DNA from: Chryseobacterium sp. FH1
GTDB lineage: Bacteria > Bacteroidota > Bacteroidia > Flavobacteriales > Weeksellaceae
NCBI RefSeq assembly: GCF_000735135.1
Contig: NZ_JPLZ01000002.1
Coordinates: 350,317 to 414,316, forward strand
DNA: 64,000 nt
Direction: 5' to 3'
Made by a program: the position numbers and the translations under genes. Under the pieces are notes generated by a model. The model made no database searches and had not been told where the DNA came from. It saw only the letters and a list, made by a program, of their open reading frames with translations. Shown piece after piece: positions 1 through 64,000 of this stretch. Within the stretch, counting starts at the first letter, position 1; each line of letters opens with the position of its first letter.

Positions 1-720
1 GCGCCGGGAATTAGAAAATTGATCAGCATTGTGAATGAAATTGGAGACGTCATCGTCGTTGCTCCCAATTCTCCTCAAAGTGGGAAAGGCCACGCCATCA
101 CCATCAACTCCACTTTAAGCTTCGAAGAATTGAATCTTGATGGGCTTCAAAAAGATTTTTCTTGCTCCGGAACGCCTGTTGACTGTGTGAAAATGGCTTT
201 GGACAAGATTCTTCCGAGAAGACCAGATTTGGTGGTTTCAGGCATCAATCACGGTTCTAATTCTTCTATTAATGTCATCTATTCCGGAACAATGTCCGCC
301 GCGGTGGAAGCTGGCGTGGAAGGTTTGCCCGCGATTGGATTTTCTCTTGGCGATTTGAAATGGGAAGCAGACTTTGATCAGGCAGAAGATTTTATTAAGG
401 AAATTATACTTAAGACTTTGGAAAAGCCGATGCCAAAAGGTGTTGTCCTGAATGTCAACATTCCAAATCTTAAAAAAGAAGAGATCAAAGGGATTAAGAT
501 TTGCAAGCAAGCGAATGCCAAGTGGGAAGAAAGCTTTGACGAAAGAACCAATCCGCACGGAAAAAAATACTACTGGCTTTCTGGCTATTTCAACAATATG
601 GATGCGTCTGAAGATGCAGACGAAACAGCTCTGACAAACGGTTATGTCAGCATTGTTCCAGTGAAATTTGATATGACTGCTTACGAATATATGAACGAAC
701 TGAACGAGATTTATCAATAA
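1..720 (+). CDS. surE: 5'/3'-nucleotidase SurE (5' end outside the window)
   Basis: SurE removes phosphate from nucleoside 5'- and 3'-monophosphates in a metal-dependent reaction. The frame is open from base 1, and the first residues read APGIRKL, the segment that normally follows the N-terminal metal-binding NDDG. That motif and the start codon therefore lie to the left of the window; the TTG at 19 is not the start. Family signatures seen are PNSPQSGKGHAIT, the phosphate-binding loop with the QSG serine, and SGINHGSN, whose Asn completes the metal site. The 240 remaining codons cover nearly the whole of a roughly 255-residue protein. The regulator at 734 follows 13 bp later. Function is confident from the motifs. 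Confidence 0.93.
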   Translation, partial: APGIRKLISIVNEIGDVIVVAPNSPQSGKGHAITINSTLSFEELNLDGLQKDFSCSGTPVDCVKMALDKILPRRPDLVVSGINHGSNSSINVIYSGTMSAAVEAGVEGLPAIGFSLGDLKWEADFDQAEDFIKEIILKTLEKPMPKGVVLNVNIPNLKKEEIKGIKICKQANAKWEESFDERTNPHGKKYYWLSGYFNNMDASEDADETALTNGYVSIVPVKFDMTAYEYMNELNEIYQ

Positions 721-733
721 AAAATGAGGATGG

Positions 734-1303
734 ATGGAGTTTATGAAACAATTTCTTCGCACTAATAATATTCCGATCTCAGACGAAAACTGGAAATTAT
801 ATAGCGAGAAGAACGTTCGGAAAGAATACAAGAAGGGAGATCTGATCCTAAGAGAAGGCGAGGTAGAAAACTATCTGTCTTTTGTGGAAGATGGCACAGC
901 TAGATTGTTCTTTGTAAAACAAAATAGGGAGCTTACTACCAGATTTGTATTTAAATACCAATATCTCACATCCTATGATTCTTTTTTGCAAAGGTCGCCG
1001 TCCAGATGCAATGTAGAAGCGCTTACGGATCTGGTTGTTTGGCAGATCAATTATGACGATCTACAAGAAGTTTATACAAAATCCAGCCAAGGAAATCTGA
1101 TTGGAAGAGTAACTGTAGAATATATTTATTTAGCAAAATCAGATAAGGAATTCTCTTATCTAAGCGAATCTGCAGAAGAGCGATATTTGAAATTGATGAA
1201 GGAACATCCTGATCTTTTTCAACTGGTAGCATTGAAGCACATTGCCACATATCTAGGAGTTACACCACAAGCACTAAGTCGTATTAGAAGGAGAATTTCT
1301 TAA
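734..1303 (+). CDS. Crp/Fnr-family transcriptional regulator
   Basis: A 189-residue cyclic-nucleotide-binding-fold regulator. Residues about 25-120 form the beta-roll (GDLILREGEVENYLSFVEDG). The C-terminus has a short helix-turn-helix (HIATYLGVTPQALSRIRRR), as in the many flavobacterial Crp-like proteins that end just after the recognition helix. No ligand can be assigned. The start is ambiguous: ATG at 734 and ATG at 743 are both in frame behind purine-rich sequence (AGGATGGATGGAG). It begins 13 bp after surE and is probably co-transcribed with it. It ends just before a promoter/terminator region at 1337-1418. Confidence 0.85.
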   Translation: MEFMKQFLRTNNIPISDENWKLYSEKNVRKEYKKGDLILREGEVENYLSFVEDGTARLFFVKQNRELTTRFVFKYQYLTSYDSFLQRSPSRCNVEALTDLVVWQINYDDLQEVYTKSSQGNLIGRVTVEYIYLAKSDKEFSYLSESAEERYLKLMKEHPDLFQLVALKHIATYLGVTPQALSRIRRRIS

Positions 1304-1336
1304 CCGAGGTTCATTTTATTTGTTGTAAATAAAATT

Positions 1337-1344
1337 TACATTTG
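1337..1344 (+). promoter_or_regulatory. -7 box TACATTTG upstream of a terminator
   Basis: Exact match to the Bacteroidetes -7 consensus TAnnTTTG. Candidate upstream TTTG/TTG sequences at 1319-1325 are closer than the usual spacing, so the promoter is only moderately supported. A transcript starting near 1351 would meet the hairpin terminator at 1380-1418 after about 65 nt. Confidence 0.45.
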
Positions 1345-1379
1345 TACTTAGCATTCAGAATGTAAGTTCCGAATGACGA

Positions 1380-1418
1380 AAAAAAGTGTTCAGAGAGATC
1401 TGAATGCTTTTTTTATTA
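1380..1418 (+). terminator. Rho-independent terminator before the methyltransferase
   Basis: A run of A, then GTGTTCAGA, a GAGA loop, TCTGAATGC and seven T. The stem pairs throughout with two G-U wobbles and extends into the A/T runs, so it may act in both directions. TCTGAATGC is also perfectly complementary to GCATTCAGA at 1351-1359, giving a competing stem. Confidence 0.7.
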
Positions 1419-1422
1419 ATAT

Positions 1423-1430
1423 TATCTTTG
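1423..1430 (+). promoter_or_regulatory. -7 box TATCTTTG of the methyltransferase gene
   Basis: Exact TAnnTTTG match 17 bp upstream of ATG 1448, directly after the terminator. It implies an mRNA start near 1437 and supports 1448 as the start codon. No TTG is seen at the -33 position. Confidence 0.55.
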
Positions 1431-1447
1431 CGATAAGTTTTTTTTCT

Positions 1448-2137
1448 ATGACCGATCTACCAGGAATTGCCATCAAAAATTTTCACGAGAAAACCAGCCG
1501 AGGCAAACTTTATGTTCACGATACATTTGGACCACGGGTAGAAATGCCGATTTCCATCTATTTCCGAAACGAAAAACAAATGCCGACTCTGGAGAAAAAA
1601 GCTCTGAATCTTTGCCAAGGAAAAACTTTGGATATTGGCGCGGGTGCAGGAAGTCACGCTCTGGTTCTTCAAAGTAGAAATCAGGAAGTTGTGGGGTTGG
1701 AAATTTCACAAACCGCTTGCGAAGTGATGAAAAACCGAGGTCTGAAAAATGTGCTTTGCGAAGATATTTTCAAATTAGACAATGAAAAGTTTGATACGCT
1801 TTTGCTTTTGATGAATGGTATTGGACTTTGTGGTGATTTGGCCGGATTCAGAAAATTCCTCAAAAAAGCAGAAACTTTACTTAATGAAAATGGAATTTTG
1901 ATTTTCGATTCTTCGGACATTAATTATATGTACGAGGATGAGATATTTCCAACGGATCATTATTATGGCGAAGTTTTTTGCTTATACGAATATCAAAAAC
2001 AAGTTACAGATTGGTTCAAATGGCTTTATCTGGATCGTGATACCTTAGAGAAAATTGCTTCGGAAGAAGGTTGGATCTCGGAATTGATTTACACAGATGA
2101 AAATGACCAGTATCTTGTAAAATTATCCAAAAAATAA
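1448..2137 (+). CDS. class I SAM-dependent methyltransferase
   Basis: A 229-residue Rossmann-fold methyltransferase. Motif I is LDIGAGAGSHALVLQ, followed by an acidic strand end (GLEISQTACEVM) and the motif II/III region (DTLLLLMNGIGLCG). The substrate cannot be read from the sequence. An in-frame ATG at 1373 would add 25 residues, but that stretch consists of a terminator hairpin and a promoter box, so ATG 1448 is chosen. The gene looks monocistronic: it has its own promoter at 1423-1430 and a terminator at 2139-2163. Confidence 0.85.
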   Translation: MTDLPGIAIKNFHEKTSRGKLYVHDTFGPRVEMPISIYFRNEKQMPTLEKKALNLCQGKTLDIGAGAGSHALVLQSRNQEVVGLEISQTACEVMKNRGLKNVLCEDIFKLDNEKFDTLLLLMNGIGLCGDLAGFRKFLKKAETLLNENGILIFDSSDINYMYEDEIFPTDHYYGEVFCLYEYQKQVTDWFKWLYLDRDTLEKIASEEGWISELIYTDENDQYLVKLSKK

Positions 2138-2138
2138 G

Positions 2139-2163
2139 TAAACCGCCTAATTGAGGCGGTTTA
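2139..2163 (+). terminator. Rho-independent terminator of the methyltransferase
   Basis: Perfect stem TAAACCGCCT / AGGCGGTTTA with an AATTG loop, followed by T-rich sequence (TATTTTA). It sits 2 bp after the stop codon. Confidence 0.8.
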
Positions 2164-2214
2164 TATTTTATGTACTTTAAGAAACTTTTATCTCTAAAGG
2201 CTAATTTCTAACAT

Positions 2215-2721
2215 CTAGTTAAAAGCATTATCATAAGCCATCGATGAAAAATCAATTTTCAACATCGCTTGCGAATCAATAGGATTTCCATTGCATTTAG
2301 CTGGCTTCCAAGTTTTGTTTACTTTTTTTGCCGCTTCTTTTAAATCGTTAAGAAAAGCTTCACTGTTTGCTACTTTTGGTCCAGCTTCCAATTTTGATAA
2401 TACGCCATCTTTTGTAATATCCATTTTCACAAAAAACAATCCGTTGATGACGTAGGTTTTCCAATTTACGTTTTGCATCAATTTTTCTTTCAATTCCTTG
2501 ATGTATGCCTCTGCACCACCAGGATATCTCAAACTTTTGAATTTTGCTGGGTCGCAATTATCATCTTTAAGTTGATAAATACCTCTCACATTGTAAGCAA
2601 CAGAACTTAGAGATGCATCATTCATAGGGATATCGATATTCATCATATCTTCAACATCACTGTTTTGTGCGAAAGCAAATGAACTTATTAATAAACTAAA
2701 GGAAAGTAATAATGATTTCAT
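2215..2721 (-). CDS. secreted protein with a TonB C-terminal-like domain
   Basis: A 168-residue protein with a cleavable signal peptide (hydrophobic residues 3-17, cut after AFA|Q). After about 50 unknown residues comes a stretch resembling the TonB C-terminal fold: YPGGAEAYIKEL, then FFVKMDITKDGVLSKLEAG, then WKPAKCNGNPIDSQAMLKIDF. True TonB has an N-terminal membrane anchor and a Pro-rich linker; both are missing here, so it is unlikely to be an energy transducer by itself. Such lone domains are common in Bacteroidetes and their role is unknown. No neighbour suggests a function. Confidence 0.65.
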   Translation of the reverse strand: MKSLLLSFSLLISSFAFAQNSDVEDMMNIDIPMNDASLSSVAYNVRGIYQLKDDNCDPAKFKSLRYPGGAEAYIKELKEKLMQNVNWKTYVINGLFFVKMDITKDGVLSKLEAGPKVANSEAFLNDLKEAAKKVNKTWKPAKCNGNPIDSQAMLKIDFSSMAYDNAFN

Positions 2722-2786
2722 AGATTTTGATTTTGAAAAATTATGAAAGAAATTTTATGCCAAAACATTTTCTGATTAGCAACAAA

Positions 2787-3986
2787 TTACAAAACCTCGA
2801 TCTGATTTTTCAATAGATCTTCAAACTCATCTCTTTTTCTGATGAGGTGCGCTTTTCCATCCAAAAACATCACTTCGGCAGGCTTTAATCTGGAATTGAA
2901 ATTTGAACTCATCTCAAAACCATAAGCGCCCGCATTTCTGAAAACTAAAACATCGCCTTCTCTCACCTCATTTATTTTTCTGTCCCAAGCGAAAGTGTCT
3001 GTTTCACAGATGTTTCCGACAACGGTATAAATTCTTTCCGCACCTTTTGGATTCGATAGATTTTCGATAATGTGATAAGAATCGTAGAACATCGGACGAA
3101 TCAAATGGTTGAAACCAGAATTCACGCCCACGAAAACTGTCGCCGTTGTTTGTTTGATGACATTCGATTTTACCAAGAAATGACCGCTGTCACTCACAAG
3201 GAATTTCCCTGGCTCAAACCAAAGTTGGAATTTCTTCCCAGATTCTTCCTCGTATTTTTTGATGGAAGCATTTACTTTTTTCCCAAGAGATTTCACATCT
3301 GTTTCGATGTCACCTTCTTGATAAGGCACTTTGAAACCGCTTCCCATATCCAGATATTTCAAATTCGGGAAATGTTCTGCCAATTCAAACATAATTTCAA
3401 GACCTTGGATGAAAACATCTGGGTCTTTGATTTCACTTCCTGTGTGCATATGAAGACCTTCCACATTCAGATTGGTAGATTTCATAACACGTTCGATGTG
3501 ACGCATTTGGTGAATCGAAATTCCGAATTTGGAATCAATATGTCCAGTCGAAATCTTATGATTTCCACCAGCATAAATGTGTGGATTGATTCTCACAAAA
3601 ATCGGATAAGAACCACCGAATTTGTTTCCAAATTGCTCAAGAATCGAAATGTTATCGATGTTGATATGAACTTTATGAGACATTGCTTCCTCAATTTCAG
3701 CAAGGTCAACACAGTTTGGTGTAAAAAGAATTCGTTCGCTGGAGAAACCAGCTTTCAAGCCCAATTTCACCTCGTTGATAGAAACGCAATCCAAAGATGC
3801 GCCTAGTTTTTCTACGTACTTCAGGATATTGATGTTGGTCAAAGCCTTGGCAGCGTAGAAAAAACGCGTGGTCTTCGAGAAAGAAGATGTCAGCTTTTTA
3901 TACTGCTCGCTGATGGAATTAACGTCATAAACATACACGGGCGTCCCGAATTCTTTTGCTATACTTAGCAAGTCCTGATTGGTCAT
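2787..3986 (-). CDS. lysA: diaminopimelate decarboxylase
   Basis: Catalyses the last step of lysine synthesis, meso-diaminopimelate to L-lysine plus CO2, using PLP. The protein has 399 residues, a normal length. Visible features: FFYAAKAL with the PLP lysine at residue 47, HTGSEI at 181-186, the phosphate-binding glycines in DMGSGFKVP, EPGKF at 258-262, and the active-site CETD at 327-330. The start MTNQDLLSIAKEFGTPVYVYD fits the family. The gene has no obvious promoter of its own. About 20 bp upstream lies a terminator preceded by a lysine-rich mini-ORF and a strong promoter, suggesting attenuation or read-through control. Confidence 0.95.
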   Translation of the reverse strand: MTNQDLLSIAKEFGTPVYVYDVNSISEQYKKLTSSFSKTTRFFYAAKALTNINILKYVEKLGASLDCVSINEVKLGLKAGFSSERILFTPNCVDLAEIEEAMSHKVHINIDNISILEQFGNKFGGSYPIFVRINPHIYAGGNHKISTGHIDSKFGISIHQMRHIERVMKSTNLNVEGLHMHTGSEIKDPDVFIQGLEIMFELAEHFPNLKYLDMGSGFKVPYQEGDIETDVKSLGKKVNASIKKYEEESGKKFQLWFEPGKFLVSDSGHFLVKSNVIKQTTATVFVGVNSGFNHLIRPMFYDSYHIIENLSNPKGAERIYTVVGNICETDTFAWDRKINEVREGDVLVFRNAGAYGFEMSSNFNSRLKPAEVMFLDGKAHLIRKRDEFEDLLKNQIEVL

Positions 3987-4002
3987 AATCGTAGATTTTT
4001 AA

Positions 4003-4038
4003 AAATAAAAAGGCAGATTCTTATATAAAGAGTCTGCC
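4003..4038 (-). terminator. terminator between the mini-ORF and lysA
   Basis: Read on the minus strand: GGCAGACTCT, a TTATATA loop, AGAATCTGCC (one wobble), then TTTTTATTTTT. It stops transcripts heading into lysA. Its 5' arm (4029-4037) is complementary to GGAGCTGT at 4095-4102 (8 pairs, one bulged A), a possible antiterminator. Confidence 0.8.
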
Positions 4039-4154
4039 GCAATAGATATCTTATGCACGCAACTCATTATACATTCCAAACCTTAGAGAACCTTACAGCT
4101 CCCTTTTTACCGATTTTGCTTTGTTTAAAATATTGCATTGCTTGTTGTTAAAAT
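4005..4154 (-). ncRNA. candidate leader or small RNA upstream of lysA
   Basis: Bounded by a strong promoter and an intrinsic terminator, giving a transcript of about 150 nt. A closing stem is visible: GCAAT (4137-4141) with ATTGC (4039-4043), and ATAT (4130-4133) with ATAT (4046-4049). It abuts the terminator hairpin and would enclose the mini-ORF start codon. It could be the attenuator leader of lysA, a small mRNA, or an independent RNA such as a 6S-like RNA. No family was recognised with certainty. Confidence 0.5.
4067..4138 (-). CDS. lysine-rich 23-residue mini-ORF (possible leader peptide)
   Basis: ATG, 22 further sense codons, then tandem stops TAA TGA. Lysine occupies codons 5, 8, 11, 12 and 19, and the peptide is strongly basic (ends VWNV). 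It starts about 17 nt after the predicted transcript start and ends about 28 nt before the terminator, so it fills the transcribed unit. The position before lysA and the 5 of 23 lysine codons suggest an attenuation leader peptide. A small basic structural protein is the alternative. Translation is unproven. Confidence 0.45.
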   Translation of the reverse strand: MQYFKQSKIGKKGAVRFSKVWNV

Positions 4155-4160
4155 TTTTCG

Positions 4161-4191
4161 CAAAATTAGAGTTTATCTGTAAATCTCGCAA
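4161..4191 (-). promoter_or_regulatory. promoter TTG-N20-TAATTTTG of the lysA leader
   Basis: On the minus strand, TTG (4189-4191) lies exactly 20 bp before TAATTTTG (4161-4168), a near-ideal Bacteroidetes promoter. Start expected near 4154. The -33 part lies in a sequence repeated at 5231-5268; that copy lacks the -7 box. Confidence 0.75.
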
Positions 4192-4213
4192 TTTTTGGAT
4201 TGATTTTTATTTT
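4176..4213. repeat. direct repeat, copy 1
   Basis: A 38-bp stretch beginning TCTGTAAATCTCGCAATTTT. It recurs at 5231-5268 with one substitution and two 1-bp indels. The two copies flank the unknown gene at 4238-5158 together with the exonuclease-tail fossil. Confidence 0.8.
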
Positions 4214-4237
4214 CGAAGAACATTTTAAATGTAGGTA

Positions 4238-5158
4238 TTATAAGTTGTTATCTATTCCGACATACTTTTCAAGACACTTTATTCCAAATTCAGTTAATTC
4301 CTCATCAATATTTAAGACTTTTCGAACTTGTAATTTATATACTCTTATATCCGAACGTCTTATAGAACGATATAATTTATCGTATCTTTTAGCTTTTATA
4401 AAATATTTAAAATGCCTATACTCAAAAGCATATGAAATTTCTTCAAACAATTTCATTAATTCAAAATCTAATTTAATTTGAGAATTAGCGTATGGTTCTG
4501 AAATGTTTTCGATTATCGTTCTATTTAATAATTTATTTGACCAATTTTCATTGATGTTGTATAATGCGAGATTAAAGAATGGCTCATCATCTATTTTTTG
4601 CGTTTGTGATAACTCTTTGAAAAATTCTTCAAGATTTATTTGGTTTTTGAAGTAATATATCCTTTTTAGTGCGGCAATTCTAATTTCAAAATTTTCTTCA
4701 TTTTGAATAATGTATTTTAAAAATTCATAAAAAAGAATATCTCTGCTTTCAGATAAACGTTTTATAAAATCTACATCTTGAATCCTATTAAACTCTAAAA
4801 TTATTAAATCAGTATTAATCTTAATTTTAAATATTTCTAAAGAATCAATACTTGCAATAGTTTGATTTTTCCAAATTTTTTCATCAATTAAATTATTATT
4901 GTATGAATGCGATTCTTTTGTACATTCTGGGTTTATAGAAAAGGCTTTTTTTAGGCAACTCAATCCCAAAAGATAATACTCTATATTTTTCTTGACAAGT
5001 TGTGTGAGCCATTCTCCAACGCTTAACCAAGTATTGTAGTCTTCTGGATTAGATTCTATGGTTTTTATGAACAGTGAGATACCAAATTGATTTCCCATTT
5101 GATTATTACTACCTATTAATGTTCCGGCTATGTAATAATTAAAGTTGGATTGATTCAT
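4238..5158 (-). CDS. unknown 306-residue protein in an AT-rich patch
   Basis: Not recognised. The protein is rich in Ile, Asn, Lys and Glu, has no signal peptide or clear membrane segment, and looks largely helical. It opens MNQSNFNYYIAGTLIGS and has an early segment NPEDYNTWLSVGEWLTQL. ATG 5158 is preferred over the TTG at 5203, because the upstream residues lie in a fossil of the exonuclease 3' end. Base composition is clearly more AT-rich than its neighbours. The style (soluble, AT-rich, variable site) resembles orphan immunity or contingency genes, but no toxin is nearby and this is only a guess. Confidence 0.6.
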   Translation of the reverse strand: MNQSNFNYYIAGTLIGSNNQMGNQFGISLFIKTIESNPEDYNTWLSVGEWLTQLVKKNIEYYLLGLSCLKKAFSINPECTKESHSYNNNLIDEKIWKNQTIASIDSLEIFKIKINTDLIILEFNRIQDVDFIKRLSESRDILFYEFLKYIIQNEENFEIRIAALKRIYYFKNQINLEEFFKELSQTQKIDDEPFFNLALYNINENWSNKLLNRTIIENISEPYANSQIKLDFELMKLFEEISYAFEYRHFKYFIKAKRYDKLYRSIRRSDIRVYKLQVRKVLNIDEELTEFGIKCLEKYVGIDNNL

Positions 5159-5167
5159 AATATCAAT

Positions 5168-5238
5168 TTTATTTTTCGGGAAGTGGAGAAACCTCAAACT
5201 CATTCCTCAAAAGCGCCAACTGCAAGTCATTCTGTAAA
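5168..5238 (-). pseudogene. fossil 3' end of an exonuclease gene homologue
   Basis: Read on the minus strand, the segment encodes QNDLQLALLRNEFEV, then SPLPEK and a stop. It matches the last 22 codons of the intact exonuclease (5821-7050), whose tail is VLELPKS. In the first 15 codons the three nucleotide differences are all synonymous (GAC/GAT, GCG/GCA, AGG/CGG), as expected of sequence that evolved inside a working gene. It stops abruptly at the repeat beginning at 5231 and ends 9 bp before ATG 5158. Confidence 0.8.
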
Positions 5239-5268
5239 ACTCGCAATTTTGGATTGGATTTTTATTTG
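5231..5268. repeat. direct repeat, copy 2
   Basis: Partner of 4176-4213. It runs straight into the exonuclease fossil. The joint falls at TTT(G/A)CAGA, shared by the intact exonuclease gene, the other repeat copy and this copy, so microhomology-mediated recombination is plausible. Confidence 0.8.
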
Positions 5269-5298
5269 TTGGATGGTGAAAATCAAAGTGGTCTTTTA

Positions 5299-5802
5299 CT
5301 ATTGCTTGTTTAATTGATACAGATTTTCCAAAAATTTAATTTTATCTTCTTCACTCCAAAGTTTTGAATAAACAAGGAGATTAAGAAAATTGTTTTTTGA
5401 TGTTCCAAACAAAAAGACATTATCTAATTTTCCATCATTGTATTTCCATATGATATATTCCAATTTAGAATCTTCTTTTAATTTTTTAGTCTTGGCTTTT
5501 GTTTCTTTTCTGTAATCAGAGTCCCATTTATAAAACTCCTTAACATTTTCATAGCTTGTATTTTCATCCTTAAAAAAAGGATAAGCTCTTTGTGGATTTT
5601 GAGCAATAGCAATTATGACTCCATCTGAATTTTGCAGATAAGTTTGTCCCGAATCTTTCACAGTATTTAATTGTTTCCAATCACCCGGGATTTTTACTTC
5701 ATCTGTATTTGTTTTTACATTTGAATATTTTAAATCATCCTGGCAAAAGATCAAACTTGGGACAAACAAAACGATTAGAAAAAAAAGATTGATTCTTTTC
5801 AT
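5299..5802 (-). CDS. small exported protein of unknown function
   Basis: A 167-residue protein with an N-terminal signal peptide (MKRINLFFLIVLFVPSLIFC|Q). The Cys is preceded by Phe, so it does not make a good lipobox; type I cleavage is more likely. The mature part is Lys/Asp/Asn-rich, with GDWKQLNTVKDSGQTYLQNSDG and a C-terminal Trp-containing helix. No family recognised. It starts 18 bp after the exonuclease stop, so it is probably transcribed from that gene's promoter. It is AT-rich like the unknown gene at 4238. Confidence 0.65.
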   Translation of the reverse strand: MKRINLFFLIVLFVPSLIFCQDDLKYSNVKTNTDEVKIPGDWKQLNTVKDSGQTYLQNSDGVIIAIAQNPQRAYPFFKDENTSYENVKEFYKWDSDYRKETKAKTKKLKEDSKLEYIIWKYNDGKLDNVFLFGTSKNNFLNLLVYSKLWSEEDKIKFLENLYQLNKQ

Positions 5803-5820
5803 AAATTATTAGGTATTAAA

Positions 5821-7050
5821 TTAACTCTTCGGCAACTCCAAAACCTCAAACTCATTCCGCAAAAGTGCCAACTGCAAATCATTCTGCAAATCCTGAGAGA
5901 ATCGGGAAACAGGCAACATTAGTTTTTTGATTTTCTCAATAGACTGGATTTGATGATACAAATCGTAGAACCCAAAACCGGTCAGTTTTCCGTTTTCTAA
6001 AATGAGAAAAGACTTTTCGCCCAAAGTTCTTCCCGATGAAGTCCAAATCTCGTTTCTTTTTTTAAGGTTGATTTTCTGTGTGAATTCCTCCAGATTTTTC
6101 TTCAGCTCAGGTTTTGATTTGATGTAATTGATGGCCTTTAAACCCTGCGTAAAACTTTTGAATCTTAAATAAGGTTTCTCTTCCTGCTCTCTTTTGATTT
6201 TCTCAAGAATGAATTTATTCTTTCTGTAAAACAATCCGAAAGGTAAAGGTTGCGTTTTGCTAATGCCTTTATTCTTCATCATCAGTTTGGCAATAAGGTC
6301 GGTTCCAGTCAATTCGTAAGAAGTCAGAACCGCATCTTCCTGAATGTTCTTGTATTTTCTGGAATCCGATTCAAGGATTTTTTTCGCTGATTTATATAGA
6401 TCTTCTACAACATCAGAATAAATAATTTTTCCTTCAGAATTTTGGAAGTACAAGATTCCACGCTCATTCGGAAGGTCTTCTGTCAACAATTGGATTTTGT
6501 TGAGATAACCTTTTGCGTGATTTTCTTCCTGTTGAGATTGGATGATCTCATTGGATTTGTCTTTGATCATCAACAATTTAAAGAGGTCCAAAGTCGCCCT
6601 AGCATCGCCACTTGCCCTGTGCGCTTCTGTCAAAGGAATTCCAATAGATTTGCAAAGCTTGCTTAGTGAATAACTTTTCTCTTCCGGAATCAATTTTTTA
6701 GCTAAAGGAATTGTATCTAAAGTATTGATATTGAATTCGTAACCAAGTCGTTTGAACGATTGGCGAAGCATCCGATAATCGAAGTCGATATTGTGGCCGA
6801 CCAAAGTTGAATCCTGCGTGATCTCTACCACACGTTTTGCGATCTCGTGAAATTTCGGAGCGGTCAAGACCATTTTGGACGAGATTCCTGTCAACTTTTG
6901 AACAAAAGAAGAGATCTCATCTTCGGGATTCACGAGCGAGATAAACTGGTCTGTGATCTCGTGACCGTCATAGCGGTAAATTGCAATCTCTATGATGCTT
7001 TCTTTCCGAAATGGTGCGCCGTTACTTTCTATATCTATTACTGAGTACAA
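5821..7050 (-). CDS. DEDDh 3'-5' exonuclease (DnaQ-like) with a degenerate GIY-YIG-like region
   Basis: Residues 1-165 are a DnaQ/PolIII-epsilon exonuclease: DIES (motif I), HNIDFDYRML (motif II) and HRASGDA (motif III His/Asp), expected to degrade DNA or RNA from the 3' end. The rest (about 190-290) resembles the UvrC N-terminal GIY-YIG domain: RGILYFQNSEGKIIYSD, then TGTDLIAKLMMKNKGISKTQP. The YIG-type tyrosine/glycine and the usual Arg and Glu are altered, so nuclease activity of this part is doubtful. DnaQ-UvrC fusions are known in bacteria. The start codon is TTG at 7050, because an in-frame stop lies just upstream and the family starts with this sequence. A -7 box is at 7079-7086. Confidence 0.85.
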   Translation of the reverse strand: MYSVIDIESNGAPFRKESIIEIAIYRYDGHEITDQFISLVNPEDEISSFVQKLTGISSKMVLTAPKFHEIAKRVVEITQDSTLVGHNIDFDYRMLRQSFKRLGYEFNINTLDTIPLAKKLIPEEKSYSLSKLCKSIGIPLTEAHRASGDARATLDLFKLLMIKDKSNEIIQSQQEENHAKGYLNKIQLLTEDLPNERGILYFQNSEGKIIYSDVVEDLYKSAKKILESDSRKYKNIQEDAVLTSYELTGTDLIAKLMMKNKGISKTQPLPFGLFYRKNKFILEKIKREQEEKPYLRFKSFTQGLKAINYIKSKPELKKNLEEFTQKINLKKRNEIWTSSGRTLGEKSFLILENGKLTGFGFYDLYHQIQSIEKIKKLMLPVSRFSQDLQNDLQLALLRNEFEVLELPKS

Positions 7051-7078
7051 ATCTGTGCTTTAAAAAATAAAATTCTTA

Positions 7079-7086
7079 CAAATGTA
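7079..7086 (-). promoter_or_regulatory. -7 box TACATTTG of the exonuclease gene
   Basis: Exact TAnnTTTG on the minus strand, 28 bp upstream of the TTG start. CAA-type -33 candidates on the plus strand are not ideally spaced. Confidence 0.5.
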
Positions 7087-7118
7087 GGAATTTCAATTTT
7101 GCAAAAACTAATAAGCAA

Positions 7119-8141
7119 TTACTCTTTTATCACTTTTTGAGTAGTTACTTTTTGTTTATTATAAATTTTAAAGATATAATTTCCCGATTTTAAATAATTA
7201 ATATTGGCCTCGTTATTTTTAATACTCAGTTCTGTCTTTATCAATCTTCCAGAAATGTCAAAAATTTCTATTTTTGTTACCTTGTCGGGAGATTTAAATT
7301 TAATAATGTTTTTTGCAGGATTAGGAGAAATAGAGATTTTTTCACCATAAATTGATTCTGAAGTATCCAAGAACTCGCAATTCGTATTAATAGTACAGTT
7401 CGTATAATTATTTATCAGGATAATATTCTCTAAATTACTTTTCTCACTTTCATCACAGCATATTGATTTTAGAGTAGGATTACCTTTTAAGTTAATTTGC
7501 TGATGTGAACCATTTTTTACATTCAAATTAATAAGCTGATTGTAATCGAGGTCAATCATTTTTAAAAGAATATTTTTACTTAAATCAATATTACTCAATT
7601 TGCAAGCAGAAGCATTAAATTCTTCAAGTTTTAAACAATTTTGTACATCTATCTCAGTCAAATTCATATTAGCATTAACTCGTAAAACTTTAAGATTTAC
7701 CAAATCAGATAGATCTAGATTCAAAATATCCTGATATGAACAGTCTAAATATTCAAGACTAGACATGTTTTTTACATCTAGTGAAGTCAATCTTCCGCTA
7801 TTTAGAATTAAAGTTTTCAACTTAGCTAAGCCTTGGACATCTATTCGATTAATATAACTAAATGTAATTGATATTTTTTCTAATTCTTTAAAGTTATTAA
7901 TCCCTTCGAAACTAATAATATCATAATTTGAGCTACTAATGATTTGTTTTACTTGAACTGTTTCGGAAACTTGAATTTCTCCATCTTTATTGACGTCAAT
8001 TTCTATAGCATTACCATTAGCATCTTTTGCTCCACCGTTTATTAAGAAACTTTTAAAGTTTACATCTGGAATATTGATTGTTTGAGCCCCAGTCAGCGTC
8101 ACTAATAAAATTGCACACAAAACGAATAGTATTTTTTTCAT
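7119..8141 (-). CDS. leucine-rich-repeat surface protein with a T9SS sorting domain
   Basis: A 340-residue exported protein. Signal peptide 1-19 (MKKILFVLCAILLVTLTGAQ), then irregular leucine-rich repeats of about 21-23 residues at 60-240 (pattern LKxLxLNxNxLTxLDVxN, with LDCSYQDILNLDLS). The C-terminal 70 residues form a type A T9SS sorting domain (ISISPNPAKN, IEIFDISGRLI, LKSGNYIFKIY, ending TQKVIKE). It should cross the outer membrane by type IX secretion and be anchored or released. Its binding partner is unknown. A strong promoter overlaps the stop codon of the upstream ATPase gene. Confidence 0.85.
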   Translation of the reverse strand: MKKILFVLCAILLVTLTGAQTINIPDVNFKSFLINGGAKDANGNAIEIDVNKDGEIQVSETVQVKQIISSSNYDIISFEGINNFKELEKISITFSYINRIDVQGLAKLKTLILNSGRLTSLDVKNMSSLEYLDCSYQDILNLDLSDLVNLKVLRVNANMNLTEIDVQNCLKLEEFNASACKLSNIDLSKNILLKMIDLDYNQLINLNVKNGSHQQINLKGNPTLKSICCDESEKSNLENIILINNYTNCTINTNCEFLDTSESIYGEKISISPNPAKNIIKFKSPDKVTKIEIFDISGRLIKTELSIKNNEANINYLKSGNYIFKIYNKQKVTTQKVIKE

Positions 8142-8155
8142 TCTCTAAATTTGCG

Positions 8156-8187
8156 CAAAATTAACGTTTTCTCCTACCCAAGCCAAA
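8156..8187 (-). promoter_or_regulatory. promoter TTTG-N20-TAATTTTG of the LRR gene
   Basis: TTTG (8184-8187) and TAATTTTG (8156-8163) on the minus strand with a 20 bp gap. The -7 box overlaps the TAA stop of the preceding ATPase gene. ATG 8141 follows 14 bp after the box. Confidence 0.75.
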
Positions 8188-9696
8188 CATTCCTAAAATA
8201 GCTCTTGCTCCTTCTCTCATTAATGTATTGGTGAAAGTTCTGCCGGCACTTGACTTTAGTACTGTTTCAAACATTCCAGCCTCTTCTTTAGGTTGCGCAG
8301 TTCTGCCTCTCGTTGGCGTCGGAATCACGGTTTGTGTATGTTCTTCAATTCTTTTGTTTAGGATTTCGTACGCACTTTCTTTGTCGATGTTTTCCTCATA
8401 TTTTCTAACGAGGTCAGAGTTTCTTGTCAGATCATCAATTTCCGATGAGGTCAAAATATCCATTCTACTTTCGGGCGAGATCAAATAGGTGTGAACCAAA
8501 GGCGTTGGAATTCCCTTCTCGTTAAGAGCAGTCACAAAAGCTTCCCCGATTCCAAGATTTTGGATGAGTTCGCTGGCGTTGTAAAATTCTGTCGTTGGAT
8601 AATTTTCAACCGCTTTATCTATTTCTTTTTTGTCTTTTCCGGTAAATCCTCTCAAAGCGTGCTGGATTTTCAAACCTAATTGGCTCAAAATATTTTCCGG
8701 AACATCGCCCGGAATTTGAGTGATGAAATAAATCCCGATGCCTTTCGAACGAATCAACTTCACCATCGTTTCAATCTGCGAAAGCAAAGTTTTAGATGCT
8801 TCTTTAAATAGCAAATGCGCTTCGTCGATGAACAAAACCAATTTCGGTTTCCCGCTGTCACCTTCCTCTGGGAAAGTCATATAGATTTCCGCAAACAACG
8901 ATAAAATAAAGGTCGAGAAAAGATTCGGCTTACTTTGGATATCATCCACTCGGAAAATATTCACAACACCTTTTCCATCTCTCGTTTGTAATAGATCTTC
9001 GACATCGAAACTTGGCTCGCCAAAGAAAGCGGTTGCTCCTTGTTGTTCCATCGCCACGATTGAACGAAGAATCGCTCCCAAAGATGCCGGCGCAATTGAG
9101 CCGTAGTCATCAGCCAATTCCTTTTTGCCAATTGGATTATCGGTTACGTATTGAAGGACTTTTTTCAAATCATTCAAATCCACCAAAGGCAAAGCTTTGT
9201 CGTCGCAATATTTGAAAACGATGGACATAATGCTTTGTTGCGTATCGTTAAGCCCAAGAATTTTACTCAATAATATCGGTCCAAATTCCAAAACCGTTGC
9301 GCGAAGTTTCACACCTTTTGCACCGGAAATTGTCATTAGTTCCACTGGAAAATTCTGTGGAGAATATGGTAAACCTGTTTTAGAATACCGTTCTTTGATG
9401 TTATCGTTTTCCGTCCCAGATTCAGCGATTCCAGAAAGGTCACCTTTGATGTCCATTACCAAAGTCGGGATTCCGGCGTGAGACAATTGCTCTACGAAAA
9501 CCTGAAGTGTTTTGGTCTTTCCAGTTCCTGTTGCGCCTGCAATCAAGCCGTGTCTGTTCACGGTTTTCAGAGGGATTGAGACATTGACATCAGTGACGAT
9601 CTCGCCGTCCAACATTCCTTTTCCTAGGATGATGTGGTCGCCTTTTGGGTTGTATTTTGAGTTGAGGTCGGTTATGAATTTTTCTTTATTTGACAT
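8161..9696 (-). CDS. HerA-like ATPase of the DUF853 (YjgR) family
   Basis: A 511-residue P-loop ATPase. Walker A is GATGTGKT at residues 54-61, Walker B is LVLFIDEAHLLF near 290, and a sensor-like region IRSKGIGIYFITQIPGDVPENILSQLG follows. The C-terminus is basic and Gly-rich (GLGRRKR), as in DUF853 proteins. The family is related to HerA/FtsK DNA-pumping motors, but the function of YjgR-type proteins is not established. No nuclease partner of the NurA type lies next to it; the DEDDh exonuclease is two genes downstream. Confidence 0.88.
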   Translation of the reverse strand: MSNKEKFITDLNSKYNPKGDHIILGKGMLDGEIVTDVNVSIPLKTVNRHGLIAGATGTGKTKTLQVFVEQLSHAGIPTLVMDIKGDLSGIAESGTENDNIKERYSKTGLPYSPQNFPVELMTISGAKGVKLRATVLEFGPILLSKILGLNDTQQSIMSIVFKYCDDKALPLVDLNDLKKVLQYVTDNPIGKKELADDYGSIAPASLGAILRSIVAMEQQGATAFFGEPSFDVEDLLQTRDGKGVVNIFRVDDIQSKPNLFSTFILSLFAEIYMTFPEEGDSGKPKLVLFIDEAHLLFKEASKTLLSQIETMVKLIRSKGIGIYFITQIPGDVPENILSQLGLKIQHALRGFTGKDKKEIDKAVENYPTTEFYNASELIQNLGIGEAFVTALNEKGIPTPLVHTYLISPESRMDILTSSEIDDLTRNSDLVRKYEENIDKESAYEILNKRIEEHTQTVIPTPTRGRTAQPKEEAGMFETVLKSSAGRTFTNTLMREGARAILGMFGLGRRKR

Positions 9697-9797
9697 CGAA
9701 TGGTTTTTAAAAGCTTAAATTTAAAAATAATTTTCAGAAATGGTTTTAAAACTTGAAGTAATTACTTAGCAATCATAAATTTTAATAGGATAAAAAT

Positions 9798-9805
9798 TAT
9801 CTTTG
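9798..9805 (+). promoter_or_regulatory. -7 box TATCTTTG of the bestrophin gene
   Basis: Exact consensus; only 7 bp separate its final G from ATG 9813, so the mRNA would begin at or beside the start codon. Confidence 0.6.
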
Positions 9806-9812
9806 CACTCAA

Positions 9813-10703
9813 ATGCCATTTATGCGCGCTTATAACACCAAGAATTTCCTCAAAATCCTAGTCAGTCTACACAAGACTGACACCTTGAAAATCCTGTTCC
9901 CAACAATGCTTCTGGTAGGAATTTACTCGTACGGAATGTATTATGTAGAAATTGAATATCTGCATCTCACGGAAAAATCCACAGTCAGCCATATCGGAAT
10001 GTTGCATTCTCTCCTTGGTTTTGTCTTGTCATTATTATTGGTTTTCAGGACCAATACAGCTTACGACCGTTGGTGGGAAGGTCGTAAACTATGGGGGAAA
10101 TTGGTGAATGACAGTCGGAATTTTATGATTAAAGTTTGTAGCATTCTTGATGAAAAAGATGTGAAGACCAAAAATCAGATTGCAAAATATATCAAGTTTT
10201 TTCCCCACTTCTTGTCAAGCCATCTTTCCAAAGAATCTACGCGATTGGTCTTGGACAAAGATTTCGCAGAGCTTGCCGAGGAACTCAAACATCATCCGCC
10301 AGCAGAATTAATTTTCTTATTGACCAAAAAATTGTATCAACTCAAAAAAGCAGGAAAGATTTCTGATACCGAACTGTTGTTTCTAGATGCGCAATTATCT
10401 GGTTTTCTGGATGTTTGTGGTGGTTGCGAGAGAATCAAAAACACGCCTATTCCCTATTCGTATTCATCATTCATCAAAAAATTTGTGGTTTTCTATGTTT
10501 TGGCTTTGCCTGTTGCAAATGTTGTGAATCTTGGCATTTTTATGATTCCGATTACGATGTTTGTCTATTACGTTTTGATGAGTTTGGAACTGATTGCGGA
10601 AGAGATTGAAGATCCTTTCAACAACGATGAGAACGATATTCCGATGGAATCCATCGCACAAAATATCCAAAGAAATATTGATTTAATTATAAATAAAGCC
10701 TAG
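9813..10703 (+). CDS. bestrophin-family ion channel
   Basis: A 296-residue inner-membrane protein of the bestrophin/UPF0187 family, which form pentameric channels (chloride in animals, often cations in bacteria). Signature: RTNTAYDRWWEGRKLWGKLVNDSRNF at about 74-99. Hydrophobic segments lie near 25-45, 60-75, 225-245 and 250-265. The family's conserved acidic stretch, EEIEDPFNNDENDIPM, is near the end. ATG 9822 is an alternative start; the promoter position favours a leaderless message from 9813 or a 10-nt leader to 9822. The next gene starts 3 bp after the stop codon. Confidence 0.88.
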   Translation: MPFMRAYNTKNFLKILVSLHKTDTLKILFPTMLLVGIYSYGMYYVEIEYLHLTEKSTVSHIGMLHSLLGFVLSLLLVFRTNTAYDRWWEGRKLWGKLVNDSRNFMIKVCSILDEKDVKTKNQIAKYIKFFPHFLSSHLSKESTRLVLDKDFAELAEELKHHPPAELIFLLTKKLYQLKKAGKISDTELLFLDAQLSGFLDVCGGCERIKNTPIPYSYSSFIKKFVVFYVLALPVANVVNLGIFMIPITMFVYYVLMSLELIAEEIEDPFNNDENDIPMESIAQNIQRNIDLIINKA

Positions 10704-10705
10704 CT

Positions 10706-11245
10706 GTGACAAAGAAACTGAAACTTGAAGAATTGGGGAGAATAGATGTTGAAACCTTCAAAAACACAGCGAAGATTCCGCTCGTCATCATTTTGGACAG
10801 TGTGAGAAGTATGCACAATGTGGGCGCCATTTTCCGAACTGGCGACGCATTTTTGATTGAGAAGGTTGTGCTTTGTGGCATCACGCCTCAGCCTCCTCAC
10901 AGAGAAATTCACAAAGCAGCGCTTGGCGCAACAGAAAGTGTGGATTGGATCTATGAGCAAGATATTAATGTCGCAATTGAGAATCTAAAGAACGAAAACT
11001 TCAATATTATTGGTATCGAACAAACTTCCGACAGCCAAATGATCTCTGATTTTGAAATTAAATCTGATGAGAAATACGCTTTGATCTTAGGAAATGAAGT
11101 CGATGGAATCAGCGATGAAGCTTTGCCAAATGTTGATGTTTTCTTGGAAATTCCTCAATTAGGAACCAAGCATTCTTTGAACGTAAGTGTCTGTGGCGGC
11201 ATCGTAATTTGGGAGTTTGCAAAAAACCTTAGTTCTTTAAAATAA
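10706..11245 (+). CDS. TrmH/SpoU-family RNA 2'-O-methyltransferase
   Basis: A 179-residue SPOUT-class methylase that uses S-adenosylmethionine on tRNA or rRNA ribose. All three SpoU motifs are visible: SMHNVGAIFRTGDAF (motif 1 with the catalytic Arg), LILGNEVDGI (motif 2) and IPQLGTKHSLNVSVCGGIVIWE (motif 3, the knot). The target nucleotide cannot be assigned. It starts with GTG, 3 bp after the bestrophin stop codon. Confidence 0.9.
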   Translation: MTKKLKLEELGRIDVETFKNTAKIPLVIILDSVRSMHNVGAIFRTGDAFLIEKVVLCGITPQPPHREIHKAALGATESVDWIYEQDINVAIENLKNENFNIIGIEQTSDSQMISDFEIKSDEKYALILGNEVDGISDEALPNVDVFLEIPQLGTKHSLNVSVCGGIVIWEFAKNLSSLK

Positions 11246-11247
11246 AA

Positions 11248-11278
11248 AAACTGCAGACACAATTAAGTGTTGCAGTTT
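11248..11278 (+). terminator. hairpin after the TrmH-family gene
   Basis: AAACTGCAGACAC / GTGTTGCAGTTT with one bulged G. It lacks a T-run on the plus strand but has one on the minus side, so it may be a 3' stabilising stem rather than a terminator. Confidence 0.4.
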
Positions 11279-11416
11279 GAAATAAATCTAATAAAAAGTA
11301 AAAATGAAAGGCGACAAAGATATACTTTTTGTTTAATACGACGCAATACTTTTTATAAAATTTCATATTTTTTTTTAAAACCTTTTCTCGGTAAGGAATT
11401 TTTGTAAATTAGCATA

Positions 11417-12070
11417 ATGTTTATAAAAGACTACATTTCCAAAGATTATCCCGCTTTTGGCAACAAGGACTCTATCGAAGAGGCTTCCGAGGTTGCAAAA
11501 GAGTTCGGGTATTCCCACGTTTTCATTGTGAGCAAAGGTGTTTTCTTGGGCGGACTCAGTCAGTCTTTTCTGGAAGACAGTCCTGAGGGAAAATTGGACA
11601 GTCTCAATATTCATTACGAGCGATTCGCCATCATAGAAGATAGCAGTATCCTTGATAGCATCAAGCTTTTCCATACTTTCAATGCGAATGTGATTCCTGT
11701 GATTTCCAAAGAAGAAAAATATTTGGGTTATATTTCTTGCGACGACATCTTCAATGAGTTTTCCAAATATCCATTGTTCTCCGAGAACGGTGCAATCTTG
11801 ACGATCCAAACGACAGGTTTGCATTATTCGATGACGGAGATCACTCAAATTGTGGAAAGTAACAATGCGAAAATTTACGGCACATTCATCAGCGCCATCA
11901 AAGAAGATAGCATAGAGATTACGCTGAAGATCAGCAATGAAAATCTCAGTTCCATTGATGAAACCTTCGAAAGATATGGTTACAATGTGGTCAATAAACA
12001 TTACGACGACGAGAAAGAAGAACTGTTGAAAGACCGATTTGGGTTTTTTCAGAAATTTTTGGAGATATAA
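11417..12070 (+). CDS. CBS-domain protein
   Basis: A 217-residue cytosolic protein. Residues 1-125 form a pair of CBS-type repeats (the first degenerate; the second ADSS-like as ERFAIIEDSSILDSIKLFHTFNANVIPVISKEEKYLGYIS). The C-terminal 80 residues resemble an ACT-like regulatory fold (ILTIQTTGLHYSMTEITQIVESNNAKIYG). CBS pairs usually sense adenine nucleotides. The stop lies 3 bp before nadK, so it may sense nucleotides in connection with NADP synthesis; this is inferred only from the coupling. Confidence 0.8.
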   Translation: MFIKDYISKDYPAFGNKDSIEEASEVAKEFGYSHVFIVSKGVFLGGLSQSFLEDSPEGKLDSLNIHYERFAIIEDSSILDSIKLFHTFNANVIPVISKEEKYLGYISCDDIFNEFSKYPLFSENGAILTIQTTGLHYSMTEITQIVESNNAKIYGTFISAIKEDSIEITLKISNENLSSIDETFERYGYNVVNKHYDDEKEELLKDRFGFFQKFLEI

Positions 12071-12073
12071 TTT

Positions 12074-12946
12074 ATGAAGGCTGCTATCTACTCTCAAAAG
12101 AAAGATCTCGATACGTTTTTGTATCTCAACAAGTTCATTTCCGAATTGGCGCTCAGAGAAGTTTCCGTAGTTCTGCATTCGGAAATGGCGGAGAATCTTA
12201 ATTTTTCTAAAGAATTCGATACATTTTCCGGGAAAGATGAGCTGAAAAGAAAAAATGTCAATATCGTTTTCAGTTTTGGAGGCGACGGGACGATTCTCAA
12301 CGCTTTGACTTTCATTCAGGATTTGGAAATTCCAATCATTGGGGTTAATACAGGCCGACTTGGGTTTTTGGCGAACTTCAGGAAAGATCAAATCTTTGAC
12401 GAGTTGGATTCAATTATTCTTGATAAAAATTACAATATCAGCGAACGTTCTGTCATTAAAATAACAACAGACAATCCAAATTCCATTGATTTTCCTTTTG
12501 CGCTGAATGATGTCAGCCTTTCCAGAAAGGAAACAACATCCATGATCACGGTGGAATCTTACATCAACGAAGAATTCTTGAACATTTTCTGGGGCGACGG
12601 CTTGATCGTTTCTACGCCAACTGGTTCTACAGCTTACTCGCTGAGTTGTGGCGGACCAATTATTTCGCCAGCGAATGACAATTTTGTCATTACACCAATC
12701 GCACCTCACAATCTGAATGTTCGGCCACTCATCGTAAAAGACGATGCGAAGATAAAATTGATCGTCAAAAGTCGTGTAGAGCAGTATACTTTGGCTTTGG
12801 ATTCCAGGCTTTATCATATGGAGATCGGAAGTGAGATCAATATCGAAAAGGCGGATTTCTCACTTTTTCTCATCAAACCCAAAAATTTCAGTTTCTATGA
12901 GACCATTCGTCAGAAATTGCTTTGGGGGAATGATAAGAGGAATTAA
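12074..12946 (+). CDS. nadK: NAD kinase
   Basis: Phosphorylates NAD to NADP with ATP or polyphosphate. The protein has 290 residues, a normal length. The diagnostic GGDGT is at 69-73 (FSFGGDGTILNAL), the NDVSLSR motif near 145, the conserved glycine-rich GDGLIVSTPTGSTAYSLSCGGPI near 180-200, and the C-terminal PLIV segment. It directly follows the CBS gene, and the two probably form one transcript. Confidence 0.95.
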   Translation: MKAAIYSQKKDLDTFLYLNKFISELALREVSVVLHSEMAENLNFSKEFDTFSGKDELKRKNVNIVFSFGGDGTILNALTFIQDLEIPIIGVNTGRLGFLANFRKDQIFDELDSIILDKNYNISERSVIKITTDNPNSIDFPFALNDVSLSRKETTSMITVESYINEEFLNIFWGDGLIVSTPTGSTAYSLSCGGPIISPANDNFVITPIAPHNLNVRPLIVKDDAKIKLIVKSRVEQYTLALDSRLYHMEIGSEINIEKADFSLFLIKPKNFSFYETIRQKLLWGNDKRN

Positions 12947-12999
12947 TTAAAAATATTAGTCATAACATAAGACTGAAAATTCAAACTTTAAATAATTAA

Positions 13000-13007
13000 T
13001 AATTTTG
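13000..13007 (+). promoter_or_regulatory. -7 box TAATTTTG of fbaA
   Basis: Exact consensus 41 bp upstream of ATG 13049; no clear TTG at the -33 spacing. Confidence 0.5.
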
Positions 13008-13048
13008 TAACTTTACCGTTCAAAAAAAATCTTAAAAATATAATCAAA

Positions 13049-14116
13049 ATGAGCAGAAAATTTCCGGCAGGAGTTGCCACTGGTTCTTTAGTAACAGAGA
13101 TATTCGATTATGCAAAAGAGAAGCAATTTGCACTTCCGGCAGCTAATGTAATTGGATCAAGTAATGTAAACGCAACGATGGAAACTGCTGCGAAACTAAA
13201 CGCACCTGTAATCATCCAGTTTTCAAACGGAGGATCTATCTTCAACGCTGGAAAAAGCTTGAACAATGATAACCAAAAAGCAGCAGTTCTTGGAGCTATT
13301 GCTGGGGCAAAACATATCCACACTTTGGCAGAAGCTTATGGAGCGACTGTGATTTTGCATACAGACCATTGCGCAAAAAAATTGTTGCCATGGATCGACG
13401 GCCTATTGGACGCAAGTGAAGAGTTTTACAAGCAAAACGGAAAATCTCTTTACTCTTCCCACATGTTGGATTTCTCTGAGGAGCCAATTGAAGAAAACCT
13501 AGAGCTTTCTGCAAAATATTTCGAGAGAATGAACAAAATGGGAATGACTCTTGAAATCGAATTGGGTGTAACTGGAGGTGAAGAAGACGGCGTTGACAAC
13601 TCTGACGTTGACAGCTCAAAACTTTACACGCAACCAGAAGAAGTAGCTCACGCCTACGAAGTTTTGAAAAATATCTCTGATAATTTCACAATTGCGGCCG
13701 CTTTTGGAAACGTACACGGTGTTTACAAACCAGGAAACGTAAAATTGACGCCGAAAATTCTTGACAATTCTCAAAAATATGTTCAGGAGAAATTCGGAAC
13801 AGGAGAGAAACCTGTAAACTTCGTATTCCACGGTGGATCTGGTTCTACTTTGGAGGAGATCAGAGAAGCAATCGGTTATGGTGTTGTGAAAATGAACATC
13901 GATACAGATCTTCAATTCGGTTACACAGAAGGAATTAGAGATTATATGACCGATAAAATCGAATATCTACGTCATCAAATCGGAAATCCAGATGGAGCAG
14001 ATGCACCGAACAAGAAATTCTACGATCCAAGAGTTTGGGTAAGAAAAGGAGAAGAAACTTATATTAAAAGATTGACTCAGGCTTTCGAAGATCTGAACAA
14101 TATTAATACACTTTAA
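13049..14116 (+). CDS. fbaA: class II fructose-1,6-bisphosphate aldolase
   Basis: Cleaves fructose-1,6-bisphosphate to dihydroxyacetone phosphate and glyceraldehyde-3-phosphate in glycolysis and gluconeogenesis. At 355 residues it is of the E. coli FbaA type. Zinc ligands are seen in ILHTDHCAKK and NVHGVYKPGNVKL, the phosphate loop in FHGGSGS, and MNIDTDLQ near the end. Codon use is regular, as expected of a highly expressed gene. It has its own promoter and is followed by a word-repeat tract before accD. Confidence 0.96.
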   Translation: MSRKFPAGVATGSLVTEIFDYAKEKQFALPAANVIGSSNVNATMETAAKLNAPVIIQFSNGGSIFNAGKSLNNDNQKAAVLGAIAGAKHIHTLAEAYGATVILHTDHCAKKLLPWIDGLLDASEEFYKQNGKSLYSSHMLDFSEEPIEENLELSAKYFERMNKMGMTLEIELGVTGGEEDGVDNSDVDSSKLYTQPEEVAHAYEVLKNISDNFTIAAAFGNVHGVYKPGNVKLTPKILDNSQKYVQEKFGTGEKPVNFVFHGGSGSTLEEIREAIGYGVVKMNIDTDLQFGYTEGIRDYMTDKIEYLRHQIGNPDGADAPNKKFYDPRVWVRKGEETYIKRLTQAFEDLNNINTL

Positions 14117-14123
14117 TAAAATT

Positions 14124-14208
14124 TATAAATGATAATTGATGAGCGATAAACGATTTTTCTAAGTTGTTTTTTCATCAATTATCAATTATCATTCATCAAT
14201 TATAGATT
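14124..14208. repeat. self-complementary word tract between fbaA and accD
   Basis: Iterations of TGATAATTGATGA-like words, then on the same strand their complements (CATCAATTATCAATTATC). The whole gap can fold on itself. Related words occur at 38746-38783, 47628-47660 and 48560-48640. Confidence 0.6.
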
Positions 14209-14210
14209 AT

Positions 14211-15068
14211 ATGGCATTTGATTGGTTTAAAAGGAAAGGGCAAAATATTACCACTTCTACAGAAGACAAAAAGGACGTTCCAAAAGGACTTTGGCATAAA
14301 ACGCCAACAGGTAAAATCATAGAAGCTGAAGAACTCAGAGCTAATAATTTTGTGTCTCCGGAAGATGGTTTCCACGTAAGGATCGGAAGTAAAGAATACT
14401 TTGATATGCTTTTTGATGATCAGAAATTCAAAGAGTTGGATGCTGATGTGGAAAGTGTTGATATTCTTAAATTCAAGGATACAAAATCTTACACAGACCG
14501 TCTGAAAGAAGTGAAGTCCAAAACCAAATTGACAGATTCTATCCGTAATGCGACTGGAAAAGTGAATGGTGTGGAAATGGTGATCTCCTGTATGGATTTT
14601 GCTTTCATCGGTGGATCTTTGGGATCTGTGATGGGTGAGAAGATCAGAAGAGCGATCGACTATTGTATCAAACATAAGTTGCCTTACATGATCATCTGCC
14701 AATCTGGTGGTGCTAGAATGCAGGAAGCTGCTTACTCATTGATGCAGTTGGCGAAAGTTCAAGCAAAGTTGGTTCAACTTTCGGATGCCGGTCTACCTTA
14801 CATCGCTTATCTGACCGATCCAACTTTTGGTGGTATCACAGCTTCTTTTGCAATGACGGCTGATTTAATTATCGCAGAACCAAGCGCTTTGATTGGATTT
14901 GCAGGACCACGAGTTATCCGTGAAACCATTGGTAAAGATTTGCCAGAAGGTTTCCAGACTTCAGAATTCTTGCAAGAAAAAGGATTTGTGGATTTCATCG
15001 TGAAGAGAACAGAGATCAAACATCAGGTTTCAAGAGCGGTAAAACTTTTGATCCACGAATATCATTAA
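14211..15068 (+). CDS. accD: acetyl-CoA carboxylase carboxyltransferase subunit beta, zinc-ribbon cysteines absent
   Basis: Transfers the carboxyl group from biotin carboxyl carrier protein to acetyl-CoA, the first committed step of fatty acid synthesis. The protein has 285 residues. The crotonase-like core is intact ([31 protein letters not shown]). The N-terminal domain, which in E. coli carries four zinc-binding cysteines, reads [27 protein letters not shown]: the CxxC pairs are replaced by Thr/Gly and SPED. The partner AccA is not in this window. Confidence 0.93.
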
Positions 15069-15091
15069 TCAAACTTTTGAACTAAAAATAT

Positions 15092-15117
15092 ACTCTCTCA
15101 AATCTGGGAGAGTTTTT
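15092..15117 (+). terminator. terminator of accD
   Basis: ACTCTC / GAGAGT stem followed by six T. The T-run ends 6 bp before the next start codon at 15123. Confidence 0.75.
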
Positions 15118-15122
15118 TATTG

Positions 15123-15632
15123 ATGAGATTTATAGGTATATTTTTTCGAGCATTGAAGTCATTGACCTTTAATAAGTTATTGAAGGTTTTTTCCATTGGC
15201 ATCATGCATCCGTTGTTCGCTTTTCTATATACTTATGCGAGTCTTAAAGCTTTTAAGATAGCAAAGGAATTGTATCCCGAAACCAATTCCAACAGCGGGA
15301 TAGGAAACGCGTTCCGACATGCCTATTGGTGTTGTATCATAATGATGTACTTCTGCAAGGTTTCATCACCCAAAAAATCCTTGAAATGGTGCAAAAGATT
15401 AACGGATATGCATGAGGATCTCTTCCCCAACAAGCCTTTGGAAACTAAAATGGATCTTCATAACAATCAACTCGGAATGGATTACTTTATGAGTCTTTTG
15501 CCAGGCGTTCACAGACAGTTTTTCGAGAGTAGTTTCTTCATTAAGGAGCTTCAGGAAAAAACAAAAGATGCTGTTTTGATAACATCTGTTGATGAGGAAG
15601 TTGATAAAGATATTATGATTTATCTGGAGTAG
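15123..15632 (+). CDS. uncharacterised histidine-rich-motif protein (DUF6973-like)
   Basis: A 169-residue protein from ATG 15123 (an upstream TTG is inside the terminator). Residues 1-45 are hydrophobic and basic, probably a membrane anchor. The body holds NAFRHAYWCC, DMHEDLFPN and MDLHNNQLGMDYF, a conserved set of His/Asp/Asn residues that I associate with DUF6973-type domains and that could bind a metal. No enzymatic activity is established. The domain name is from memory and unverified. Confidence 0.6.
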   Translation: MRFIGIFFRALKSLTFNKLLKVFSIGIMHPLFAFLYTYASLKAFKIAKELYPETNSNSGIGNAFRHAYWCCIIMMYFCKVSSPKKSLKWCKRLTDMHEDLFPNKPLETKMDLHNNQLGMDYFMSLLPGVHRQFFESSFFIKELQEKTKDAVLITSVDEEVDKDIMIYLE

Positions 15633-15640
15633 TATTTTAT

Positions 15641-16066
15641 CTATTTTACTTTATCGATTCCTCTGAGTCCATTAAACCTAATTCCGTATTTCCAATTGCA
15701 GTAAGCGAAGAATTGATACATTCTGTATTCGAAATCTAATCCGTAATTTTCTTTCGGATCGTAATCTATGGAAACTTCATAAAAGTTGGGATCGACGCCG
15801 GAATAGAATCGATTATTCCATTCAGTTACCAACACTGTATTTCTGGATTTCAAACTACTTTCAGTAAACATAGATTTTGGTTGTGCTCTTGATGCAACAA
15901 AATTTTCGTATTCTGCATCGAAGACAGTGATTTCCCACTCATCTGCAGAATCTGTTTTCTTCTGCGTCGCTAGTGATGGCTTTTGATACTCTGCTAATGG
16001 TTTTGAACTTGTGGAACAAGACCAAATAAATGCAGAAAGTATAGCAATAAATATTAGGTTTTTCAT
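15641..16066 (-). CDS. small lipoprotein of unknown function (DUF6146-like)
   Basis: A 141-residue protein with a lipoprotein signal (MKNLIFIAILSAFIWSCS; Cys at 17). The mature part has DEWEITVFDAEYENFVASRAQPKSMF, VTEWNNRF and a C-terminal aromatic-rich block (YRMYQFFAYCNWKYGIRFNGL). The pattern is typical of a Bacteroidetes-only family, possibly DUF6146 (from memory). Probably attached to a membrane facing the periplasm. It converges with the gene at 15123-15632, with only 8 bp between the stops. Confidence 0.65.
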   Translation of the reverse strand: MKNLIFIAILSAFIWSCSTSSKPLAEYQKPSLATQKKTDSADEWEITVFDAEYENFVASRAQPKSMFTESSLKSRNTVLVTEWNNRFYSGVDPNFYEVSIDYDPKENYGLDFEYRMYQFFAYCNWKYGIRFNGLRGIDKVK

Positions 16067-16093
16067 TTTCGATTAAATATAAACTTAATTAAA

Positions 16094-16126
16094 CAAAAAA
16101 CCGTTCCAAAAAATTGAAACGGTTTA
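16094..16126 (-). terminator. terminator of the EEP-family gene
   Basis: AAACCGTT (16098-16105) pairs with AACGGTTT (16118-16125); on the minus strand the hairpin is followed by TTTTTTG. Confidence 0.75.
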
Positions 16127-16144
16127 TATATATAATCAAGACTC

Positions 16145-17350
16145 TTAAGGAGTTGGATCCTTCTGCAAGATCACGAATGCCGGGAAGTGATCCGAATATC
16201 CGCCGGTAAATTGATCGCCATTCCAAGATCGGAAAGGGTAACCTTTGTAATTACCTTCCTTATTCACCAAGTATGCCGGTGCAAAAATCTCTGCTTTGAA
16301 AACCGTGTAATCTTTTCTAACTTCTTTGTTTGGAGAATTCAAATTCGCAGAAACGATGATCTGATCGAATAAATTTGGTGCATCCTGATAAGCCAATGAT
16401 GCAATTCCCTTTTTATATAGAGGATACATTAAATTAAGATAAGGTGTAGTCTCGGAAAGATCTTTTGGATTTCCTGCTGCTTTCAAATAATTCTTCAAAC
16501 TGGAGCTTACAGGATCATCATTGAAATCGCCCATTGCAAACATTTTAGTAGAAGGGTCTAATGCTTGTACACTGTCCATCTGTTGCTTAAGAATAGTTGC
16601 TGCAGCGTTACGTTTCGGAACGGAAACAGATTCTCCACCTCTTCTGGATGGCCAGTGGTTTAGGAAGAATGCAACTTTCTCATTGTCAAGAAAACCTGTA
16701 AGGACAAGGATATCTCTCGTGTATTCTCTTTTTCCGTTCTCTCCAAAAATTTTCACTTCTTTTTTCCAAGACTTGGAAGGGGTAAATCTTCTTTTCTGAT
16801 AAATGAAAGCAACATCGATTCCCCTGTAATCGTAAGAGTTGTAGTGTACAATGCCGTAATCATATTTTGCGATTGAAGGTTCTTTCACCAGATCTTCTAT
16901 CACTTGGCGATTTTCTACTTCTATCAGGCCAGCAACCACTGGAGCTGTATTAGTATAAGATCTTCCCATTTCAGAGATTACCTTAGCTGCGTTCTCTAGT
17001 TTTTTCTTGTAAATTCTATAAGTATAGTTTTTACCACTTTTTGGGGTGAACTCTTCGGAACCGGATTGGATTCTTACCACTTTTTTACCTTTAAGAGCTT
17101 CGTCATTCCAAGGACCAGGGTAATCTTTTTCCGTCACTTCCAAATATTTGATAGAATCCAAAGGCACACTTCTATGGAATGCAGGATTGTTGATATCCTT
17201 TGTCCCATCTATATAATCTGCTGAACGGATCGTGTCCCAAAGGTTTTCAACGTTTAGAAATCCTACGGTAGCGGCACGCACTTGTTTCTTTTGCTGTGCA
17301 GATATTAAGGAAATACTTAAAATAGCAATTAAGCCAAAAATATTTTTCAT
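16145..17350 (-). CDS. secreted endonuclease/exonuclease/phosphatase-family protein
   Basis: A 401-residue exported phosphodiesterase-fold protein (DNase I-like EEP superfamily). Signal peptide MKNIFGLIAILSISLISAQ; the start ATG 17350 is fixed by a promoter at 17371-17401, which lies inside the longer open frame. Motifs: GFLNVENLWD (N-terminal metal-binding Asn/Glu), GLIEVENR, FLNHWPSRRGG (catalytic His), AMGDFNDDP, and SDHFPAFVIL (C-terminal SDH). Nuclease or lipid/nucleotide phosphatase activity is expected; the substrate is unknown. It is divergent from a TonB receptor/DUF5689 pair, suggesting joint scavenging of nucleic acid or phosphate esters. Confidence 0.82.
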   Translation of the reverse strand: MKNIFGLIAILSISLISAQQKKQVRAATVGFLNVENLWDTIRSADYIDGTKDINNPAFHRSVPLDSIKYLEVTEKDYPGPWNDEALKGKKVVRIQSGSEEFTPKSGKNYTYRIYKKKLENAAKVISEMGRSYTNTAPVVAGLIEVENRQVIEDLVKEPSIAKYDYGIVHYNSYDYRGIDVAFIYQKRRFTPSKSWKKEVKIFGENGKREYTRDILVLTGFLDNEKVAFFLNHWPSRRGGESVSVPKRNAAATILKQQMDSVQALDPSTKMFAMGDFNDDPVSSSLKNYLKAAGNPKDLSETTPYLNLMYPLYKKGIASLAYQDAPNLFDQIIVSANLNSPNKEVRKDYTVFKAEIFAPAYLVNKEGNYKGYPFRSWNGDQFTGGYSDHFPAFVILQKDPTP

Positions 17351-17370
17351 AAATAAAATATGTAAGGCTA

Positions 17371-17401
17371 CAAAAGTAATTTTTTTTGGATTGTTGCAAA
17401 A
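17371..17401 (-). promoter_or_regulatory. promoter TTTTTG-N18-TACTTTTG
   Basis: On the minus strand, TTTTTG upstream and TACTTTTG at 17371-17378. It fixes the EEP gene start at ATG 17350, giving a leader of about 13 nt. Confidence 0.7.
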
Positions 17402-17504
17402 AGAAAATTTCAAATATTTGGTAATTGATAATAATGTTGCAAATAATTGACAATTTGTTAAAATAAAAAAAATGTTAAAAACTATTAATTATGGAAAATT
17501 TATT

Positions 17505-17512
17505 TACATTTG
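17505..17512 (+). promoter_or_regulatory. -7 box TACATTTG of the TonB receptor gene
   Basis: Exact consensus, 60 bp upstream of ATG 17573, within the divergent intergenic region; no well-placed TTG. Confidence 0.55.
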
Positions 17513-17572
17513 CCTTCCGTGCGTAACGGACTGTATATTAGAAAAAAAGAGCAAACAAAACCTAATTGATTT

Positions 17573-20452
17573 ATGATTAAAAAATTATCATTAATCTCCT
17601 TATTTACAATGCTTCCAGCATCATTTTACTTTGCACAAACTACCGTTTTTGCATACCTGAAAGATGCAGACGGGAAACCGGTAGAAAAAGCACAAGTTGA
17701 TCTAAAAGGGGAAGCTAATAGTGTCTCGGCAGACAAAATTGGATATTTCCAATTTGTAGATCTGAAATCCGGACATTATCAGATTGTGGTAACCAAACCA
17801 AATTTCGAACCAAAAACGTTCGAATTTGACATTACTACAGAAAAAAGAAAAGATTTGGGGGTAATTACCCTTTATTCTACTTTGACAGGAGCAGATCAAG
17901 GGCTTGCAATCCTTGATAATGCAGATGATGAAGGAAGCGGACAAACTTCTACAGTTGGTCTTTTGCAATCTTCACAGGATGTTTTCAACAGAATTGCAAG
18001 TTTTGACCTAGGTGCATATTGGTTCAGACCAAGAGGTGTGGACGGAAGAACTTCCGAAAATATGTTGAACGGTGTTTCTATGGTGAAGTCTGACAATGGA
18101 AATGTGGATTTCTCCAACTGGGGAGGTCTTAATGAAATTGTAAGATATCCAGAGATCTCTGCAAACCACGCACCGTCGGAATATGCATTTGGTGGAGCAA
18201 CAGGTGTCATCTACAAAAATACCAGAGCAAGCGAATACAGAAAAGGTTTCCAAGCTGTTTACTCTATCACCAACAGAAATTACAGACAAAGAGTTTCTTT
18301 GAGATATTCTTCTGGAATGTCGAAAAGTGGATGGGCTTTCACATTGATGGGTGCTAAAAGATGGGCGGAAGAAGGAATCCAGGAAGGAACTTTCTACGAC
18401 GCTTACGGAACGTATCTTGGTGTTGAAAAAAAATTCAATGATAATCATACAATGACTTTCAATGCATTTGCTTCTCCTTACAGAAGATCTACAGCTAGTC
18501 CAAGCACACAAGAAGTTTATGATTACAGAGGTGTACATTACAACTCATATTGGGGTTGGCAAGATGGCGAGAAAAGAAGTGAAAGGGTAAGAAAAGGTTT
18601 CCAGCCGATCTTCCAATTACAGGACTTCTGGAAAATCAATAAAAAATCAAATCTTTGGACTTCAGTTTCTTATCAATTTGGAAAAGATAAAGGCTCAAGA
18701 CTGGATTGGCAAAATGTTCCAAATCCATCTCCTACTTATTACAGAAACTTACCAAGTTATTTCGGATCGTTGAATGAGGATGCATTTACTTGGGATCCTA
18801 ACTCGGGAACATATCTTGGCGCAGGTGACGCATATCAGGCTTCACGTGCTGCTTGGCAAAATGGTGATCCTAATGTGACTCAGATCAATTGGAATAGATT
18901 ATACGCTGCTAATATGGGGCAAAATCCTGTTACCCAATACGGAGTAACCGGTAATAGAGCATTATATTATCTTGTAAATGATGTAAGTGATGACAAAATC
19001 TGGAATGCAGCGACGCACTATACGTACAACTTCACAGATAAGTCTAAATTTATGTTAAATCTATCTTATCAAAATTATAGATCAGAACTATACAGAGAGG
19101 TGAATGATTTGTTGGGAGCAGATTTTGTTTTCAACAGAGATCCATTTGCAGCAACCAACAATCCTGGTACATCGGCACTATACAACGAAGGTGAAGCAGA
19201 TGTTGCTAAAAAAGTGGGAGACAGATTATTATACAATTACATCTTCAGAAGACAAGAAGTGAAAGTGAATCCTGGATTGAAATTCTCTGAAGGCAAGTTT
19301 GATGTTTTTGTTTCTGCTCTTGCAGGCTATTCTACTTCTAGCAGAGAAGGATTGTTCAACCATTATCTTTATCCAGATTCATTTGGAAAAAGCAAGGATT
19401 ATGATTTCTGGAACTTTGGTTTGAAAGGACAAATTATCTATAGACTCGACGGTAGAAACTTCTTGATCTATAATGGTAGTTATTTTTCACAAGCACCTTA
19501 TTTAGAGGATCTTTTCATCAATCCAAGACTTAATGCTGCTGTAGCTCCAAATATCAAGAATACGGTTGTCAACGCAAATGATTTGAGTTACGTGATCAAT
19601 TCACCATTATTCAAAATCAGAGCATCTGTATTTTTAATTGATACTCAGAATGAAACCAACGTACAGAGATTCTTTGCAGATGGGATTCAAATCGATAATT
19701 CGACAAGCGGAGGAACTGCAGATAACAATACGGCAGGACAATATATCCAGAGTGCTTTCGTAACTCAGGTAATGTCTAATGTGGAGAAGAGAAACATGGG
19801 TGCAGAACTTGGTGTTGATTTCAAAGTTTTACCAACATTATCTTTACAAGGGGTTGCAAGTTATGGTCAATACACTTACCGTAACAATCCGGATGTTTAT
19901 TTCGCGTCAGATGCAATCGGTGTTTTTGGTAATGGACAGTCGTTTGTACAATTCGGAAAATCTGATCTCAAAAATTACAAACAGGGCGGAACACCACAGA
20001 CGGCATTCTCTGCTGGATTTAGATACAACTCACCGAAATATTGGTGGTTTGGAGCAAACTGGAATTATTTAGATAATAATTATCTAGATCCTTCTGCTCT
20101 TCTTAGATCTCAAAGTTTCGTGCAGAACAGCAATTCTGGTACGCCGTACGCATCTGCTGATGACGCTGAACTTAGAAGATTGTTGGCTCCAAACAAATTA
20201 CCTGCTGCTTACTTTATCAATGCAAACGTTGGTAAATCTTGGTTGATGGGTAAATACTATTTGTTGATTTCTGCCTCTGTTAATAATATTTTTGATAACA
20301 CAAAATATATCACAGGTGGTTTTGAACAAACAAGAAATGTTAAGTTTGATGGTTTCCAAGAGGATTTCAACAGAAGTCAAACTTTATTTGCACCAAAATA
20401 TTGGTACACACAAGGACGTTCGTATTTCGTAAATTTACAAGTAAGATTTTAA
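17573..20452 (+). CDS. TonB-dependent outer-membrane receptor with a carboxypeptidase-like N-domain
   Basis: A 959-residue outer-membrane protein. Signal peptide 1-21 (cut before QTTVFAY), then a carboxypeptidase regulatory-like beta-sandwich at 24-105 (YLKDADGKPVEKAQVDLKG, GYFQFVDLKSGHYQIVV), a plug domain at about 115-230 (RPRGVDGRTSENMLNGVSM, GGATGVIYKNTRAS) and a large beta-barrel ending YFVNLQVRF. The terminal Phe is the usual BAM recognition residue. It imports a ligand with TonB energy. The ligand is unknown; the paired lipoprotein downstream and the divergent EEP enzyme suggest nucleotides or phosphate compounds. Confidence 0.88.
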   Translation: MIKKLSLISLFTMLPASFYFAQTTVFAYLKDADGKPVEKAQVDLKGEANSVSADKIGYFQFVDLKSGHYQIVVTKPNFEPKTFEFDITTEKRKDLGVITLYSTLTGADQGLAILDNADDEGSGQTSTVGLLQSSQDVFNRIASFDLGAYWFRPRGVDGRTSENMLNGVSMVKSDNGNVDFSNWGGLNEIVRYPEISANHAPSEYAFGGATGVIYKNTRASEYRKGFQAVYSITNRNYRQRVSLRYSSGMSKSGWAFTLMGAKRWAEEGIQEGTFYDAYGTYLGVEKKFNDNHTMTFNAFASPYRRSTASPSTQEVYDYRGVHYNSYWGWQDGEKRSERVRKGFQPIFQLQDFWKINKKSNLWTSVSYQFGKDKGSRLDWQNVPNPSPTYYRNLPSYFGSLNEDAFTWDPNSGTYLGAGDAYQASRAAWQNGDPNVTQINWNRLYAANMGQNPVTQYGVTGNRALYYLVNDVSDDKIWNAATHYTYNFTDKSKFMLNLSYQNYRSELYREVNDLLGADFVFNRDPFAATNNPGTSALYNEGEADVAKKVGDRLLYNYIFRRQEVKVNPGLKFSEGKFDVFVSALAGYSTSSREGLFNHYLYPDSFGKSKDYDFWNFGLKGQIIYRLDGRNFLIYNGSYFSQAPYLEDLFINPRLNAAVAPNIKNTVVNANDLSYVINSPLFKIRASVFLIDTQNETNVQRFFADGIQIDNSTSGGTADNNTAGQYIQSAFVTQVMSNVEKRNMGAELGVDFKVLPTLSLQGVASYGQYTYRNNPDVYFASDAIGVFGNGQSFVQFGKSDLKNYKQGGTPQTAFSAGFRYNSPKYWWFGANWNYLDNNYLDPSALLRSQSFVQNSNSGTPYASADDAELRRLLAPNKLPAAYFINANVGKSWLMGKYYLLISASVNNIFDNTKYITGGFEQTRNVKFDGFQEDFNRSQTLFAPKYWYTQGRSYFVNLQVRF

Positions 20453-20463
20453 TAATTAAAAAA

Positions 20464-21879
20464 ATGAAAACATATACAACAATTAAAACATTGGTTTTCG
20501 CTGCAATCGTTGCAACAACCTTTAACTCATGCGTCAAAGATGATGACTGGAGCGCACCAGAAATTCTGTGCAATAACAGATTTGCAGAACCTACAACAAC
20601 TATGGCTGCTTTTGCTGCACTAGCACCTGCATCCGGTACAGGGACTACTTATAAAGTTCCGGTAGACGGCGCTGCGGTTATTTTTGATGCTTACGTAGTT
20701 TCATCTGATGAGAATGGTAATTTCTACAAAACAATATCATTTCAAGATAGCCCAGAAAACCCAACTGTAGGTTTGTCTTTGGAAGTGGATAAAGCTTCTA
20801 ACTATGCCGATTTTCCAGTAGGATCTCATATCAGAATCAAAGCCAACGGATTGGTTTTAGGATGGGACAGAGGTACGAGAAAAATTGGATCTGTTGACCC
20901 AGCTTATGCTATTGGTAGAATTCCAAGCATACTTTTAACAAGATATCTTTCTGGAGTTTGTAACGGAAATAATAGACTTGACATTGCAACTTTAGTTCCA
21001 ACAAAATTACCTTCGTTAAGAGAGGCAAGTGCAGAAAAGTACTTGAATACTTTGGTATCAGTAGATAATGTACAGTTTGCAAAAGGTGAAGTTGAGCCAA
21101 TCAATAAAACTTTTATCAACTACATTGCTGGTGTAGGTCAAGATACTGATAGAGCAATCATTGATAAAACAGGAGAATCTTCAATCATCAGAAACTCAGG
21201 TTTCTCTACATTTGGAGCTAAATTGTTACCAAAAGAGTCAGGTGAACTTACTTTTGTTGTTAGTAGATACAATTCAGGGTATCAAATGCTTATTAGAGGT
21301 CTTAATGATATTAATTTTACAAAAGAAAGATTTGCAACGGGGATTATAGGAGGGTCAGCAATTAGCTTTTCAGGATCTTTTACAGAAAACTTTGAATCTT
21401 ATCCAGCTAACACAGCAGCGCCATTTTTCAATAATTTCCCTAAGTATATAAATTATGCAGAATTTGGTAACAGATATTGGGAAGTAAGATCTTTCAGTAA
21501 TAACAAATATATTCAACTTTCTGCAAATGCAGCGAGTGGAAATATTCACACTTATTATATAGTTCCGGTAGATTTTACAGCAGCAAATACATTATCATTT
21601 AGAGTAAACGTAGGTTTCTACAATGGTGATGTACTGAAAGTTTATACCACGACAAATTATACAGCTGGATCCGAAATATCAAGCGCAACACTGACAGAAA
21701 TTACTTCAAACTTTACAATTCCTAAAGCACCAGCCACAGGATATGGAGTTTTGGCACCAGCAGGAACCTATAATATTCCGGCAGCCCTTACAGGTAATGG
21801 TTTCGTTGTATTCAAATATGAAGGCGGAAACCCAGGAGTTACTACAACTGCTCAGATAGATGATATTGTTGTAAACTAA
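20464..21879 (+). CDS. DUF5689-type surface lipoprotein, partner of the TonB receptor
   Basis: A 471-residue lipoprotein with signal MKTYTTIKTLVFAAIVATTFNSC (Cys at 23). Residues about 50-290 look like the DUF5689 OB-type domain (GAAVIFDAYVVSSDENGNFYKTISFQD, SHIRIKANGLVLGWDRG, EKYLNTLVSVDNVQFAKGE). Residues about 310-471 look like a choice-of-anchor-J/carbohydrate-binding-like sandwich (FTENFESYPAN, NRYWEVRSF, AQIDDIVVN). It starts 11 bp after the receptor stop and probably forms its surface-exposed lid, as SusD-like proteins do, though it is not SusD-related. ATG 20464 is chosen because it begins the lipoprotein signal. Confidence 0.78.
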   Translation: MKTYTTIKTLVFAAIVATTFNSCVKDDDWSAPEILCNNRFAEPTTTMAAFAALAPASGTGTTYKVPVDGAAVIFDAYVVSSDENGNFYKTISFQDSPENPTVGLSLEVDKASNYADFPVGSHIRIKANGLVLGWDRGTRKIGSVDPAYAIGRIPSILLTRYLSGVCNGNNRLDIATLVPTKLPSLREASAEKYLNTLVSVDNVQFAKGEVEPINKTFINYIAGVGQDTDRAIIDKTGESSIIRNSGFSTFGAKLLPKESGELTFVVSRYNSGYQMLIRGLNDINFTKERFATGIIGGSAISFSGSFTENFESYPANTAAPFFNNFPKYINYAEFGNRYWEVRSFSNNKYIQLSANAASGNIHTYYIVPVDFTAANTLSFRVNVGFYNGDVLKVYTTTNYTAGSEISSATLTEITSNFTIPKAPATGYGVLAPAGTYNIPAALTGNGFVVFKYEGGNPGVTTTAQIDDIVVN

Positions 21880-21903
21880 AATTAAGATTATAGATAATAA
21901 AGA

Positions 21904-21930
21904 AAATCCCGCAACTAGCGGGATTTTTTG
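21904..21930 (+). terminator. terminator after the DUF5689-type gene
   Basis: Perfect AAATCCCGC / GCGGGATTT stem with loop AACTA and T6. Lies between convergent genes and may serve both. Confidence 0.85.
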
Positions 21931-22524
21931 TTAGATACTTTCCGAATTATAAGCTTTCATTTTCCTCCAAATCTTCCTTCCAAAAAATATAACCACAACC
22001 AATAATGCAATTGCCAAAATAAATCCGATCACAGGAAGAAAAATCGCCAAAACGGACATCAATCCTGCACCCGCAGTTTCTGTAGTAGCAACAACGTTAT
22101 TTCCAATGCCACCAGTCGTTGCTGTGGACGCGGCTCGTGTTCCGGCAAATCCCGAAGCAATCGTAGCGGCAGTTCCGCCACCAGCAATTAGCGCCAAAGC
22201 CCACTGTGGAAACGTTCCCAATTCCATGAACTGACTTGCAAACAAAACCGATCCGGCAATCGTTGCCAAAGGAATGGATAAAGTGTCAAGGAAATTGTCA
22301 ACTACGGGAATGTAATAGGCAAGGACTTCTATCAAAGTCGCAATTCCTGTGGTAATAAGAGTCGGCAAGCCAGAAAGCCATTGGAAGTTGTCGCTCATCG
22401 GAATCCAGCCCATATACGAGGCAAGACTCACAGCAAACATTGGTAAAAAGACTCGGAAACCAGACGCCGCAGCCAATCCAATTCCGATAAAAGCACTCAG
22501 TATGTAAGGTAGAATATCAGCCAT
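21931..22524 (-). CDS. DUF4126 membrane protein
   Basis: A 197-residue inner-membrane protein with about five hydrophobic helices. It opens with the family-typical ILSAFIGIGLAAASGFRVFLPMF and has Gly/Ala/Thr-rich segments (LIAGGGTAATIASGFAG, TTGGIGNNVVATTETAGAG). It ends in a basic tail (GRKIWRKMKAYN). DUF4126 proteins are probably transport-like, but no function is known. The upstream sequence shows no consensus promoter. Confidence 0.78.
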   Translation of the reverse strand: MADILPYILSAFIGIGLAAASGFRVFLPMFAVSLASYMGWIPMSDNFQWLSGLPTLITTGIATLIEVLAYYIPVVDNFLDTLSIPLATIAGSVLFASQFMELGTFPQWALALIAGGGTAATIASGFAGTRAASTATTGGIGNNVVATTETAGAGLMSVLAIFLPVIGFILAIALLVVVIFFGRKIWRKMKAYNSESI

Positions 22525-22599
22525 TTGTAATTTTGTTTGAGAATAAAATTACAAATAAAAACAAATGCAAAGTCAGAATATTATAAATCTAACTTCTAT

Positions 22600-22974
22600 T
22601 TAAGATTCAGATTTCTTTTTGCAGAGATTCAGAAATTGTTTTTCAACCACAGAAAAATTCTCAGGCATTTCCTTAGAAGCCCAGAAAATCATCACAATAG
22701 AAAGTTCTCCGAAAGCTTCCAGATAAGCAGTTCTGTTCAATCGGTAAGATTCTCTCAACAAGCGTTTTATGCGATTTCTGTCAACAGCTCTTTTGAAAAA
22801 TTTCTTCCCCACCGAAACGCCAATTCTGTGATTCGGGACAGAAAAATTGTCATTGGATTTAATATGAATGACACGGATATTGTCCACAGTCAGCCACTTT
22901 CCTTTCTTAAAAAGATGGTCGATCTCTGATTTTCTTTTCAGTTTTTCGTGAGTGGGGAAACTGTTTATTTTCAT
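22600..22974 (-). CDS. rnpA: ribonuclease P protein component
   Basis: Protein subunit of RNase P, which matures tRNA 5' ends with the rnpB RNA. The protein has 124 residues and the signature FKRAVDRNRIKRLLRESYRL, plus HRIGVSVGKKFFKRA. The common bacterial arrangement puts rpmH next to rnpA. Here it follows tcdA by 7 bp as the last gene of a TatD-tcdA-rnpA operon, and no rpmH is in the window. Confidence 0.94.
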   Translation of the reverse strand: MKINSFPTHEKLKRKSEIDHLFKKGKWLTVDNIRVIHIKSNDNFSVPNHRIGVSVGKKFFKRAVDRNRIKRLLRESYRLNRTAYLEAFGELSIVMIFWASKEMPENFSVVEKQFLNLCKKKSES

Positions 22975-22981
22975 CGGAAAA

Positions 22982-23707
22982 TTACTCTTTTCCAGTTAAA
23001 TAATTGATGACTTCCGCAGCGGCATACAATCCAAAAATAGCAGGAATAAAGCTGATAGTTCCGTAGAAAGAGCGTTTGAAATTAGTTCCATCTGTCATTT
23101 TCAAACTTTCTTCGTCTTGCAATTCTGTGGAGAAAACACAACGAAAACCTTTGTCGATTTTCTCTTTCTTCAGGCGTTTTCTCACTTGTCTTGCAAGAAG
23201 GCAATTGTTGGTTTTATGAATATCGCGCACCATCACTTTGCTCGGGTCAGATTTTCCACCAGCGCCCATAGACGATACCAATTTGGTCTTCGTTCTTCGG
23301 CAAGCGATAATCAAAGCGATTTTAGGAGTCAAAGAATCGATGCAGTCCAAAACATAATCGAATTTTTCGGATTGGAGAATTTCTCGCATTCTTTCAGGTT
23401 CCAAAAACTCATTGATTTTTGTCAAATCTAGCTTTGGATTGATGTCCATCAAACGATCACCAACCAACTCTACTTTGTGCTGTCCAATCGTAGAATGAAG
23501 TGCAGGCAATTGTCGATTGATATTGGTAATATCCACAACATCACCATCCACGATCACCATTTTTCCAACACCAGCTCTTGCCAAGAATTCTGCCGCAAAC
23601 GAGCCAACGCCACCTAAACCGACTACCAAAACTTTCGCGTTTTGAAGTTTTTCAATTCCCTCTTCTTTGATCAGCAATTCGGTGCGTTCTAGCCAAAATT
23701 TATCCAT
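22982..23707 (-). CDS. tcdA: tRNA threonylcarbamoyladenosine dehydratase (ThiF/E1-like)
   Basis: ATP-dependent dehydratase that cyclises t6A37 of tRNA to ct6A. The protein has 241 residues with the E1-like fold: VVGLGGVGSFAAEFLARAGVG (nucleotide loop), DGDVVDITNINRQ (conserved Asp/Asn/Arg), ALIIACRRTKTKLVSSMGAGGKSDP and the C-terminal RSFYGTISFIPAIFG. This combination is TcdA-specific rather than ThiF or MoeB. The first 8 bases overlap the end of the TatD gene, so translation is probably coupled. Confidence 0.9.
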   Translation of the reverse strand: MDKFWLERTELLIKEEGIEKLQNAKVLVVGLGGVGSFAAEFLARAGVGKMVIVDGDVVDITNINRQLPALHSTIGQHKVELVGDRLMDINPKLDLTKINEFLEPERMREILQSEKFDYVLDCIDSLTPKIALIIACRRTKTKLVSSMGAGGKSDPSKVMVRDIHKTNNCLLARQVRKRLKKEKIDKGFRCVFSTELQDEESLKMTDGTNFKRSFYGTISFIPAIFGLYAAAEVINYLTGKE

Positions 23708-24323
23708 TCCGTACGATATTATCTAAGTTTTCCCACATTTGATCTTTCAGATTTTCCAGCGTAATGGATTTGATTTCGGACACTTTTTCATAAAGCTTAA
23801 TGATTTCAAAATCAGCATCGTCTGTCTCCAGAAACAATCTTTGGACGGGAAAGTTTTTAATTATTTTTTGCAAAGATAAGTTTTCTAAGGTTGCTCTTCC
23901 AAAACTCAAGTAAAAGCCTGCATCCAGAAGTTCCTGTGCGATATTTTCTTTTTTGTTAAAACCGTGAATCACCAAAGGAACTTTCGCCTTTTTGTAATGT
24001 GAAATTTGAGAAAATCGTCGTACGCAATGGATGATAATTGGTTTTTGAATTTCCTCTGCCCAACTGATGTGTGCTTTGAAGATTTCGTTTTGAAGATTTT
24101 CATCAATGGTAATAATACCGTCCAATCCGCATTCGCCGATGGCCAAACAGTTTTCTGAAAGTGAAATGGTTTTGATCTTTTCAAAGTCTGATTTCCAATT
24201 TTCCGTGATGTCTTTGGGGTGCAAGCCTGCAGAAAATTTTCCAGGTGGAATTTCTTCGTTGAGATTCAAATTGTAAATCCCGGTTTTGCTAAGTTGATGG
24301 TGATGAAAATCTAGAAAATCCAT
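23700..24323 (-). CDS. TatD-family metal-dependent hydrolase
   Basis: A 207-residue, short TatD-like TIM-barrel hydrolase. Metal-binding positions are visible: the N-terminal DFHHHQ in place of the usual DxHxH, GECGLDG (Glu), IIHCVRR (His), PLVIHGFN (His) and LFLETDDAD (Asp). Family members are DNases or exonucleases, but the specificity of short forms is unproven. ATG 24323 is chosen over the upstream frame start because it lies just before the HxH motif and avoids the repeat word at 24355-24371. First gene of the TatD-tcdA-rnpA operon. Confidence 0.85.
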   Translation of the reverse strand: MDFLDFHHHQLSKTGIYNLNLNEEIPPGKFSAGLHPKDITENWKSDFEKIKTISLSENCLAIGECGLDGIITIDENLQNEIFKAHISWAEEIQKPIIIHCVRRFSQISHYKKAKVPLVIHGFNKKENIAQELLDAGFYLSFGRATLENLSLQKIIKNFPVQRLFLETDDADFEIIKLYEKVSEIKSITLENLKDQMWENLDNIVRNG

Positions 24324-24354
24324 AGCCAAAGATAAGAATTGATTGTATTTTTTT

Positions 24355-24371
24355 AAACGCAAAGTCCGCAA
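24355..24371 (-). repeat. CTTTGCG word repeat upstream of TatD
   Basis: On the minus strand it reads TTTGCGGACTTTGCGTT. The core word is shared with 61577-61597, and related words occur at 60466-60490 and 32296-32306. Confidence 0.7.
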
Positions 24372-24440
24372 ATATTTTTTTGAAATTATTGAAAATATTT
24401 TAAGAGTGGCAAGGGCGATTATGCTCTGCTAAGATTTTCT

Positions 24441-24485
24441 AAAGCCACAAAGTGGCGACCAATTGGTAGAAACAAGACAATAACG
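24441..24485 (+). repeat. hairpin-CGACC element, copy 1
   Basis: Stem GCCAC/GTGGC with loop AAA, followed by GACC and AATTGGTAGAAAC. Same format as the copies at 24489-24531 and 56889-56937 but with a different stem, so the pairing rather than the sequence is kept. No gene is convincing here: the 70-residue minus-strand reading of this area is repeat sequence. Confidence 0.7.
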
Positions 24486-24488
24486 AGC

Positions 24489-24531
24489 AAAGCTCCGGAG
24501 GAGCGACCTATCGGTTAAATAATACGAATGT
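24489..24531 (+). repeat. hairpin-CGACC element, copy 2
   Basis: Stem GCTCC/GGAGC, then GACC and TATCGGTTAAATAATACG. Arranged in tandem with copy 1. Confidence 0.7.
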
Positions 24532-24603
24532 TGAATTTTTGATTTGCTTTCTATTGAATGACAAAATCTCGTTTTGTGATGAATGGTTAAACCTTGCGAA
24601 GTC

Positions 24604-24710
24604 GCAGCCCGACTTGAACGGAAATCCTTTTTTGCGTACACTCAAGTTCAACTTAACTGAAATCGTCGGCAAAAAAGATTGGGAGTGGAAGGCGGATAAA
24701 GCTGCCCAAA
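24604..24710 (+). repeat. structured ~105-nt element, copy A
   Basis: Left part GCAGCCCGACTTGAACGG, then AAATCCTTTTTTGCG; a variable middle; right part GGCAAAAAAGATTGGGAGTGG, then AAGGCGG and AAAGCTGCCC. The T-run and A-run arms pair into a long hairpin. The same two conserved blocks occur in the opposite orientation at 33237-33340 with a different loop. A 68-residue reading frame over it is rejected as non-coding. Confidence 0.7.
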
Positions 24711-24790
24711 TCCTACAATCAATGATAATTCGTAATCTATTGTAATTAATGAAAATAAATGTTAATTTTACATTCTATCCTTGAAACCGA

Positions 24791-25420
24791 ATGAGAAAAA
24801 AATTTACAGAAAAACAAATCAATATCCTGGATGTTGCGGAGGAACTGATTGCGAAAAAAGGCTTCGACGGAACTTCGGTGCGCGATATTTGTACGAAGGC
24901 CAACATCAATGTGGCGATGATTTCTTACTACTTCGGATCCAAGGAAAAGATGATGTCCTACCTTTATCAATACCGAGTTCAGCGTACCAAAGAGAGTTTT
25001 TCGGAATTTGCACAGACGATAAAAGAGGGTAAACCGGAAATGCAAATGAAGGAAATCATAAATTATATTGTGTCTTTGCTTTTCAAATACAGCTATTTCC
25101 ACGGGTTTGTGACACAGGAAATTCGGACTTTGGAAAATGTTAAAGATGACCTTTTGGAGTTTTATCAGATTTGCGTGACGAGGTTGGATGATATTGTGAA
25201 AAAGGGAATTGTTTCCGGCGTTTTCCACAATGCCCCAAAATCGGAAGATGTGTTGACGATGATCATCGGCTCCACATTGTTCGTGATCCGAAACCGAAAT
25301 TTCTACGAGCTTTACATTCCTGCAAGCAACGATGCGCAATATATGAAAGAGGCGGAACAAAAACTGAGAAGCAGTATTCTGCTGAGTGTTTTTGCGCTTT
25401 TGGATTATGATGCGGAGTAG
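24791..25420 (+). CDS. TetR-family transcriptional regulator
   Basis: A 209-residue regulator. The N-terminal helix-turn-helix is typical: ILDVAEELIAKKGFDGTSVRDICTKANINVAMISYYFGSKEKMM (residues about 11-55). The C-terminal part binds an unknown ligand and dimerises. ATG 24791 lies a few residues before the first helix, as usual. It follows a repeat-filled gap, and the downstream serine hydrolase is convergent, so no target is evident. Confidence 0.9.
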   Translation: MRKKFTEKQINILDVAEELIAKKGFDGTSVRDICTKANINVAMISYYFGSKEKMMSYLYQYRVQRTKESFSEFAQTIKEGKPEMQMKEIINYIVSLLFKYSYFHGFVTQEIRTLENVKDDLLEFYQICVTRLDDIVKKGIVSGVFHNAPKSEDVLTMIIGSTLFVIRNRNFYELYIPASNDAQYMKEAEQKLRSSILLSVFALLDYDAE

Positions 25421-25456
25421 TTTTTTGAACCACAAAAGTTACAAAGTTTTCTACAC

Positions 25457-25531
25457 TTCTCGCTGATTTGGCAGATTTAGCGGATTTTTATGTTTAATAA
25501 ATCTGCAAAATTTACATATTCTGCGAGAGAA
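25457..25531. repeat. interrupted palindrome after the TetR gene
   Basis: Nested arms: TCTCGC (25458-25463) with GCGAGA (25523-25528), and GCAGATTT (25471-25478) with AAATCTGC (25498-25505). It can form a cruciform or act as a shared 3' stem between two convergent genes. Confidence 0.6.
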
Positions 25532-25532
25532 T

Positions 25533-26681
25533 TCAATTGTATTTCTGAGTTAATTTCAAGGCTTCATTAATATAAAACTCGACTTCTGCAGGACGGTTTT
25601 TTGCATCTTTTTGCTCGCCTTCTTTGTTTCCGAAACGTACGATGATCATATCATATTCCGGAACTACAATCACGTACTGACCGTAAAGTCCGCGGAGATA
25701 ATAGTGGTGGATTTTCGAATCGTAGTTGGTCCAAACACCCATTCCGTAAACGCCGTTTGAGTTTTGAGTTGGCGTAATCATTTGGCTCACAAATTTTTCA
25801 TCGATCAGCGGAATGTTCTCAAATTTCCCCCCATTTAAAAGCAATGAACCCAGTTTTGCAAAATCCCGAGCATTGGATTGGATGCAACAAAAGGTTTTTT
25901 CGACGCCTAATTCATCCGTCGTCCATTCTGCATTTTGTTCCATCCCAAGCGGTTTCCAAAGCTTTGCTGAGGCATAATCTGCGAGAGGAATTCCAACTGC
26001 TTTTCCAATGGCAAATCCTAAAAGTAAAGTTGCGCCACTTTGATATTCGAATTTTTCGCCTGGATTTTGTTTTAAATTTCTCTTGAAAATAACGTCCGCC
26101 AAAGAGAATCCGTAATAGGCGGATGCGTTTGGTTTGAAAGGATTTTTATAATCTTCGTCCCAATCCAATCCAGCTTCCATAGATGCGAGATTACCTAAAG
26201 TCAGGTTTTTCCCAAATTCTTTTTCGGCATATTCTGGGTAGAAAGTCGAAATCGGTTGATTGACACTCGCGATTCTGCCGTCATCTATCGCTTTTCCCAA
26301 AAGCAGAACACTCACGGTTTTAGCCATTGAAAATGAGTTGCTGGCCGTATTTTTTTTGTAACCGTCCCAATATCTTTCTTGCAAAAGTTTTCCGTTTTGA
26401 ATCACCAAAAAAGAAATGGACTCTGTGTCTTTCAGGTGTTTTTCTAAATCAGGAGACAATGGCTTTTTATTATAATCAATGTCTGTAGGCCACGGTTTTG
26501 GTTGGGCTTTCGAAATAATTTTTGAAGGAAAATATTTACCGTCGTTGATTGTCGAGCTGGTTTCTCCTCGAAGATAAGTGAGTCTGATGCCTTTGAAAAG
26601 ATAATTGTAGCCAGAAATATAAACCGCTAAAATGATTGTGGCGAGAACGAGAAGAAATATATTAATAGGCTTTTTCAGCAT
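25533..26681 (-). CDS. serine beta-lactamase-like hydrolase (class C/esterase family)
   Basis: A 382-residue membrane-anchored serine hydrolase. The N-terminal hydrophobic helix is at about 5-30 (INIFLLVLATIILAVYISGYNYLF). The catalytic SxxK is SMAK, preceded by the family-typical SNSF. A tyrosine motif (EYQSGATLLLGFAIG) stands in the place of YxN, and HYYLRGLYGQYVIVVPE near the end matches the third box. It may be a peptidase, esterase or amidase; true beta-lactam resistance is not implied. ATG 26681 is preferred to the TTG at 26720. Confidence 0.82.
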   Translation of the reverse strand: MLKKPINIFLLVLATIILAVYISGYNYLFKGIRLTYLRGETSSTINDGKYFPSKIISKAQPKPWPTDIDYNKKPLSPDLEKHLKDTESISFLVIQNGKLLQERYWDGYKKNTASNSFSMAKTVSVLLLGKAIDDGRIASVNQPISTFYPEYAEKEFGKNLTLGNLASMEAGLDWDEDYKNPFKPNASAYYGFSLADVIFKRNLKQNPGEKFEYQSGATLLLGFAIGKAVGIPLADYASAKLWKPLGMEQNAEWTTDELGVEKTFCCIQSNARDFAKLGSLLLNGGKFENIPLIDEKFVSQMITPTQNSNGVYGMGVWTNYDSKIHHYYLRGLYGQYVIVVPEYDMIIVRFGNKEGEQKDAKNRPAEVEFYINEALKLTQKYN

Positions 26682-26767
26682 TTCAAAAACTTTATGTAAA
26701 AATAAATTTATTTTACTCAAATAACGATATTTTTGTTTGGAATGATTTTCGATTTTTTCCTGATCTT

Positions 26768-28009
26768 ATGAATGATGACTTAAAAAAACAACAACTTCGC
26801 AACCACAAAATGCTGGCTACAGGATTATTTATCTTGATGGCAGTTGTCTTTGTGGCAATGACAATTTTACAAAAGCAAAATCCTTCGCATTGGATCGGTT
26901 ATATCCGCGCCTTTTCCGAAGCGGCGATGGTTGGCGCGTTGGCAGATTGGTTTGCGGTGACAGCGCTCTTTAATTATCCTTTGGGAATCAAAATTCCACA
27001 CACCAATTTGATTGAGAATTCTAAAGAAAAGATTGGTGATAATCTGGGAAATTTCGTGGTGGAAAATTTTCTTTCGCCTCAAAATATCAGACCTTATATT
27101 CAGAAACTAAAAGTTTCGGTTTACGCTGGCGAATGGCTTTCGAAAGAGAGAAATCAAACTGTTTTGATCAATGAATTGTCATCGATTTTAATCAATATCA
27201 TCAATAAACTGGATGATGAAACAGTCGTGAGATTCATCACGAGCAAAGCTGAAGAAATGGCTGATTCGATCAAACTTAATTCGATTGTCGGAAGTGGAAT
27301 CGAATATATCCTTAATAAAAACGACCATCAACGATTGATCACTGGACTCAGTTCTCAAATCAAAAATTACATTCTGGAAAATCAACAATTGGTAACGGAA
27401 AGAGTAGAAAAGGAAAGTTTTTTCTTCATTCCAAAATCGGTGGATTCAAAAATATCAGAAAAAATCACTAAAGGTTTGAGCGATTATTTTCGTGAAGTGG
27501 AAGAGGATTTAAAACATCCCTTGAGAACGGAAATCACAAGCAAGATTTTCGAATTTTCAAAAGAACTAAAAGAAGAGCCAAAATGGGAATCGGAATTTGA
27601 AACCATCAAATCAGAATTTCTGCAAGGTGAAAAACTGAATCAATATTCCAATGACATCTGGCAATCTTTAAAATCATCCTTAATAACCGAATTGACCGAA
27701 CAAAATTCTAAACTCAAATCCTATATTAAAAAAAATCTGGACGAGTTTGTCTTCAATCTTCAAAACGATGAGCAATTCCAAAACCGAATTGACAGCTGGG
27801 TGCGATTGACCGCTTACAAATACATTCTGAAAAACACCAAAGGTTTCGGTGAATTGATCAGCACAACCGTTGGAAATTGGGAAGGAAAAGAACTCAGCAG
27901 AAAACTGGAGCTGGAAGTTGGTAAAGATTTACAATTTATTCGGATCAACGGAACTATTGTTGGTGGTCTGGTTGGGTTGATCATTTATACAGTTGCACAC
28001 TTTATATAA
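26768..28009 (+). CDS. DUF445 membrane protein
   Basis: A 413-residue protein with an N-terminal membrane helix (MLATGLFILMAVVFVAMTIL), then the DUF445 hallmark FSEAAMVGALADWFAVTALFNYPLGIKIPHT with NSKEKIGDNLGNFV. A long helical, charged middle and a C-terminal helix (GTIVGGLVGLIIYTVAHFI) follow. Probably a bitopic inner-membrane protein whose helical domain is cytoplasmic or periplasmic. Function unknown. Divergent from the serine hydrolase, with an 86 bp gap. Confidence 0.85.
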   Translation: MNDDLKKQQLRNHKMLATGLFILMAVVFVAMTILQKQNPSHWIGYIRAFSEAAMVGALADWFAVTALFNYPLGIKIPHTNLIENSKEKIGDNLGNFVVENFLSPQNIRPYIQKLKVSVYAGEWLSKERNQTVLINELSSILINIINKLDDETVVRFITSKAEEMADSIKLNSIVGSGIEYILNKNDHQRLITGLSSQIKNYILENQQLVTERVEKESFFFIPKSVDSKISEKITKGLSDYFREVEEDLKHPLRTEITSKIFEFSKELKEEPKWESEFETIKSEFLQGEKLNQYSNDIWQSLKSSLITELTEQNSKLKSYIKKNLDEFVFNLQNDEQFQNRIDSWVRLTAYKYILKNTKGFGELISTTVGNWEGKELSRKLELEVGKDLQFIRINGTIVGGLVGLIIYTVAHFI

Positions 28010-28011
28010 AA

Positions 28012-28035
28012 AAAGCCTCCAAATTAGGAGGCTTT
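28012..28035 (-). terminator. bidirectional terminator between DUF445 and the phosphorylase-like gene
   Basis: Perfect AAAGCCTCC / GGAGGCTTT stem, loop AAATTA. The long T-run follows on the minus strand, so it mainly serves the minus-strand gene. Confidence 0.8.
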
Positions 28036-28041
28036 CAATTT

Positions 28042-29709
28042 TTATTTCTGTTCAAGAATTTTCTCGATAATTTTATGAGTGATCATATAAGTTGGTTTCA
28101 CGCCTGTGAGTCCAAGTCCGCCGGAAGATAATGTACTTCCCGTTTCCAAAGGATTATCCGAAGCGTAGTAAGCGTACATCACAAACAGATCCGGAGAAAT
28201 GTGATGACGGATTTTGCTCGCTACCTGAATGGCTTTTTGGTAATGCGCGCCCTCCATTTCCAGTCCGATGGCTTTCCACGAAGTGGTCATAAAGTAAGAC
28301 AAAATATCTTTGTTCTGAAGTGATGTTCCCAAAACCGTCACCATTGGTCCTTCAAAAGCTTTCACTTCATCATCTTGGAAATCTTCCAGTTTCAAAGCAT
28401 TCTCGAAAGTATAATTGTCTGCCGTTCCTTCGAAGATGTGAGACGTTGGGATCATAATGTCGCCTTTTCCGCCAGTCAAGATTCCGGCTTTTCCCATAAT
28501 GGAAACGGATTTCACTTTCATCATATATACTTCGCCGTTCACTTCATAAGGTCTTAGCAATTCGTCCATGACCTCGAAAGCCTGTTCTCCAAAAGCGTAA
28601 TCGAAAACCAAGATCACATCATCACCTTTATATTTCTGACCAGCAAAAACAGAATTCTTAAGTTCAGTTTTAGAAAGGTCGATGATTTGAACATCTATAT
28701 TACTTCCACTGTGGTCATCGATGTAAATCATTCCTTCTTTTAAGGCATGATCCAGAACTTTGGTTTGAAGATCTTTTTTGTTACTGATGTCAGCAAAAAG
28801 TTTGTAATCAACTTCTTTCGTCCCCTTTTTACTAAGAGCATCGTTGGCAAAAAGCATATTCTTCACCGAGTGCATATTTGCGCTGATGATGTGAAGCGGG
28901 CGCATATGAAGATTGTTCTCTACCAAAACCTGCTTGATCTTGTTTGCCCATTTCTCTCCGAAAAGGTGGTGGCCAACTCTTTCTTGTAGGATTGATGAAA
29001 AATAGATCTCTCTTTCACTTACTTCTTTCCAATCGGTCAAACTCACTTGTCCTAACCAATAGATGATCTTGAACAAACGGTCAGGATTGTTGTCATCGCC
29101 GAAGCTGTTATAAGCGTTCAAAGTTTCATCAAAGGTTCTTCCCAAGAAAGAAGAAAGATGGATCAATGCCACTTCTTTTTCTTTTCGGCTGTGTTTTTTC
29201 TCGCCTTTCGCAACTTCTTCAATGATTTTCCAAATGCGTCTTGGTCGTCCATCTTCGCTTAGGTCAAAACCGATGTTTCTGATTTTGTCTGCTTCCAGAT
29301 ATAAGAAGGTAAGGTGAGTCAAAATATCGTAGATTTCAGAACGTCCCAATAGAACTTCGATATTCATCTGGTGTTCGTCGATTCTGTAGCAATTTCTGCG
29401 TCTTTTCTTTGGAACGATTGGTTCGAAGCTTCCTTTGTCAAAACCTTCATCAGACGTTAAATGAATGAAGGAACATTCTTCGATGCCTTCCGGAAGACGG
29501 TCAAGAACATAAAGTAAACCGTCCAGCTCTATCTTGTTGGGGATGCTCATACTTCCGTAGATCTCAGGATTGATCACCATTAAGAGTTTTCTTAATGATT
29601 CGCCCGAAACACCTGAAGGTTTGAAAAATCCTCTGTAAAATAAGTGTCGCATAGACACATATAATCTTTCGATAGCCTCTGTGGTTTCTCTTGCTCTTGA
29701 ATTTGCCAT
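28042..29709 (-). CDS. Bacteroidetes-type protein with a phosphorylase-like C-terminal half (DUF6909-like)
   Basis: A 555-residue cytosolic protein. The N-terminal 300 residues are unrecognised and largely helical (RETTEAIERLYVSMRHLFYRGFFKPSGVSGESLRKLL). The C-terminal part looks like the nucleoside phosphorylase superfamily: SVSIMGKAGILTGGKGDIMIPTSHIFEGT, MVTVLGTSLQ, and KAIGLEMEGAHYQKAI, equivalent to the EMEG ribose-binding motif of purine and uridine phosphorylases. A nucleosidase or phosphorylase role is an inference from these motifs. The family name is from memory. Confidence 0.65.
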   Translation of the reverse strand: MANSRARETTEAIERLYVSMRHLFYRGFFKPSGVSGESLRKLLMVINPEIYGSMSIPNKIELDGLLYVLDRLPEGIEECSFIHLTSDEGFDKGSFEPIVPKKRRRNCYRIDEHQMNIEVLLGRSEIYDILTHLTFLYLEADKIRNIGFDLSEDGRPRRIWKIIEEVAKGEKKHSRKEKEVALIHLSSFLGRTFDETLNAYNSFGDDNNPDRLFKIIYWLGQVSLTDWKEVSEREIYFSSILQERVGHHLFGEKWANKIKQVLVENNLHMRPLHIISANMHSVKNMLFANDALSKKGTKEVDYKLFADISNKKDLQTKVLDHALKEGMIYIDDHSGSNIDVQIIDLSKTELKNSVFAGQKYKGDDVILVFDYAFGEQAFEVMDELLRPYEVNGEVYMMKVKSVSIMGKAGILTGGKGDIMIPTSHIFEGTADNYTFENALKLEDFQDDEVKAFEGPMVTVLGTSLQNKDILSYFMTTSWKAIGLEMEGAHYQKAIQVASKIRHHISPDLFVMYAYYASDNPLETGSTLSSGGLGLTGVKPTYMITHKIIEKILEQK

Positions 29710-30006
29710 ATATTAAAATTTTTATAAAAGTCTGCGAAGTTACGAAATTTAATTTAAATAATTAATTTATTGATTTTCAGTTGTTTGGTTGTGTATTTTG
29801 TAAATCTGCAATTGGTCTTAAAATTAATATTTCTCCCTAATACTGAGAAAGGATTCTTAAAATAAATTTTATTCATATTTCGATAACAATAATAAAACAT
29901 AGTGTTTTTTATTTTTAATTCAATCGGTGTTAATTTTAAAGGGGTTGTCTAAAGATTAAAATTTAAATCATGCAAAAATGGCTATAAATTATGAGGGGTA
30001 TTTTAT
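29710..30006. other. AT-rich intergenic region, no gene found
   Basis: About 300 bp separating two divergent genes. It is very AT-rich, with no open frame of note and no palindrome beyond short A/T runs. It presumably holds regulatory sites for the glutamine synthetase gene, which could not be pinned down. Confidence 0.5.
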
Positions 30007-30034
30007 TTTGACCTTATATTTTTTTGTAAATTTG
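30007..30034 (+). promoter_or_regulatory. promoter TTTG-N16-TAAATTTG of glutamine synthetase III
   Basis: TTTG 30007-30010 and TAAATTTG 30027-30034. Lies inside a longer open frame beginning at 29978, so it supports ATG 30059. Confidence 0.6.
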
Positions 30035-30058
30035 CCACGTTTAAAAAAACAAACTTTT

Positions 30059-32257
30059 ATGTCAACACTAAGATTTAAAGCTCTAGCAGAACTTCCGTTC
30101 AGAAATTACAGACAAGACAACGCCATTGATGTTCCGTCAAAATTGTCTGAATTGTTTTGTCAAAACGTATTCTCAGAGGAAACAATGAGAGAATATCTGA
30201 CAAAAGAAGCATTCAATTCTATTTTGGATGCCATTAGAAAAGGTGCAAAGATCCAAAGACATATTGCCGACCAGGTTGCAGTTGCAATGAAAGATTGGGC
30301 AATGTCCAAAGGTGCCACTCATTATACACACTGGTTTCAACCATTGACAGGTTCTACTGCAGAAAAACACGATTCATTTTTCACACCTATTGAAGGCGGA
30401 AGAGCAATCGAGAGATTCAGCGGTGCATTATTGATCCAACAGGAGCCGGACGCTTCTTCTTTCCCAAATGGTGGAATTAGAAACACGTTCGAAGCAAGAG
30501 GATATACAGCTTGGGATCCGACGTCTCCAGCTTTCATTATGGGAACTACACTTTGTATTCCTTCTATCTTTATTTCTTACACTGGTGAGACTTTAGATTA
30601 TAAAGCACCATTATTAAGAGCATTGAACGCCGTTGACGAAGCAGCGACTGATGTTTGTAAAGCTTATTTTGATAAGAACGTAAACAAAGTTTCTCCAACA
30701 TTGGGTTGGGAGCAAGAATATTTCTTGGTAGATACCGCTCTATATCAATCTCGTCCAGATTTGGTTTTGACAGGTAAAACTTTGCTTGGACATTCTCCAG
30801 CAAAAGGTCAGCAATTGGATGATCATTATTTTGGTTCAATTCCAACTAGAGTAATGAATTATATGAAGGAGTTGGAAATCGAATGTATGAAGTTGGGAAT
30901 TCCTGTAACGACAAGACACAACGAAGTTGCTCCAAACCAATTCGAGTTGGCGCCAATGTTCGAAGAAGCGAATGTTGCAGTTGACCACAATTCATTGTTG
31001 ATGGATATTATGGCGAGAATTGCGCACAAGCACCACTTCAGTATTTTGTTCCACGAAAAACCATTTGCTGGTGTAAATGGAAGTGGAAAACACAACAACT
31101 GGAGTTTGGCGACTGACACAGGCGACAACCTTTTGAGTCCAGGAAAAAATCCTAAGAAAAACCTTCAGTTCCTGACATTCTTTGTCAATACTTTGAAAGC
31201 GGTTCACGATTATGCAGATTTGTTGAGAGCATCTATCGCATCCGCAAGCAACGACCACAGATTGGGAGCGAATGAAGCGCCACCAGCAATTATTTCTGCA
31301 TTCATCGGAAGTCAGTTGTTCAGAGTTTTGGAAGAATTGGAAAAAGTAACTGATGGAAAACTTTCTCCTGAAGAGAAAACAGATTTGAAACTAAACGTTG
31401 TCGGAAAAATCCCTGAGATCCTTTTGGATAATACCGATAGAAACAGAACTTCTCCGTTCGCTTTTACTGGAAATAAATTTGAGATCCGTGCTGTAGGTTC
31501 TTCTGCAAACTGTGCTGAGGTGATGACGGTAATGAACGTAATCGCTGCAAAACAATTGAAAGTCTTCAAAGGTGAAGTAGATGCGTTGATCGAAAAAGGC
31601 TTGAAAAAAGACGAAGCTATTTTCAATATCCTTCGTGAATATATCAAGGACTGTAAAAACATTATGTTCGAAGGTGACGGATATTCTGAAGATTGGGCAG
31701 TTGAAGCTGAAAAAAGAGGCTTGAACAACTTGAAAACTACGCCTGAAGCTTTAAAACAAGAATTAAACAAAAAATTCGTTGACCTTTACGAAGAACTAGG
31801 AATCTATTCTCACAGAGAGTTTGAAGCGAGAAACGAAATTAAACTAGAAAAATATTCTACCGTAATCGACATCGAAGGTAGAGTTTTGGCAGACATCGCA
31901 AGAAATCACATTATTCCTGCCGCGCTTAATTATCAAAACAGATTGATTGAAAACGTAAGAGGACTTAAAGAGATCTTCAGCGAAGGCGAATTCAAAACTT
32001 TGGCAAAGGAACAATTGAGTTTGATCTCTCAAATTTCTGAAAATGTTTCAAAAATCAAAGTGGGTGTAGATGACTTACTTGAGGCAAGAGACAAGGCTAA
32101 AAACGCCACTGGAAGCCAAAAACAGGCAGAAGAATATTGTACTAAAGTAATTCCATTGTTTGAGGTAATCAGAGAAGGTTCAGATGCATTGGAGATGATG
32201 GTGGATGACGAGCTTTGGCCAATGACAAAGTATAGAGAATTGTTATTTACGAGATAG
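30059..32257 (+). CDS. glnN: type III glutamine synthetase
   Basis: Makes glutamine from glutamate, ammonia and ATP. The 732-residue length marks it as the GSIII class typical of Bacteroidetes, much longer than GSI. Visible: HYTHWFQPLTGSTAEKHDSF, GWEQEYFLVD (metal-binding Glu), EVAPNQFELAP, VNGSGKHNNWSL, NEAPPAIISAFIG and RNRTSPFAFTGNKFE near the active site. The start MSTLRFKALAELPFRNYR is the conserved one; the upstream extension contains the promoter. A strong terminator follows. Confidence 0.95.
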   Translation: MSTLRFKALAELPFRNYRQDNAIDVPSKLSELFCQNVFSEETMREYLTKEAFNSILDAIRKGAKIQRHIADQVAVAMKDWAMSKGATHYTHWFQPLTGSTAEKHDSFFTPIEGGRAIERFSGALLIQQEPDASSFPNGGIRNTFEARGYTAWDPTSPAFIMGTTLCIPSIFISYTGETLDYKAPLLRALNAVDEAATDVCKAYFDKNVNKVSPTLGWEQEYFLVDTALYQSRPDLVLTGKTLLGHSPAKGQQLDDHYFGSIPTRVMNYMKELEIECMKLGIPVTTRHNEVAPNQFELAPMFEEANVAVDHNSLLMDIMARIAHKHHFSILFHEKPFAGVNGSGKHNNWSLATDTGDNLLSPGKNPKKNLQFLTFFVNTLKAVHDYADLLRASIASASNDHRLGANEAPPAIISAFIGSQLFRVLEELEKVTDGKLSPEEKTDLKLNVVGKIPEILLDNTDRNRTSPFAFTGNKFEIRAVGSSANCAEVMTVMNVIAAKQLKVFKGEVDALIEKGLKKDEAIFNILREYIKDCKNIMFEGDGYSEDWAVEAEKRGLNNLKTTPEALKQELNKKFVDLYEELGIYSHREFEARNEIKLEKYSTVIDIEGRVLADIARNHIIPAALNYQNRLIENVRGLKEIFSEGEFKTLAKEQLSLISQISENVSKIKVGVDDLLEARDKAKNATGSQKQAEEYCTKVIPLFEVIREGSDALEMMVDDELWPMTKYRELLFTR

Positions 32258-32295
32258 GAAAAATCTAAAACGTTAAAGTATCTTAACTAAAACTA

Positions 32296-32340
32296 AAAGC
32301 GCAAAGTCTAAATAAAGGCTTTGCGCTTTGTTTTTCTTTA
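32296..32340 (+). terminator. terminator of glutamine synthetase III
   Basis: AAAGCGCAAAG (32296-32306) with CTTTGCGCTTT (32319-32329), then TGTTTTTCTTT. Its stem uses the same CTTTGCG word found in other gaps. Confidence 0.8.
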
Positions 32341-32421
32341 ACATTCCTTAAAAGGTTGTTAAAATATGTTAAACTGGCGAGTGACCCATTTGATTAGGGA
32401 GACCCTTCCAAGAGATATGGC

Positions 32422-32429
32422 TAAATTTG
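32422..32429 (+). promoter_or_regulatory. -7 box TAAATTTG of the NlpC/P60 gene
   Basis: Exact consensus 49 bp upstream of ATG 32478; no -33 TTG at normal spacing. Confidence 0.45.
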
Positions 32430-32477
32430 CTTTGCAATTGACAAAAAACCAATCTAAGTTTAACAAATAATATATAT

Positions 32478-33134
32478 ATGAAGAAAAGAGTTCTAGTTTA
32501 TTTCTTATTTGTCGCCACATTCTTTTCACTACAATCTTGCGTTTCGAACTATGTGGTTTCTAACAATCAAACATACAAAACTGATGCCAAGTTTGCATCT
32601 ATAGATCTTAAACCAATCACGAAAAAATCTGATAATCAAGGTCAAAGAGTATTAGCTTCCATTGCCAATGCCAACGACTACATCAAGAGATCTGCAATAG
32701 AAAACGCCATCAAACACAGCAATACCATAGACAACATCTTATCCGAAGCTGAAAGTTATCTTGGAACGCCTTACAGATACGGGGGAACTTCCAGAAGCGG
32801 AATAGATTGTTCAGCATTTGTATTGTCGGTTTTCGGCGTAGCAGCAGGAATGAATCTTCCAAGAGTGGCCGCTCAGCAATCACAAGAAGGTGACTCTGTA
32901 GAAAAAGCAGAATTGAAAAAAGGAGATCTGGTTTTCTTTTCTCACGGTGGCAGAAGAATCTCACACGTTGGGATCGTAGAAGAAGTAACAGAAGATGGAC
33001 AAGTGAAGTTTATCCATGCTGCCACATCCAAAGGCGTAATGGTCTCATCGCTGGATGATAATTATTGGGGGCCGAAATTCAAGTTTGCCAAAAGAGTCAT
33101 CAAAGAGAACAACTTAACAGTATTAAATAATTAA
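32478..33134 (+). CDS. NlpC/P60 (C40) peptidoglycan hydrolase lipoprotein
   Basis: A 218-residue lipoprotein (signal MKKRVLVYFLFVATFFSLQSC, Cys 21) with a C-terminal NlpC/P60 domain of about 120 residues. The catalytic triad is visible: Cys111 in IDCSAFV, His163 in ISHVGIV and His180 in KFIHAAT; TPYRYGGTSRSG precedes it as in the family. It is expected to cleave D-Glu-meso-DAP bonds in the periplasm, attached to a membrane, and so to act in wall remodelling. It has its own promoter and terminator. Confidence 0.92.
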   Translation: MKKRVLVYFLFVATFFSLQSCVSNYVVSNNQTYKTDAKFASIDLKPITKKSDNQGQRVLASIANANDYIKRSAIENAIKHSNTIDNILSEAESYLGTPYRYGGTSRSGIDCSAFVLSVFGVAAGMNLPRVAAQQSQEGDSVEKAELKKGDLVFFSHGGRRISHVGIVEEVTEDGQVKFIHAATSKGVMVSSLDDNYWGPKFKFAKRVIKENNLTVLNN

Positions 33135-33152
33135 ATAGCTGATCATATTCAG

Positions 33153-33190
33153 AAAAAACCTCAGAAGATATTCTGAGGTTTTTTATTTTT
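33153..33190 (+). terminator. terminator of the NlpC/P60 gene
   Basis: Perfect 14-bp stem AAAAAACCTCAGAA / TTCTGAGGTTTTTT with loop GATA and further T. Confidence 0.9.
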
Positions 33191-33236
33191 CAAATGGTTG
33201 ATAATTTAAAAGCTTTCAACCGTCATATTCTATAAC

Positions 33237-33340
33237 ATGTTTTTTAGGAGCTATTTCCCGCTTTCCACTGCAATCTTTTTTCGCCAAGCTAAACTCCATC
33301 CGCAAAAAAAAAGGATTTCCGTTGCAATCGGGGCTAGGGG
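33237..33340 (-). repeat. structured ~105-nt element, copy B
   Basis: On the minus strand: AGCCCCGATTGCAACGG, AAATCCTTTTTTTTTGCG, a variable loop (GATGGAGTTTAGCTTGG), CGAAAAAAGATTGCAGTGG, then AAAGCGGG and AAATAGCTCC. The conserved blocks match copy A at 24604-24710, while the loop differs completely. Confidence 0.7.
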
Positions 33341-33419
33341 ATTCGTAATCAGTTTGACTTGAGTTATCTCAATTGATATTTCTCCAAATCAGAGTTTCAT
33401 TTCAAAAGGGATTTAATTA

Positions 33420-34436
33420 CTATTTGATAATTAGTTCTTCGATCTTCATCTTAGTTTCATCCGATTTCAATTTTTGAATGAGAGAATGCAATTCTGGAAA
33501 TTCCAGCCTAATTTCTTCCCAGCTTCCGCTTAATTCAAAAACATTCTCAATACCCTGCGAGATACTGGCTAGAAAGTGCGCTTTTCTCTGAATCAATCCT
33601 CGGAATCCATAAGCGCCAAGAACTTGCAGAAATCGCGTCAATTTCATCCAATTGAAAGATTGTTCCAGAGATTTTCTTTCAGATTCATTTTCCCAAAAAG
33701 AAAGATAATATTCCAACATTTCTTCTTTGAAATCTTTTTGGAAATTAGCTTTTGCCTGATACAGAAACGAGATGACGTCGTAACCAGCCGGACCTTCCAT
33801 TGCAGATTGATAATCGATGAAGAAAACCTCATCTTTCTCATCAACCAAAATATTCCTCGACTGGAAATCTCGAATCATCAACGTTTTCGGCTCCAATTTC
33901 TGGATGACTTCTGATATTTTCTTAAATTCCTTCAGCAAAGTCGATTTATGATATTCCAATTCCAGAACATCGATCATAAAATTCTTGAAATAATAGAGAT
34001 CGTGTGTAATTGGTAAATCGTCGTAGCTTTCGTATTCAAAACTTCTGCTGAAATCCACCTTTCCCAACGTTTTATTTTGAAGATCGAAAAGATGTTTCAA
34101 GCTTTTTTTGACTAGTATTTTCACACGCTCAGACAATCCTTCCTTCGAAATAACTTCCGACAACGTTTGATTGCCTAGAAATTCCTGCACGTAGAGATCT
34201 CGATTTTCATTAATGATAAAAACCTTTGGCGTATTAAGTCCAAGATCTTGAAACAATTCTGAAAAATAAAAGAAAGCCTCATTTTCACGGAGATTCTCGT
34301 TGTAAGTAACGACGTATTTTTTTTCTTCAGAAGTAGCAATGTAATTAACTCTTGAAGAGCCACTTTGTGGAAGCGCTAGAAATGAATCTGCTTGTTTCCC
34401 AGTGTATTCTTCAAAAAAATGCTTGACTGTATGCAT
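33420..34436 (-). CDS. aminoglycoside-phosphotransferase-fold small-molecule kinase
   Basis: A 338-residue kinase-fold protein. The catalytic loop is MIRDFQSRNILVDEKDEVFFIDYQSAMEGPAGYDVISFL, where RDFQSRN replaces HGDxxxxN and FIDYQ is the metal-binding Asp. This RDxxSxN form resembles the cell-wall-sugar kinases of the AmgK type (anomeric kinase for N-acetylmuramate/N-acetylglucosamine) more than antibiotic kinases. No MurU-like nucleotidyltransferase is adjacent, so the substrate is open. Divergent from xrtF. Confidence 0.75.
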   Translation of the reverse strand: MHTVKHFFEEYTGKQADSFLALPQSGSSRVNYIATSEEKKYVVTYNENLRENEAFFYFSELFQDLGLNTPKVFIINENRDLYVQEFLGNQTLSEVISKEGLSERVKILVKKSLKHLFDLQNKTLGKVDFSRSFEYESYDDLPITHDLYYFKNFMIDVLELEYHKSTLLKEFKKISEVIQKLEPKTLMIRDFQSRNILVDEKDEVFFIDYQSAMEGPAGYDVISFLYQAKANFQKDFKEEMLEYYLSFWENESERKSLEQSFNWMKLTRFLQVLGAYGFRGLIQRKAHFLASISQGIENVFELSGSWEEIRLEFPELHSLIQKLKSDETKMKIEELIIK

Positions 34437-34480
34437 ATTACAAAGTTAATAATTAATACTGTTTGATTGATGGAAAATTG

Positions 34481-34488
34481 TAATTTTG
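34481..34488 (+). promoter_or_regulatory. -7 box TAATTTTG of xrtF
   Basis: Exact consensus; only 6 bp separate it from ATG 34495, so the mRNA is probably leaderless. Confidence 0.6.
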
Positions 34489-34494
34489 CAAGTG

Positions 34495-35025
34495 ATGAAA
34501 GATTTTTTACCGGTTCTAAAGATTCTAGTGCGATTCGTCGTCATTTATATTGTTTTTGTCCTGCTTTATCAGTTGTATCTGAACAATTACGAAAACGATG
34601 TTGTAGATCCATTCACCAGATGGGTTGCGATTCAGATTGCTTTTGTGCAGGATTTTTTCGGATTCCCTACAAATTTGGTTGACAGTTTGAAACTTCATAG
34701 TGTTCTTTTCCAGACAAATGGTAAATTCACGACAAGAATGGTGGAAGGTTGCAATGTGATTTCTGTCGCTATCCTTTTCTCAGCCTTTATCTTTGCATTT
34801 TATAAGGGTGTCAAAACCTTCCTTTACGTCTTGGCAGGTTTAATTATCCTTCACATTCTGAATGTTGCAAGAATTGCCTTTTTGAATATCATCTATATCA
34901 AATATCCTGATTATGAAAAAGTAGCCCACGATTACTTTTTTCCAGCGATTATCTATGGTGGTGTGATTGCACTTTGGTTGGTGTGGATTCAGTTTTTTGC
35001 ATTGAAAAGAGCTAAAGATGCTTAG
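34495..35025 (+). CDS. xrtF: exosortase family protein XrtF
   Basis: A 176-residue inner-membrane transpeptidase-like protein of the exosortase/archaeosortase superfamily, flavobacterial XrtF branch. The three catalytic residues can be placed: Cys86 in RMVEGCNVIS, Arg126 in ILNVARIAFL and His145 in KVAHDYFFP. About five hydrophobic helices are visible. Exosortases are proposed to process C-terminal sorting signals, but XrtF targets are unknown and none is recognised here. ATG 34495 is chosen, three codons into the open frame, on the promoter position. It overlaps its partner gene by 8 bp. Confidence 0.9.
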   Translation: MKDFLPVLKILVRFVVIYIVFVLLYQLYLNNYENDVVDPFTRWVAIQIAFVQDFFGFPTNLVDSLKLHSVLFQTNGKFTTRMVEGCNVISVAILFSAFIFAFYKGVKTFLYVLAGLIILHILNVARIAFLNIIYIKYPDYEKVAHDYFFPAIIYGGVIALWLVWIQFFALKRAKDA

Positions 35026-35437
35026 GTGGATCTTGGTTTTGATTGGTGTTTGCGGATTGATTGGAATCCGTGCTTTGGAGAATGAAATTTTTTATGATCC
35101 ATTTCTCAGTTACTTCAGATCGGCAGATCATACGGCAGTTTTCCCGGAATTTGAATGGGGAAAATTAGTTGTCGGCTATCTATTCCGATTTCTTCTGAAC
35201 ACTTTTTTTTCGCTTTTGATCATCCATTATTTATTTCAAAATATAAAATGGACAAAACAGGCTTTCCTATTGATTGCTTTGATCTTTTTGATAGTTTTCC
35301 CCATCTATTTGTTCTGTATCTACGACAAATTCCAGTTCGGGTATTTGTTTTCTTTTTATATCAGGCGGTTTGTGATCCAGCCTTTGACTTTACTCTTGAT
35401 CATTCCCATTTTTTACTATCGTGCGAAAATGATGTAA
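35018..35437 (+). CDS. exosortase F system-associated membrane protein
   Basis: A 139-residue protein with about four hydrophobic helices and a conserved N-terminus (RALENEIFYDPFLSYF) typical of the small protein always found beside XrtF. It is probably a subunit or chaperone of the exosortase, by association only. Its start overlaps the end of xrtF, implying coupled translation. Confidence 0.85.
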   Translation: MLRWILVLIGVCGLIGIRALENEIFYDPFLSYFRSADHTAVFPEFEWGKLVVGYLFRFLLNTFFSLLIIHYLFQNIKWTKQAFLLIALIFLIVFPIYLFCIYDKFQFGYLFSFYIRRFVIQPLTLLLIIPIFYYRAKMM

Positions 35438-35611
35438 TCTTCTAGGATTATTAAAAATTATTGTCTGCAAAAATTTATTTTGTTTAATGGTTTTGATTTG
35501 AAAAGGCTATTAATTATCACACATAACTGAAATCAATTTAAATCATAAAATCTGACTTTTCCAAGTATGGTTGCTGTATTGTGTAAATATGTTAAAAAAT
35601 ATTACTTTTTG

Positions 35612-35644
35612 TTGTAAATTTTAAAATAAATAACCGTATATTTG
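35612..35644 (+). promoter_or_regulatory. promoter TTG-N22-TATATTTG of the T9SS cargo gene
   Basis: TTG 35612-35614, TATATTTG 35637-35644; ATG 35672 follows 27 bp later. Confidence 0.6.
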
Positions 35645-35671
35645 ATATATTAATAAATAAAACAAATTTTT

Positions 35672-36631
35672 ATGAAAAAGATCTATTTTTTAGCGGCCTC
35701 TCTTTTGGCTTTGTCAACAATTAACGCGCAAGAAAGACTTAGCGCAGTTTCTTCAAGCATATCAATTGCAGCTTCGGAGAAGAATCCAGCGGCTATTTTG
35801 TACGCTCAGCCTATAGTTGGAACAAGTGGTATTGTTTCCGATCAATTATCAAATGGTAATTTTGTTGTTGCTGCCGATGATTTCACGCTTACGCAAGCCG
35901 CAAATGCATCAAAGATAAATATCGTAGGATTTCAAAATCAAGGAAATCTTAATACGTTATGTACGGGAGTAGTGCTTTATATCTATACAGATAATGCTGG
36001 AAAACCTTCTGGTATTCCTGGAGATGCAAACCCATTTGTTGCAAGAGTAAATGTAAGCGCTCCTTCTACTGTATATTCTATCGCAAGTCCATCTACAGGC
36101 AGTTTCACTTTTACAGTAGATCTTGAAGCAGCGACTGGAGGTGCAGTTGCTCTACAAGCAAATACAAAATACTGGTTGGTTTTTGCACCGAAAGTTAATT
36201 TAACAGCCTATACAGCAGCTACAAGATGGAATTGGTACACAGGCTCTATTTTGGGTACGAAAGCAAAATTGGTAGATCCACAAAATGCTTTTGGAGCAGG
36301 AGCTACCAACTGGACAGATATTTCTGCATTAACTGCAGATGCATCATTTGATGGTCTTGCTTTCAGTATAGAAGGTCAAACAGTTCTTGGTACAGGTGAG
36401 GTTTATAGCTCAATCAAAGATTTGTCCGTAGCTCAAAGTAATGATCAACTATTTATCTTTGCAAAAAACCAAAAAGTATTGTCTTCAGTTCTTTTCAGTT
36501 CTGATGGTAAAAAAGTTCTTTCAGGTACAGGAGACAAAGTAAATATTTCTGTTTTGCCTAAAGGTGCTTATGTTATCAATGTAACAACTGCAGACGGAAA
36601 AACAACTTCTACAAAATTCATCAAGAAATAG
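35672..36631 (+). CDS. T9SS-sorted secreted protein
   Basis: A 319-residue exported protein. Signal peptide MKKIYFLAASLLALSTINAQ. The middle is a Thr/Ala-rich beta-sandwich with a choice-of-anchor-like pattern (GNFVVAADDFTLTQAANASKINIVGFQNQG, TNWTDISALTADASFDGLAFSIEGQ). The last 75 residues are a type A T9SS sorting domain (SDGKKVLSGTGDKVNISVLPKGAYVINVTTADGKTTSTKFIKK region). It is probably released or anchored at the surface. Ligand unknown. Confidence 0.83.
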   Translation: MKKIYFLAASLLALSTINAQERLSAVSSSISIAASEKNPAAILYAQPIVGTSGIVSDQLSNGNFVVAADDFTLTQAANASKINIVGFQNQGNLNTLCTGVVLYIYTDNAGKPSGIPGDANPFVARVNVSAPSTVYSIASPSTGSFTFTVDLEAATGGAVALQANTKYWLVFAPKVNLTAYTAATRWNWYTGSILGTKAKLVDPQNAFGAGATNWTDISALTADASFDGLAFSIEGQTVLGTGEVYSSIKDLSVAQSNDQLFIFAKNQKVLSSVLFSSDGKKVLSGTGDKVNISVLPKGAYVINVTTADGKTTSTKFIKK

Positions 36632-36655
36632 TACGAAAGATTATTATTGATATAT

Positions 36656-36691
36656 TTCCGGTGCGATCTTTCGTACCGGAATTTTTATTTT
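36656..36691 (+). terminator. terminator of the T9SS cargo gene
   Basis: TTCCGGT / ACCGGAA stem followed by TTTTTATTTTT; the loop (GCGATCTTTCGT) can also pair with ACGAAAGAT near 36633. Confidence 0.8.
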
Positions 36692-36697
36692 TAAGAA

Positions 36698-37696
36698 TTA
36701 ATTATCAACTGTATGCTTATCCGGCTGGGAAATATTATCACCGTTCCATTCTATTTTTTTTAGAAATTCAACTTGGCGAACGGGACAATTTTCAATCTGG
36801 CAAATGGCGCAAGATGTTGGTTTACAGTCGTCCATATGGAAATTGAATTCTACCGCGCGGTCTGTGTTTTCAGCAATTAGTTTGATCATTTCTTCCATTT
36901 CGCCGTGCGCATTCCTCAGCTCAAAATACCAAGGCAAAGTGATGTGTGCATCGATGTGAAGTCTGCTTCCAAACTGCTGGATTTTCATATTGTGAACGTC
37001 AATCCATTCTGCTTTTCGATTGTTATTCATAAACTCAGCAAGTCTTCCCAACATGGCAGGATCGGCTTCATCCATAATACCACTCAGAGATTGTCGAATA
37101 ATCTTGTAGCCAATCGTAATGATGTAAATTCCGAAGAGTAGGGCAACCACAGAATCTATCCATACAATTTTTGTAAGATAAACCAAGAGAAGACTTACCA
37201 CAACGCCTAAAGTTGTAAAAGTGTCTGACTGAAGATGTTTTCCTGATGATATTAATACGATAGAACTCTCCGCCTTTCCTTTTTGAATGGAAATATAACC
37301 CAAAACATAATTGGCAATCGCAGTTGCGGCAATGATCCAAATTCCCCAATCCAATTTGCTCAGGACTTTATCAGAAAGCAAACTGTTGGTTCCTTCGTAG
37401 ATGATCATTAATCCGGCAATGCTTATCAATGAACCTTCGATAGCTGAAGTGACAAATTCTACTTTTCCGTGGCCGTAAGGATGATTCACGTCCCGAGGTT
37501 TCCCGCCGAGATACAACGCGTAAAGCCCCATAAATGCGCTGATGACATTCACAATACTTTCCATCGCGTCGGAAAAGACAGAATCGGAATTCGTGAGTTT
37601 CCAAGCGATGATCTTTCCGACGAAGAGAATAATACCAACCGCCGCGATCCATTTCTGAAACGCGATATTAGAATTTTGTTGTTTGCTATTTTCCAT
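36698..37696 (-). CDS. cation diffusion facilitator family transporter with a Cys4 tail
   Basis: A 332-residue metal/proton antiporter of the CDF family, exporting Zn, Fe, Mn or related ions. It has six membrane helices; metal-site residues are recognisable in SDAMESIVNV (TM2) and SSGKHLQSD (TM5). VNHPYGHGKVEFV is the family's loop motif. The cytoplasmic C-domain (WIDVHNMKIQQFGSRLHIDAHI) is followed by an extra cysteine cluster, DCKPTSCAICQIENCPV, giving C-x4-C-x2-C-x4-C near residue 300. Metal specificity is not predictable. It has no clear promoter and may be read with the upstream asd gene, although a terminator lies between. Confidence 0.88.
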   Translation of the reverse strand: MENSKQQNSNIAFQKWIAAVGIILFVGKIIAWKLTNSDSVFSDAMESIVNVISAFMGLYALYLGGKPRDVNHPYGHGKVEFVTSAIEGSLISIAGLMIIYEGTNSLLSDKVLSKLDWGIWIIAATAIANYVLGYISIQKGKAESSIVLISSGKHLQSDTFTTLGVVVSLLLVYLTKIVWIDSVVALLFGIYIITIGYKIIRQSLSGIMDEADPAMLGRLAEFMNNNRKAEWIDVHNMKIQQFGSRLHIDAHITLPWYFELRNAHGEMEEMIKLIAENTDRAVEFNFHMDDCKPTSCAICQIENCPVRQVEFLKKIEWNGDNISQPDKHTVDN

Positions 37697-37704
37697 TGCT
37701 AAAA

Positions 37705-37735
37705 AAAGAATCTTCGAGGTTTTCGAAGATTCTTT
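37705..37735 (-). terminator. terminator of asd
   Basis: Perfect 12-bp stem AAAGAATCTTCG / CGAAGATTCTTT; on the minus strand followed by seven T. Confidence 0.85.
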
Positions 37736-37748
37736 GATTTTTGTTAGT

Positions 37749-38738
37749 TTAAACTAAGTTGTGTGCTACCAGATATTCTGCGATCTGAACTGCGTTTGTA
37801 GCAGCGCCCTTTCGCAGATTGTCTGCCACGATCCATAGGTTGAGCGTATTCGGCTGGGAGAGATCTCGGCGGATTCTTCCAACAAACACATCATCTTTTC
37901 CTTCGGAATACAGTGGCATCGGGTAGTGGTTGTTTTTCACATCGTCCTGAAGGGTGACACCCGGAGTTTCAGAAAGGATCTTTCTAACTTCATCAAGGTC
38001 AAATTCATTTTCGAATTCGATATTCACGCTTTCAGAATGGCCACCTTGTACGGGAACTCTTACAGCCGTTGCTGTCAAATTGAAAGTATCATCGCCCATG
38101 ATTTTCTTAGGCTCTTTCATCAATTTAATCTCCTCTTTGGTGTAATCGTCATCAGAAAAAACATCGCAATGTGGCAATGCATTTTTGAAGATCTGATAAG
38201 GATAAACTTTCTCAGGACTTTCGCCTTTGATTTCAGAATTCAATTGATCTACGGCTGCTTTCCCGGTTCCAGTTACGGATTGATAAGTTGAAACGACAAC
38301 TCTTTTGATATCATATTTAATATTCAAGGGGTGAAGCACCATTACCAATTGGATTGTAGAACAATTTGGATTGGCGATGATCTTGTCCTCCTTAGTCAAA
38401 ACATTTGCGTTGATTTCCGGAACTACCAATTTCTTGGTCGGATCCATTCTCCAAGCTGAAGAATTGTCGATCACAACGGTCCCAACCTCAGCAAACTTAG
38501 GAGCAAATTCCAATGAAGTATCACCACCAGCAGAAAAGATGGCGATCTCGGGTTTGACTGCAATAGCGTCGTCCATGCTAACGATAGTGAATTCCTTGTC
38601 CTTGAACTTGACCTTGTTGCCAACAGATCTCTCTGATGCTACGGGAATTAATTCGGTGATAGGAAGATTTCTCTCTTCCAAAACTCTCAGCATAACTTGT
38701 CCAACCATTCCGGTTGCGCCTACTACAGCTACTTTCAT
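37749..38738 (-). CDS. asd: aspartate-semialdehyde dehydrogenase
   Basis: NADPH-dependent reduction of aspartyl phosphate to aspartate semialdehyde, the branch point to lysine, diaminopimelate, threonine and methionine. The protein has 329 residues. GATGMVGQVM is the NADP loop, NPNCSTIQLV holds the catalytic Cys (about 128), and VQGGHSESVNIE carries the catalytic His region. It supplies the DAP used by murE and lysA in the same window. A word-repeat tract lies just upstream. Confidence 0.95.
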   Translation of the reverse strand: MKVAVVGATGMVGQVMLRVLEERNLPITELIPVASERSVGNKVKFKDKEFTIVSMDDAIAVKPEIAIFSAGGDTSLEFAPKFAEVGTVVIDNSSAWRMDPTKKLVVPEINANVLTKEDKIIANPNCSTIQLVMVLHPLNIKYDIKRVVVSTYQSVTGTGKAAVDQLNSEIKGESPEKVYPYQIFKNALPHCDVFSDDDYTKEEIKLMKEPKKIMGDDTFNLTATAVRVPVQGGHSESVNIEFENEFDLDEVRKILSETPGVTLQDDVKNNHYPMPLYSEGKDDVFVGRIRRDLSQPNTLNLWIVADNLRKGAATNAVQIAEYLVAHNLV

Positions 38739-38745
38739 TGTTTAT

Positions 38746-38783
38746 AAGTGATTAATGATTAATGATAATTGATAAATTAATTG
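38746..38783. repeat. word tract upstream of asd
   Basis: AGTGATTAATGATTAATGATAATTGATAAATT-type iteration of the GAT(T)AAT word, related to the tracts at 14124 and 48560. Confidence 0.5.
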
Positions 38784-38821
38784 TGTTTTTATCAGATCAA
38801 TTTTTTTAGATTTTAAATTAA

Positions 38822-39253
38822 TTAAACTCCGAAAACTCTTGCCCAAGGAAATGCGAACACAAAAAGTGCAATTGCAACCAATCCTAGAGACATAAGACGA
38901 ATGGTTAATTTGTCTGCAGTTTTCAATTTTTTGTTGACGATGGTCATCAGAACCGCAGCGATCAACATTGAGAATGGATGCTCTACGTAAGTGAATCTTA
39001 GATCAGCGTTTTTCATTACTGAACCCATATCCAAACCTTTGGTAAAGTTGATGATCAGCATTGTAATCCCAATAAGGAATTGAACGTGAAAGAAGATCAT
39101 TGTAAACAATGTGACCTTTCTTAAAGGTTTTGTAATGTTGCCGCTATAAGTAAACATCGTTACCAACAGAAGGATTAAAAATGCAGCGACCAAAGCAAGT
39201 TCCAAGTAAGCGAAACCTTTGTGCGCGTGCAAAAGAATGTTGTAAACTTCCAT
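38822..39253 (-). CDS. small four-helix membrane protein
   Basis: A 143-residue inner-membrane protein with four hydrophobic segments. Histidines sit in and near the helices (LLHAHKGFAYLELALVA, TMIFFHVQFLIGITMLI, YVEHPFSMLIAAVLM), which would suit haem or metal binding, though no family is recognised. ATG 39253 is fixed by a -7 box at 39272-39279; the longer frame starts upstream of the transcript. Confidence 0.7.
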   Translation of the reverse strand: MEVYNILLHAHKGFAYLELALVAAFLILLLVTMFTYSGNITKPLRKVTLFTMIFFHVQFLIGITMLIINFTKGLDMGSVMKNADLRFTYVEHPFSMLIAAVLMTIVNKKLKTADKLTIRLMSLGLVAIALFVFAFPWARVFGV

Positions 39254-39271
39254 ATTCAGATTTTTGATTGA

Positions 39272-39279
39272 CAAAGATA
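39272..39279 (-). promoter_or_regulatory. -7 box TATCTTTG overlapping the upstream terminator's T-run
   Basis: Exact consensus on the minus strand, 18 bp before ATG 39253. It immediately follows the terminator of the TonB receptor gene. Confidence 0.55.
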
Positions 39280-39280
39280 A

Positions 39281-39307
39281 AAAAATCCCGACAGATAGTC
39301 GGGATTT
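39281..39307 (-). terminator. terminator of the Oar-like TonB receptor gene
   Basis: Perfect AAATCCCGAC / GTCGGGATTT stem, loop AGATA, T-run on the minus strand. Confidence 0.85.
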
Positions 39308-39332
39308 GAGTTGTTAATTAATATTAATCAGA

Positions 39333-42300
39333 TTAGAAAATATATCTGATTCCTAATTGCCCTTGCCATCTAGAAGCAAGATCAGAAATGTTATAAGCTT
39401 TATTATCCTGAGGAGCTCGGAAAGTATATCCACCACCACCAGAGGTAGTATATGTAATCAACTGATAAGCTTGGTTAGATACGAAGTAACTTTTCCCCCA
39501 ATCTTTGTTAAGTAGATTTCCTACGTTGAAGATATCAAAGGTCAATTGGAATCTGTGAACTCTATCCTTGATTGTAATTCCCAGATCCTGAGTAATTCTC
39601 ATATCAAATTTGTGTTCCCAAGGTGTTCTTGCGCCATTTCTTTCAGCATATTGCCCTCTTCTAGTTCTCAAGTAAGGATCTTGCTCGATGAAAGCATCCA
39701 ATGCATCCCATTGTTGAGCAACTGTTGCAGGATTAGATCCTGTTAAAGCCACTAATTTAATTTCACTTGCACTTCTTGGTACATAAATTAAATCATTAGA
39801 GAATGCACCGTCGCCATTCACGTCACCATTATACAAATATGTGAAAGGAGATCCTGAGGTTCCTGCGTAGAATAGGCTGAATCCTGTTGCAAATGCTTTA
39901 TTTCTTCCGTATTCTATTCTGTAACCAGCGCTTCCAATAGTTCTGTGTCTGATATCAAAGTTAGAATTTGCTAAAGAAGGATTATTCGGGTTTGTGACGA
40001 TTTGTGTAAATTCCCAGTTAGATAATGCTGTACTACTGTTACCATCGTTTATTGAGGCAGATTGCCCGTTAGTATAAGCGGCCATCAAATCCAAACCAAA
40101 ACCGAATGATTTTTGTAATTGAGTTGTTAAACTATAAGTATAACCTCTGCTAGAATTACTCATCAAAATAACATTTGTGAAGTCTGTAGCGTTCACTCTT
40201 TGTCCAGCATAATTAGGTCTTGTGTCAGCACCACCTGATAAAGCAGGATTGATGCTTGCATTGCTTCCCGAGATATTGATGTCAGAATATACAATGTTAT
40301 TCATTGTTTTTGAAACCATTCCTTCCAAAGTAGCGTTGATTCCTCCAGGTAGTCTGAAATCTCCAGCTAAGTTGAATCTCAAGACTTGAGGTATTTTGAA
40401 ATCATCGCTCACTAGATTAACTTCTGCACGCGTAGATCCTGAACCCATATTTTGTTGGTTATCAATATTTGGGTCGAATCCATTGCCACCGTTGATACCA
40501 GTTGTTCTTGCGTCAACAGTACCGAACAACATTCCACTATTTGTAAACTGGTTAGACAACCATACGAAAGGTACTCTTCCAGTGAATACACCAGCACCAC
40601 CACGAAGTACTAGCGATCTATCACCGTTTACGTTATAATTAAATCCAGCTCTTGGTGCCCATAACAATTGCCCGCTTGGAGTGTTGTCTGTTCTATATCC
40701 AGGGAAAGCAGCTTCGATTTTTGGATTTCTTAAAGGCTCATCACTAATGATTGGAACGTCTAATCTAATACCATACGTTAATCTAAAGTTTTTGAAAACC
40801 TCTGATTCTCCTTGAGCATAGAATGCTAATTGAGCAGCACTAAATTTAGCTTCCGGTCTTGGCTCTCCTGGAATAAGAGAATATGTTGCTCTTACTCTCG
40901 CAGGAATATTGTTTAAATAATCTGCTACACTGTTAAAGTCCCATCTACCATTCAAATTGTTGATAAACAAGTTTCTGAAGCTGAAAAATTCATTATGAGT
41001 TCCCAGAGTAAATGTACTTTTTCCAACATTCCATTTGAAGTTATCGGTAACTTCAAAAATAGTTTGATCTAATTCATTAGCAAATGAACTTCTTTGAGAT
41101 CCGAATTCTGCAGATGCACCGGAAACGTTTCCAATATTCAAGATAGTGACTTGTGGAAAAGGGCTTCCTGCTGTATCGCGACTATCTTTGATAGAAGAAT
41201 ATCCTAAGATTAAATTATTTGAAAAACTACTGTTGAAATTACTTCTTAATTCAGCAACTAAACCACTTTGTTTATTGGTAAATTTATACGCATTATTTCC
41301 AAATCTGAAGAAATTTCCACTTCTTGATAAATTATCATCAAATGCATCAATATAGTTATAACGGATAGCTAGCTGGTGCTTATCATTAATATTCCAATCA
41401 ATCTTTCCAAAAATCTTGTTGTTTTGAGTTTGGATGTCTTGTGGGCCATAGCCACCAACATCATATCCATATTTTGTTAAAGTGTAATCTGCAATTTGCT
41501 GAGCAATTTCATTAGTCATCGCACTTCCTGCCTCACCTGCATTGAAAGCTAAAGGAGAAGTTCTTCTTCCAGATTCTGCATTGAAGAAGAAGAATAATTT
41601 ATCCTTGATCAATGGACCTCCAACTCTTACACCATATTGGGTTTCACTAAATTTTGAAGATTTTTCACCAGTAATTACACTTTTACCAATTGTATTTTCA
41701 TTTCTCCCGAAAAAGTAAAGAGATCCTTCAAATTTATTAGTACCGGATCTAGTAACTGCGTTTACACCAGCTCCTGTAAAGTTTCCTTGTGTAACATCGA
41801 AAGGAGCTAAAGCTACTTGGATTTCCTGAATAGCATCCAATGAGATTGGTTGTGTGCCAGCTTGTCCTCCAGGTGTACCAGAACCAGAAAGTCCAAATAC
41901 ATCATTGTTTACAGCACCATCAATGGTAATATTATTATATCTGTTGTTTGCTCCTCCAAAAGAGTTTCCGTTAGCTTGAGGCGTGAGTCTTGTGAAGTCT
42001 TGAAGAGATCTGCTTAGAGTTGGCATGTTCTCTATTTGTTTTCTTCCAATAACTGTTGTTGCTCCATTTTTTCTGGAATTTCTTCCTACTGCAACAATTT
42101 TCACTGCTTCAATTGAAGTTTCGCTTTCTTGTGTCAACATTGCGTCGGCAGCAAAAGGCTCTCCTAATTGTAGATATACATCTTCGTATATGACAGGTTT
42201 CAAATTAGCATAGGTAATTTCAATTGTATAAGGACCTCCAACACGAAGATTCGATAAATTAAAATAACCAGAGCTGTTAGAAACTCCAGAATATACAGTA

Positions 42301-42452
42301 CCAGAAGGTTGGTGAACTGCTTTGATACTTGCTCCGGAGGTCTTTTTGCCAGCAGATTGAGTAACAACTCCACTTACACTACTAGTAGTAACCTGTGCAG
42401 ATGCAGTAAAAAAACCGGCAAGTAAAATTGCAACGATTAGAGTCTTTTTCAT
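39333..42452 (-). CDS. Oar-like TonB-dependent outer-membrane receptor
   Basis: A 1039-residue outer-membrane protein. Signal peptide 1-19, a carboxypeptidase regulatory-like domain at 24-110 (SVSGVVTQSAGKKTSGASIKA, GYFNLSNLRVGGPYTIEI), a plug at about 120-230 (IENMPTLSRSLQDFTRLTPQANGNSFGGANNRYNNITIDGA, VNAVTRSGTNKFEGS) and a barrel ending QLGIRYIF with a terminal Phe. The plug pattern and length match Oar/TonB-like adhesion receptors of Bacteroidetes and Myxococcus. Substrate unknown; it may handle a secreted protein or peptide. It is a single-gene unit with its own terminator. Confidence 0.88.
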   Translation of the reverse strand: MKKTLIVAILLAGFFTASAQVTTSSVSGVVTQSAGKKTSGASIKAVHQPSGTVYSGVSNSSGYFNLSNLRVGGPYTIEITYANLKPVIYEDVYLQLGEPFAADAMLTQESETSIEAVKIVAVGRNSRKNGATTVIGRKQIENMPTLSRSLQDFTRLTPQANGNSFGGANNRYNNITIDGAVNNDVFGLSGSGTPGGQAGTQPISLDAIQEIQVALAPFDVTQGNFTGAGVNAVTRSGTNKFEGSLYFFGRNENTIGKSVITGEKSSKFSETQYGVRVGGPLIKDKLFFFFNAESGRRTSPLAFNAGEAGSAMTNEIAQQIADYTLTKYGYDVGGYGPQDIQTQNNKIFGKIDWNINDKHQLAIRYNYIDAFDDNLSRSGNFFRFGNNAYKFTNKQSGLVAELRSNFNSSFSNNLILGYSSIKDSRDTAGSPFPQVTILNIGNVSGASAEFGSQRSSFANELDQTIFEVTDNFKWNVGKSTFTLGTHNEFFSFRNLFINNLNGRWDFNSVADYLNNIPARVRATYSLIPGEPRPEAKFSAAQLAFYAQGESEVFKNFRLTYGIRLDVPIISDEPLRNPKIEAAFPGYRTDNTPSGQLLWAPRAGFNYNVNGDRSLVLRGGAGVFTGRVPFVWLSNQFTNSGMLFGTVDARTTGINGGNGFDPNIDNQQNMGSGSTRAEVNLVSDDFKIPQVLRFNLAGDFRLPGGINATLEGMVSKTMNNIVYSDINISGSNASINPALSGGADTRPNYAGQRVNATDFTNVILMSNSSRGYTYSLTTQLQKSFGFGLDLMAAYTNGQSASINDGNSSTALSNWEFTQIVTNPNNPSLANSNFDIRHRTIGSAGYRIEYGRNKAFATGFSLFYAGTSGSPFTYLYNGDVNGDGAFSNDLIYVPRSASEIKLVALTGSNPATVAQQWDALDAFIEQDPYLRTRRGQYAERNGARTPWEHKFDMRITQDLGITIKDRVHRFQLTFDIFNVGNLLNKDWGKSYFVSNQAYQLITYTTSGGGGYTFRAPQDNKAYNISDLASRWQGQLGIRYIF

Positions 42453-42513
42453 TTTCTTTAAGATTTATGTCGCAAAAGTCTTAAAAAAAAGGATAACATC
42501 TGTTAATACATTG

Positions 42514-43377
42514 TTAATTTTTTAAAGCCTTGAGACTCAAGTCGATATTGCTCGAAGAATGGGTTAAAGCACCCGCTGAGATAAAATCTACACCAGTTTT
42601 CGCCACCGAATTTAACACATCGCGTGTAATTCCACCGGAAGCTTCAGTTTCTGATTTTCCATTTACGATTTTTACGGCTTCGCTCATCATTTCCACTGGC
42701 ATATTATCAAACATAATCCTGTCAGCACCCGATTTTACAGCTTCTTTTACTTCTTCAAGGTTTCTGGTTTCCACTTCAATTTTAAGTTTCAGCTTGTTTT
42801 TTTTGACATAATCCTTTGCCATTTTTACAGCATTGGTGATGCTTCCGTTGTAGTCGACGTGATTGTCTTTCAACATTATCATATCGTACAATCCATATCT
42901 GTGATTAGTTCCACCACCGATGGCAACGGCCCACTTCTCGCAGACCCGGAAATTCGGCGTGGTTTTTCTAGTATCGAGAAGTTTTGTCTTGGTTCCAATT
43001 AATCGGGAATCCCAATCATGCGTCATTGTTGCGATTCCACTCATTCTTTGCATACAATTCAGAACTAATCTTTCTGTTGACAAAATTGACCTTGCTTTTC
43101 CTGTAACTATGAAAGCGATATCACCTTTTTTAGCAGATTCTCCATCTTTGATGAAAACCTCAACTTTCAAATTCTTATCAAAATTCTTAAAAATAATTTC
43201 TGCTAATTCCACTCCGGCCAGAATGCAATTTTCTTTTACTATAAGTTGCGCTTTCTGTTCCAAATCTTTCGGAATGGTGGAAAGTGTAGAGTGGTCGCCG
43301 TTTTGGATGTCTTCTTCCAGAGCAGTTCTGATGAATTCCTTTAAAACTTTATCGCTGGCGTATGCTGGTCTTTTCAT
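42514..43377 (-). CDS. nadC: nicotinate-nucleotide pyrophosphorylase (carboxylating)
   Basis: Quinolinate phosphoribosyltransferase, making nicotinate mononucleotide from quinolinate and PRPP in de novo NAD synthesis. The protein has 287 residues. Seen: LNCMQRMSGIAT, LLDTRKTTPNFR (PRPP/quinolinate binding), GGGTNHRYGLYDMIMLKDNH, EVETRNLEE and the C-terminal EASGGI. Its ATG overlaps the stop of the nuclease gene by ATGA, so it is translationally coupled to it within a nadB-yhcG-nadC operon. Confidence 0.95.
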   Translation of the reverse strand: MKRPAYASDKVLKEFIRTALEEDIQNGDHSTLSTIPKDLEQKAQLIVKENCILAGVELAEIIFKNFDKNLKVEVFIKDGESAKKGDIAFIVTGKARSILSTERLVLNCMQRMSGIATMTHDWDSRLIGTKTKLLDTRKTTPNFRVCEKWAVAIGGGTNHRYGLYDMIMLKDNHVDYNGSITNAVKMAKDYVKKNKLKLKIEVETRNLEEVKEAVKSGADRIMFDNMPVEMMSEAVKIVNGKSETEASGGITRDVLNSVAKTGVDFISAGALTHSSSNIDLSLKALKN

Positions 43378-44516
43378 TTTGTGTTGATGTTTTTATTAAG
43401 TTCATTTTCAATTTCTTCGATGCTTGGCAGGGAAGATTTAAAGTTATCTGGTAAGATTTTTCTTAATTCATAGGAAGAGATTCCCAAAGGTTTGTGCAAA
43501 TCGGTCAAAGAATATTCTGCAATGATGTCGTCTTTCGTTTTACAAATAATCAATCCAACCGTCGCATTATCATTTTCGTCACGCAATTGCTTATCGACAG
43601 AAGTGACGTAAAAATTGAGTTTCCCTGCGTGCTCCGGCTCGAATTCTCCAGATTTCAGTTCGATGACAACGTATCTTTTTAATTTAATATGATAGAAAAG
43701 TAAATCTAAGAAAAAACTTTGATTCCCGACTTTCATTTCCACTTGCTTCCCGACAAACGCAAAACCATTTCCTAGTTCAATTAAGAATTTTTGGATATTA
43801 TCAATCAAGGCATTTTCCAGTTCTCTCTCTTTGAAATTTTCACTTATATTAAGGAAATCGAAAATATAAGGGTCTTTCAAAGTTTGCTTTACCAGCTCGC
43901 TATCATAGTCAGGAAGGGTTTTGGAAAAATTGGTAATTGCTTTTCCTTGAGATTGGTAGAGATTTCCAGAAATCATATTCAATAGAACCGCTCTGCTCCA
44001 ACTGTTTTCTATGGTTTTATTAATGTAAAATAAAGCTTCTGTTACATTTTTACATTTTGTGAAAATCTGAATATGATGACCCCAAGGAATTAAAAAAAGT
44101 TTCTGAGGGAATTCGCCAACAAGTTGTTGCCGATTTTGATTTTCCCCACTTTTGAATTCTCCAGTAACTTGCTGGAGAATTGAATTGTCATCATTTTTGA
44201 AATCGTTAACAAGTTGTTGCTGATTTGTAATTGCTTGACTATAAAATAAATAGAACCTTTCGAAGAGTTTAATGTTACTCTCGGAAAAACCTTTAATCTC
44301 AGGAAATTCATTTCTCAAATCATGACTCAACTGATTGAAAAATCCCGAACCATAAGTATTCTCAAAACTCCTTTCCGAAATTTCCTTTCCCAAATCCCAA
44401 TACATCTCTATCAAAGCAGAATTTACCTGAATGGCCGCTTTGATTTGACTCTGCTGGATTCTCTGTTTCAAATCTGAAATCCAACGGAAGTATTGTTCAT
44501 TGTTTTCTTTAAGCAT
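43374..44516 (-). CDS. YhcG/DUF1016 family PD-(D/E)XK nuclease
   Basis: A 380-residue nuclease-fold protein. The N-terminal DUF1016 helical part (ALIEMYWDLGKEISERSFENTYGSGFFNQLSHDLRNEFPEIKGFSESNIKLFERFYLFY) is followed by a Gln/Asn-rich insert near residues 98-137 containing QQLVNDF, QQVTGEF and QQLVGEF. The catalytic domain has FFLDLLFYH...YVVIELKSGEFEPEHAGKL, the D...ExK core. Relatives are often near restriction-modification or recombination genes, and their function is debated. Here it sits between nadB (7 bp away) and nadC (4 bp overlap), an unusual position. Confidence 0.87.
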   Translation of the reverse strand: MLKENNEQYFRWISDLKQRIQQSQIKAAIQVNSALIEMYWDLGKEISERSFENTYGSGFFNQLSHDLRNEFPEIKGFSESNIKLFERFYLFYSQAITNQQQLVNDFKNDDNSILQQVTGEFKSGENQNRQQLVGEFPQKLFLIPWGHHIQIFTKCKNVTEALFYINKTIENSWSRAVLLNMISGNLYQSQGKAITNFSKTLPDYDSELVKQTLKDPYIFDFLNISENFKERELENALIDNIQKFLIELGNGFAFVGKQVEMKVGNQSFFLDLLFYHIKLKRYVVIELKSGEFEPEHAGKLNFYVTSVDKQLRDENDNATVGLIICKTKDDIIAEYSLTDLHKPLGISSYELRKILPDNFKSSLPSIEEIENELNKNINTK

Positions 44517-44523
44517 ATTTCAA

Positions 44524-46119
44524 TTACTCATTAATCAAAAGCGGTTTCGTAGCCAAATCCTTATTATAAAAAGCACCTTTGTTTTCTTTCATTTCCAAAG
44601 ATTGCTTAATAATCAAATAAGAAATATTCACAAGATTCCTCAATTCCGAAAGTTGTGGCGAAAGAATTGAGTAATTATAAAGTTCCGTCACCGCTTCGTA
44701 GATTTCGCGCTGTTTTTTCTTGGCCAATTCCAATCTCGCATTGCTTCTCACAATCGCAACCAAATCGCTCATCATTTCCTGAAGTTGCTTTCTGAGGTAA
44801 GTCACGAGAACCATTTCGTCCATCATTTTCATTCCCTCTTCATTCCATTCCGGAACTGCTTTCAGGTCGTCGAAGTTGAAATCATTTTCTTGTAAAAGTT
44901 CCACCGTTTTCATCGCCGCGTTGTGGCCAAAAACCAAACCTTCTAATAAAGAATTCGAAGCCAGACGATTTGCGCCGTGAAGTCCTGAATTGGTACATTC
45001 TCCAACTGCGAAAAGATTTTTGATGGATGATTGTCCGTTTTTATCAGTATCAATTCCGCCCATCAAATAATGACAAGCCGGAACCACTGGAATCAACTCT
45101 TTCATTGGGTCGATGCCTTCATCCATACATTTTTTGTAAATATTAGGAAAGTGATGGACGAATTTTTCCTTGTCCATTTCTCGGCAATCCAAGCCAACAT
45201 AATCGTCTCCGCTTATTTTGAGTTCATTGTCAATTCCTCTTGCAACGATGTCGCGGGAAGCCAGTTCCTCTCGCTCATCGTATTTCTGCATAAAAGGTTT
45301 GCCGGATTTTGTTCTCAGTTTTGCGCCATCGCCACGAACGGCTTCGGAAATTAGAAACAACATTCCGTCACGTTTGGAGTACATCGCTGTTGGATGAAAC
45401 TGGTAATACTGCATATTCGAAACCTTGCCGTGCGCTCTGTGAACAAAAGCAATTCCGTCTCCGGTTGCGATGATTGGATTGGTCGTGTTTTTATAAACGT
45501 GACCTGCGCCTCCGGTTGCTACCAACGTGATTTTTGCAGTGATTTTTTTTATTTTTTTATTTTTCTCATCAAGGACGTAAGCGCCGTAACAATCGAGGTT
45601 TTCCTTTTCGAATTTTTTATTTGGAACGTGGTGCTGGGTAATCAAATCTATGACGTAATGATGCGCCAACATTTCGATATTCGGAGAGTTGTTGACGGTT
45701 TCCAGAAGTGCTCTTTCAATTTCGAAACCTGTGATGTCTTTGTGATGCACGATTCGGTTTTCCGTGTGTCCGCCTTCTCTTCCGAGTGAATATTGACCTT
45801 TCTCTTGGTCAAACTTCGCGCCCCATTCCACGATTTCATTGAATCTAAGTGGCGCTTCTTCCACCACCATTCTTACGATTTCTGGGTCGTTGATGTAATC
45901 GCCGGCCCGCAACGTGTCGTCTATATGTTTCTGAAAATTATCTTTGGAAAAATCTGTGACAACGGCCAATCCGCCTTGTGCATATTTTGTATTGCTCTCA
46001 TCCTCATTGCCTTTTGTCACGATGATGATTTTGGTGTCTGGCAATTGTTCGGATATTTTGATGGCGTAAGAAAGGCCTGAGATTCCGGAACCGATTACGA
46101 GAACGTCTGTTTTTATCAT
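44524..46119 (-). CDS. nadB: L-aspartate oxidase
   Basis: FAD enzyme oxidising aspartate to iminoaspartate, the first step of de novo NAD synthesis. At 531 residues it has normal length. DVLVIGSGISGLSYAI is the FAD loop; TKYAQGGLAVV, FHPTAMY, ARGIDNELK, CHYLMGGIDTD and GLHGANRLASNSLLEGLVFG are fumarate-reductase-family signatures specific to NadB. It is the first gene of nadB-yhcG-nadC. nadA is not seen in the window. Confidence 0.95.
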   Translation of the reverse strand: MIKTDVLVIGSGISGLSYAIKISEQLPDTKIIIVTKGNEDESNTKYAQGGLAVVTDFSKDNFQKHIDDTLRAGDYINDPEIVRMVVEEAPLRFNEIVEWGAKFDQEKGQYSLGREGGHTENRIVHHKDITGFEIERALLETVNNSPNIEMLAHHYVIDLITQHHVPNKKFEKENLDCYGAYVLDEKNKKIKKITAKITLVATGGAGHVYKNTTNPIIATGDGIAFVHRAHGKVSNMQYYQFHPTAMYSKRDGMLFLISEAVRGDGAKLRTKSGKPFMQKYDEREELASRDIVARGIDNELKISGDDYVGLDCREMDKEKFVHHFPNIYKKCMDEGIDPMKELIPVVPACHYLMGGIDTDKNGQSSIKNLFAVGECTNSGLHGANRLASNSLLEGLVFGHNAAMKTVELLQENDFNFDDLKAVPEWNEEGMKMMDEMVLVTYLRKQLQEMMSDLVAIVRSNARLELAKKKQREIYEAVTELYNYSILSPQLSELRNLVNISYLIIKQSLEMKENKGAFYNKDLATKPLLINE

Positions 46120-46171
46120 AAATAATAATTACTACCCTCAAAAATATCTGAGGAAATTCAAAAGAATAAAG

Positions 46172-46798
46172 TTATAAGAATTTGATGAACTTATCCGCAG
46201 GTTTTCTCACTTTTTTGAAGTTTTGGAAATTATCATCTTCCGCTCTGTAACCTAAAGTCAAAACGACAGCGATTTTCTCACTTTCTTTATCGATTTTCAA
46301 AACATCTTCCAAAATGTCTTGTCTGAAACCTTCCATCGGGCAACTGTCGATATTTTCCTGTGCCGAAGCCATTATCAAAGAGCCAAGAACGATGTAACTC
46401 TGTTTCTCCGACCAACTTTCCATTTCCTGCGAAGTTTGATTTTCCAATTGCGAATTGATATTATTTCTAAAAGCCACCAATTGTTCCAAAGTCACGCCTC
46501 GCTCATTAATAATATGACTGAAATAATTATCGACATATTCCTTATTAATATTGGTCTTAGAAACCAAAGCAATCAAATGGGAACAAGTCGAAATCTGCGA
46601 TGGATTGTAAAATGCCGGAATCAATTTCTGAATCGTTTCATCATTCTCCACCACCAAAAGATGATAAGGCTGAAGTCCTTGTGAGCTGACTGACAATCTT
46701 CCAGCTTCCAAAATATTGTTCAGTTTTTCGGAGCTAATCTTTTTTCCGTTAAATCTTTTTACGGAATATCGCCAGTTAAGCGCTTCTAAATAATTCAT
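46172..46798 (-). CDS. nitroreductase-family FMN oxidoreductase
   Basis: A 208-residue NAD(P)H-dependent oxidoreductase of the NfsB-like class. NWRYSVKRFNGKKIS and LEAGRLSVSSQGLQPYHLLVVEN are the N-terminal FMN-phosphate motifs; MASAQENIDSCPMEGF and VLTLGYRAEDD are the C-terminal ones. It may reduce quinones, nitro compounds or flavins. A -7 box lies about 90 bp upstream on the minus strand (46890-46897, TATATTTG), weakly supported. Confidence 0.88.
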   Translation of the reverse strand: MNYLEALNWRYSVKRFNGKKISSEKLNNILEAGRLSVSSQGLQPYHLLVVENDETIQKLIPAFYNPSQISTCSHLIALVSKTNINKEYVDNYFSHIINERGVTLEQLVAFRNNINSQLENQTSQEMESWSEKQSYIVLGSLIMASAQENIDSCPMEGFRQDILEDVLKIDKESEKIAVVLTLGYRAEDDNFQNFKKVRKPADKFIKFL

Positions 46799-47082
46799 AT
46801 GCAGAAACTTATTGATTTTTAAAGGTCGTATGCAATCGCTTTCTTATCCATCGGTATTTTCATTTTTGAAGTAAGACGATTTCATATAACAAATATAAGG
46901 ATTTGATTTTGGGTTTAGAATGATTTTAAATAATGGACAATTTTAAACCTATTTTTTTAAACCACTCAAAGAAAAGCCTTTATGATAAAGGATTTCTCAA
47001 TATTTCTTTTTAATCGATTTTAAATCAAATCATTAGCCAAGAAAGCCCTGAAACCAAAAAGTTATAAACATTAAGTACAATT
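46799..47082. other. intergenic region before the dcw cluster
   Basis: About 280 bp between the divergent nitroreductase and mraZ. It contains a minus-strand -7 box (46890-46897), a small stem CCTTTATGATAAAGG near 46977 and AT-rich sequence. No gene is supported. Confidence 0.5.
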
Positions 47083-47108
47083 GTGGGCAAAAGTGGTAAA
47101 ATGTGGTA
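47083..47108 (+). promoter_or_regulatory. probable MraZ operator
   Basis: Three direct repeats GTGGGC, GTGGTA, GTGGTA start at 47083, 47093 and 47103, an exact 10-bp period. MraZ is known to bind tandem GTGG-type repeats before its own gene (TGGG repeats in E. coli, AAAGTGG repeats in mycoplasmas). The array ends 11 bp before the -7 box, overlapping the -33 region, so binding would repress the cluster. Confidence 0.8.
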
Positions 47109-47118
47109 GAAATTTATA

Positions 47119-47126
47119 TAAATTTG
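47119..47126 (+). promoter_or_regulatory. -7 box TAAATTTG of mraZ
   Basis: Exact consensus; 6 bp before ATG 47133, pointing to a leaderless transcript. Confidence 0.7.
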
Positions 47127-47132
47127 CTCCAA

Positions 47133-47603
47133 ATGAAAAACTTCATTGGAACATACGAGTGCAAAATAGATGACAAAGGGCGCATCAAACTGCCTGCTTC
47201 GCTTACGAAGCAGATGGAACACTTTGCAGATGAGCCATTTATCGTCAAGCGTTCGGTGTTTCAAAAATGTCTGGAAGTGTACCCGATGGAACCTTGGGAC
47301 AGATTGATGGCAAAGATAAATGCTCTCAATCGATTCGTCAAGAAAAATGCGGATTTCATCAGAATGTTTACCGCTGGTGTGAAAACCGTGGAAATGGACA
47401 ACGTCGGTCGTCTGCAAATCAGCAAAGATTTGACGCAGTTTGCCAATCTCAACAAAGAAATCGTCATCACAAGTGCCGGCGAACTCTTCGAGATTTGGGA
47501 CAAAGAATCTTACGAACAGGTCATCGCAGTAAGTGAAATTGATTTCGCAAACCTCGCAGAAGACGTAATGGGAAACCTTGATTCGGGAGAGGCAGCAGAC
47601 TAA
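47133..47603 (+). CDS. mraZ: division/cell wall cluster regulator MraZ
   Basis: A 156-residue DNA-binding protein with two AbrB-like swapped-hairpin halves (FIGTYECKIDDKGRIKLPASL and the second VKTVEMDNVGRLQISKDL). It forms rings that bind repeated sites. ATG 47133 is chosen because an upstream GTG at 47103 falls within the operator and promoter. First gene of the dcw cluster. Confidence 0.94.
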   Translation: MKNFIGTYECKIDDKGRIKLPASLTKQMEHFADEPFIVKRSVFQKCLEVYPMEPWDRLMAKINALNRFVKKNADFIRMFTAGVKTVEMDNVGRLQISKDLTQFANLNKEIVITSAGELFEIWDKESYEQVIAVSEIDFANLAEDVMGNLDSGEAAD

Positions 47604-47667
47604 AAGACAAGAGACTAAGAGAGTCAAAATATCATTTATCACTCATCATTTATCAATTATAAAAAAT
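47604..47667. repeat. word tract between mraZ and rsmH
   Basis: AGACAAGAGACTAAGAGAG-type purine words, followed by ATCATTTATCACTCATCATT and TATCAATTAT words. Same family as 48560-48640. Confidence 0.5.
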
Positions 47668-48561
47668 ATGTATCATAATCCAGTCTTGCTGAAACAAAGT
47701 GTAGATGGTCTGGTAACCAATCCGGACGGCATCTACGTGGACTGCACTTTCGGTGGTGGCGGACATTCCCGTGAGATTCTCAGCCGACTTTCGGACAAAG
47801 GGAAATTGTACGCTTTCGACCAGGATTTGGATGCTTTGAAGAATACAATCGACGACCCGAGATTCACATTGATTAACCAGAATTTCAGGTTTTTGGAGAA
47901 TTCGCTGTTGGCTTACGGCGTAACTGGTGTTGATGGGATTTTGGCAGATTTGGGTGTTTCTTCCCATCAGTTTGATGAGGCGGAACGTGGATTTTCCATC
48001 AGAAGCAATGCGCCTCTGGATATGAGAATGAATGTGATGCAAGGTCTTGATGCCAAAAAAATCATCAATGAATATGAAGAGGAAGATTTGGCGAATGTGC
48101 TATACAATTATGGAGAACTAAGAGAATCCAGAAAGTTGGCCAGAGAAATTGTTCATCACAGAAAAACTAAAAAAATCAACACAACGGATGAATTGAAATC
48201 ACTTTTCAGTTACATCCCAGCTTTCAAACAAAATAAATTTTTCGCTCAGATTTTTCAGGCAATCAGAATTGAGGTCAATCAGGAGTTGGAAGTTTTGAAG
48301 GAATTATTAGTTCAGTCTTACAAAGTTTTGAAGCCGGAAGGCAGATTGGTAATGATTTCTTACCATTCATTAGAAGACAGATTGGTAAAACGTTTCCTGA
48401 AAAACGGAATGTTCGAAGGTGAACCGCCTCGCGATATTTATGGGAATTACAAGAAAACTTTTGAATTGTTAAAGACAAAAGCAATCATCCCAGACGATAA
48501 AGAAATAGAAGAAAACTCACGCGCACGAAGCGCAAAAATGAGAATAGGAACAAAATTATAG
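47668..48561 (+). CDS. rsmH: 16S rRNA (cytosine-1402 N4)-methyltransferase
   Basis: Methylates C1402 of 16S rRNA. The protein has 297 residues. MYHNPVLLKQSVDGL is the family start; YVDCTFGGGGHSREIL is the SAM loop; DGILADLGVSSHQFDEAERGFS and DMRMN are RsmH signatures; SYHSLEDRLVKRF and ARSAKMRIG close the protein. ATG 47668 is chosen: the 30 upstream residues of the open frame derive from the word tract. Confidence 0.95.
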   Translation: MYHNPVLLKQSVDGLVTNPDGIYVDCTFGGGGHSREILSRLSDKGKLYAFDQDLDALKNTIDDPRFTLINQNFRFLENSLLAYGVTGVDGILADLGVSSHQFDEAERGFSIRSNAPLDMRMNVMQGLDAKKIINEYEEEDLANVLYNYGELRESRKLAREIVHHRKTKKINTTDELKSLFSYIPAFKQNKFFAQIFQAIRIEVNQELEVLKELLVQSYKVLKPEGRLVMISYHSLEDRLVKRFLKNGMFEGEPPRDIYGNYKKTFELLKTKAIIPDDKEIEENSRARSAKMRIGTKL

Positions 48562-48640
48562 TTGATGATTGATAAATGATGAATGATTTTAATTCGTCGC
48601 TTTTATCAATTATCATTAATCAATTATCATTTATAAAATC
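48560..48640. repeat. word tract between rsmH and ftsL
   Basis: GTTGATGATTGATAAATGAT words, then the complements TTATCAATTATCATTAATC and AATTATCATTTATAAAA. Left and right halves can pair over most of the gap. Confidence 0.6.
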
Positions 48641-48642
48641 AG

Positions 48643-49005
48643 TTGGCAAAATTAACTCAAAACAAACAGAAGAGACTCACTTTTATGGACATCATAAAAG
48701 GGAATTTCCTTAACCGTGATGAGGTAAAGGCGCATTACAAATATTTCCTGTTCATTTTCGGATTGCTGATGGTGATGATTTACAGCAACCATTTGGTCAA
48801 CACGAAAATTGAGCATGTCAACAAGCTGAAAGAAGAAACAGAAGAATACAAGTCGCGAAATGCCTACGCGCAAAGCCGACTTATAAAAATTAGAATGGAA
48901 TCCGAGCTGGGAAAAGAAATGGTTCAGGATTCACTGGTGAGTTTGGACAGTCATCCAACCAAATTATTGATAAAACTAGACAGCACAAATGATAAATCAG
49001 AATAA
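48643..49005 (+). CDS. ftsL: FtsL-like divisome protein
   Basis: A 120-residue bitopic protein: cytoplasmic basic N-terminus (AKLTQNKQKRLTFMDIIKGNF), one membrane helix (YFLFIFGLLMVMIYSNHLV) and a short periplasmic coiled coil (VNTKIEHVNKLKEETEEYKSRNAYAQSRLIKIRMESELGKEMV). Position between rsmH and ftsI and topology identify it as FtsL. The start is probably TTG 48643: an in-frame stop lies just upstream and the N-terminal residues look genuine, while the next ATG would remove them. It overlaps ftsI by 17 bases. Confidence 0.82.
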   Translation: MAKLTQNKQKRLTFMDIIKGNFLNRDEVKAHYKYFLFIFGLLMVMIYSNHLVNTKIEHVNKLKEETEEYKSRNAYAQSRLIKIRMESELGKEMVQDSLVSLDSHPTKLLIKLDSTNDKSE

Positions 49006-50983
49006 CGATTACGAAAAGAAACGGTCCAATGCACTCAAGTGGGGCTACCTTTTTGTTTTAGGGGCCTTCGTTTTGTTTGTGATTTTTCTAGGGAGAATTT
49101 TGGTTCTTCAGAATACCAATGTCCAGGAGTTTGAAGATAATTACATCAGCAAAAACTACCGCGAAGCCACTTTGAAAGCGGCGCGTGGAAATCTCTACGC
49201 ATCAGACGGTTCCATCTTGGCGACGACGGTGATGCGTTACGACGTCTATTTGGATTTCAAATCTATGAGAGATACAATCTATAATAACAACATTGTAGCA
49301 TTGACGGATTCTCTCAGCAAAATGTTCGACAAGCCGAGAAGTTATTTCAGAGCAAAATTGGATGCTCAGAACAAAAAGAACAACCAATATTATCTCTTGG
49401 CAAAAGGCCTTGACTTCGACGAATACGATAGAATCAGAAACTTTCCGATTTTCATCAAAGGAAAAAACAAAGGTGGTTTTATCATTCAAAGAAACTTTCG
49501 AAGAGAGTTGGCAACTTCGCAGATTGGCGCTGGAACAATTGGAATGGACAATGGCGAATCAAAGTCTGGTCTTGAAGGTGCATTCAGCAAATTCTTGACT
49601 GGGATTGATGGAACCCGTTTGGAGCAAAGAATCAACTCATCTCAATGGAAGCCAATCGATTACTGGAAAGTTCAAGAGCCTGTTGATGGTCAGGACGTTT
49701 ACACGACTTTGGATTTGAGGATTCAGGATATTGCGCATTCGGCCTTGGAAAATCAACTGGTGAAATTCGATGCAGACCACGGTTGTGTGGTGGTGATGGA
49801 AGTGGAGACCGGGAAAATCCGAGCGATGGTCAACCTTAGAAGAACCGAACCAGGAATCTATGTTGATGCTTACAACTATGCAGTGAAAGACGCTCAGGAA
49901 CCAGGTTCTACCTTTAAAACTGTCTCACTTTTGGCGGCGATGGACGATGGTTTCATAGATGAAAATACGAAAGTCAACATTGGAAACGGCATTTGGACCT
50001 ACGCAGGTCAAAGAATTACAGATGGTCACGGTGGCGGAACTTATGATGTGAGTGATGTTTTGGCAAAATCGAGCAATGTGGGTGCGGCAAAAATCATTAC
50101 AGAACATTATGCCGATAAACCACAGGTTTTTATAGACCATCTCAAACGTTGGAAAATGTTCGATAAAATGCAAATCGAATTACCAGGAATCGCAAAGCCA
50201 TCCATCCAAACGCCTCAAAGCAAGAGGTGGAACAAGGCAACTCTGGCTTCTCTCGGATACGGTTATTCATCAAGTTTTCCATTGTTGCAATTGGTCACTT
50301 TTTATAACGGAATTGCCAACAAAGGTAAAATGGTAAAACCGCTTTTCATTGATAAAATAATGAAAGACGGAAACGTTTTGTACAATTCCAAGCCAGAAGT
50401 AATGGTTAAGAAAATGGCATCAGATAAGGCAATTACAATGATGACCAGTGCATTGACAAAAGCTGTTGAGAAAGGAACCGCTAAAAGTATCTATACACCA
50501 AATCTTAAAATTGCGGGCAAAACCGGGACTGCAAGAATTTTATATTGGTTGCCTGGACCCATGAGATATCAAGCTTCTTTTGCAGGTTTTTATCCGTCTG
50601 ACAATCCAAAATATACTTGTATTGTAGTGATAAATCAGCCGGATAAATCCAAAGGATACGCAGGAGGAACTGTTTCTGCGCCGGTTTTCAAAGAGATTGC
50701 AGGAAAGACTTTCCTTAAAACACCTTTGAATGTTGAAAAAGAAATGTTGGAGGAGCATAAAGTGAACCTCAACAAAATGGTGGAGCCAAATGTAAAACTG
50801 AATGTCAGAAAAGACTCAATGCCAAATGTTGTGGGGCTGATTGGAAAAAATGTGATTCCACAATTGGAAAATATGGGTTACAGGGTTGATTACAAAGGTG
50901 TTGGTAAAATCAAAGGACAGTTTCCGGCAGAGGGTGCTCACATTAGGAAAAACCAAAAAATATATCTGGAACTTCAGAATTAA
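48989..50983 (+). CDS. ftsI: division-specific peptidoglycan transpeptidase (FtsI/PBP3-like) with a PASTA domain
   Basis: Cross-links septal peptidoglycan. The protein has 664 residues: N-terminal membrane helix (WGYLFVLGAFVLFVIFLGRILVL), dimerisation/pedestal domain (ARGNLYASDGSILATT), then the transpeptidase domain with SxxK in PGSTFKTVSLLAAM, SxN in LAKSSNVGAAKI and KTG in IAGKTGTAR. The last 60 residues form one PASTA-like domain (MPNVVGLIGKNVIPQLENMGYRV). It overlaps ftsL and forms the divisome synthase pair with FtsW. Confidence 0.93.
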   Translation: MINQNNDYEKKRSNALKWGYLFVLGAFVLFVIFLGRILVLQNTNVQEFEDNYISKNYREATLKAARGNLYASDGSILATTVMRYDVYLDFKSMRDTIYNNNIVALTDSLSKMFDKPRSYFRAKLDAQNKKNNQYYLLAKGLDFDEYDRIRNFPIFIKGKNKGGFIIQRNFRRELATSQIGAGTIGMDNGESKSGLEGAFSKFLTGIDGTRLEQRINSSQWKPIDYWKVQEPVDGQDVYTTLDLRIQDIAHSALENQLVKFDADHGCVVVMEVETGKIRAMVNLRRTEPGIYVDAYNYAVKDAQEPGSTFKTVSLLAAMDDGFIDENTKVNIGNGIWTYAGQRITDGHGGGTYDVSDVLAKSSNVGAAKIITEHYADKPQVFIDHLKRWKMFDKMQIELPGIAKPSIQTPQSKRWNKATLASLGYGYSSSFPLLQLVTFYNGIANKGKMVKPLFIDKIMKDGNVLYNSKPEVMVKKMASDKAITMMTSALTKAVEKGTAKSIYTPNLKIAGKTGTARILYWLPGPMRYQASFAGFYPSDNPKYTCIVVINQPDKSKGYAGGTVSAPVFKEIAGKTFLKTPLNVEKEMLEEHKVNLNKMVEPNVKLNVRKDSMPNVVGLIGKNVIPQLENMGYRVDYKGVGKIKGQFPAEGAHIRKNQKIYLELQN

Positions 50984-51023
50984 AATAGGCTAAAGGCAAT
51001 TTGCCAGAAGCCAAAAGCAGACT

Positions 51024-52484
51024 ATGAATTTAGAAAAATTATTACAAAGAATCCAAGTTTTGGAAACAATCGGAACGCTCGAAAGAGAAGTTTCGGAATT
51101 GGTTTTCGACAGCAGAAAAGTTGTTGAAGATTCTTTGTATGTAGCGTTGAAAGGAACAGTTTCCGATGGGCATTCTTACATCAATTCTTCCATCGAAAAA
51201 GGTGCGAAAGTCATTGTTTGTGAAGAGTTGCCTTCTGAAATTATTGACGAGGTGACTTATATTAAAGTCGAGGATTCTTCAAAAGCACTAGGACATTTGG
51301 CATCTAACTTTTACGGAAATCCTTCAGCAAAATTAAAATTAATCGGTGTTACCGGAACCAACGGAAAAACGACGGTAACGACTTTGTTGTTCGATATTTT
51401 TAAAACTTTGGGTTATCAATCGGCATTGATTTCAACTGTTGAATACAGAATTGGAGACGAAATTATCCCATCAACTCACACAACGCCAGACGTCATCAGA
51501 TTAAATCAAATGTTGGCGAAAGCTGTTGAAATCGGTTGCGAATATGCTTTTATGGAAGTCAGTTCTCACGGGATTTCTCAAAACAGAACCGAAGGATTAC
51601 ACTTCAAAGTGGCTGGTTTTACGAATATCACGCACGACCATTTGGATTATCACAAGACTTTCCAAAATTACATCCACGCAAAGAAAAGATTCTTTGATGA
51701 GTTGGAAGATTCTGCGGTTGCCATCACCAATGCTGATGACAAAAACGGTTCGGTAATGCTTCAAAATACAAAAGCGAAAAAGAAAACCTTCGCTTTGAAA
51801 ACAATGGCAGATTTCCACGGAAAAGTGCTTGAAGTTGACTTCAACGGAATGTTGCTGAACTTTAATAATAAAGAATTCTGGACAACTTTGACCGGGAAAT
51901 TCAACGCTTCAAATCTACTTTTAGCTTACGCAATTGCCTTGGAATTAGGAATGAACGAAGATGAGGTTTTGCAGGCGATTTCTGTTCTTCAACGCGTGAA
52001 TGGACGTTTCGAAACGATAAAATCCAACGGCGGAATTTTCTTCGTTGTCGATTATTCTCACACGCCAGATGCATTGGAAAATGTGCTTGACAGCATCAAT
52101 GAAATCAGAACAAAAAACGAAAGATTGATTTGTGTTTTCGGTTGTGGAGGCGACAGAGACAAAAGCAAACGTCCCGAAATGGGTAACATTGCAACCAAGA
52201 AATCGACGTTGGCAATAATCACTTCAGACAATCCGAGAACGGAAGACCCAGCACAAATCATCAAAGAAATCGAAGCTGGAATCCAGCCTCAGAATTTCAG
52301 CAAATACACTTCGATTCCGGACAGAAGAGAAGCGATAAAGATGGCCATCAAGTTTGCTGAGCCAAAAGATATCGTAGTAGTTGCAGGAAAAGGCCACGAG
52401 ACCTATCAGGAAATCAATGGCGTGAAACATCATTTTGATGACAAAGAGACGATTAGAGAACTTTTGAATTTGATGGGAAAGTAA
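51024..52484 (+). CDS. murE: UDP-MurNAc-tripeptide synthetase (meso-DAP adding)
   Basis: Adds the third peptide residue to UDP-MurNAc-L-Ala-D-Glu. The protein has 486 residues. The ATP loop is GVTGTNGKTTVTTLL at 108-122; VSSHGISQNR and NITHDHLDYH follow; ITSDNPRTEDP holds the DNPR motif diagnostic of meso-diaminopimelate ligases. That agrees with the DAP-type wall of Bacteroidetes. A short word tract (GGCTAAAGGCAATTTGCC region) precedes it. Confidence 0.95.
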   Translation: MNLEKLLQRIQVLETIGTLEREVSELVFDSRKVVEDSLYVALKGTVSDGHSYINSSIEKGAKVIVCEELPSEIIDEVTYIKVEDSSKALGHLASNFYGNPSAKLKLIGVTGTNGKTTVTTLLFDIFKTLGYQSALISTVEYRIGDEIIPSTHTTPDVIRLNQMLAKAVEIGCEYAFMEVSSHGISQNRTEGLHFKVAGFTNITHDHLDYHKTFQNYIHAKKRFFDELEDSAVAITNADDKNGSVMLQNTKAKKKTFALKTMADFHGKVLEVDFNGMLLNFNNKEFWTTLTGKFNASNLLLAYAIALELGMNEDEVLQAISVLQRVNGRFETIKSNGGIFFVVDYSHTPDALENVLDSINEIRTKNERLICVFGCGGDRDKSKRPEMGNIATKKSTLAIITSDNPRTEDPAQIIKEIEAGIQPQNFSKYTSIPDRREAIKMAIKFAEPKDIVVVAGKGHETYQEINGVKHHFDDKETIRELLNLMGK

Positions 52485-52500
52485 TTAATGAAATTTGAAG

Positions 52501-52872
52501 ATGAATAGAAGATTTCAAATATTAATAGGAATTATTTCGATTATAGTTTTTGGATTTTTCATCTTGTTCATTTTTACTAATGATTTTAAAAGAAAAATAA
52601 CAGTTCTGGATTGCGAAGGAGTTTATTACAAAAAACTTTTTGAGAAACCAAAACCTGGATTTATAGATTTTAGGGAATCAAATGTTAAAATGGATATTGC
52701 AAACTGTCTCTGTGAGAAATATAATAGAAACAAAAGTGAAAACTATAAAACAGAGGTTTTGAAGATTATTAAAAGTTATGATAATGGTGAGAGACTTCTC
52801 AAAAATCTAAAATCAATTGACACGATTTGCAAACGCAGAAATGAGATTTTTATCAAAAGTTATGATTTGTAA
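52501..52872 (+). CDS. small membrane-anchored protein inside the dcw cluster
   Basis: A 123-residue protein not recognised. An N-terminal hydrophobic helix (ILIGIISIIVFGFFILFIF) is followed by a charged, Lys/Asn/Ile-rich domain with four cysteines (DCEGVYY, NCLCEKYNRN, DTICKRRNE). ATG 52501 is chosen over TTG 52495. It is more AT-rich than murE and mraY around it, and nothing like it belongs to the standard cluster. Probably a later insertion transcribed with the cluster. Confidence 0.65.
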   Translation: MNRRFQILIGIISIIVFGFFILFIFTNDFKRKITVLDCEGVYYKKLFEKPKPGFIDFRESNVKMDIANCLCEKYNRNKSENYKTEVLKIIKSYDNGERLLKNLKSIDTICKRRNEIFIKSYDL

Positions 52873-52903
52873 AACTCTCATCAATAAATAAAAAAGACAA
52901 CGA

Positions 52904-54145
52904 ATGCTATATTATCTCTACGAATATTTAACCGCTCACGGAATCCACGTTCCAGGGATGAACTTGTTTAAGTACATTTCTTTCCGCGCGGCGATGGCAG
53001 TTTTGTTTTCGCTGATTATTGCAATGGCCTACGGGAAAAAGATTATCAATTACCTCAGAAAAAAACAAATGGGAGAATTGGTGAGAGACCTTGGTCTGGA
53101 AGGGCAGAAGCAGAAAGAAGGAACGCCGACAATGGGAGGTTTGATTATCATTTTGGCGACCATTATTCCGGTTTTGCTATTCACGAGAATCACCAATATC
53201 TACATTGTTCTTCTAATCATTTCGGTGCTTTGGATGGGGGCGATTGGTTTTCTTGACGATTATCTTAAGAAAGTTAAAAAAAATAAAGACGGATTGAGTG
53301 GGAAATTCAAGGTGATTGGGCAAGTTGGTTTAGGCTTAATTGTCGGAGTTACAATGTATTTTCACCCCGATATCGAGGTTAAGAGAAAGTACGCAGACTC
53401 AACTGTTGTGAACAGAAATAATGTGGAACAGAACTTTATGGAAGACGAAAAAATTCCAGTTTCTACAGTGCCTTTCACAAAAAACAACGAGTTTGACTAC
53501 AGCGGGATTTTGTTTTGGATGGATGATGCTGAGGCGCACGAATGGGCTTGGATTGTTTTTATTCCGATTGTGATTTTCATCGTCACGGCAGTTTCAAACG
53601 GAGCCAATATTACCGATGGAATCGATGGTTTGGCCGCTGGAACCAGCGTTGTGATTTTGCTGACGTTGGCATTTTTCGCCTACGTTTCTGGAAACATCAT
53701 TTTCGCTGATTATCTGAATATTATGTTCCTGCCACATATGGGAGAAACAACGATTTTTGCCCTCGCTTTGGTGGGAGCTGTGATTGGATTTTTCTGGTAC
53801 AATACTTATCCTGCGCAGGTTTTTATGGGCGATACAGGAAGTTTGATGTTGGGTGGCGTGATTGCAGTTTTGGCAATTATTTTAAGAAAGGAATTATTAA
53901 TTCCAGTTCTATGCGGGGTTTTCCTGATAGAACTTTTATCCGTGATTCTACAGGTTTGGGTCTTCAAATACAGAAAGAGAAAATATGGGCTGGAATATGC
54001 CCAGAACAATAGATTATTCAAAATGTCACCGCTTCACCACCATTACCAAAAGGAAGGTTTCCACGAGAGTAAAATAGTAAACCGAATGGTAATCTTGGGT
54101 GTAATGCTTGCGATTATTTGCTTAATCACTTTAAAAACCAGATAG
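52904..54145 (+). CDS. mraY: phospho-MurNAc-pentapeptide transferase
   Basis: Transfers phospho-MurNAc-pentapeptide to undecaprenyl phosphate, forming lipid I. The protein has 413 residues with ten membrane helices. Seen: [28 protein letters not shown] (metal Asp), [30 protein letters not shown] and [15 protein letters not shown]. About 50 residues longer than in E. coli owing to an insert ([20 protein letters not shown] onwards) between helices, as usual in Bacteroidetes. Confidence 0.95.
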
Positions 54146-54149
54146 GGAA

Positions 54150-54266
54150 TTGTAAAATGTAAAAAGTATAATGTACCACGTATTTTTTACAGATTTATTA
54201 GAATTAATAACCAAATGATGTACATCTTAAAAGTCATTTTACTTTGTACATAATACATTTTACAGA
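54150..54266. repeat. long imperfect inverted repeat between mraY and murD
   Basis: TGTAAAATGTA (54151-54161) and GTATAATGTAC (54166-54176) face GTACATAATAC (54246-54256) and TACATTTTACA (54254-54264). A further palindrome GATGTACATC (54217-54226) lies inside. Nearly the whole gap is built from the words GTAC and TGTAAAA. Confidence 0.7.
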
Positions 54267-54271
54267 ATAGT

Positions 54272-55621
54272 ATGAGAGTAGTAATACTTGGTGGCGGAGA
54301 AAGCGGTGTTGGCGCAGCATATTTGGCGAAGGCTAAAGGCTTTGACGTGTTCCTTTCGGATATGGGAATGATTCGTGAGAACTACAAAAAAGAGCTGGAC
54401 GAACTGGGCGTTGATTATGAAGACGGAAAACATTCTGAAGAAAAAATACTGAATGCCGACTGGATTATCAAAAGCCCCGGAATTCCGAAAAAAGCCGAGA
54501 TGATTTTGAAGATTCAGGAAAAAGGAATCAGATTGTCTTCTGAGATTGAGTTTGCTTCTGAGTTTACAGATGCGAAAATCATCGCCATCACTGGAAGCAA
54601 CGGAAAAACGACCACGACTTCTTTGATTTACTATATTTTGAAGGAAGATGGTTTCAACGTTGGTTTGGGTGGAAACATCGGAAAAAGCTTTGCCAAACAA
54701 GTTGCTGAGGAAAATTTCGATTACTATGTTTTGGAAGTGAGTAGTTTTCAATTGGATGATATTCAAAACTTTAGACCATATATTTCTCTTTTGTTGAATT
54801 TGTCTAAGGACCATCTGGACCAGTACAATTACAATTACGAAGAATATGCTTTGGCTAAATTCAGAATTGCTGAAAATCAGGAAGCTAACAATTTTTTCAT
54901 CTACAACAAAGATGACGAAATGAGCAAATCGCTTCTAGGAAAACTCGATTTAAAAGTGACCAAAGTGCCATTCTCATTAAACGAAAGATTAGAAAAAGGC
55001 GCATTTTCCATCGATGAAAACTTCGTGGTGAATGTCAACGATGGTTTCACAATGAACATCGACGAATTGTCTCTGTTAGGAAAACATAATGTTGCCAACA
55101 GCCTGGCGGCAAGTATAGCTGGTAAATTATTGGAAATCAGCAATCAAAGTATTAGAAATTCATTGATGACTTTCCAAGCGGTTGAACACAGATTGGAACC
55201 CGTTTCCGAAATCAACGGCGTGAAATTCATCAATGACAGTAAGGCAACCAACGTGAACGCAACATATTTCGCTTTGGAAAGTATGAAACAACCTGTCGTT
55301 TGGATTGTCGGCGGAAAAGACAAAGGAAATGATTATACGGAAATAGAAGATTTAGTTAAAAGAAAAGTAAAGGCAATTGTCTGCTTAGGAATTGATAATC
55401 AAAAAATTATTGATTTTTTCAAAGGCAAGAAAACGCAGATTTATGACACTTCCAGTATGCAACAAGCAGTAGAAGTTTCCAAATCGGTGGCAGTAAAAGG
55501 AGACATCGTTTTGTTGTCGCCTTGTTGCGCAAGTTTTGATTTGTTCAATGGTTATGAAGACCGAGGCAATCAATTCAAAAATGAAGTATTAAAAAGCGAA
55601 AAGCCAATGGCTATCAGCTAA
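54272..55621 (+). CDS. murD: UDP-MurNAc-L-alanine--D-glutamate ligase
   Basis: Adds D-glutamate to UDP-MurNAc-L-Ala. The protein has 449 residues: N-terminal Rossmann VVILGGGESGVGAAYLAKAKG, ATP loop AITGSNGKTTTTSLIYY, NLSKDHLDQY, VEHRLEPV, NDSKATNVNATY and the C-terminal LSPCCASFDLFNGYEDRGNQF, which is MurD-specific. Confidence 0.95.
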   Translation: MRVVILGGGESGVGAAYLAKAKGFDVFLSDMGMIRENYKKELDELGVDYEDGKHSEEKILNADWIIKSPGIPKKAEMILKIQEKGIRLSSEIEFASEFTDAKIIAITGSNGKTTTTSLIYYILKEDGFNVGLGGNIGKSFAKQVAEENFDYYVLEVSSFQLDDIQNFRPYISLLLNLSKDHLDQYNYNYEEYALAKFRIAENQEANNFFIYNKDDEMSKSLLGKLDLKVTKVPFSLNERLEKGAFSIDENFVVNVNDGFTMNIDELSLLGKHNVANSLAASIAGKLLEISNQSIRNSLMTFQAVEHRLEPVSEINGVKFINDSKATNVNATYFALESMKQPVVWIVGGKDKGNDYTEIEDLVKRKVKAIVCLGIDNQKIIDFFKGKKTQIYDTSSMQQAVEVSKSVAVKGDIVLLSPCCASFDLFNGYEDRGNQFKNEVLKSEKPMAIS

Positions 55622-55633
55622 TTGTAAAATAAA

Positions 55634-56866
55634 ATGGAACAAACGACAGACAACAAATTCGAACTGCTGAAAGGAGACAAGGTTCTTTGGTCGGTGATCA
55701 TTTTGATCTCCCTGCTTTCGGTATTTCCGGTTTATTCCGCAAGTTCGAATCTGGAATATATTGTCAACAACGGGACTACAACTGGTCACGTGATCAAGCA
55801 TATTATTTTCGTTTTGATCGGTTTGGGGATTATGCGTTTTGTAGGAACGGTGAAGTATGAGCACATCGGAAAACTCAGTTCAATTCTCCTTTTGGTAACG
55901 ATAGGACTGTTGCTGATCACAATGTTCACAGGGCAAAAGATCGAAGGTGCAAGTGCATCGCGTTGGCTCAAGATTCCTGGAACACCAATTTCATTTCAGC
56001 CGTCGTCCTTCGCTTATTTGATGTTGATTATTTATCTCTGCAGATATTTGACCAAGAAAATCAAGAGAGAGAGATTACCGATTGAGAACATATTCTACAT
56101 CTTCGGACCAATATTGATTGTGTTCGGATTGGTTGCGAAAGACAACGGTTCCACAGCGTTAATGATTCTGATGGTTTCCATCGCCATCTTGATTGTTGGA
56201 CAATTGGCTTGGCAATATGTTGCAGGATTTATCTCGTTGTCAGTGGTGTTTGTGGTCATGTTTCTACTGGTCGCACTCAATACGAATATGATTGGCGGAA
56301 ACCGTGTTCATACGTGGATGAGCCGTATTGAAACCTTTACCAGTTCCAAGAAAAATGCAGATGTCGAGGACGAAAGTATCAAGGCAAAAAATTATCAGGT
56401 GATGCAAGCCAAAGCGGCGATTGTTCACGGTGGCTTCAACGGAATCGGACCAGGAAAAAGTGCTTTGAAACAGACTCTACCGCAATCGGTTTCGGATTTT
56501 ATTTTCGCAATTATTGTTGAAGAATATGGTTGGATTGGCGCTTTTGTTTTGATAAGCCTTTATATGATAATGATAATCCGAATCGTAATGATTGCCAGTA
56601 AGATGCCTGCATTTTTCGGCTCGTTGCTGGTGTTGGCGATTGGATTAATGATTTTTATCCAGCTAACAGTGAATATTGCGGTAGCCGTGAATCTAATTCC
56701 GGTGACAGGTCAGCCTTTACCGTTGATAAGTTATGGAGGAACATCGATGTTGGTGACCTACATTCAGCTGGGAATTATCCTTAATGTAAGTTCCCGAATC
56801 CAGGTTTATGATGAAGAAGGTTTGGGCAAAAGACAAAGTTTGGAAGAAATAAATGACATAGCATAA
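55634..56866 (+). CDS. ftsW: FtsW, septal peptidoglycan glycosyltransferase
   Basis: SEDS-family lipid II polymerase with about ten membrane helices, 410 residues. Family motifs: EGASASRWLKIPGTPISFQPSSFAYL, KDNGSTALMI, QAKAAIVHGGFNGIGPGKSALKQTLPQSVSDFIFAIIVEEYG and LIPVTGQPLPLISYGGTSML. Position between murD and murG fits FtsW rather than RodA. It works with the FtsI homologue at 48989. Confidence 0.94.
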   Translation: MEQTTDNKFELLKGDKVLWSVIILISLLSVFPVYSASSNLEYIVNNGTTTGHVIKHIIFVLIGLGIMRFVGTVKYEHIGKLSSILLLVTIGLLLITMFTGQKIEGASASRWLKIPGTPISFQPSSFAYLMLIIYLCRYLTKKIKRERLPIENIFYIFGPILIVFGLVAKDNGSTALMILMVSIAILIVGQLAWQYVAGFISLSVVFVVMFLLVALNTNMIGGNRVHTWMSRIETFTSSKKNADVEDESIKAKNYQVMQAKAAIVHGGFNGIGPGKSALKQTLPQSVSDFIFAIIVEEYGWIGAFVLISLYMIMIIRIVMIASKMPAFFGSLLVLAIGLMIFIQLTVNIAVAVNLIPVTGQPLPLISYGGTSMLVTYIQLGIILNVSSRIQVYDEEGLGKRQSLEEINDIA

Positions 56867-56867
56867 A

Positions 56868-56945
56868 GTCGGAAGACGGAAGCCAATTGAGTTCCAAAGG
56901 AACGACCAATATATTAGCGTTGGAATTTATTCCAACGGAAATTAA
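56868..56945 (+). repeat. word tract and hairpin-CGACC element, copy 3
   Basis: GTCGGAAGACGGAAG words, then stem GTTCC/GGAAC with AAA loop, GACC, AATATATTAG, and a second hairpin GTTGGAAT / ATTCCAAC. The first hairpin has the same layout as the copies at 24441 and 24489 with a different, compensating stem. Confidence 0.65.
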
Positions 56946-56950
56946 AAAAG

Positions 56951-58072
56951 ATGAACAACAAAACAACAAACAGCCAAAAACCAAAAGCAATCCGCGTTCT
57001 ATTAAGCGGCGGCGGAACAGGTGGACACATCTTTCCGGCGGTTGCGATTGCTCAGGAAATCCAGAAAAGATTTCCCGATGCTGAGTTTTTGTTCATTGGA
57101 GCCAACGGAAAAATGGAAATGGAAAAAGTACCTCAAGCCGGATTCAAAATAGAAGGTTTGAACATCGCTGGGTTCGACAGAGGAAATCTTCTTAAAAATA
57201 TCGGACTTCCATTAAAAATTGTTTCAAGTCTTTTGAAGGCTAAAAGAATCATCAAAGACTTCAAACCGGATTTTGCGGTTGGAACGGGTGGTTTTGCAAG
57301 CGGACCAGCGTTGTACATCGTTGCCAAAATGGGAATTCCAACTTTCATTCAGGAACAGAATTCTTTGCCAGGAAAGACCAACGTTTTCAATGCCAAAAAA
57401 TCGAAGGCAGTTTTCACGGCTTATCCTGATATGGAGAAATTTTTCTCAGGAACGAAAACTTATTTCTTAGGAAATCCGATCCGTCAAAACATCATCACAG
57501 ATTTGATGGACAAAGATTTGGCTAAGGAAAAATTAGGCTTGGATAAAAATAAATTAACAATTCTCTCAGTCGGTGGTTCACTCGGTTCCAGAACTTTGAA
57601 CAACGGTTGGAAAGATAATTTAGATAAATTAAAAGAAAAAGATTACCAGCTCATCTGGCAAACTGGAAAAACGGATTTTGCGGAGATAACTTCCAGCATC
57701 CATCCTCCAGCTTCCATCCAGATTAAGGAATTTATCTCCGATATGGCTTTGGCTTATTCGGCGGCAGATGTGATAGTTTCCAGAGCTGGTGCGATTGCGA
57801 TTTCAGAATTGGCAGTAGCGAAAAAACCGGTTTTATTGGTACCGTTTCCGTTTGCTGCCGAAGACCATCAAACCAAAAACGCCTTGACCTTGGTTGAGAA
57901 AAATGCGGCAAGAATGGTCAAAGATTCTGAGATGAAGGATAAATTCTGGAGTACACTTTCCGAGATTTGTGAGAGTGAGAATCTGAGAAATGAAATGTCA
58001 ACAAATCTGGAGTTTTTTGCAAAACCAAAAGCGGCGGAAGGAATTGTGGATGAGATTTTTAAAGTGATTTAA
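56951..58072 (+). CDS. murG: UDP-GlcNAc:lipid I N-acetylglucosaminyltransferase
   Basis: Adds GlcNAc to lipid I, giving lipid II, on the inner face of the membrane. The protein has 373 residues. LLSGGGTGGHIFPAVAIAQE is the N-terminal lipid-I loop; GTGGFASGPALYIVAKMGIPTFIQEQN and VSRAGAIAISELAVAKKPVLLVPFPFAAEDHQTKNA are donor-site motifs. The first 14 residues (NNKTTNSQKPKAI) are an extension encoded by a low-complexity tract like the nearby intergenic words; a later start is possible. The stop overlaps the next ATG. Confidence 0.94.
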   Translation: MNNKTTNSQKPKAIRVLLSGGGTGGHIFPAVAIAQEIQKRFPDAEFLFIGANGKMEMEKVPQAGFKIEGLNIAGFDRGNLLKNIGLPLKIVSSLLKAKRIIKDFKPDFAVGTGGFASGPALYIVAKMGIPTFIQEQNSLPGKTNVFNAKKSKAVFTAYPDMEKFFSGTKTYFLGNPIRQNIITDLMDKDLAKEKLGLDKNKLTILSVGGSLGSRTLNNGWKDNLDKLKEKDYQLIWQTGKTDFAEITSSIHPPASIQIKEFISDMALAYSAADVIVSRAGAIAISELAVAKKPVLLVPFPFAAEDHQTKNALTLVEKNAARMVKDSEMKDKFWSTLSEICESENLRNEMSTNLEFFAKPKAAEGIVDEIFKVI

Positions 58073-58554
58073 TGATGAGGCATTTTTATATTTTAAGTAT
58101 TGTTTTAACGATTTTGATGACCGTTTCCTGTGCATCGAAATACAGACCTGACCTTAAAGGTAAAAATCGAAGTGCGGAAAGAATCAAATTAGTGAAAAAC
58201 TTCGCCACAGATTATTTTGCTAAATGTGAAAAGCAGGATTATTCTGAGTTTCAAGGATATAAAATGGATATTAATTTTAAAAATAAATTGAATCCAGAAA
58301 GTTTACAAAGAAGTTGTGAATATTATAATAGCAGATACGGGACGATTACAATTGGAGAATTGAGCGAGGCAAAATCAAATTATTCTCCAAAGGATTTTTT
58401 GGATTATTTTATTTTCAAAGCCAAAGATTCAAAAAGTGACAGTGTGCAATTTGTAAGGGTCAATATTTACAGGGATAATAATATGTTGGAAAGAATCAGT
58501 ATTCCAAGATATAAAAAACCAACAAAAGGAATACGTATTACAATACATAAATAG
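58072..58554 (+). CDS. small lipoprotein between murG and murC
   Basis: A 160-residue lipoprotein (signal RHFYILSIVLTILMTVSC, Cys about 20) of unknown family. The mature part is rich in Lys/Asp/Tyr, with two further cysteines (AKCEKQDYSEF, RSCEYYNSRYGT). It is overlapped by the murG stop and is 2 bp from murC, so it is fully embedded in the operon. ATG 58075 is an equal start. Not part of the standard dcw set. Confidence 0.65.
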   Translation: MMRHFYILSIVLTILMTVSCASKYRPDLKGKNRSAERIKLVKNFATDYFAKCEKQDYSEFQGYKMDINFKNKLNPESLQRSCEYYNSRYGTITIGELSEAKSNYSPKDFLDYFIFKAKDSKSDSVQFVRVNIYRDNNMLERISIPRYKKPTKGIRITIHK

Positions 58555-58556
58555 AA

Positions 58557-59930
58557 ATGAGCATCTTAAATAAATATCAAAACTTCTATTTCATCGGTAT
58601 CGGTGGGATTGGGATGAGTGCGCTCGCGAGATTTTTTCACGCGAACGGCAAAAACGTTTTGGGCTATGACAAAACTCCAACGAAACTGACAGCTCAACTC
58701 GGTTTTGAAGGGATTGATATTTCGTTTGAAGATTTGATAGATGAGAAAATCATCGCGTTCAACAAAGAAGAAACGCTTGTGATTTACACGCCAGCAATCA
58801 AAAAATTAGCGATTCTGGATTATTTCGCCAGTGAAAGTTTTGAGATTTTGAAGCGTGCGAAAGTTCTTGGTCTAATTACCGAAAACACAGATTGCATCGC
58901 TGTTGCTGGAACACACGGAAAGACGACGACTTCCACTTTGATAGCGCATTTGTGCAAGGAAGCAAATCTGCCGTCATCCGCATTTTTAGGTGGGATTTCC
59001 GAGAATTTCAAATCGAATTTTGATTACAATGGAAACCAGTTTTCTGTGGTTGAAGCCGATGAATATGACAGAAGTTTCCTTAATCTTTCACCGGATTGGG
59101 CGGTTGTAACCTCGATTGATGCAGACCATTTGGATATCTATGGCGACCGGGTTCAGATTGAAGATGGTTTCAGACAATTTGCGTCTTTGGTTCCGAATGA
59201 CAATCAGTTGTTTGTCAGAAAAGGAATTGCGATTGGAAGAGAACATTTGACGTACGCGGTAAACGAGGAAGCGGATTATTACTCCGATAACTTGAGAATG
59301 GACCACGATAAAATCTATTTCGATTTCCACACACCAACGGAAGAAATCAATGATTTTGTTTGGGAAATTCCTGGAATTCATAATGTGGAGAATGCGACGG
59401 TTGCTTTGGCGATTCTCAGCAATTTGGGTATCGATTTCGAAACTTTGAAGAAAGCAATCGCGAGTTTCAAAGGCATCAAGAGAAGATATACAAAACATAT
59501 TTTTGATAACGGAAAAATTTATATCGACGATTATGCACATCATCCAACAGAACTGAATGCGGTCATCGGTTCCATAAAAACCTTCTACCCGACCAAGAAA
59601 TTGTTGGTGGTTTTCCAACCGCATTTGTTCAGCAGAACGAGAGATTTTGCGGAAGATTTTGCAAGAAGTCTGGAAAAAGCTGATGACCTTTTGCTGTTGG
59701 ATATTTATCCGGCAAGGGAACTTCAGGAAAATTTTGAAGGAATCACCTCAGCGTGGTTATCGGACAAAATTGAAATTGAAAACAAGAAAGTCTGCACATT
59801 ACACGAGACTTTTGAATTAATAAAAGAAAAGGAATTCGACATCCTTTTGACGGTCGGAGCCGGAAACATCGATACGCTTTATGACGGCATCGTGGAATGG
59901 CTTCCAAATATTGAAAAGGTGAGCATCTAA
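58557..59930 (+). CDS. murC: UDP-MurNAc--L-alanine ligase
   Basis: Adds L-alanine to UDP-MurNAc, the first peptide step. The protein has 457 residues: FIGIGGIGMSALARFFHANG (UDP loop), AVAGTHGKTTTSTLIAH (ATP loop), EADEYDRSFLNLSPDWAVVTSIDADHLDIYGD, DDYAHHPTELNAVI and VFQPHLFSRTRDF. All are MurC-specific. Its TAA stop shares one base with the next ATG. Confidence 0.95.
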   Translation: MSILNKYQNFYFIGIGGIGMSALARFFHANGKNVLGYDKTPTKLTAQLGFEGIDISFEDLIDEKIIAFNKEETLVIYTPAIKKLAILDYFASESFEILKRAKVLGLITENTDCIAVAGTHGKTTTSTLIAHLCKEANLPSSAFLGGISENFKSNFDYNGNQFSVVEADEYDRSFLNLSPDWAVVTSIDADHLDIYGDRVQIEDGFRQFASLVPNDNQLFVRKGIAIGREHLTYAVNEEADYYSDNLRMDHDKIYFDFHTPTEEINDFVWEIPGIHNVENATVALAILSNLGIDFETLKKAIASFKGIKRRYTKHIFDNGKIYIDDYAHHPTELNAVIGSIKTFYPTKKLLVVFQPHLFSRTRDFAEDFARSLEKADDLLLLDIYPARELQENFEGITSAWLSDKIEIENKKVCTLHETFELIKEKEFDILLTVGAGNIDTLYDGIVEWLPNIEKVSI

Positions 59931-60457
59931 TGAGATTAAAGCTTTCCATATTAATCAGCATTTTGGTCTTCGGTTTTGCTTTTTCGCAGTCGAAAGAAGT
60001 GTTGGCGGTAGTGGAAAATATTAATAAATATTCAGAAGCAATTGATAAAGACCCAAAGGTCATTGAGTATAAATTTGAAGTAAAAGGAAAGGACAAAACA
60101 ATCCTTTATCAATACTCAAAAAAGGGAAATGAGATTGTAAAGATTTCCCGAGAATGGAAGGGAGATAAAGATAATTATACGGACACCTTCACGGATTATT
60201 TTTTATTAAAAGATGGACAAAGAGTTTATGCGACGCAAAATATAGTTTATACAAATAAGTCAGATGCGGAAGATATGGGCGGATGGAGTTGTACTTTTTG
60301 GATTAATGAAAATAAGGTCATCAATCTGACATCTCACGGGCACGGAAAAACGGAATTGGATGACTGGGATTATGAAATGGAATTGAAAGACAACTTCAAT
60401 TATATGCTGAAAACGGTAAAGGAATTCGATAAAAACCGATTCGCGAAAATAAAATAA
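59930..60457 (+). CDS. small exported protein between murC and ftsQ
   Basis: A 175-residue protein with signal peptide (RLKLSILISILVFGFAFSQ). The mature part is unrecognised: EYKFEVKGKDKTILYQYSKKGNEIV, a GWSCTFWINENKVINL segment and a Lys/Asp-rich C-terminus. It is translationally coupled to murC (TAATG). Not a standard dcw gene; probably periplasmic. Confidence 0.65.
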   Translation: MRLKLSILISILVFGFAFSQSKEVLAVVENINKYSEAIDKDPKVIEYKFEVKGKDKTILYQYSKKGNEIVKISREWKGDKDNYTDTFTDYFLLKDGQRVYATQNIVYTNKSDAEDMGGWSCTFWINENKVINLTSHGHGKTELDDWDYEMELKDNFNYMLKTVKEFDKNRFAKIK

Positions 60458-60500
60458 TTAAAGAAAAAACTTAGCGCAAAGGCGTTAAAACCAAGATAAG
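60458..60500. repeat. CTTAGCGCAAAGGCG word tract before ftsQ
   Basis: Carries ACTTAGCGCAAAGGCGTTAA, akin to the CTTTGCG words at 61508-61610 and 24355-24371. Confidence 0.5.
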
Positions 60501-60502
60501 AA

Positions 60503-61507
60503 ATGAAGAACAAGTGGAGAATATTGAAGATACTCGTGACAGTGGTCCTTTTTGGATTTCTGCTCAGTTTCTCATTGAAGCGTTTCAACGATGCTAAGAT
60601 GGAAAACGTGTCTATCAATATGAACCAAGGCAAAACGCCGGTTTATTTTGTGGATGAAAAAGACATCAAAGAATTGGTGAAACAATACAATCCGACAAGA
60701 AAAATAGGCGATATCAATATTCCGGAATTGGAGAAGAAAATCAATCTGATTCCTTTCGTGGACAGCGCCAATGTTTATCTGAATCTGAATGGAAACCTGA
60801 ATGTGGACATCAAACAAAGAGTTCCAGCTTTCAGATTGAACAAGGACGGAAAAGATTTCTACGTCGATAAAAAAGGCGTTGAGTTTCCGATTTCGAAAAA
60901 CTTCTCACTGCCAAGTATGTTAGTGATGGGCGACGTGAAACCTTCGGAATATGAAGCGTTGGGAGATTTAATTGAGAAGATTGACAAAGATGATTTCAGT
61001 AAAAAATATTTCATCGGAATCACAAAAGAAAAAGAGGATTACAATCTCTTAACCAGCGATGGAAACTACAAAGTTGAAATCGGCGACCTCGATAATATCG
61101 ATTTAAAGGTAAGAGGTTTCAAAACCTTTGTTGAGAAATATCTGGTGGACCAAAATACGCAGAAGTACAAGAAGATTTCATTAAAATACGATAATCAGAT
61201 TGTCACAACCCTGAATCCTTATTTCAAAGAAAATGACAGCATTCTAAGAAATGCACCAAAAATTGAAATCAAAAAACCGGAAGAAACACCGACTCATACG
61301 TTGGCATCAACTCCAATAAAGAAAGAGGTAAAGGAAAAAAAGCCCGAACCGAAAAAAGAGGTTAAGAAAGCAGAACCGAAAAAGGAAACTGCAAAACCGA
61401 AAAAAGTAGAGAAAAAACCAGAGGCGAAGAAAGTTTCTACCAAGAAAAAAGAAACCGCTTCTAAAACAAGTGATAAAAAGAAAAAAGCAAAAGTAGTTGT
61501 AGAATAA
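60503..61507 (+). CDS. ftsQ: cell division protein FtsQ with a lysine/proline/glutamate-rich tail
   Basis: A bitopic divisome protein of 334 residues. The membrane helix is at about 8-26 (ILKILVTVVLFGFLLSFSL), a POTRA-like region follows (VYFVDEKDIKELVKQYNPTRKIGDINIPELEKKINLIPFVDSANVYLNLNGNLNVDI), then QRVPAFRLNKDGKDFYVDKKGVEFP. Residues about 245-334 form a highly repetitive tail of KKEVKEKKPEPKKE-type repeats, rich in Lys, Glu and Pro, predicted to be disordered in the periplasm. The core is enough for identification. Confidence 0.88.
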   Translation: MKNKWRILKILVTVVLFGFLLSFSLKRFNDAKMENVSINMNQGKTPVYFVDEKDIKELVKQYNPTRKIGDINIPELEKKINLIPFVDSANVYLNLNGNLNVDIKQRVPAFRLNKDGKDFYVDKKGVEFPISKNFSLPSMLVMGDVKPSEYEALGDLIEKIDKDDFSKKYFIGITKEKEDYNLLTSDGNYKVEIGDLDNIDLKVRGFKTFVEKYLVDQNTQKYKKISLKYDNQIVTTLNPYFKENDSILRNAPKIEIKKPEETPTHTLASTPIKKEVKEKKPEPKKEVKKAEPKKETAKPKKVEKKPEAKKVSTKKKETASKTSDKKKKAKVVVE

Positions 61508-61620
61508 TTAAATATAAAAGTCTTTGATGAGTTTTACGTCTTTGCGAACTTAAAAGCGTTGCAAAAATCAAAAAAAACTTTGCGGACTTTGCGTTAAAAA
61601 TAAAAAATCAAATCGAACAT
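61508..61620. repeat. CTTTGCG word tract between ftsQ and ftsA
   Basis: Contains GTCTTTGCGAACTT, AAAAGCGTTGCAAAAATC and ACTTTGCGGACTTTGCGTT (61577-61595), the last nearly identical to the minus-strand word at 24355-24371. Confidence 0.65.
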
Positions 61621-61623
61621 ATA

Positions 61624-63018
61624 ATGGAAAATCAAGAGTATTCAGTAGGTCTGGACATAGGGACAACCAAGATTGTCGCCATTGTCGGAAGACGAAACGC
61701 TCACGGGAAAATTGAAATTCTGGGCGTTGGAAAAGCAAAAAGTTTAGGCGTTCACAAAGGAATTGTCAATAATATTTCCCAAACCATCAACTCCATCAAG
61801 TCCGCTGTGGCAGAAGCACAATCCAGCGCTGGTGTGCCTATCACCAAAGTGACGGTGGGAATTGCAGGCAAACACATCCGTTCGCTTCAGCATTCGGATT
61901 ATATTATGAGAGACCATCCGGACCAGTACATTACGGAGGAGGATATCGAGAAACTAAAAGACCAGGTGAAGAAGTTGGTGATGCTTCCGGGCGAAGAAAT
62001 CATCCACGTTTTACCTCAGGATTATAAAGTAGATTCCGAAGGTGAAATCCAGGAACCAGTCGGGATGCACGGTAAAAGATTGGAAGCCAATTTCCACGTG
62101 GTGGTGGGACAAATGGGTTCTATCAGAAATATAGCGAGATGCGTTCGTGAAGCCGGTTTGGAAATGGAAGCTTTGACTTTGGAACCTTTGGCGTCGTCCG
62201 AAGCGGTTTTGACTAAAGAAGAAAAAGAAGCGGGTGTTGCCATTGTAGATATTGGTGGTGGAACTACGGATATTGCGATTTTCAAAGACAATATCATCCG
62301 TCATACTTGCGTGATTCCTTACGGTGGCGGAATTATTACCGATGATATCAAGGAAGGCTGTTCCATCATCGAGAAACACGCAGAGCAACTGAAAGTGAAA
62401 TTCGGTTCGTCTGTTCCTGAATTGGAAAAAGACAGTACATATGTGACAATTCCAGGATTGCACGGTCGTCCGGACAAAGAGATTTCTCTTAAGGTTTTGG
62501 CTCAAATCATCAATGCAAGAGTTGAAGAGATTCTTGAAATGGTGAATACCGAATTGAAAGCTTACGGCGCATTCGAACAAAAGAAAAAACTGATTGCCGG
62601 AATCGTTTTGACAGGCGGTGGTTCCAATTTGAGAAACCTTCGTCAGTTAGCCAACTACACAACAGGCTTCGACAGCAGAATCGGTTTTGCTAATGAATAT
62701 GTGGCAAACGATAAAAATCAATATTTGAAAGGTCCGGAATTTGCAACTTCCATCGGTTTGTTAATGGAAAGTCTGAAAATCCGAGACAAGAAAATGCTGG
62801 TGACAGAGGAAGAAATCATCGAAGAATTGAAACCTCAAATCGAAAACGCAATTCAAGCGCAGACTCAGACTCAATCTCAGGAAATTCAAACGCCTCAGGT
62901 TCAGAATGACATCGTAGAGATGGCGAAACACAAAGCAGAAGTGAAGAAAAACCGACCAACTTTCGGACAATCACTGATGGACAAAGTCAAAAAATTCTTT
63001 GAAGAAGTAGAAGAGTAA
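61624..63018 (+). CDS. ftsA: cell division protein FtsA
   Basis: Actin-like ATPase that tethers FtsZ to the membrane. The protein has 464 residues. VGLDIGTTKIVAIVG (phosphate 1), IVDIGGGTTDIAIF (phosphate 2) and GIVLTGGGSNLRNL (adenosine motif) are seen; the SHS2 insertion lies around 80-165. After a Gln/Thr-rich linker (QAQTQTQSQEIQTPQVQ), the C-terminal amphipathic helix SLMDKVKKFFEEVEE is the membrane-targeting sequence. Confidence 0.95.
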   Translation: MENQEYSVGLDIGTTKIVAIVGRRNAHGKIEILGVGKAKSLGVHKGIVNNISQTINSIKSAVAEAQSSAGVPITKVTVGIAGKHIRSLQHSDYIMRDHPDQYITEEDIEKLKDQVKKLVMLPGEEIIHVLPQDYKVDSEGEIQEPVGMHGKRLEANFHVVVGQMGSIRNIARCVREAGLEMEALTLEPLASSEAVLTKEEKEAGVAIVDIGGGTTDIAIFKDNIIRHTCVIPYGGGIITDDIKEGCSIIEKHAEQLKVKFGSSVPELEKDSTYVTIPGLHGRPDKEISLKVLAQIINARVEEILEMVNTELKAYGAFEQKKKLIAGIVLTGGGSNLRNLRQLANYTTGFDSRIGFANEYVANDKNQYLKGPEFATSIGLLMESLKIRDKKMLVTEEEIIEELKPQIENAIQAQTQTQSQEIQTPQVQNDIVEMAKHKAEVKKNRPTFGQSLMDKVKKFFEEVEE

Positions 63019-63110
63019 CTAATATTGTAAAATCGAAGAATCGTGGAATCGTAAAACAAGCAAATTGACAATTTTGCAAATCAACGATTTAACGATTTAA
63101 CAAAACTGAA
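63019..63110. repeat. AATCG word tract between ftsA and ftsZ
   Basis: TTGTAAAATCG, AAGAATCG, TGGAATCG, then CAAATTGACAATTTTG and CAACGATTTAACGATTTAAC. Left and right words are complementary; the centre is its own palindrome. Confidence 0.6.
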
Positions 63111-63124
63111 AAAAACATACCATT

Positions 63125-64000
63125 ATGGACAATATATCAAACACACAAGGTTTTTCCTTTGACCTACCAAAAGGGAATTCTGCCATCATCAAAGTAATTG
63201 GTGTTGGTGGCGGTGGAAACAACGCTTTGAAGCATATGTACGAGAAAGGAATCTACGGCGTAGATTTCGTAATCTGTAATACCGATGCACAGACTTTGGA
63301 CAACAATCCGGTTTCTAACAAAGTTCAGCTAGGAATCTCAATGACAGAAGGTCTTGGCGCGGGTGCTGACCCAGAAGTTGGAGAGAAGGCGGCGATTGAA
63401 AGCATCGACGAAATCAAAGCGGCGATGGGACAAAACACCAAGATGGTTTTCATCACTGCCGGAATGGGCGGTGGAACGGGAACTGGTGCGGCGCCTGTGA
63501 TTGCAAAAGTAGCGAAGGAAATGGGAATCCTGACTGTAGGAATCGTAACCGTGCCTTTTAGTTTTGAAGGAAAAAGAAGATTGGACCAAGCTGAATTGGG
63601 TCTAGATAAATTAAGAAATAATGTTGATTCCCTAATTGTCATCAATAATGATAAATTAAGGCAACAATTCGGAAATCTTGGTTTCAAACAAGGTTTTTCC
63701 AAAGCCGATGAAGTTTTGACCAACGCGGCGAAAGGAATGGCAGAGGTGATTACAGGTTATTTCGATGTCAATATCGATTTCCGTGATGCAAAATCTGTCC
63801 TTCAGAATTCCGGAACTGCATTGATGTCAACCGGCGTTGCAACTGGCGAGAAAAAAGCGGAAGAAGCGGTGAAGAAAGCATTGGATTCTCCATTGTTGAA
63901 TGACAACAAAATCACCGGTGCGAAAAACGTTCTATTGTTGATTAGAAGCGGTGTTTCTGAGGTGACGATGGACGAAATCGGAGTAATTATGGACTATATC
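63125..64000 (+). CDS. ftsZ: cell division protein FtsZ (3' end outside the window)
   Basis: Tubulin-like GTPase that forms the division ring. ATG 63125 opens MDNISNTQGFSFDLPKG, and 292 codons are present before the window ends with the frame open. GVGGGGNNALKHMYE, ICNTDAQTL, GMGGGTGTGAAPVIAKVAKEMGILTVGIVTVPFSFEG (tubulin signature) and NNDKLR are visible; the T7 loop region with NIDFRDAKSVL is also present. The C-terminal linker and peptide lie outside. Confidence 0.95.
   Translation, partial: MDNISNTQGFSFDLPKGNSAIIKVIGVGGGGNNALKHMYEKGIYGVDFVICNTDAQTLDNNPVSNKVQLGISMTEGLGAGADPEVGEKAAIESIDEIKAAMGQNTKMVFITAGMGGGTGTGAAPVIAKVAKEMGILTVGIVTVPFSFEGKRRLDQAELGLDKLRNNVDSLIVINNDKLRQQFGNLGFKQGFSKADEVLTNAAKGMAEVITGYFDVNIDFRDAKSVLQNSGTALMSTGVATGEKKAEEAVKKALDSPLLNDNKITGAKNVLLLIRSGVSEVTMDEIGVIMDYI

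Follow-up and report, generated by a model that had tools for sequence, protein, structure and literature searches.

A lysine-rich leader upstream of lysA in Chryseobacterium and related Weeksellaceae: a probable ribosome-mediated transcription attenuator

Layout of the lysA leader

The lysA gene of Chryseobacterium sp. FH1 lies at 2787..3986 on the minus strand of the window, by which we mean the whole stretch of 64,000 nucleotides that was analysed. It encodes a diaminopimelate decarboxylase of 399 amino acids (TIGR01048 equivalog, 379.5 bits, cut-off 297.9) and is the sole full-length match in the genome. Upstream of it and on the same strand, the order of a promoter, a 23-codon lysine-rich open reading frame (ORF), an intrinsic terminator and then lysA was confirmed. 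The promoter (4161..4191) was read from the sequence as TTG (4191-4189), N20 and TAATTTTG (4168-4161), and we take it to be of the Bacteroidota type. The leader peptide ORF (MQYFKQSKIGKKGAVRFSKVWNV; 4067..4138) starts with ATG at 4138 and stops with TAA at 4067, an in-frame TGA directly after the TAA makes the stops tandem, and lysine is encoded at codons 5, 8, 11, 12 and 19. All of these elements, from the TTG-N20 promoter to the tandem stops, had been claimed in the initial annotation and are present in the sequence. The intrinsic terminator (4003..4038) consists of the stem GGCAGACTC...GAATCTGCC (4038-4012) and a T-rich tail from 4011. It had been placed about 20 bp before lysA; a terminator is indeed present close to the gene, but the measured distance from the stem end to the lysA start at 3986 is 25 nt.

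Several shorter segments are of importance for the pairings considered below, all of them on the minus strand. Segment 1, the start-codon region (4123..4138), comprises ATGCA (4138-4134) and TTTTAAAC (4130-4123), and its possible partners are TGCAT (4057-4053) and GTTTGGAA (4081-4074). Codons 12-18 of the ORF form a hairpin, AGGGAGCT-GTAA-GGTTCTCT (4085..4104), beside the Lys11-Lys12 codons, and immediately 3' of these two codons lies GGAGCTGT (4102-4095), the complement of the terminator 5' arm that had been claimed for exactly this place. Segment 2 (4053..4065) follows the stop codon, consists of GAGTTGC (4065-4059) and then TGCAT (4057-4053), and is a candidate antiterminator arm. Segment 3 (4030..4038) is the terminator 5' arm GGCAGACTC, which would be common to the terminator and the antiterminator. 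A generic terminator scan returned no terminator at the locus, probably owing to the mismatch in the stem of the window, and a generic promoter scan gave no site at the position of the leader promoter on this strand. Single-sequence folding of the region is only modestly better than that of shuffles (z = -1.63).

Distribution, coding constraint and tie to lysA

A region of 291 nt containing the leader was found in all 23 genomes of the genus, our own included, and is 88-99% identical in the 22/22 others; in one genus genome (G016) contigs end around the leader region. The nearest named lysA records are those of Epilithonimonas (E. xixisoli and E. lactis; 99%). With the 181-nt leader as query, 155 of the 296 family genomes gave a blastn match that passed the cut-off of the tool, a count that includes short weak matches, and two of the fetched matches have no lysA nearby. 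One locus at a contig end and without lysA (L024) and two weak matches without lysA (L092 and L093) were excluded before 60 loci were aligned. The leader lies directly upstream of lysA in all 60 aligned loci, the sequence beyond the promoter diverges, and a peptide conserved with no tie to lysA, the outcome named beforehand as speaking against an attenuator, was not found there; this count does not extend to the second blastn matches that some Chryseobacterium genomes gave.

lysA itself was used as bait in 120 family genomes, most of them without a blastn leader match, with 29 listed family genomes left out of the search. A lysA match was obtained in 103, and the upstream regions of 80 were read, the other 23 belonging to a group of 55-60% identity. 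Among the 80 were 24 leaders of other sequence built on the same plan, 55 regions with no leader and one that is cut by a contig end. The leader plan thus precedes lysA in 84 of 140 Weeksellaceae upstream regions (55 lack it and one is cut), 60 of the 140 having been chosen by their blastn match. The 84 leaders fall into 16 types at a score threshold of 80%, one leader cut by a contig end (L100) having been dropped beforehand. The set was built by requiring an ORF, a terminator and at least four lysines (the actual range being 4-9), so that the presence of the ORF in 84 of the 85 terminator-bearing regions, the remaining one being cut by a contig end, is to be read with both features as set conditions. 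The stop codon is separated from the terminator by 23-33 nt and the terminator from lysA by 18-34 nt. In a set of 80 loci taken from titled public records, the leader occurs in 48, is lacking in 31 and is cut in one. Carriers include Epilithonimonas, Chryseobacterium, Kaistella, Halpernia humi and Cloacibacterium rupense; Elizabethkingia, Riemerella, Soonwooa, Cloacibacterium normanense and several records of Chryseobacterium and Kaistella are among those that lack it.

In other Flavobacteriales families the leader was found in none of 40 sampled lysA upstream regions, three of which have terminator-like hairpins and none of which has a lysine-rich ORF with it. Of the shuffled upstream regions, 1/252 had a terminator at 95 nt or less from the gene, and none had one with a lysine-rich ORF in register. 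The leader is therefore more than a product of chance, given this count and the 88-99% identity in 22/22 genomes. Lysine-rich ORFs (17-40 codons, at least 20% lysine) also occur in 12 of the 55 leaderless regions; the searched core motif (described below) was found in none of the 12, several of which look like the ends of upstream genes. In 83 of the 84 leaders a TAnnTTTG motif is present whose end lies 18-29 nt upstream of the leader start (mean in shuffles 1.76, maximum 7/84), and the -33 part of the promoter is weak, with TTG or TTT in place in 52/83. Between the leader stop and lysA the motif is absent from all 84 leaders, which agrees with the claim that lysA has no promoter of its own as far as promoters with this motif are concerned. 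Of the 55 leaderless lysA genes, 35 have TAnnTTTG at most 100 nt away; hence lysA genes with the leader seem to have no recognisable route of transcription other than the one that the leader controls.

Three further observations were made in the course of these searches. In one locus (L177, genome G065) a terminator-like hairpin, AAGGCAGGCTC...CCTGCTT, was seen by eye between a TATTTTTG box and lysA; it was not counted by the terminator filter and has no obvious leader ORF, and is possibly the remnant of a lost attenuator. Seven lysA genes (L307, L308, L311, L313, L317, L319 and L320), from Edaphocola, Taibaiella, Flavihumibacter, Pinibacter and one Chitinophagaceae record, are 74-80% identical to the query, and none of the seven has the leader. 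lysA of other Flavobacteriales families reaches 62% identity at best, and the comparison hints at a gene transfer. A search with the core pattern was rejected as a means of counting leaders in the 296 family genomes, since many of the matches listed were unrelated and the reversed pattern also matched widely.

The ORF is under purifying selection in its own frame. In the type to which the window belongs (59 leaders, 47 distinct ORFs) dN/dS is 0.22 (pS 0.311, pN 0.083), to which RNA pairing inside the ORF may contribute, and the other two frames read as coding give pN/pS of 1.84 and 0.68. Lysine accounts for 102 of 383 residues (26.6%) in the 16 types, compared with 38.2 ± 4.7 when the nucleotides of each ORF are shuffled without in-frame stops (0/2,000 as high), a comparison in which at least four lysines had been a condition of the set. 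All types but one (15 of 16) have a lysine at positions 7-9. AAG makes up 49/102 (48%) of the lysine codons in the leaders and 251/1,241 (20%) in the long ORFs of the window (Fisher p = 3e-9), where the leaders come from several genomes and the long ORFs from one; among the 39 tRNA genes detected in the genome, tRNA-Lys occurs only with the anticodon UUU, in two copies. Variants of a core KGxxxFSK recur across the types, as in the relative leader peptides MIRFTSIKQVASKGKKFFSKENIGV, MTAKKSIKKFATKGKKLSTKANIVH and MNAILKIKSTSSKGKKHFPKAKKWSYSKELQ and in a leader started with TTG that reads KTVYASKKGMKKGSKKFSKKPV after its first residue.

Constraint on the peptide extends beyond the lysine codons, Gly10, Gly13, Val20 and Trp21 being invariant in 59/59 leaders of the window's type. 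Together with the recurring core and the low dN/dS, this could be expected of an arrest peptide, in which the nascent chain, through the core KGxxxFSK and the end VWN, would respond to a small molecule, for instance free lysine or diaminopimelate, by stalling the ribosome and would so switch the terminator. We consider this quite improbable, as the peptides of different types do not share a C-terminus (VWNV, ENIGV and AIYVD), the Val20 codon is GTT in 59/59 with its wobble base fixed as RNA pairing would require, the hairpin and outer-stem pairing account for part of the conservation of the core, and an arrest peptide would have no need of lysine enrichment. Just as doubtful is a combined device, in which the leader would count codons and also act as an arrest peptide, with KGxxxFSK sensing free lysine or a pathway intermediate in the ribosome and the lysine codons, AAG-rich although tRNA-Lys(UUU) genes alone were found, reporting charging; if true, it would represent a two-input lysA attenuator that replaces the L-box of other phyla.

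The initial annotation had left room for a small basic protein or an independent RNA such as 6S-like RNA, and both are disfavoured. A small basic protein with a job of its own, encoded by a separate unit that merely precedes lysA, would account for the ORF having its own promoter and terminator and for the low dN/dS. It is nevertheless very unlikely: the ORF stands beside lysA in every aligned locus, has one copy in its own genome (search to three mismatches over 27 nt), leaves lysA without a recognisable promoter and varies between types outside the lysine core, and six leader peptides compared with Pfam and NCBIfam gave no match to E 1. The high nucleotide conservation over the whole element could also befit a structured riboswitch or an independent small RNA (L-box, T-box or 6S-like) in place of a translated leader, a reading to which we give almost no weight. 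No Rfam family reaches its gathering score at the leader, the sub-threshold matches lying below the cut-offs, and no L-box, T-box or 6S-type RNA was found in the whole window at gathering thresholds or in a local scan to E 5. The L-box model (RF00168) gave no match in the 23 genus genomes, and it matched in 4 of 14 control genomes.

Base pairing in the leader and the proposed attenuation

Pairing was assessed by swapping arms between the 16 types, the counts of which serve as guides rather than strict probabilities because the types share ancestry. The terminator arms match best in their own combination (0/20,000 swaps as good). In 10 sequences of the Kaistella/Halpernia type 99% of the cells are paired, with five double-sided changes, and in 27 sequences of the window's type 99.6% are paired, with one-sided changes only. 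The arms of the in-ORF hairpin are also matched, own pairing giving 115/128 compared with 104.0 ± 3.1 for swapped arms (4/20,000 as good), and 91% of the cells are paired in 35 distinct cores, compared with at most 70% in slid controls. In the window the hairpin reads AGGGAGCU-GUAA-GGUUCUCU as RNA; that of the Kaistella type is AGGGGAAA-AAGT-TTTTCTCT in DNA and AGGGGAAA-AAGU-UUUUCUCU in RNA. It is a possible pause hairpin.

The 2:3 and 1:2 pairings are moderately supported. Segment 2 pairs with segment 3 in the window through GAGUUGC (4065-4059) and GC-A-GACUC, with one bulge and a GAGUU:GACUC core; the equivalent in the Kaistella types is GAGCUGC with GC-A-AGCUC (GAGCU:AGCUC) and in Halpernia humi GAGCC with GGCUC. 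The mean energy of segment 2 with the terminator 5' arm is -9.87 kcal/mol, compared with -5.63 kcal/mol for shuffled stop zones (0/300 as low), and 367/20,000 swaps are as good across the 16 types. The 2:3 cells are paired at 95.3% in 27 sequences and at 88.6% in 10, the slid controls reaching at most 57% and 43%. Covariation of 2:3 within types is weak or absent, with 23/500 shuffles as high in the 27 sequences of the window's type and 227/500 in the 10 of the Kaistella type. Among the possible partners of the terminator arm, the stop zone ranks first in 9 of 16 types, and no position within the ORF is better in 49 of 84 leaders. With moderate confidence, we regard 2:3 as the likely antiterminator. 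The 1:2 pairing, in varying register, is matched by 44/20,000 swaps across the 16 types and appears in the RNAalifold consensus of the 27 window-type sequences, in which it is nearly invariant and has no double-sided change; it is not in the consensus of the 10 Kaistella/Halpernia-type sequences. Segment 1 with segment 3 gave no signal (10,200/20,000 swaps as good). The 31-codon leaders of the Cloacibacterium type (L106 and L153) have the candidate segment 2 (GAGCTGC) in the last ORF codons rather than after the stop. In one leader (L113, genus g24), the wiring of which may differ, the strongest complement of the terminator 5' arm is found at the ORF start (-14.0 kcal/mol) and not in the post-stop segment.

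The antiterminator first suggested for this leader was GGAGCUGU, inside the ORF (4102-4095), with the terminator 5' arm, and that part of the earlier claim has stood only partly. A lysine attenuator wired in this way gains from the window itself, where the pairing reaches -11.2 kcal/mol, equal to that of the stop zone there, where the GGAGCTGT site is the better single 12-nt partner of the arm (-9.7 versus -8.0 kcal/mol) and where it could form while a ribosome waits at Lys5 or Lys8. The site pairs well in three related types, but in the other 13 of 16 pairing with the mid-ORF is limited to -2.5 to -6.5 kcal/mol, and own combinations have no advantage over swapped ones across the 16 types (5,459/20,000 as good). 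Moreover, GGAGCTGT reads GGAACTGT in 11 of 59 window-type leaders, the Ala14 codon having changed from GCT to ACT and broken one pair, and a ribosome stalled at Lys11-Lys12 would cover the site. We therefore hold this wiring to be unlikely, and the post-stop segment has moderate support as the more general candidate.

Taken together, the comparative data favour the core of the original interpretation, and the leader is probably a ribosome-mediated, lysine-responsive transcription attenuator that controls lysA. RNA polymerase would start shortly before the mini-ORF, as the promoter motif suggests, and a ribosome would follow and translate it. With ample lysyl-tRNA, the ribosome would reach the stop codon and its footprint would cover the post-stop segment 2, so that the terminator (3:4) could form, transcription would end in the cell and lysA would not be transcribed. 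When lysine is short, the ribosome would stall at the lysine codons, most effectively at codons 5 and 8, and cover segment 1, whereupon segment 2 would be freed to pair with segment 3 and transcription would continue into lysA. If no ribosome is present, 1:2 pairing is proposed to favour termination.

This scheme was examined by partition-function folding in which a ribosome footprint, assumed to span 18 nt before and 13 nt after the first base of the A-site codon, was masked. In the leader of the window the predicted probability of the terminator is 0.99 without a ribosome and 0.99 with the ribosome at the stop codon, and it is 0.03 for a stall at Lys5, 0.15 at Lys8, 0.65 at Lys11, 0.97 at Lys12 and 0.99 at Lys19. 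With a ribosome stalled at Lys12 or Lys19 the terminator is not released, and the values at Lys5 and Lys8 make the early lysine codons the sensors in the model. The terminator falls below 0.5 at some lysine codon in 52 of 84 leaders and in 4 of 16 type representatives. A full equilibrium switch, defined as below 0.5 at some lysine codon and at least 0.5 both at the stop and without a ribosome, is predicted for 48 of 84 leaders, mostly of the window's type, and for only 3 of 16 type representatives. In the representatives of the Kaistella type the terminator stays at 0.76 or above in every ribosome state, for which reason the model needs co-transcriptional kinetics there.

In a further test, devised after the equilibrium result had been seen, the leader was folded as it stands prior to transcription of the terminator 3' arm. 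Ribosomes stalled at lysine codons raise the mean sequestration of the 5' arm above that with a ribosome at the stop; the gain is greater than 0.05 in 73 of 84 leaders and in 10 of 16 types, and the other six types do not exceed this value. The mean gain over the types is 0.128, compared with -0.057 ± 0.029 for shuffled post-stop segments (maximum 0.016 in 30 trials). Relative to the ribosome-free state, a gain at any lysine codon is confined to 22 of 84 leaders and 7 of 16 types, and the proposal that no translation means termination therefore receives no support from this test.

Relation to known systems and other features of the window

Leader-peptide attenuators are classically known for the trp, his, leu, ilv, thr and phe genes. 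The lysA leader shares with them the promoter, the short ORF rich in codons for the end product, the alternative pairings, the intrinsic terminator and the promoterless biosynthetic gene. It differs in its amino acid, lysine, and its phylum, Bacteroidota, in that the candidate antiterminator arm comes directly after the stop codon, and in that lysine codons lie in and around an in-ORF hairpin whose arms are matched across types. Attenuators of amino-acid operons are treated in PMC1183508 and PMC1262725, the former of which explains why the choice of regulatory codon matters.

Like the lysA leader, the L-box (RF00168) is an RNA that acts in cis on lysine genes, a control that PMC1262725 names for other species; the lysA leader region differs in having no match to it. 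The same paper reports no conserved RNA element upstream of lysine operons in Actinobacteria. The gain or loss of a single regulatory device can be followed within one family here, lysA occurring either with the leader or without it and then often with a nearby promoter motif. The L-box senses lysine by an aptamer, without translation, and lysine genes of several phyla are under its control. In Bacteroidota, attenuation has likewise been proposed before amino-acid operons of Flavobacterium psychrophilum, for which the accessible main text of PMC9723704 gives strong clues for leader peptides and names structured elements upstream of pheA and hisG that other genera have conserved; neither lysA nor lysine is mentioned in that text. 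Leader-peptide-like sORFs are described for Bacteroides thetaiotaomicron, with no occurrence of lysine in the part available of PMC7366714. lysQ of Lactococcus lactis was considered as a lysine precedent and rejected, as the passage at hand in PMC4833913 concerns histidyl-tRNA.

No description of a lysine attenuator or of a lysA leader was found in the main texts of the open-licence PMC papers listed in the searches. The element, present in part of the Weeksellaceae, is real, its mechanism would be an ordinary one if our reading is right, and it is undescribed in the open-licence literature searched. A lysine attenuator, if true, would fill a gap, leader-peptide attenuation having been described for other amino acids, and would provide a well-defined test case in Bacteroidota with about 16 natural variants.

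Elsewhere in the window, a match to SNORD36, a snoRNA family, at 28659-28736 on the minus strand (32.8 bits, E 0.24) is most likely due to chance. A Flavo-1 RNA (RF01705, 72.1 bits) lies at 33250-33339 on the minus strand; the motif was computationally inferred, is widespread in Flavobacteriaceae and has no clear function according to PMC9723704. Close to the leader, a 37-bp repeat (92% identical) at 4176-4212 and 5231-5267 flanks a 321-aa ORF at 5203-4238. In three relatives (L015, L016 and L018) a sequence like the end of the ORF at 7050-5821, which is exonuclease-like by eye, lies directly before the leader promoter, and from this arrangement the stretch 4238-5802 looks like an insertion in the window.
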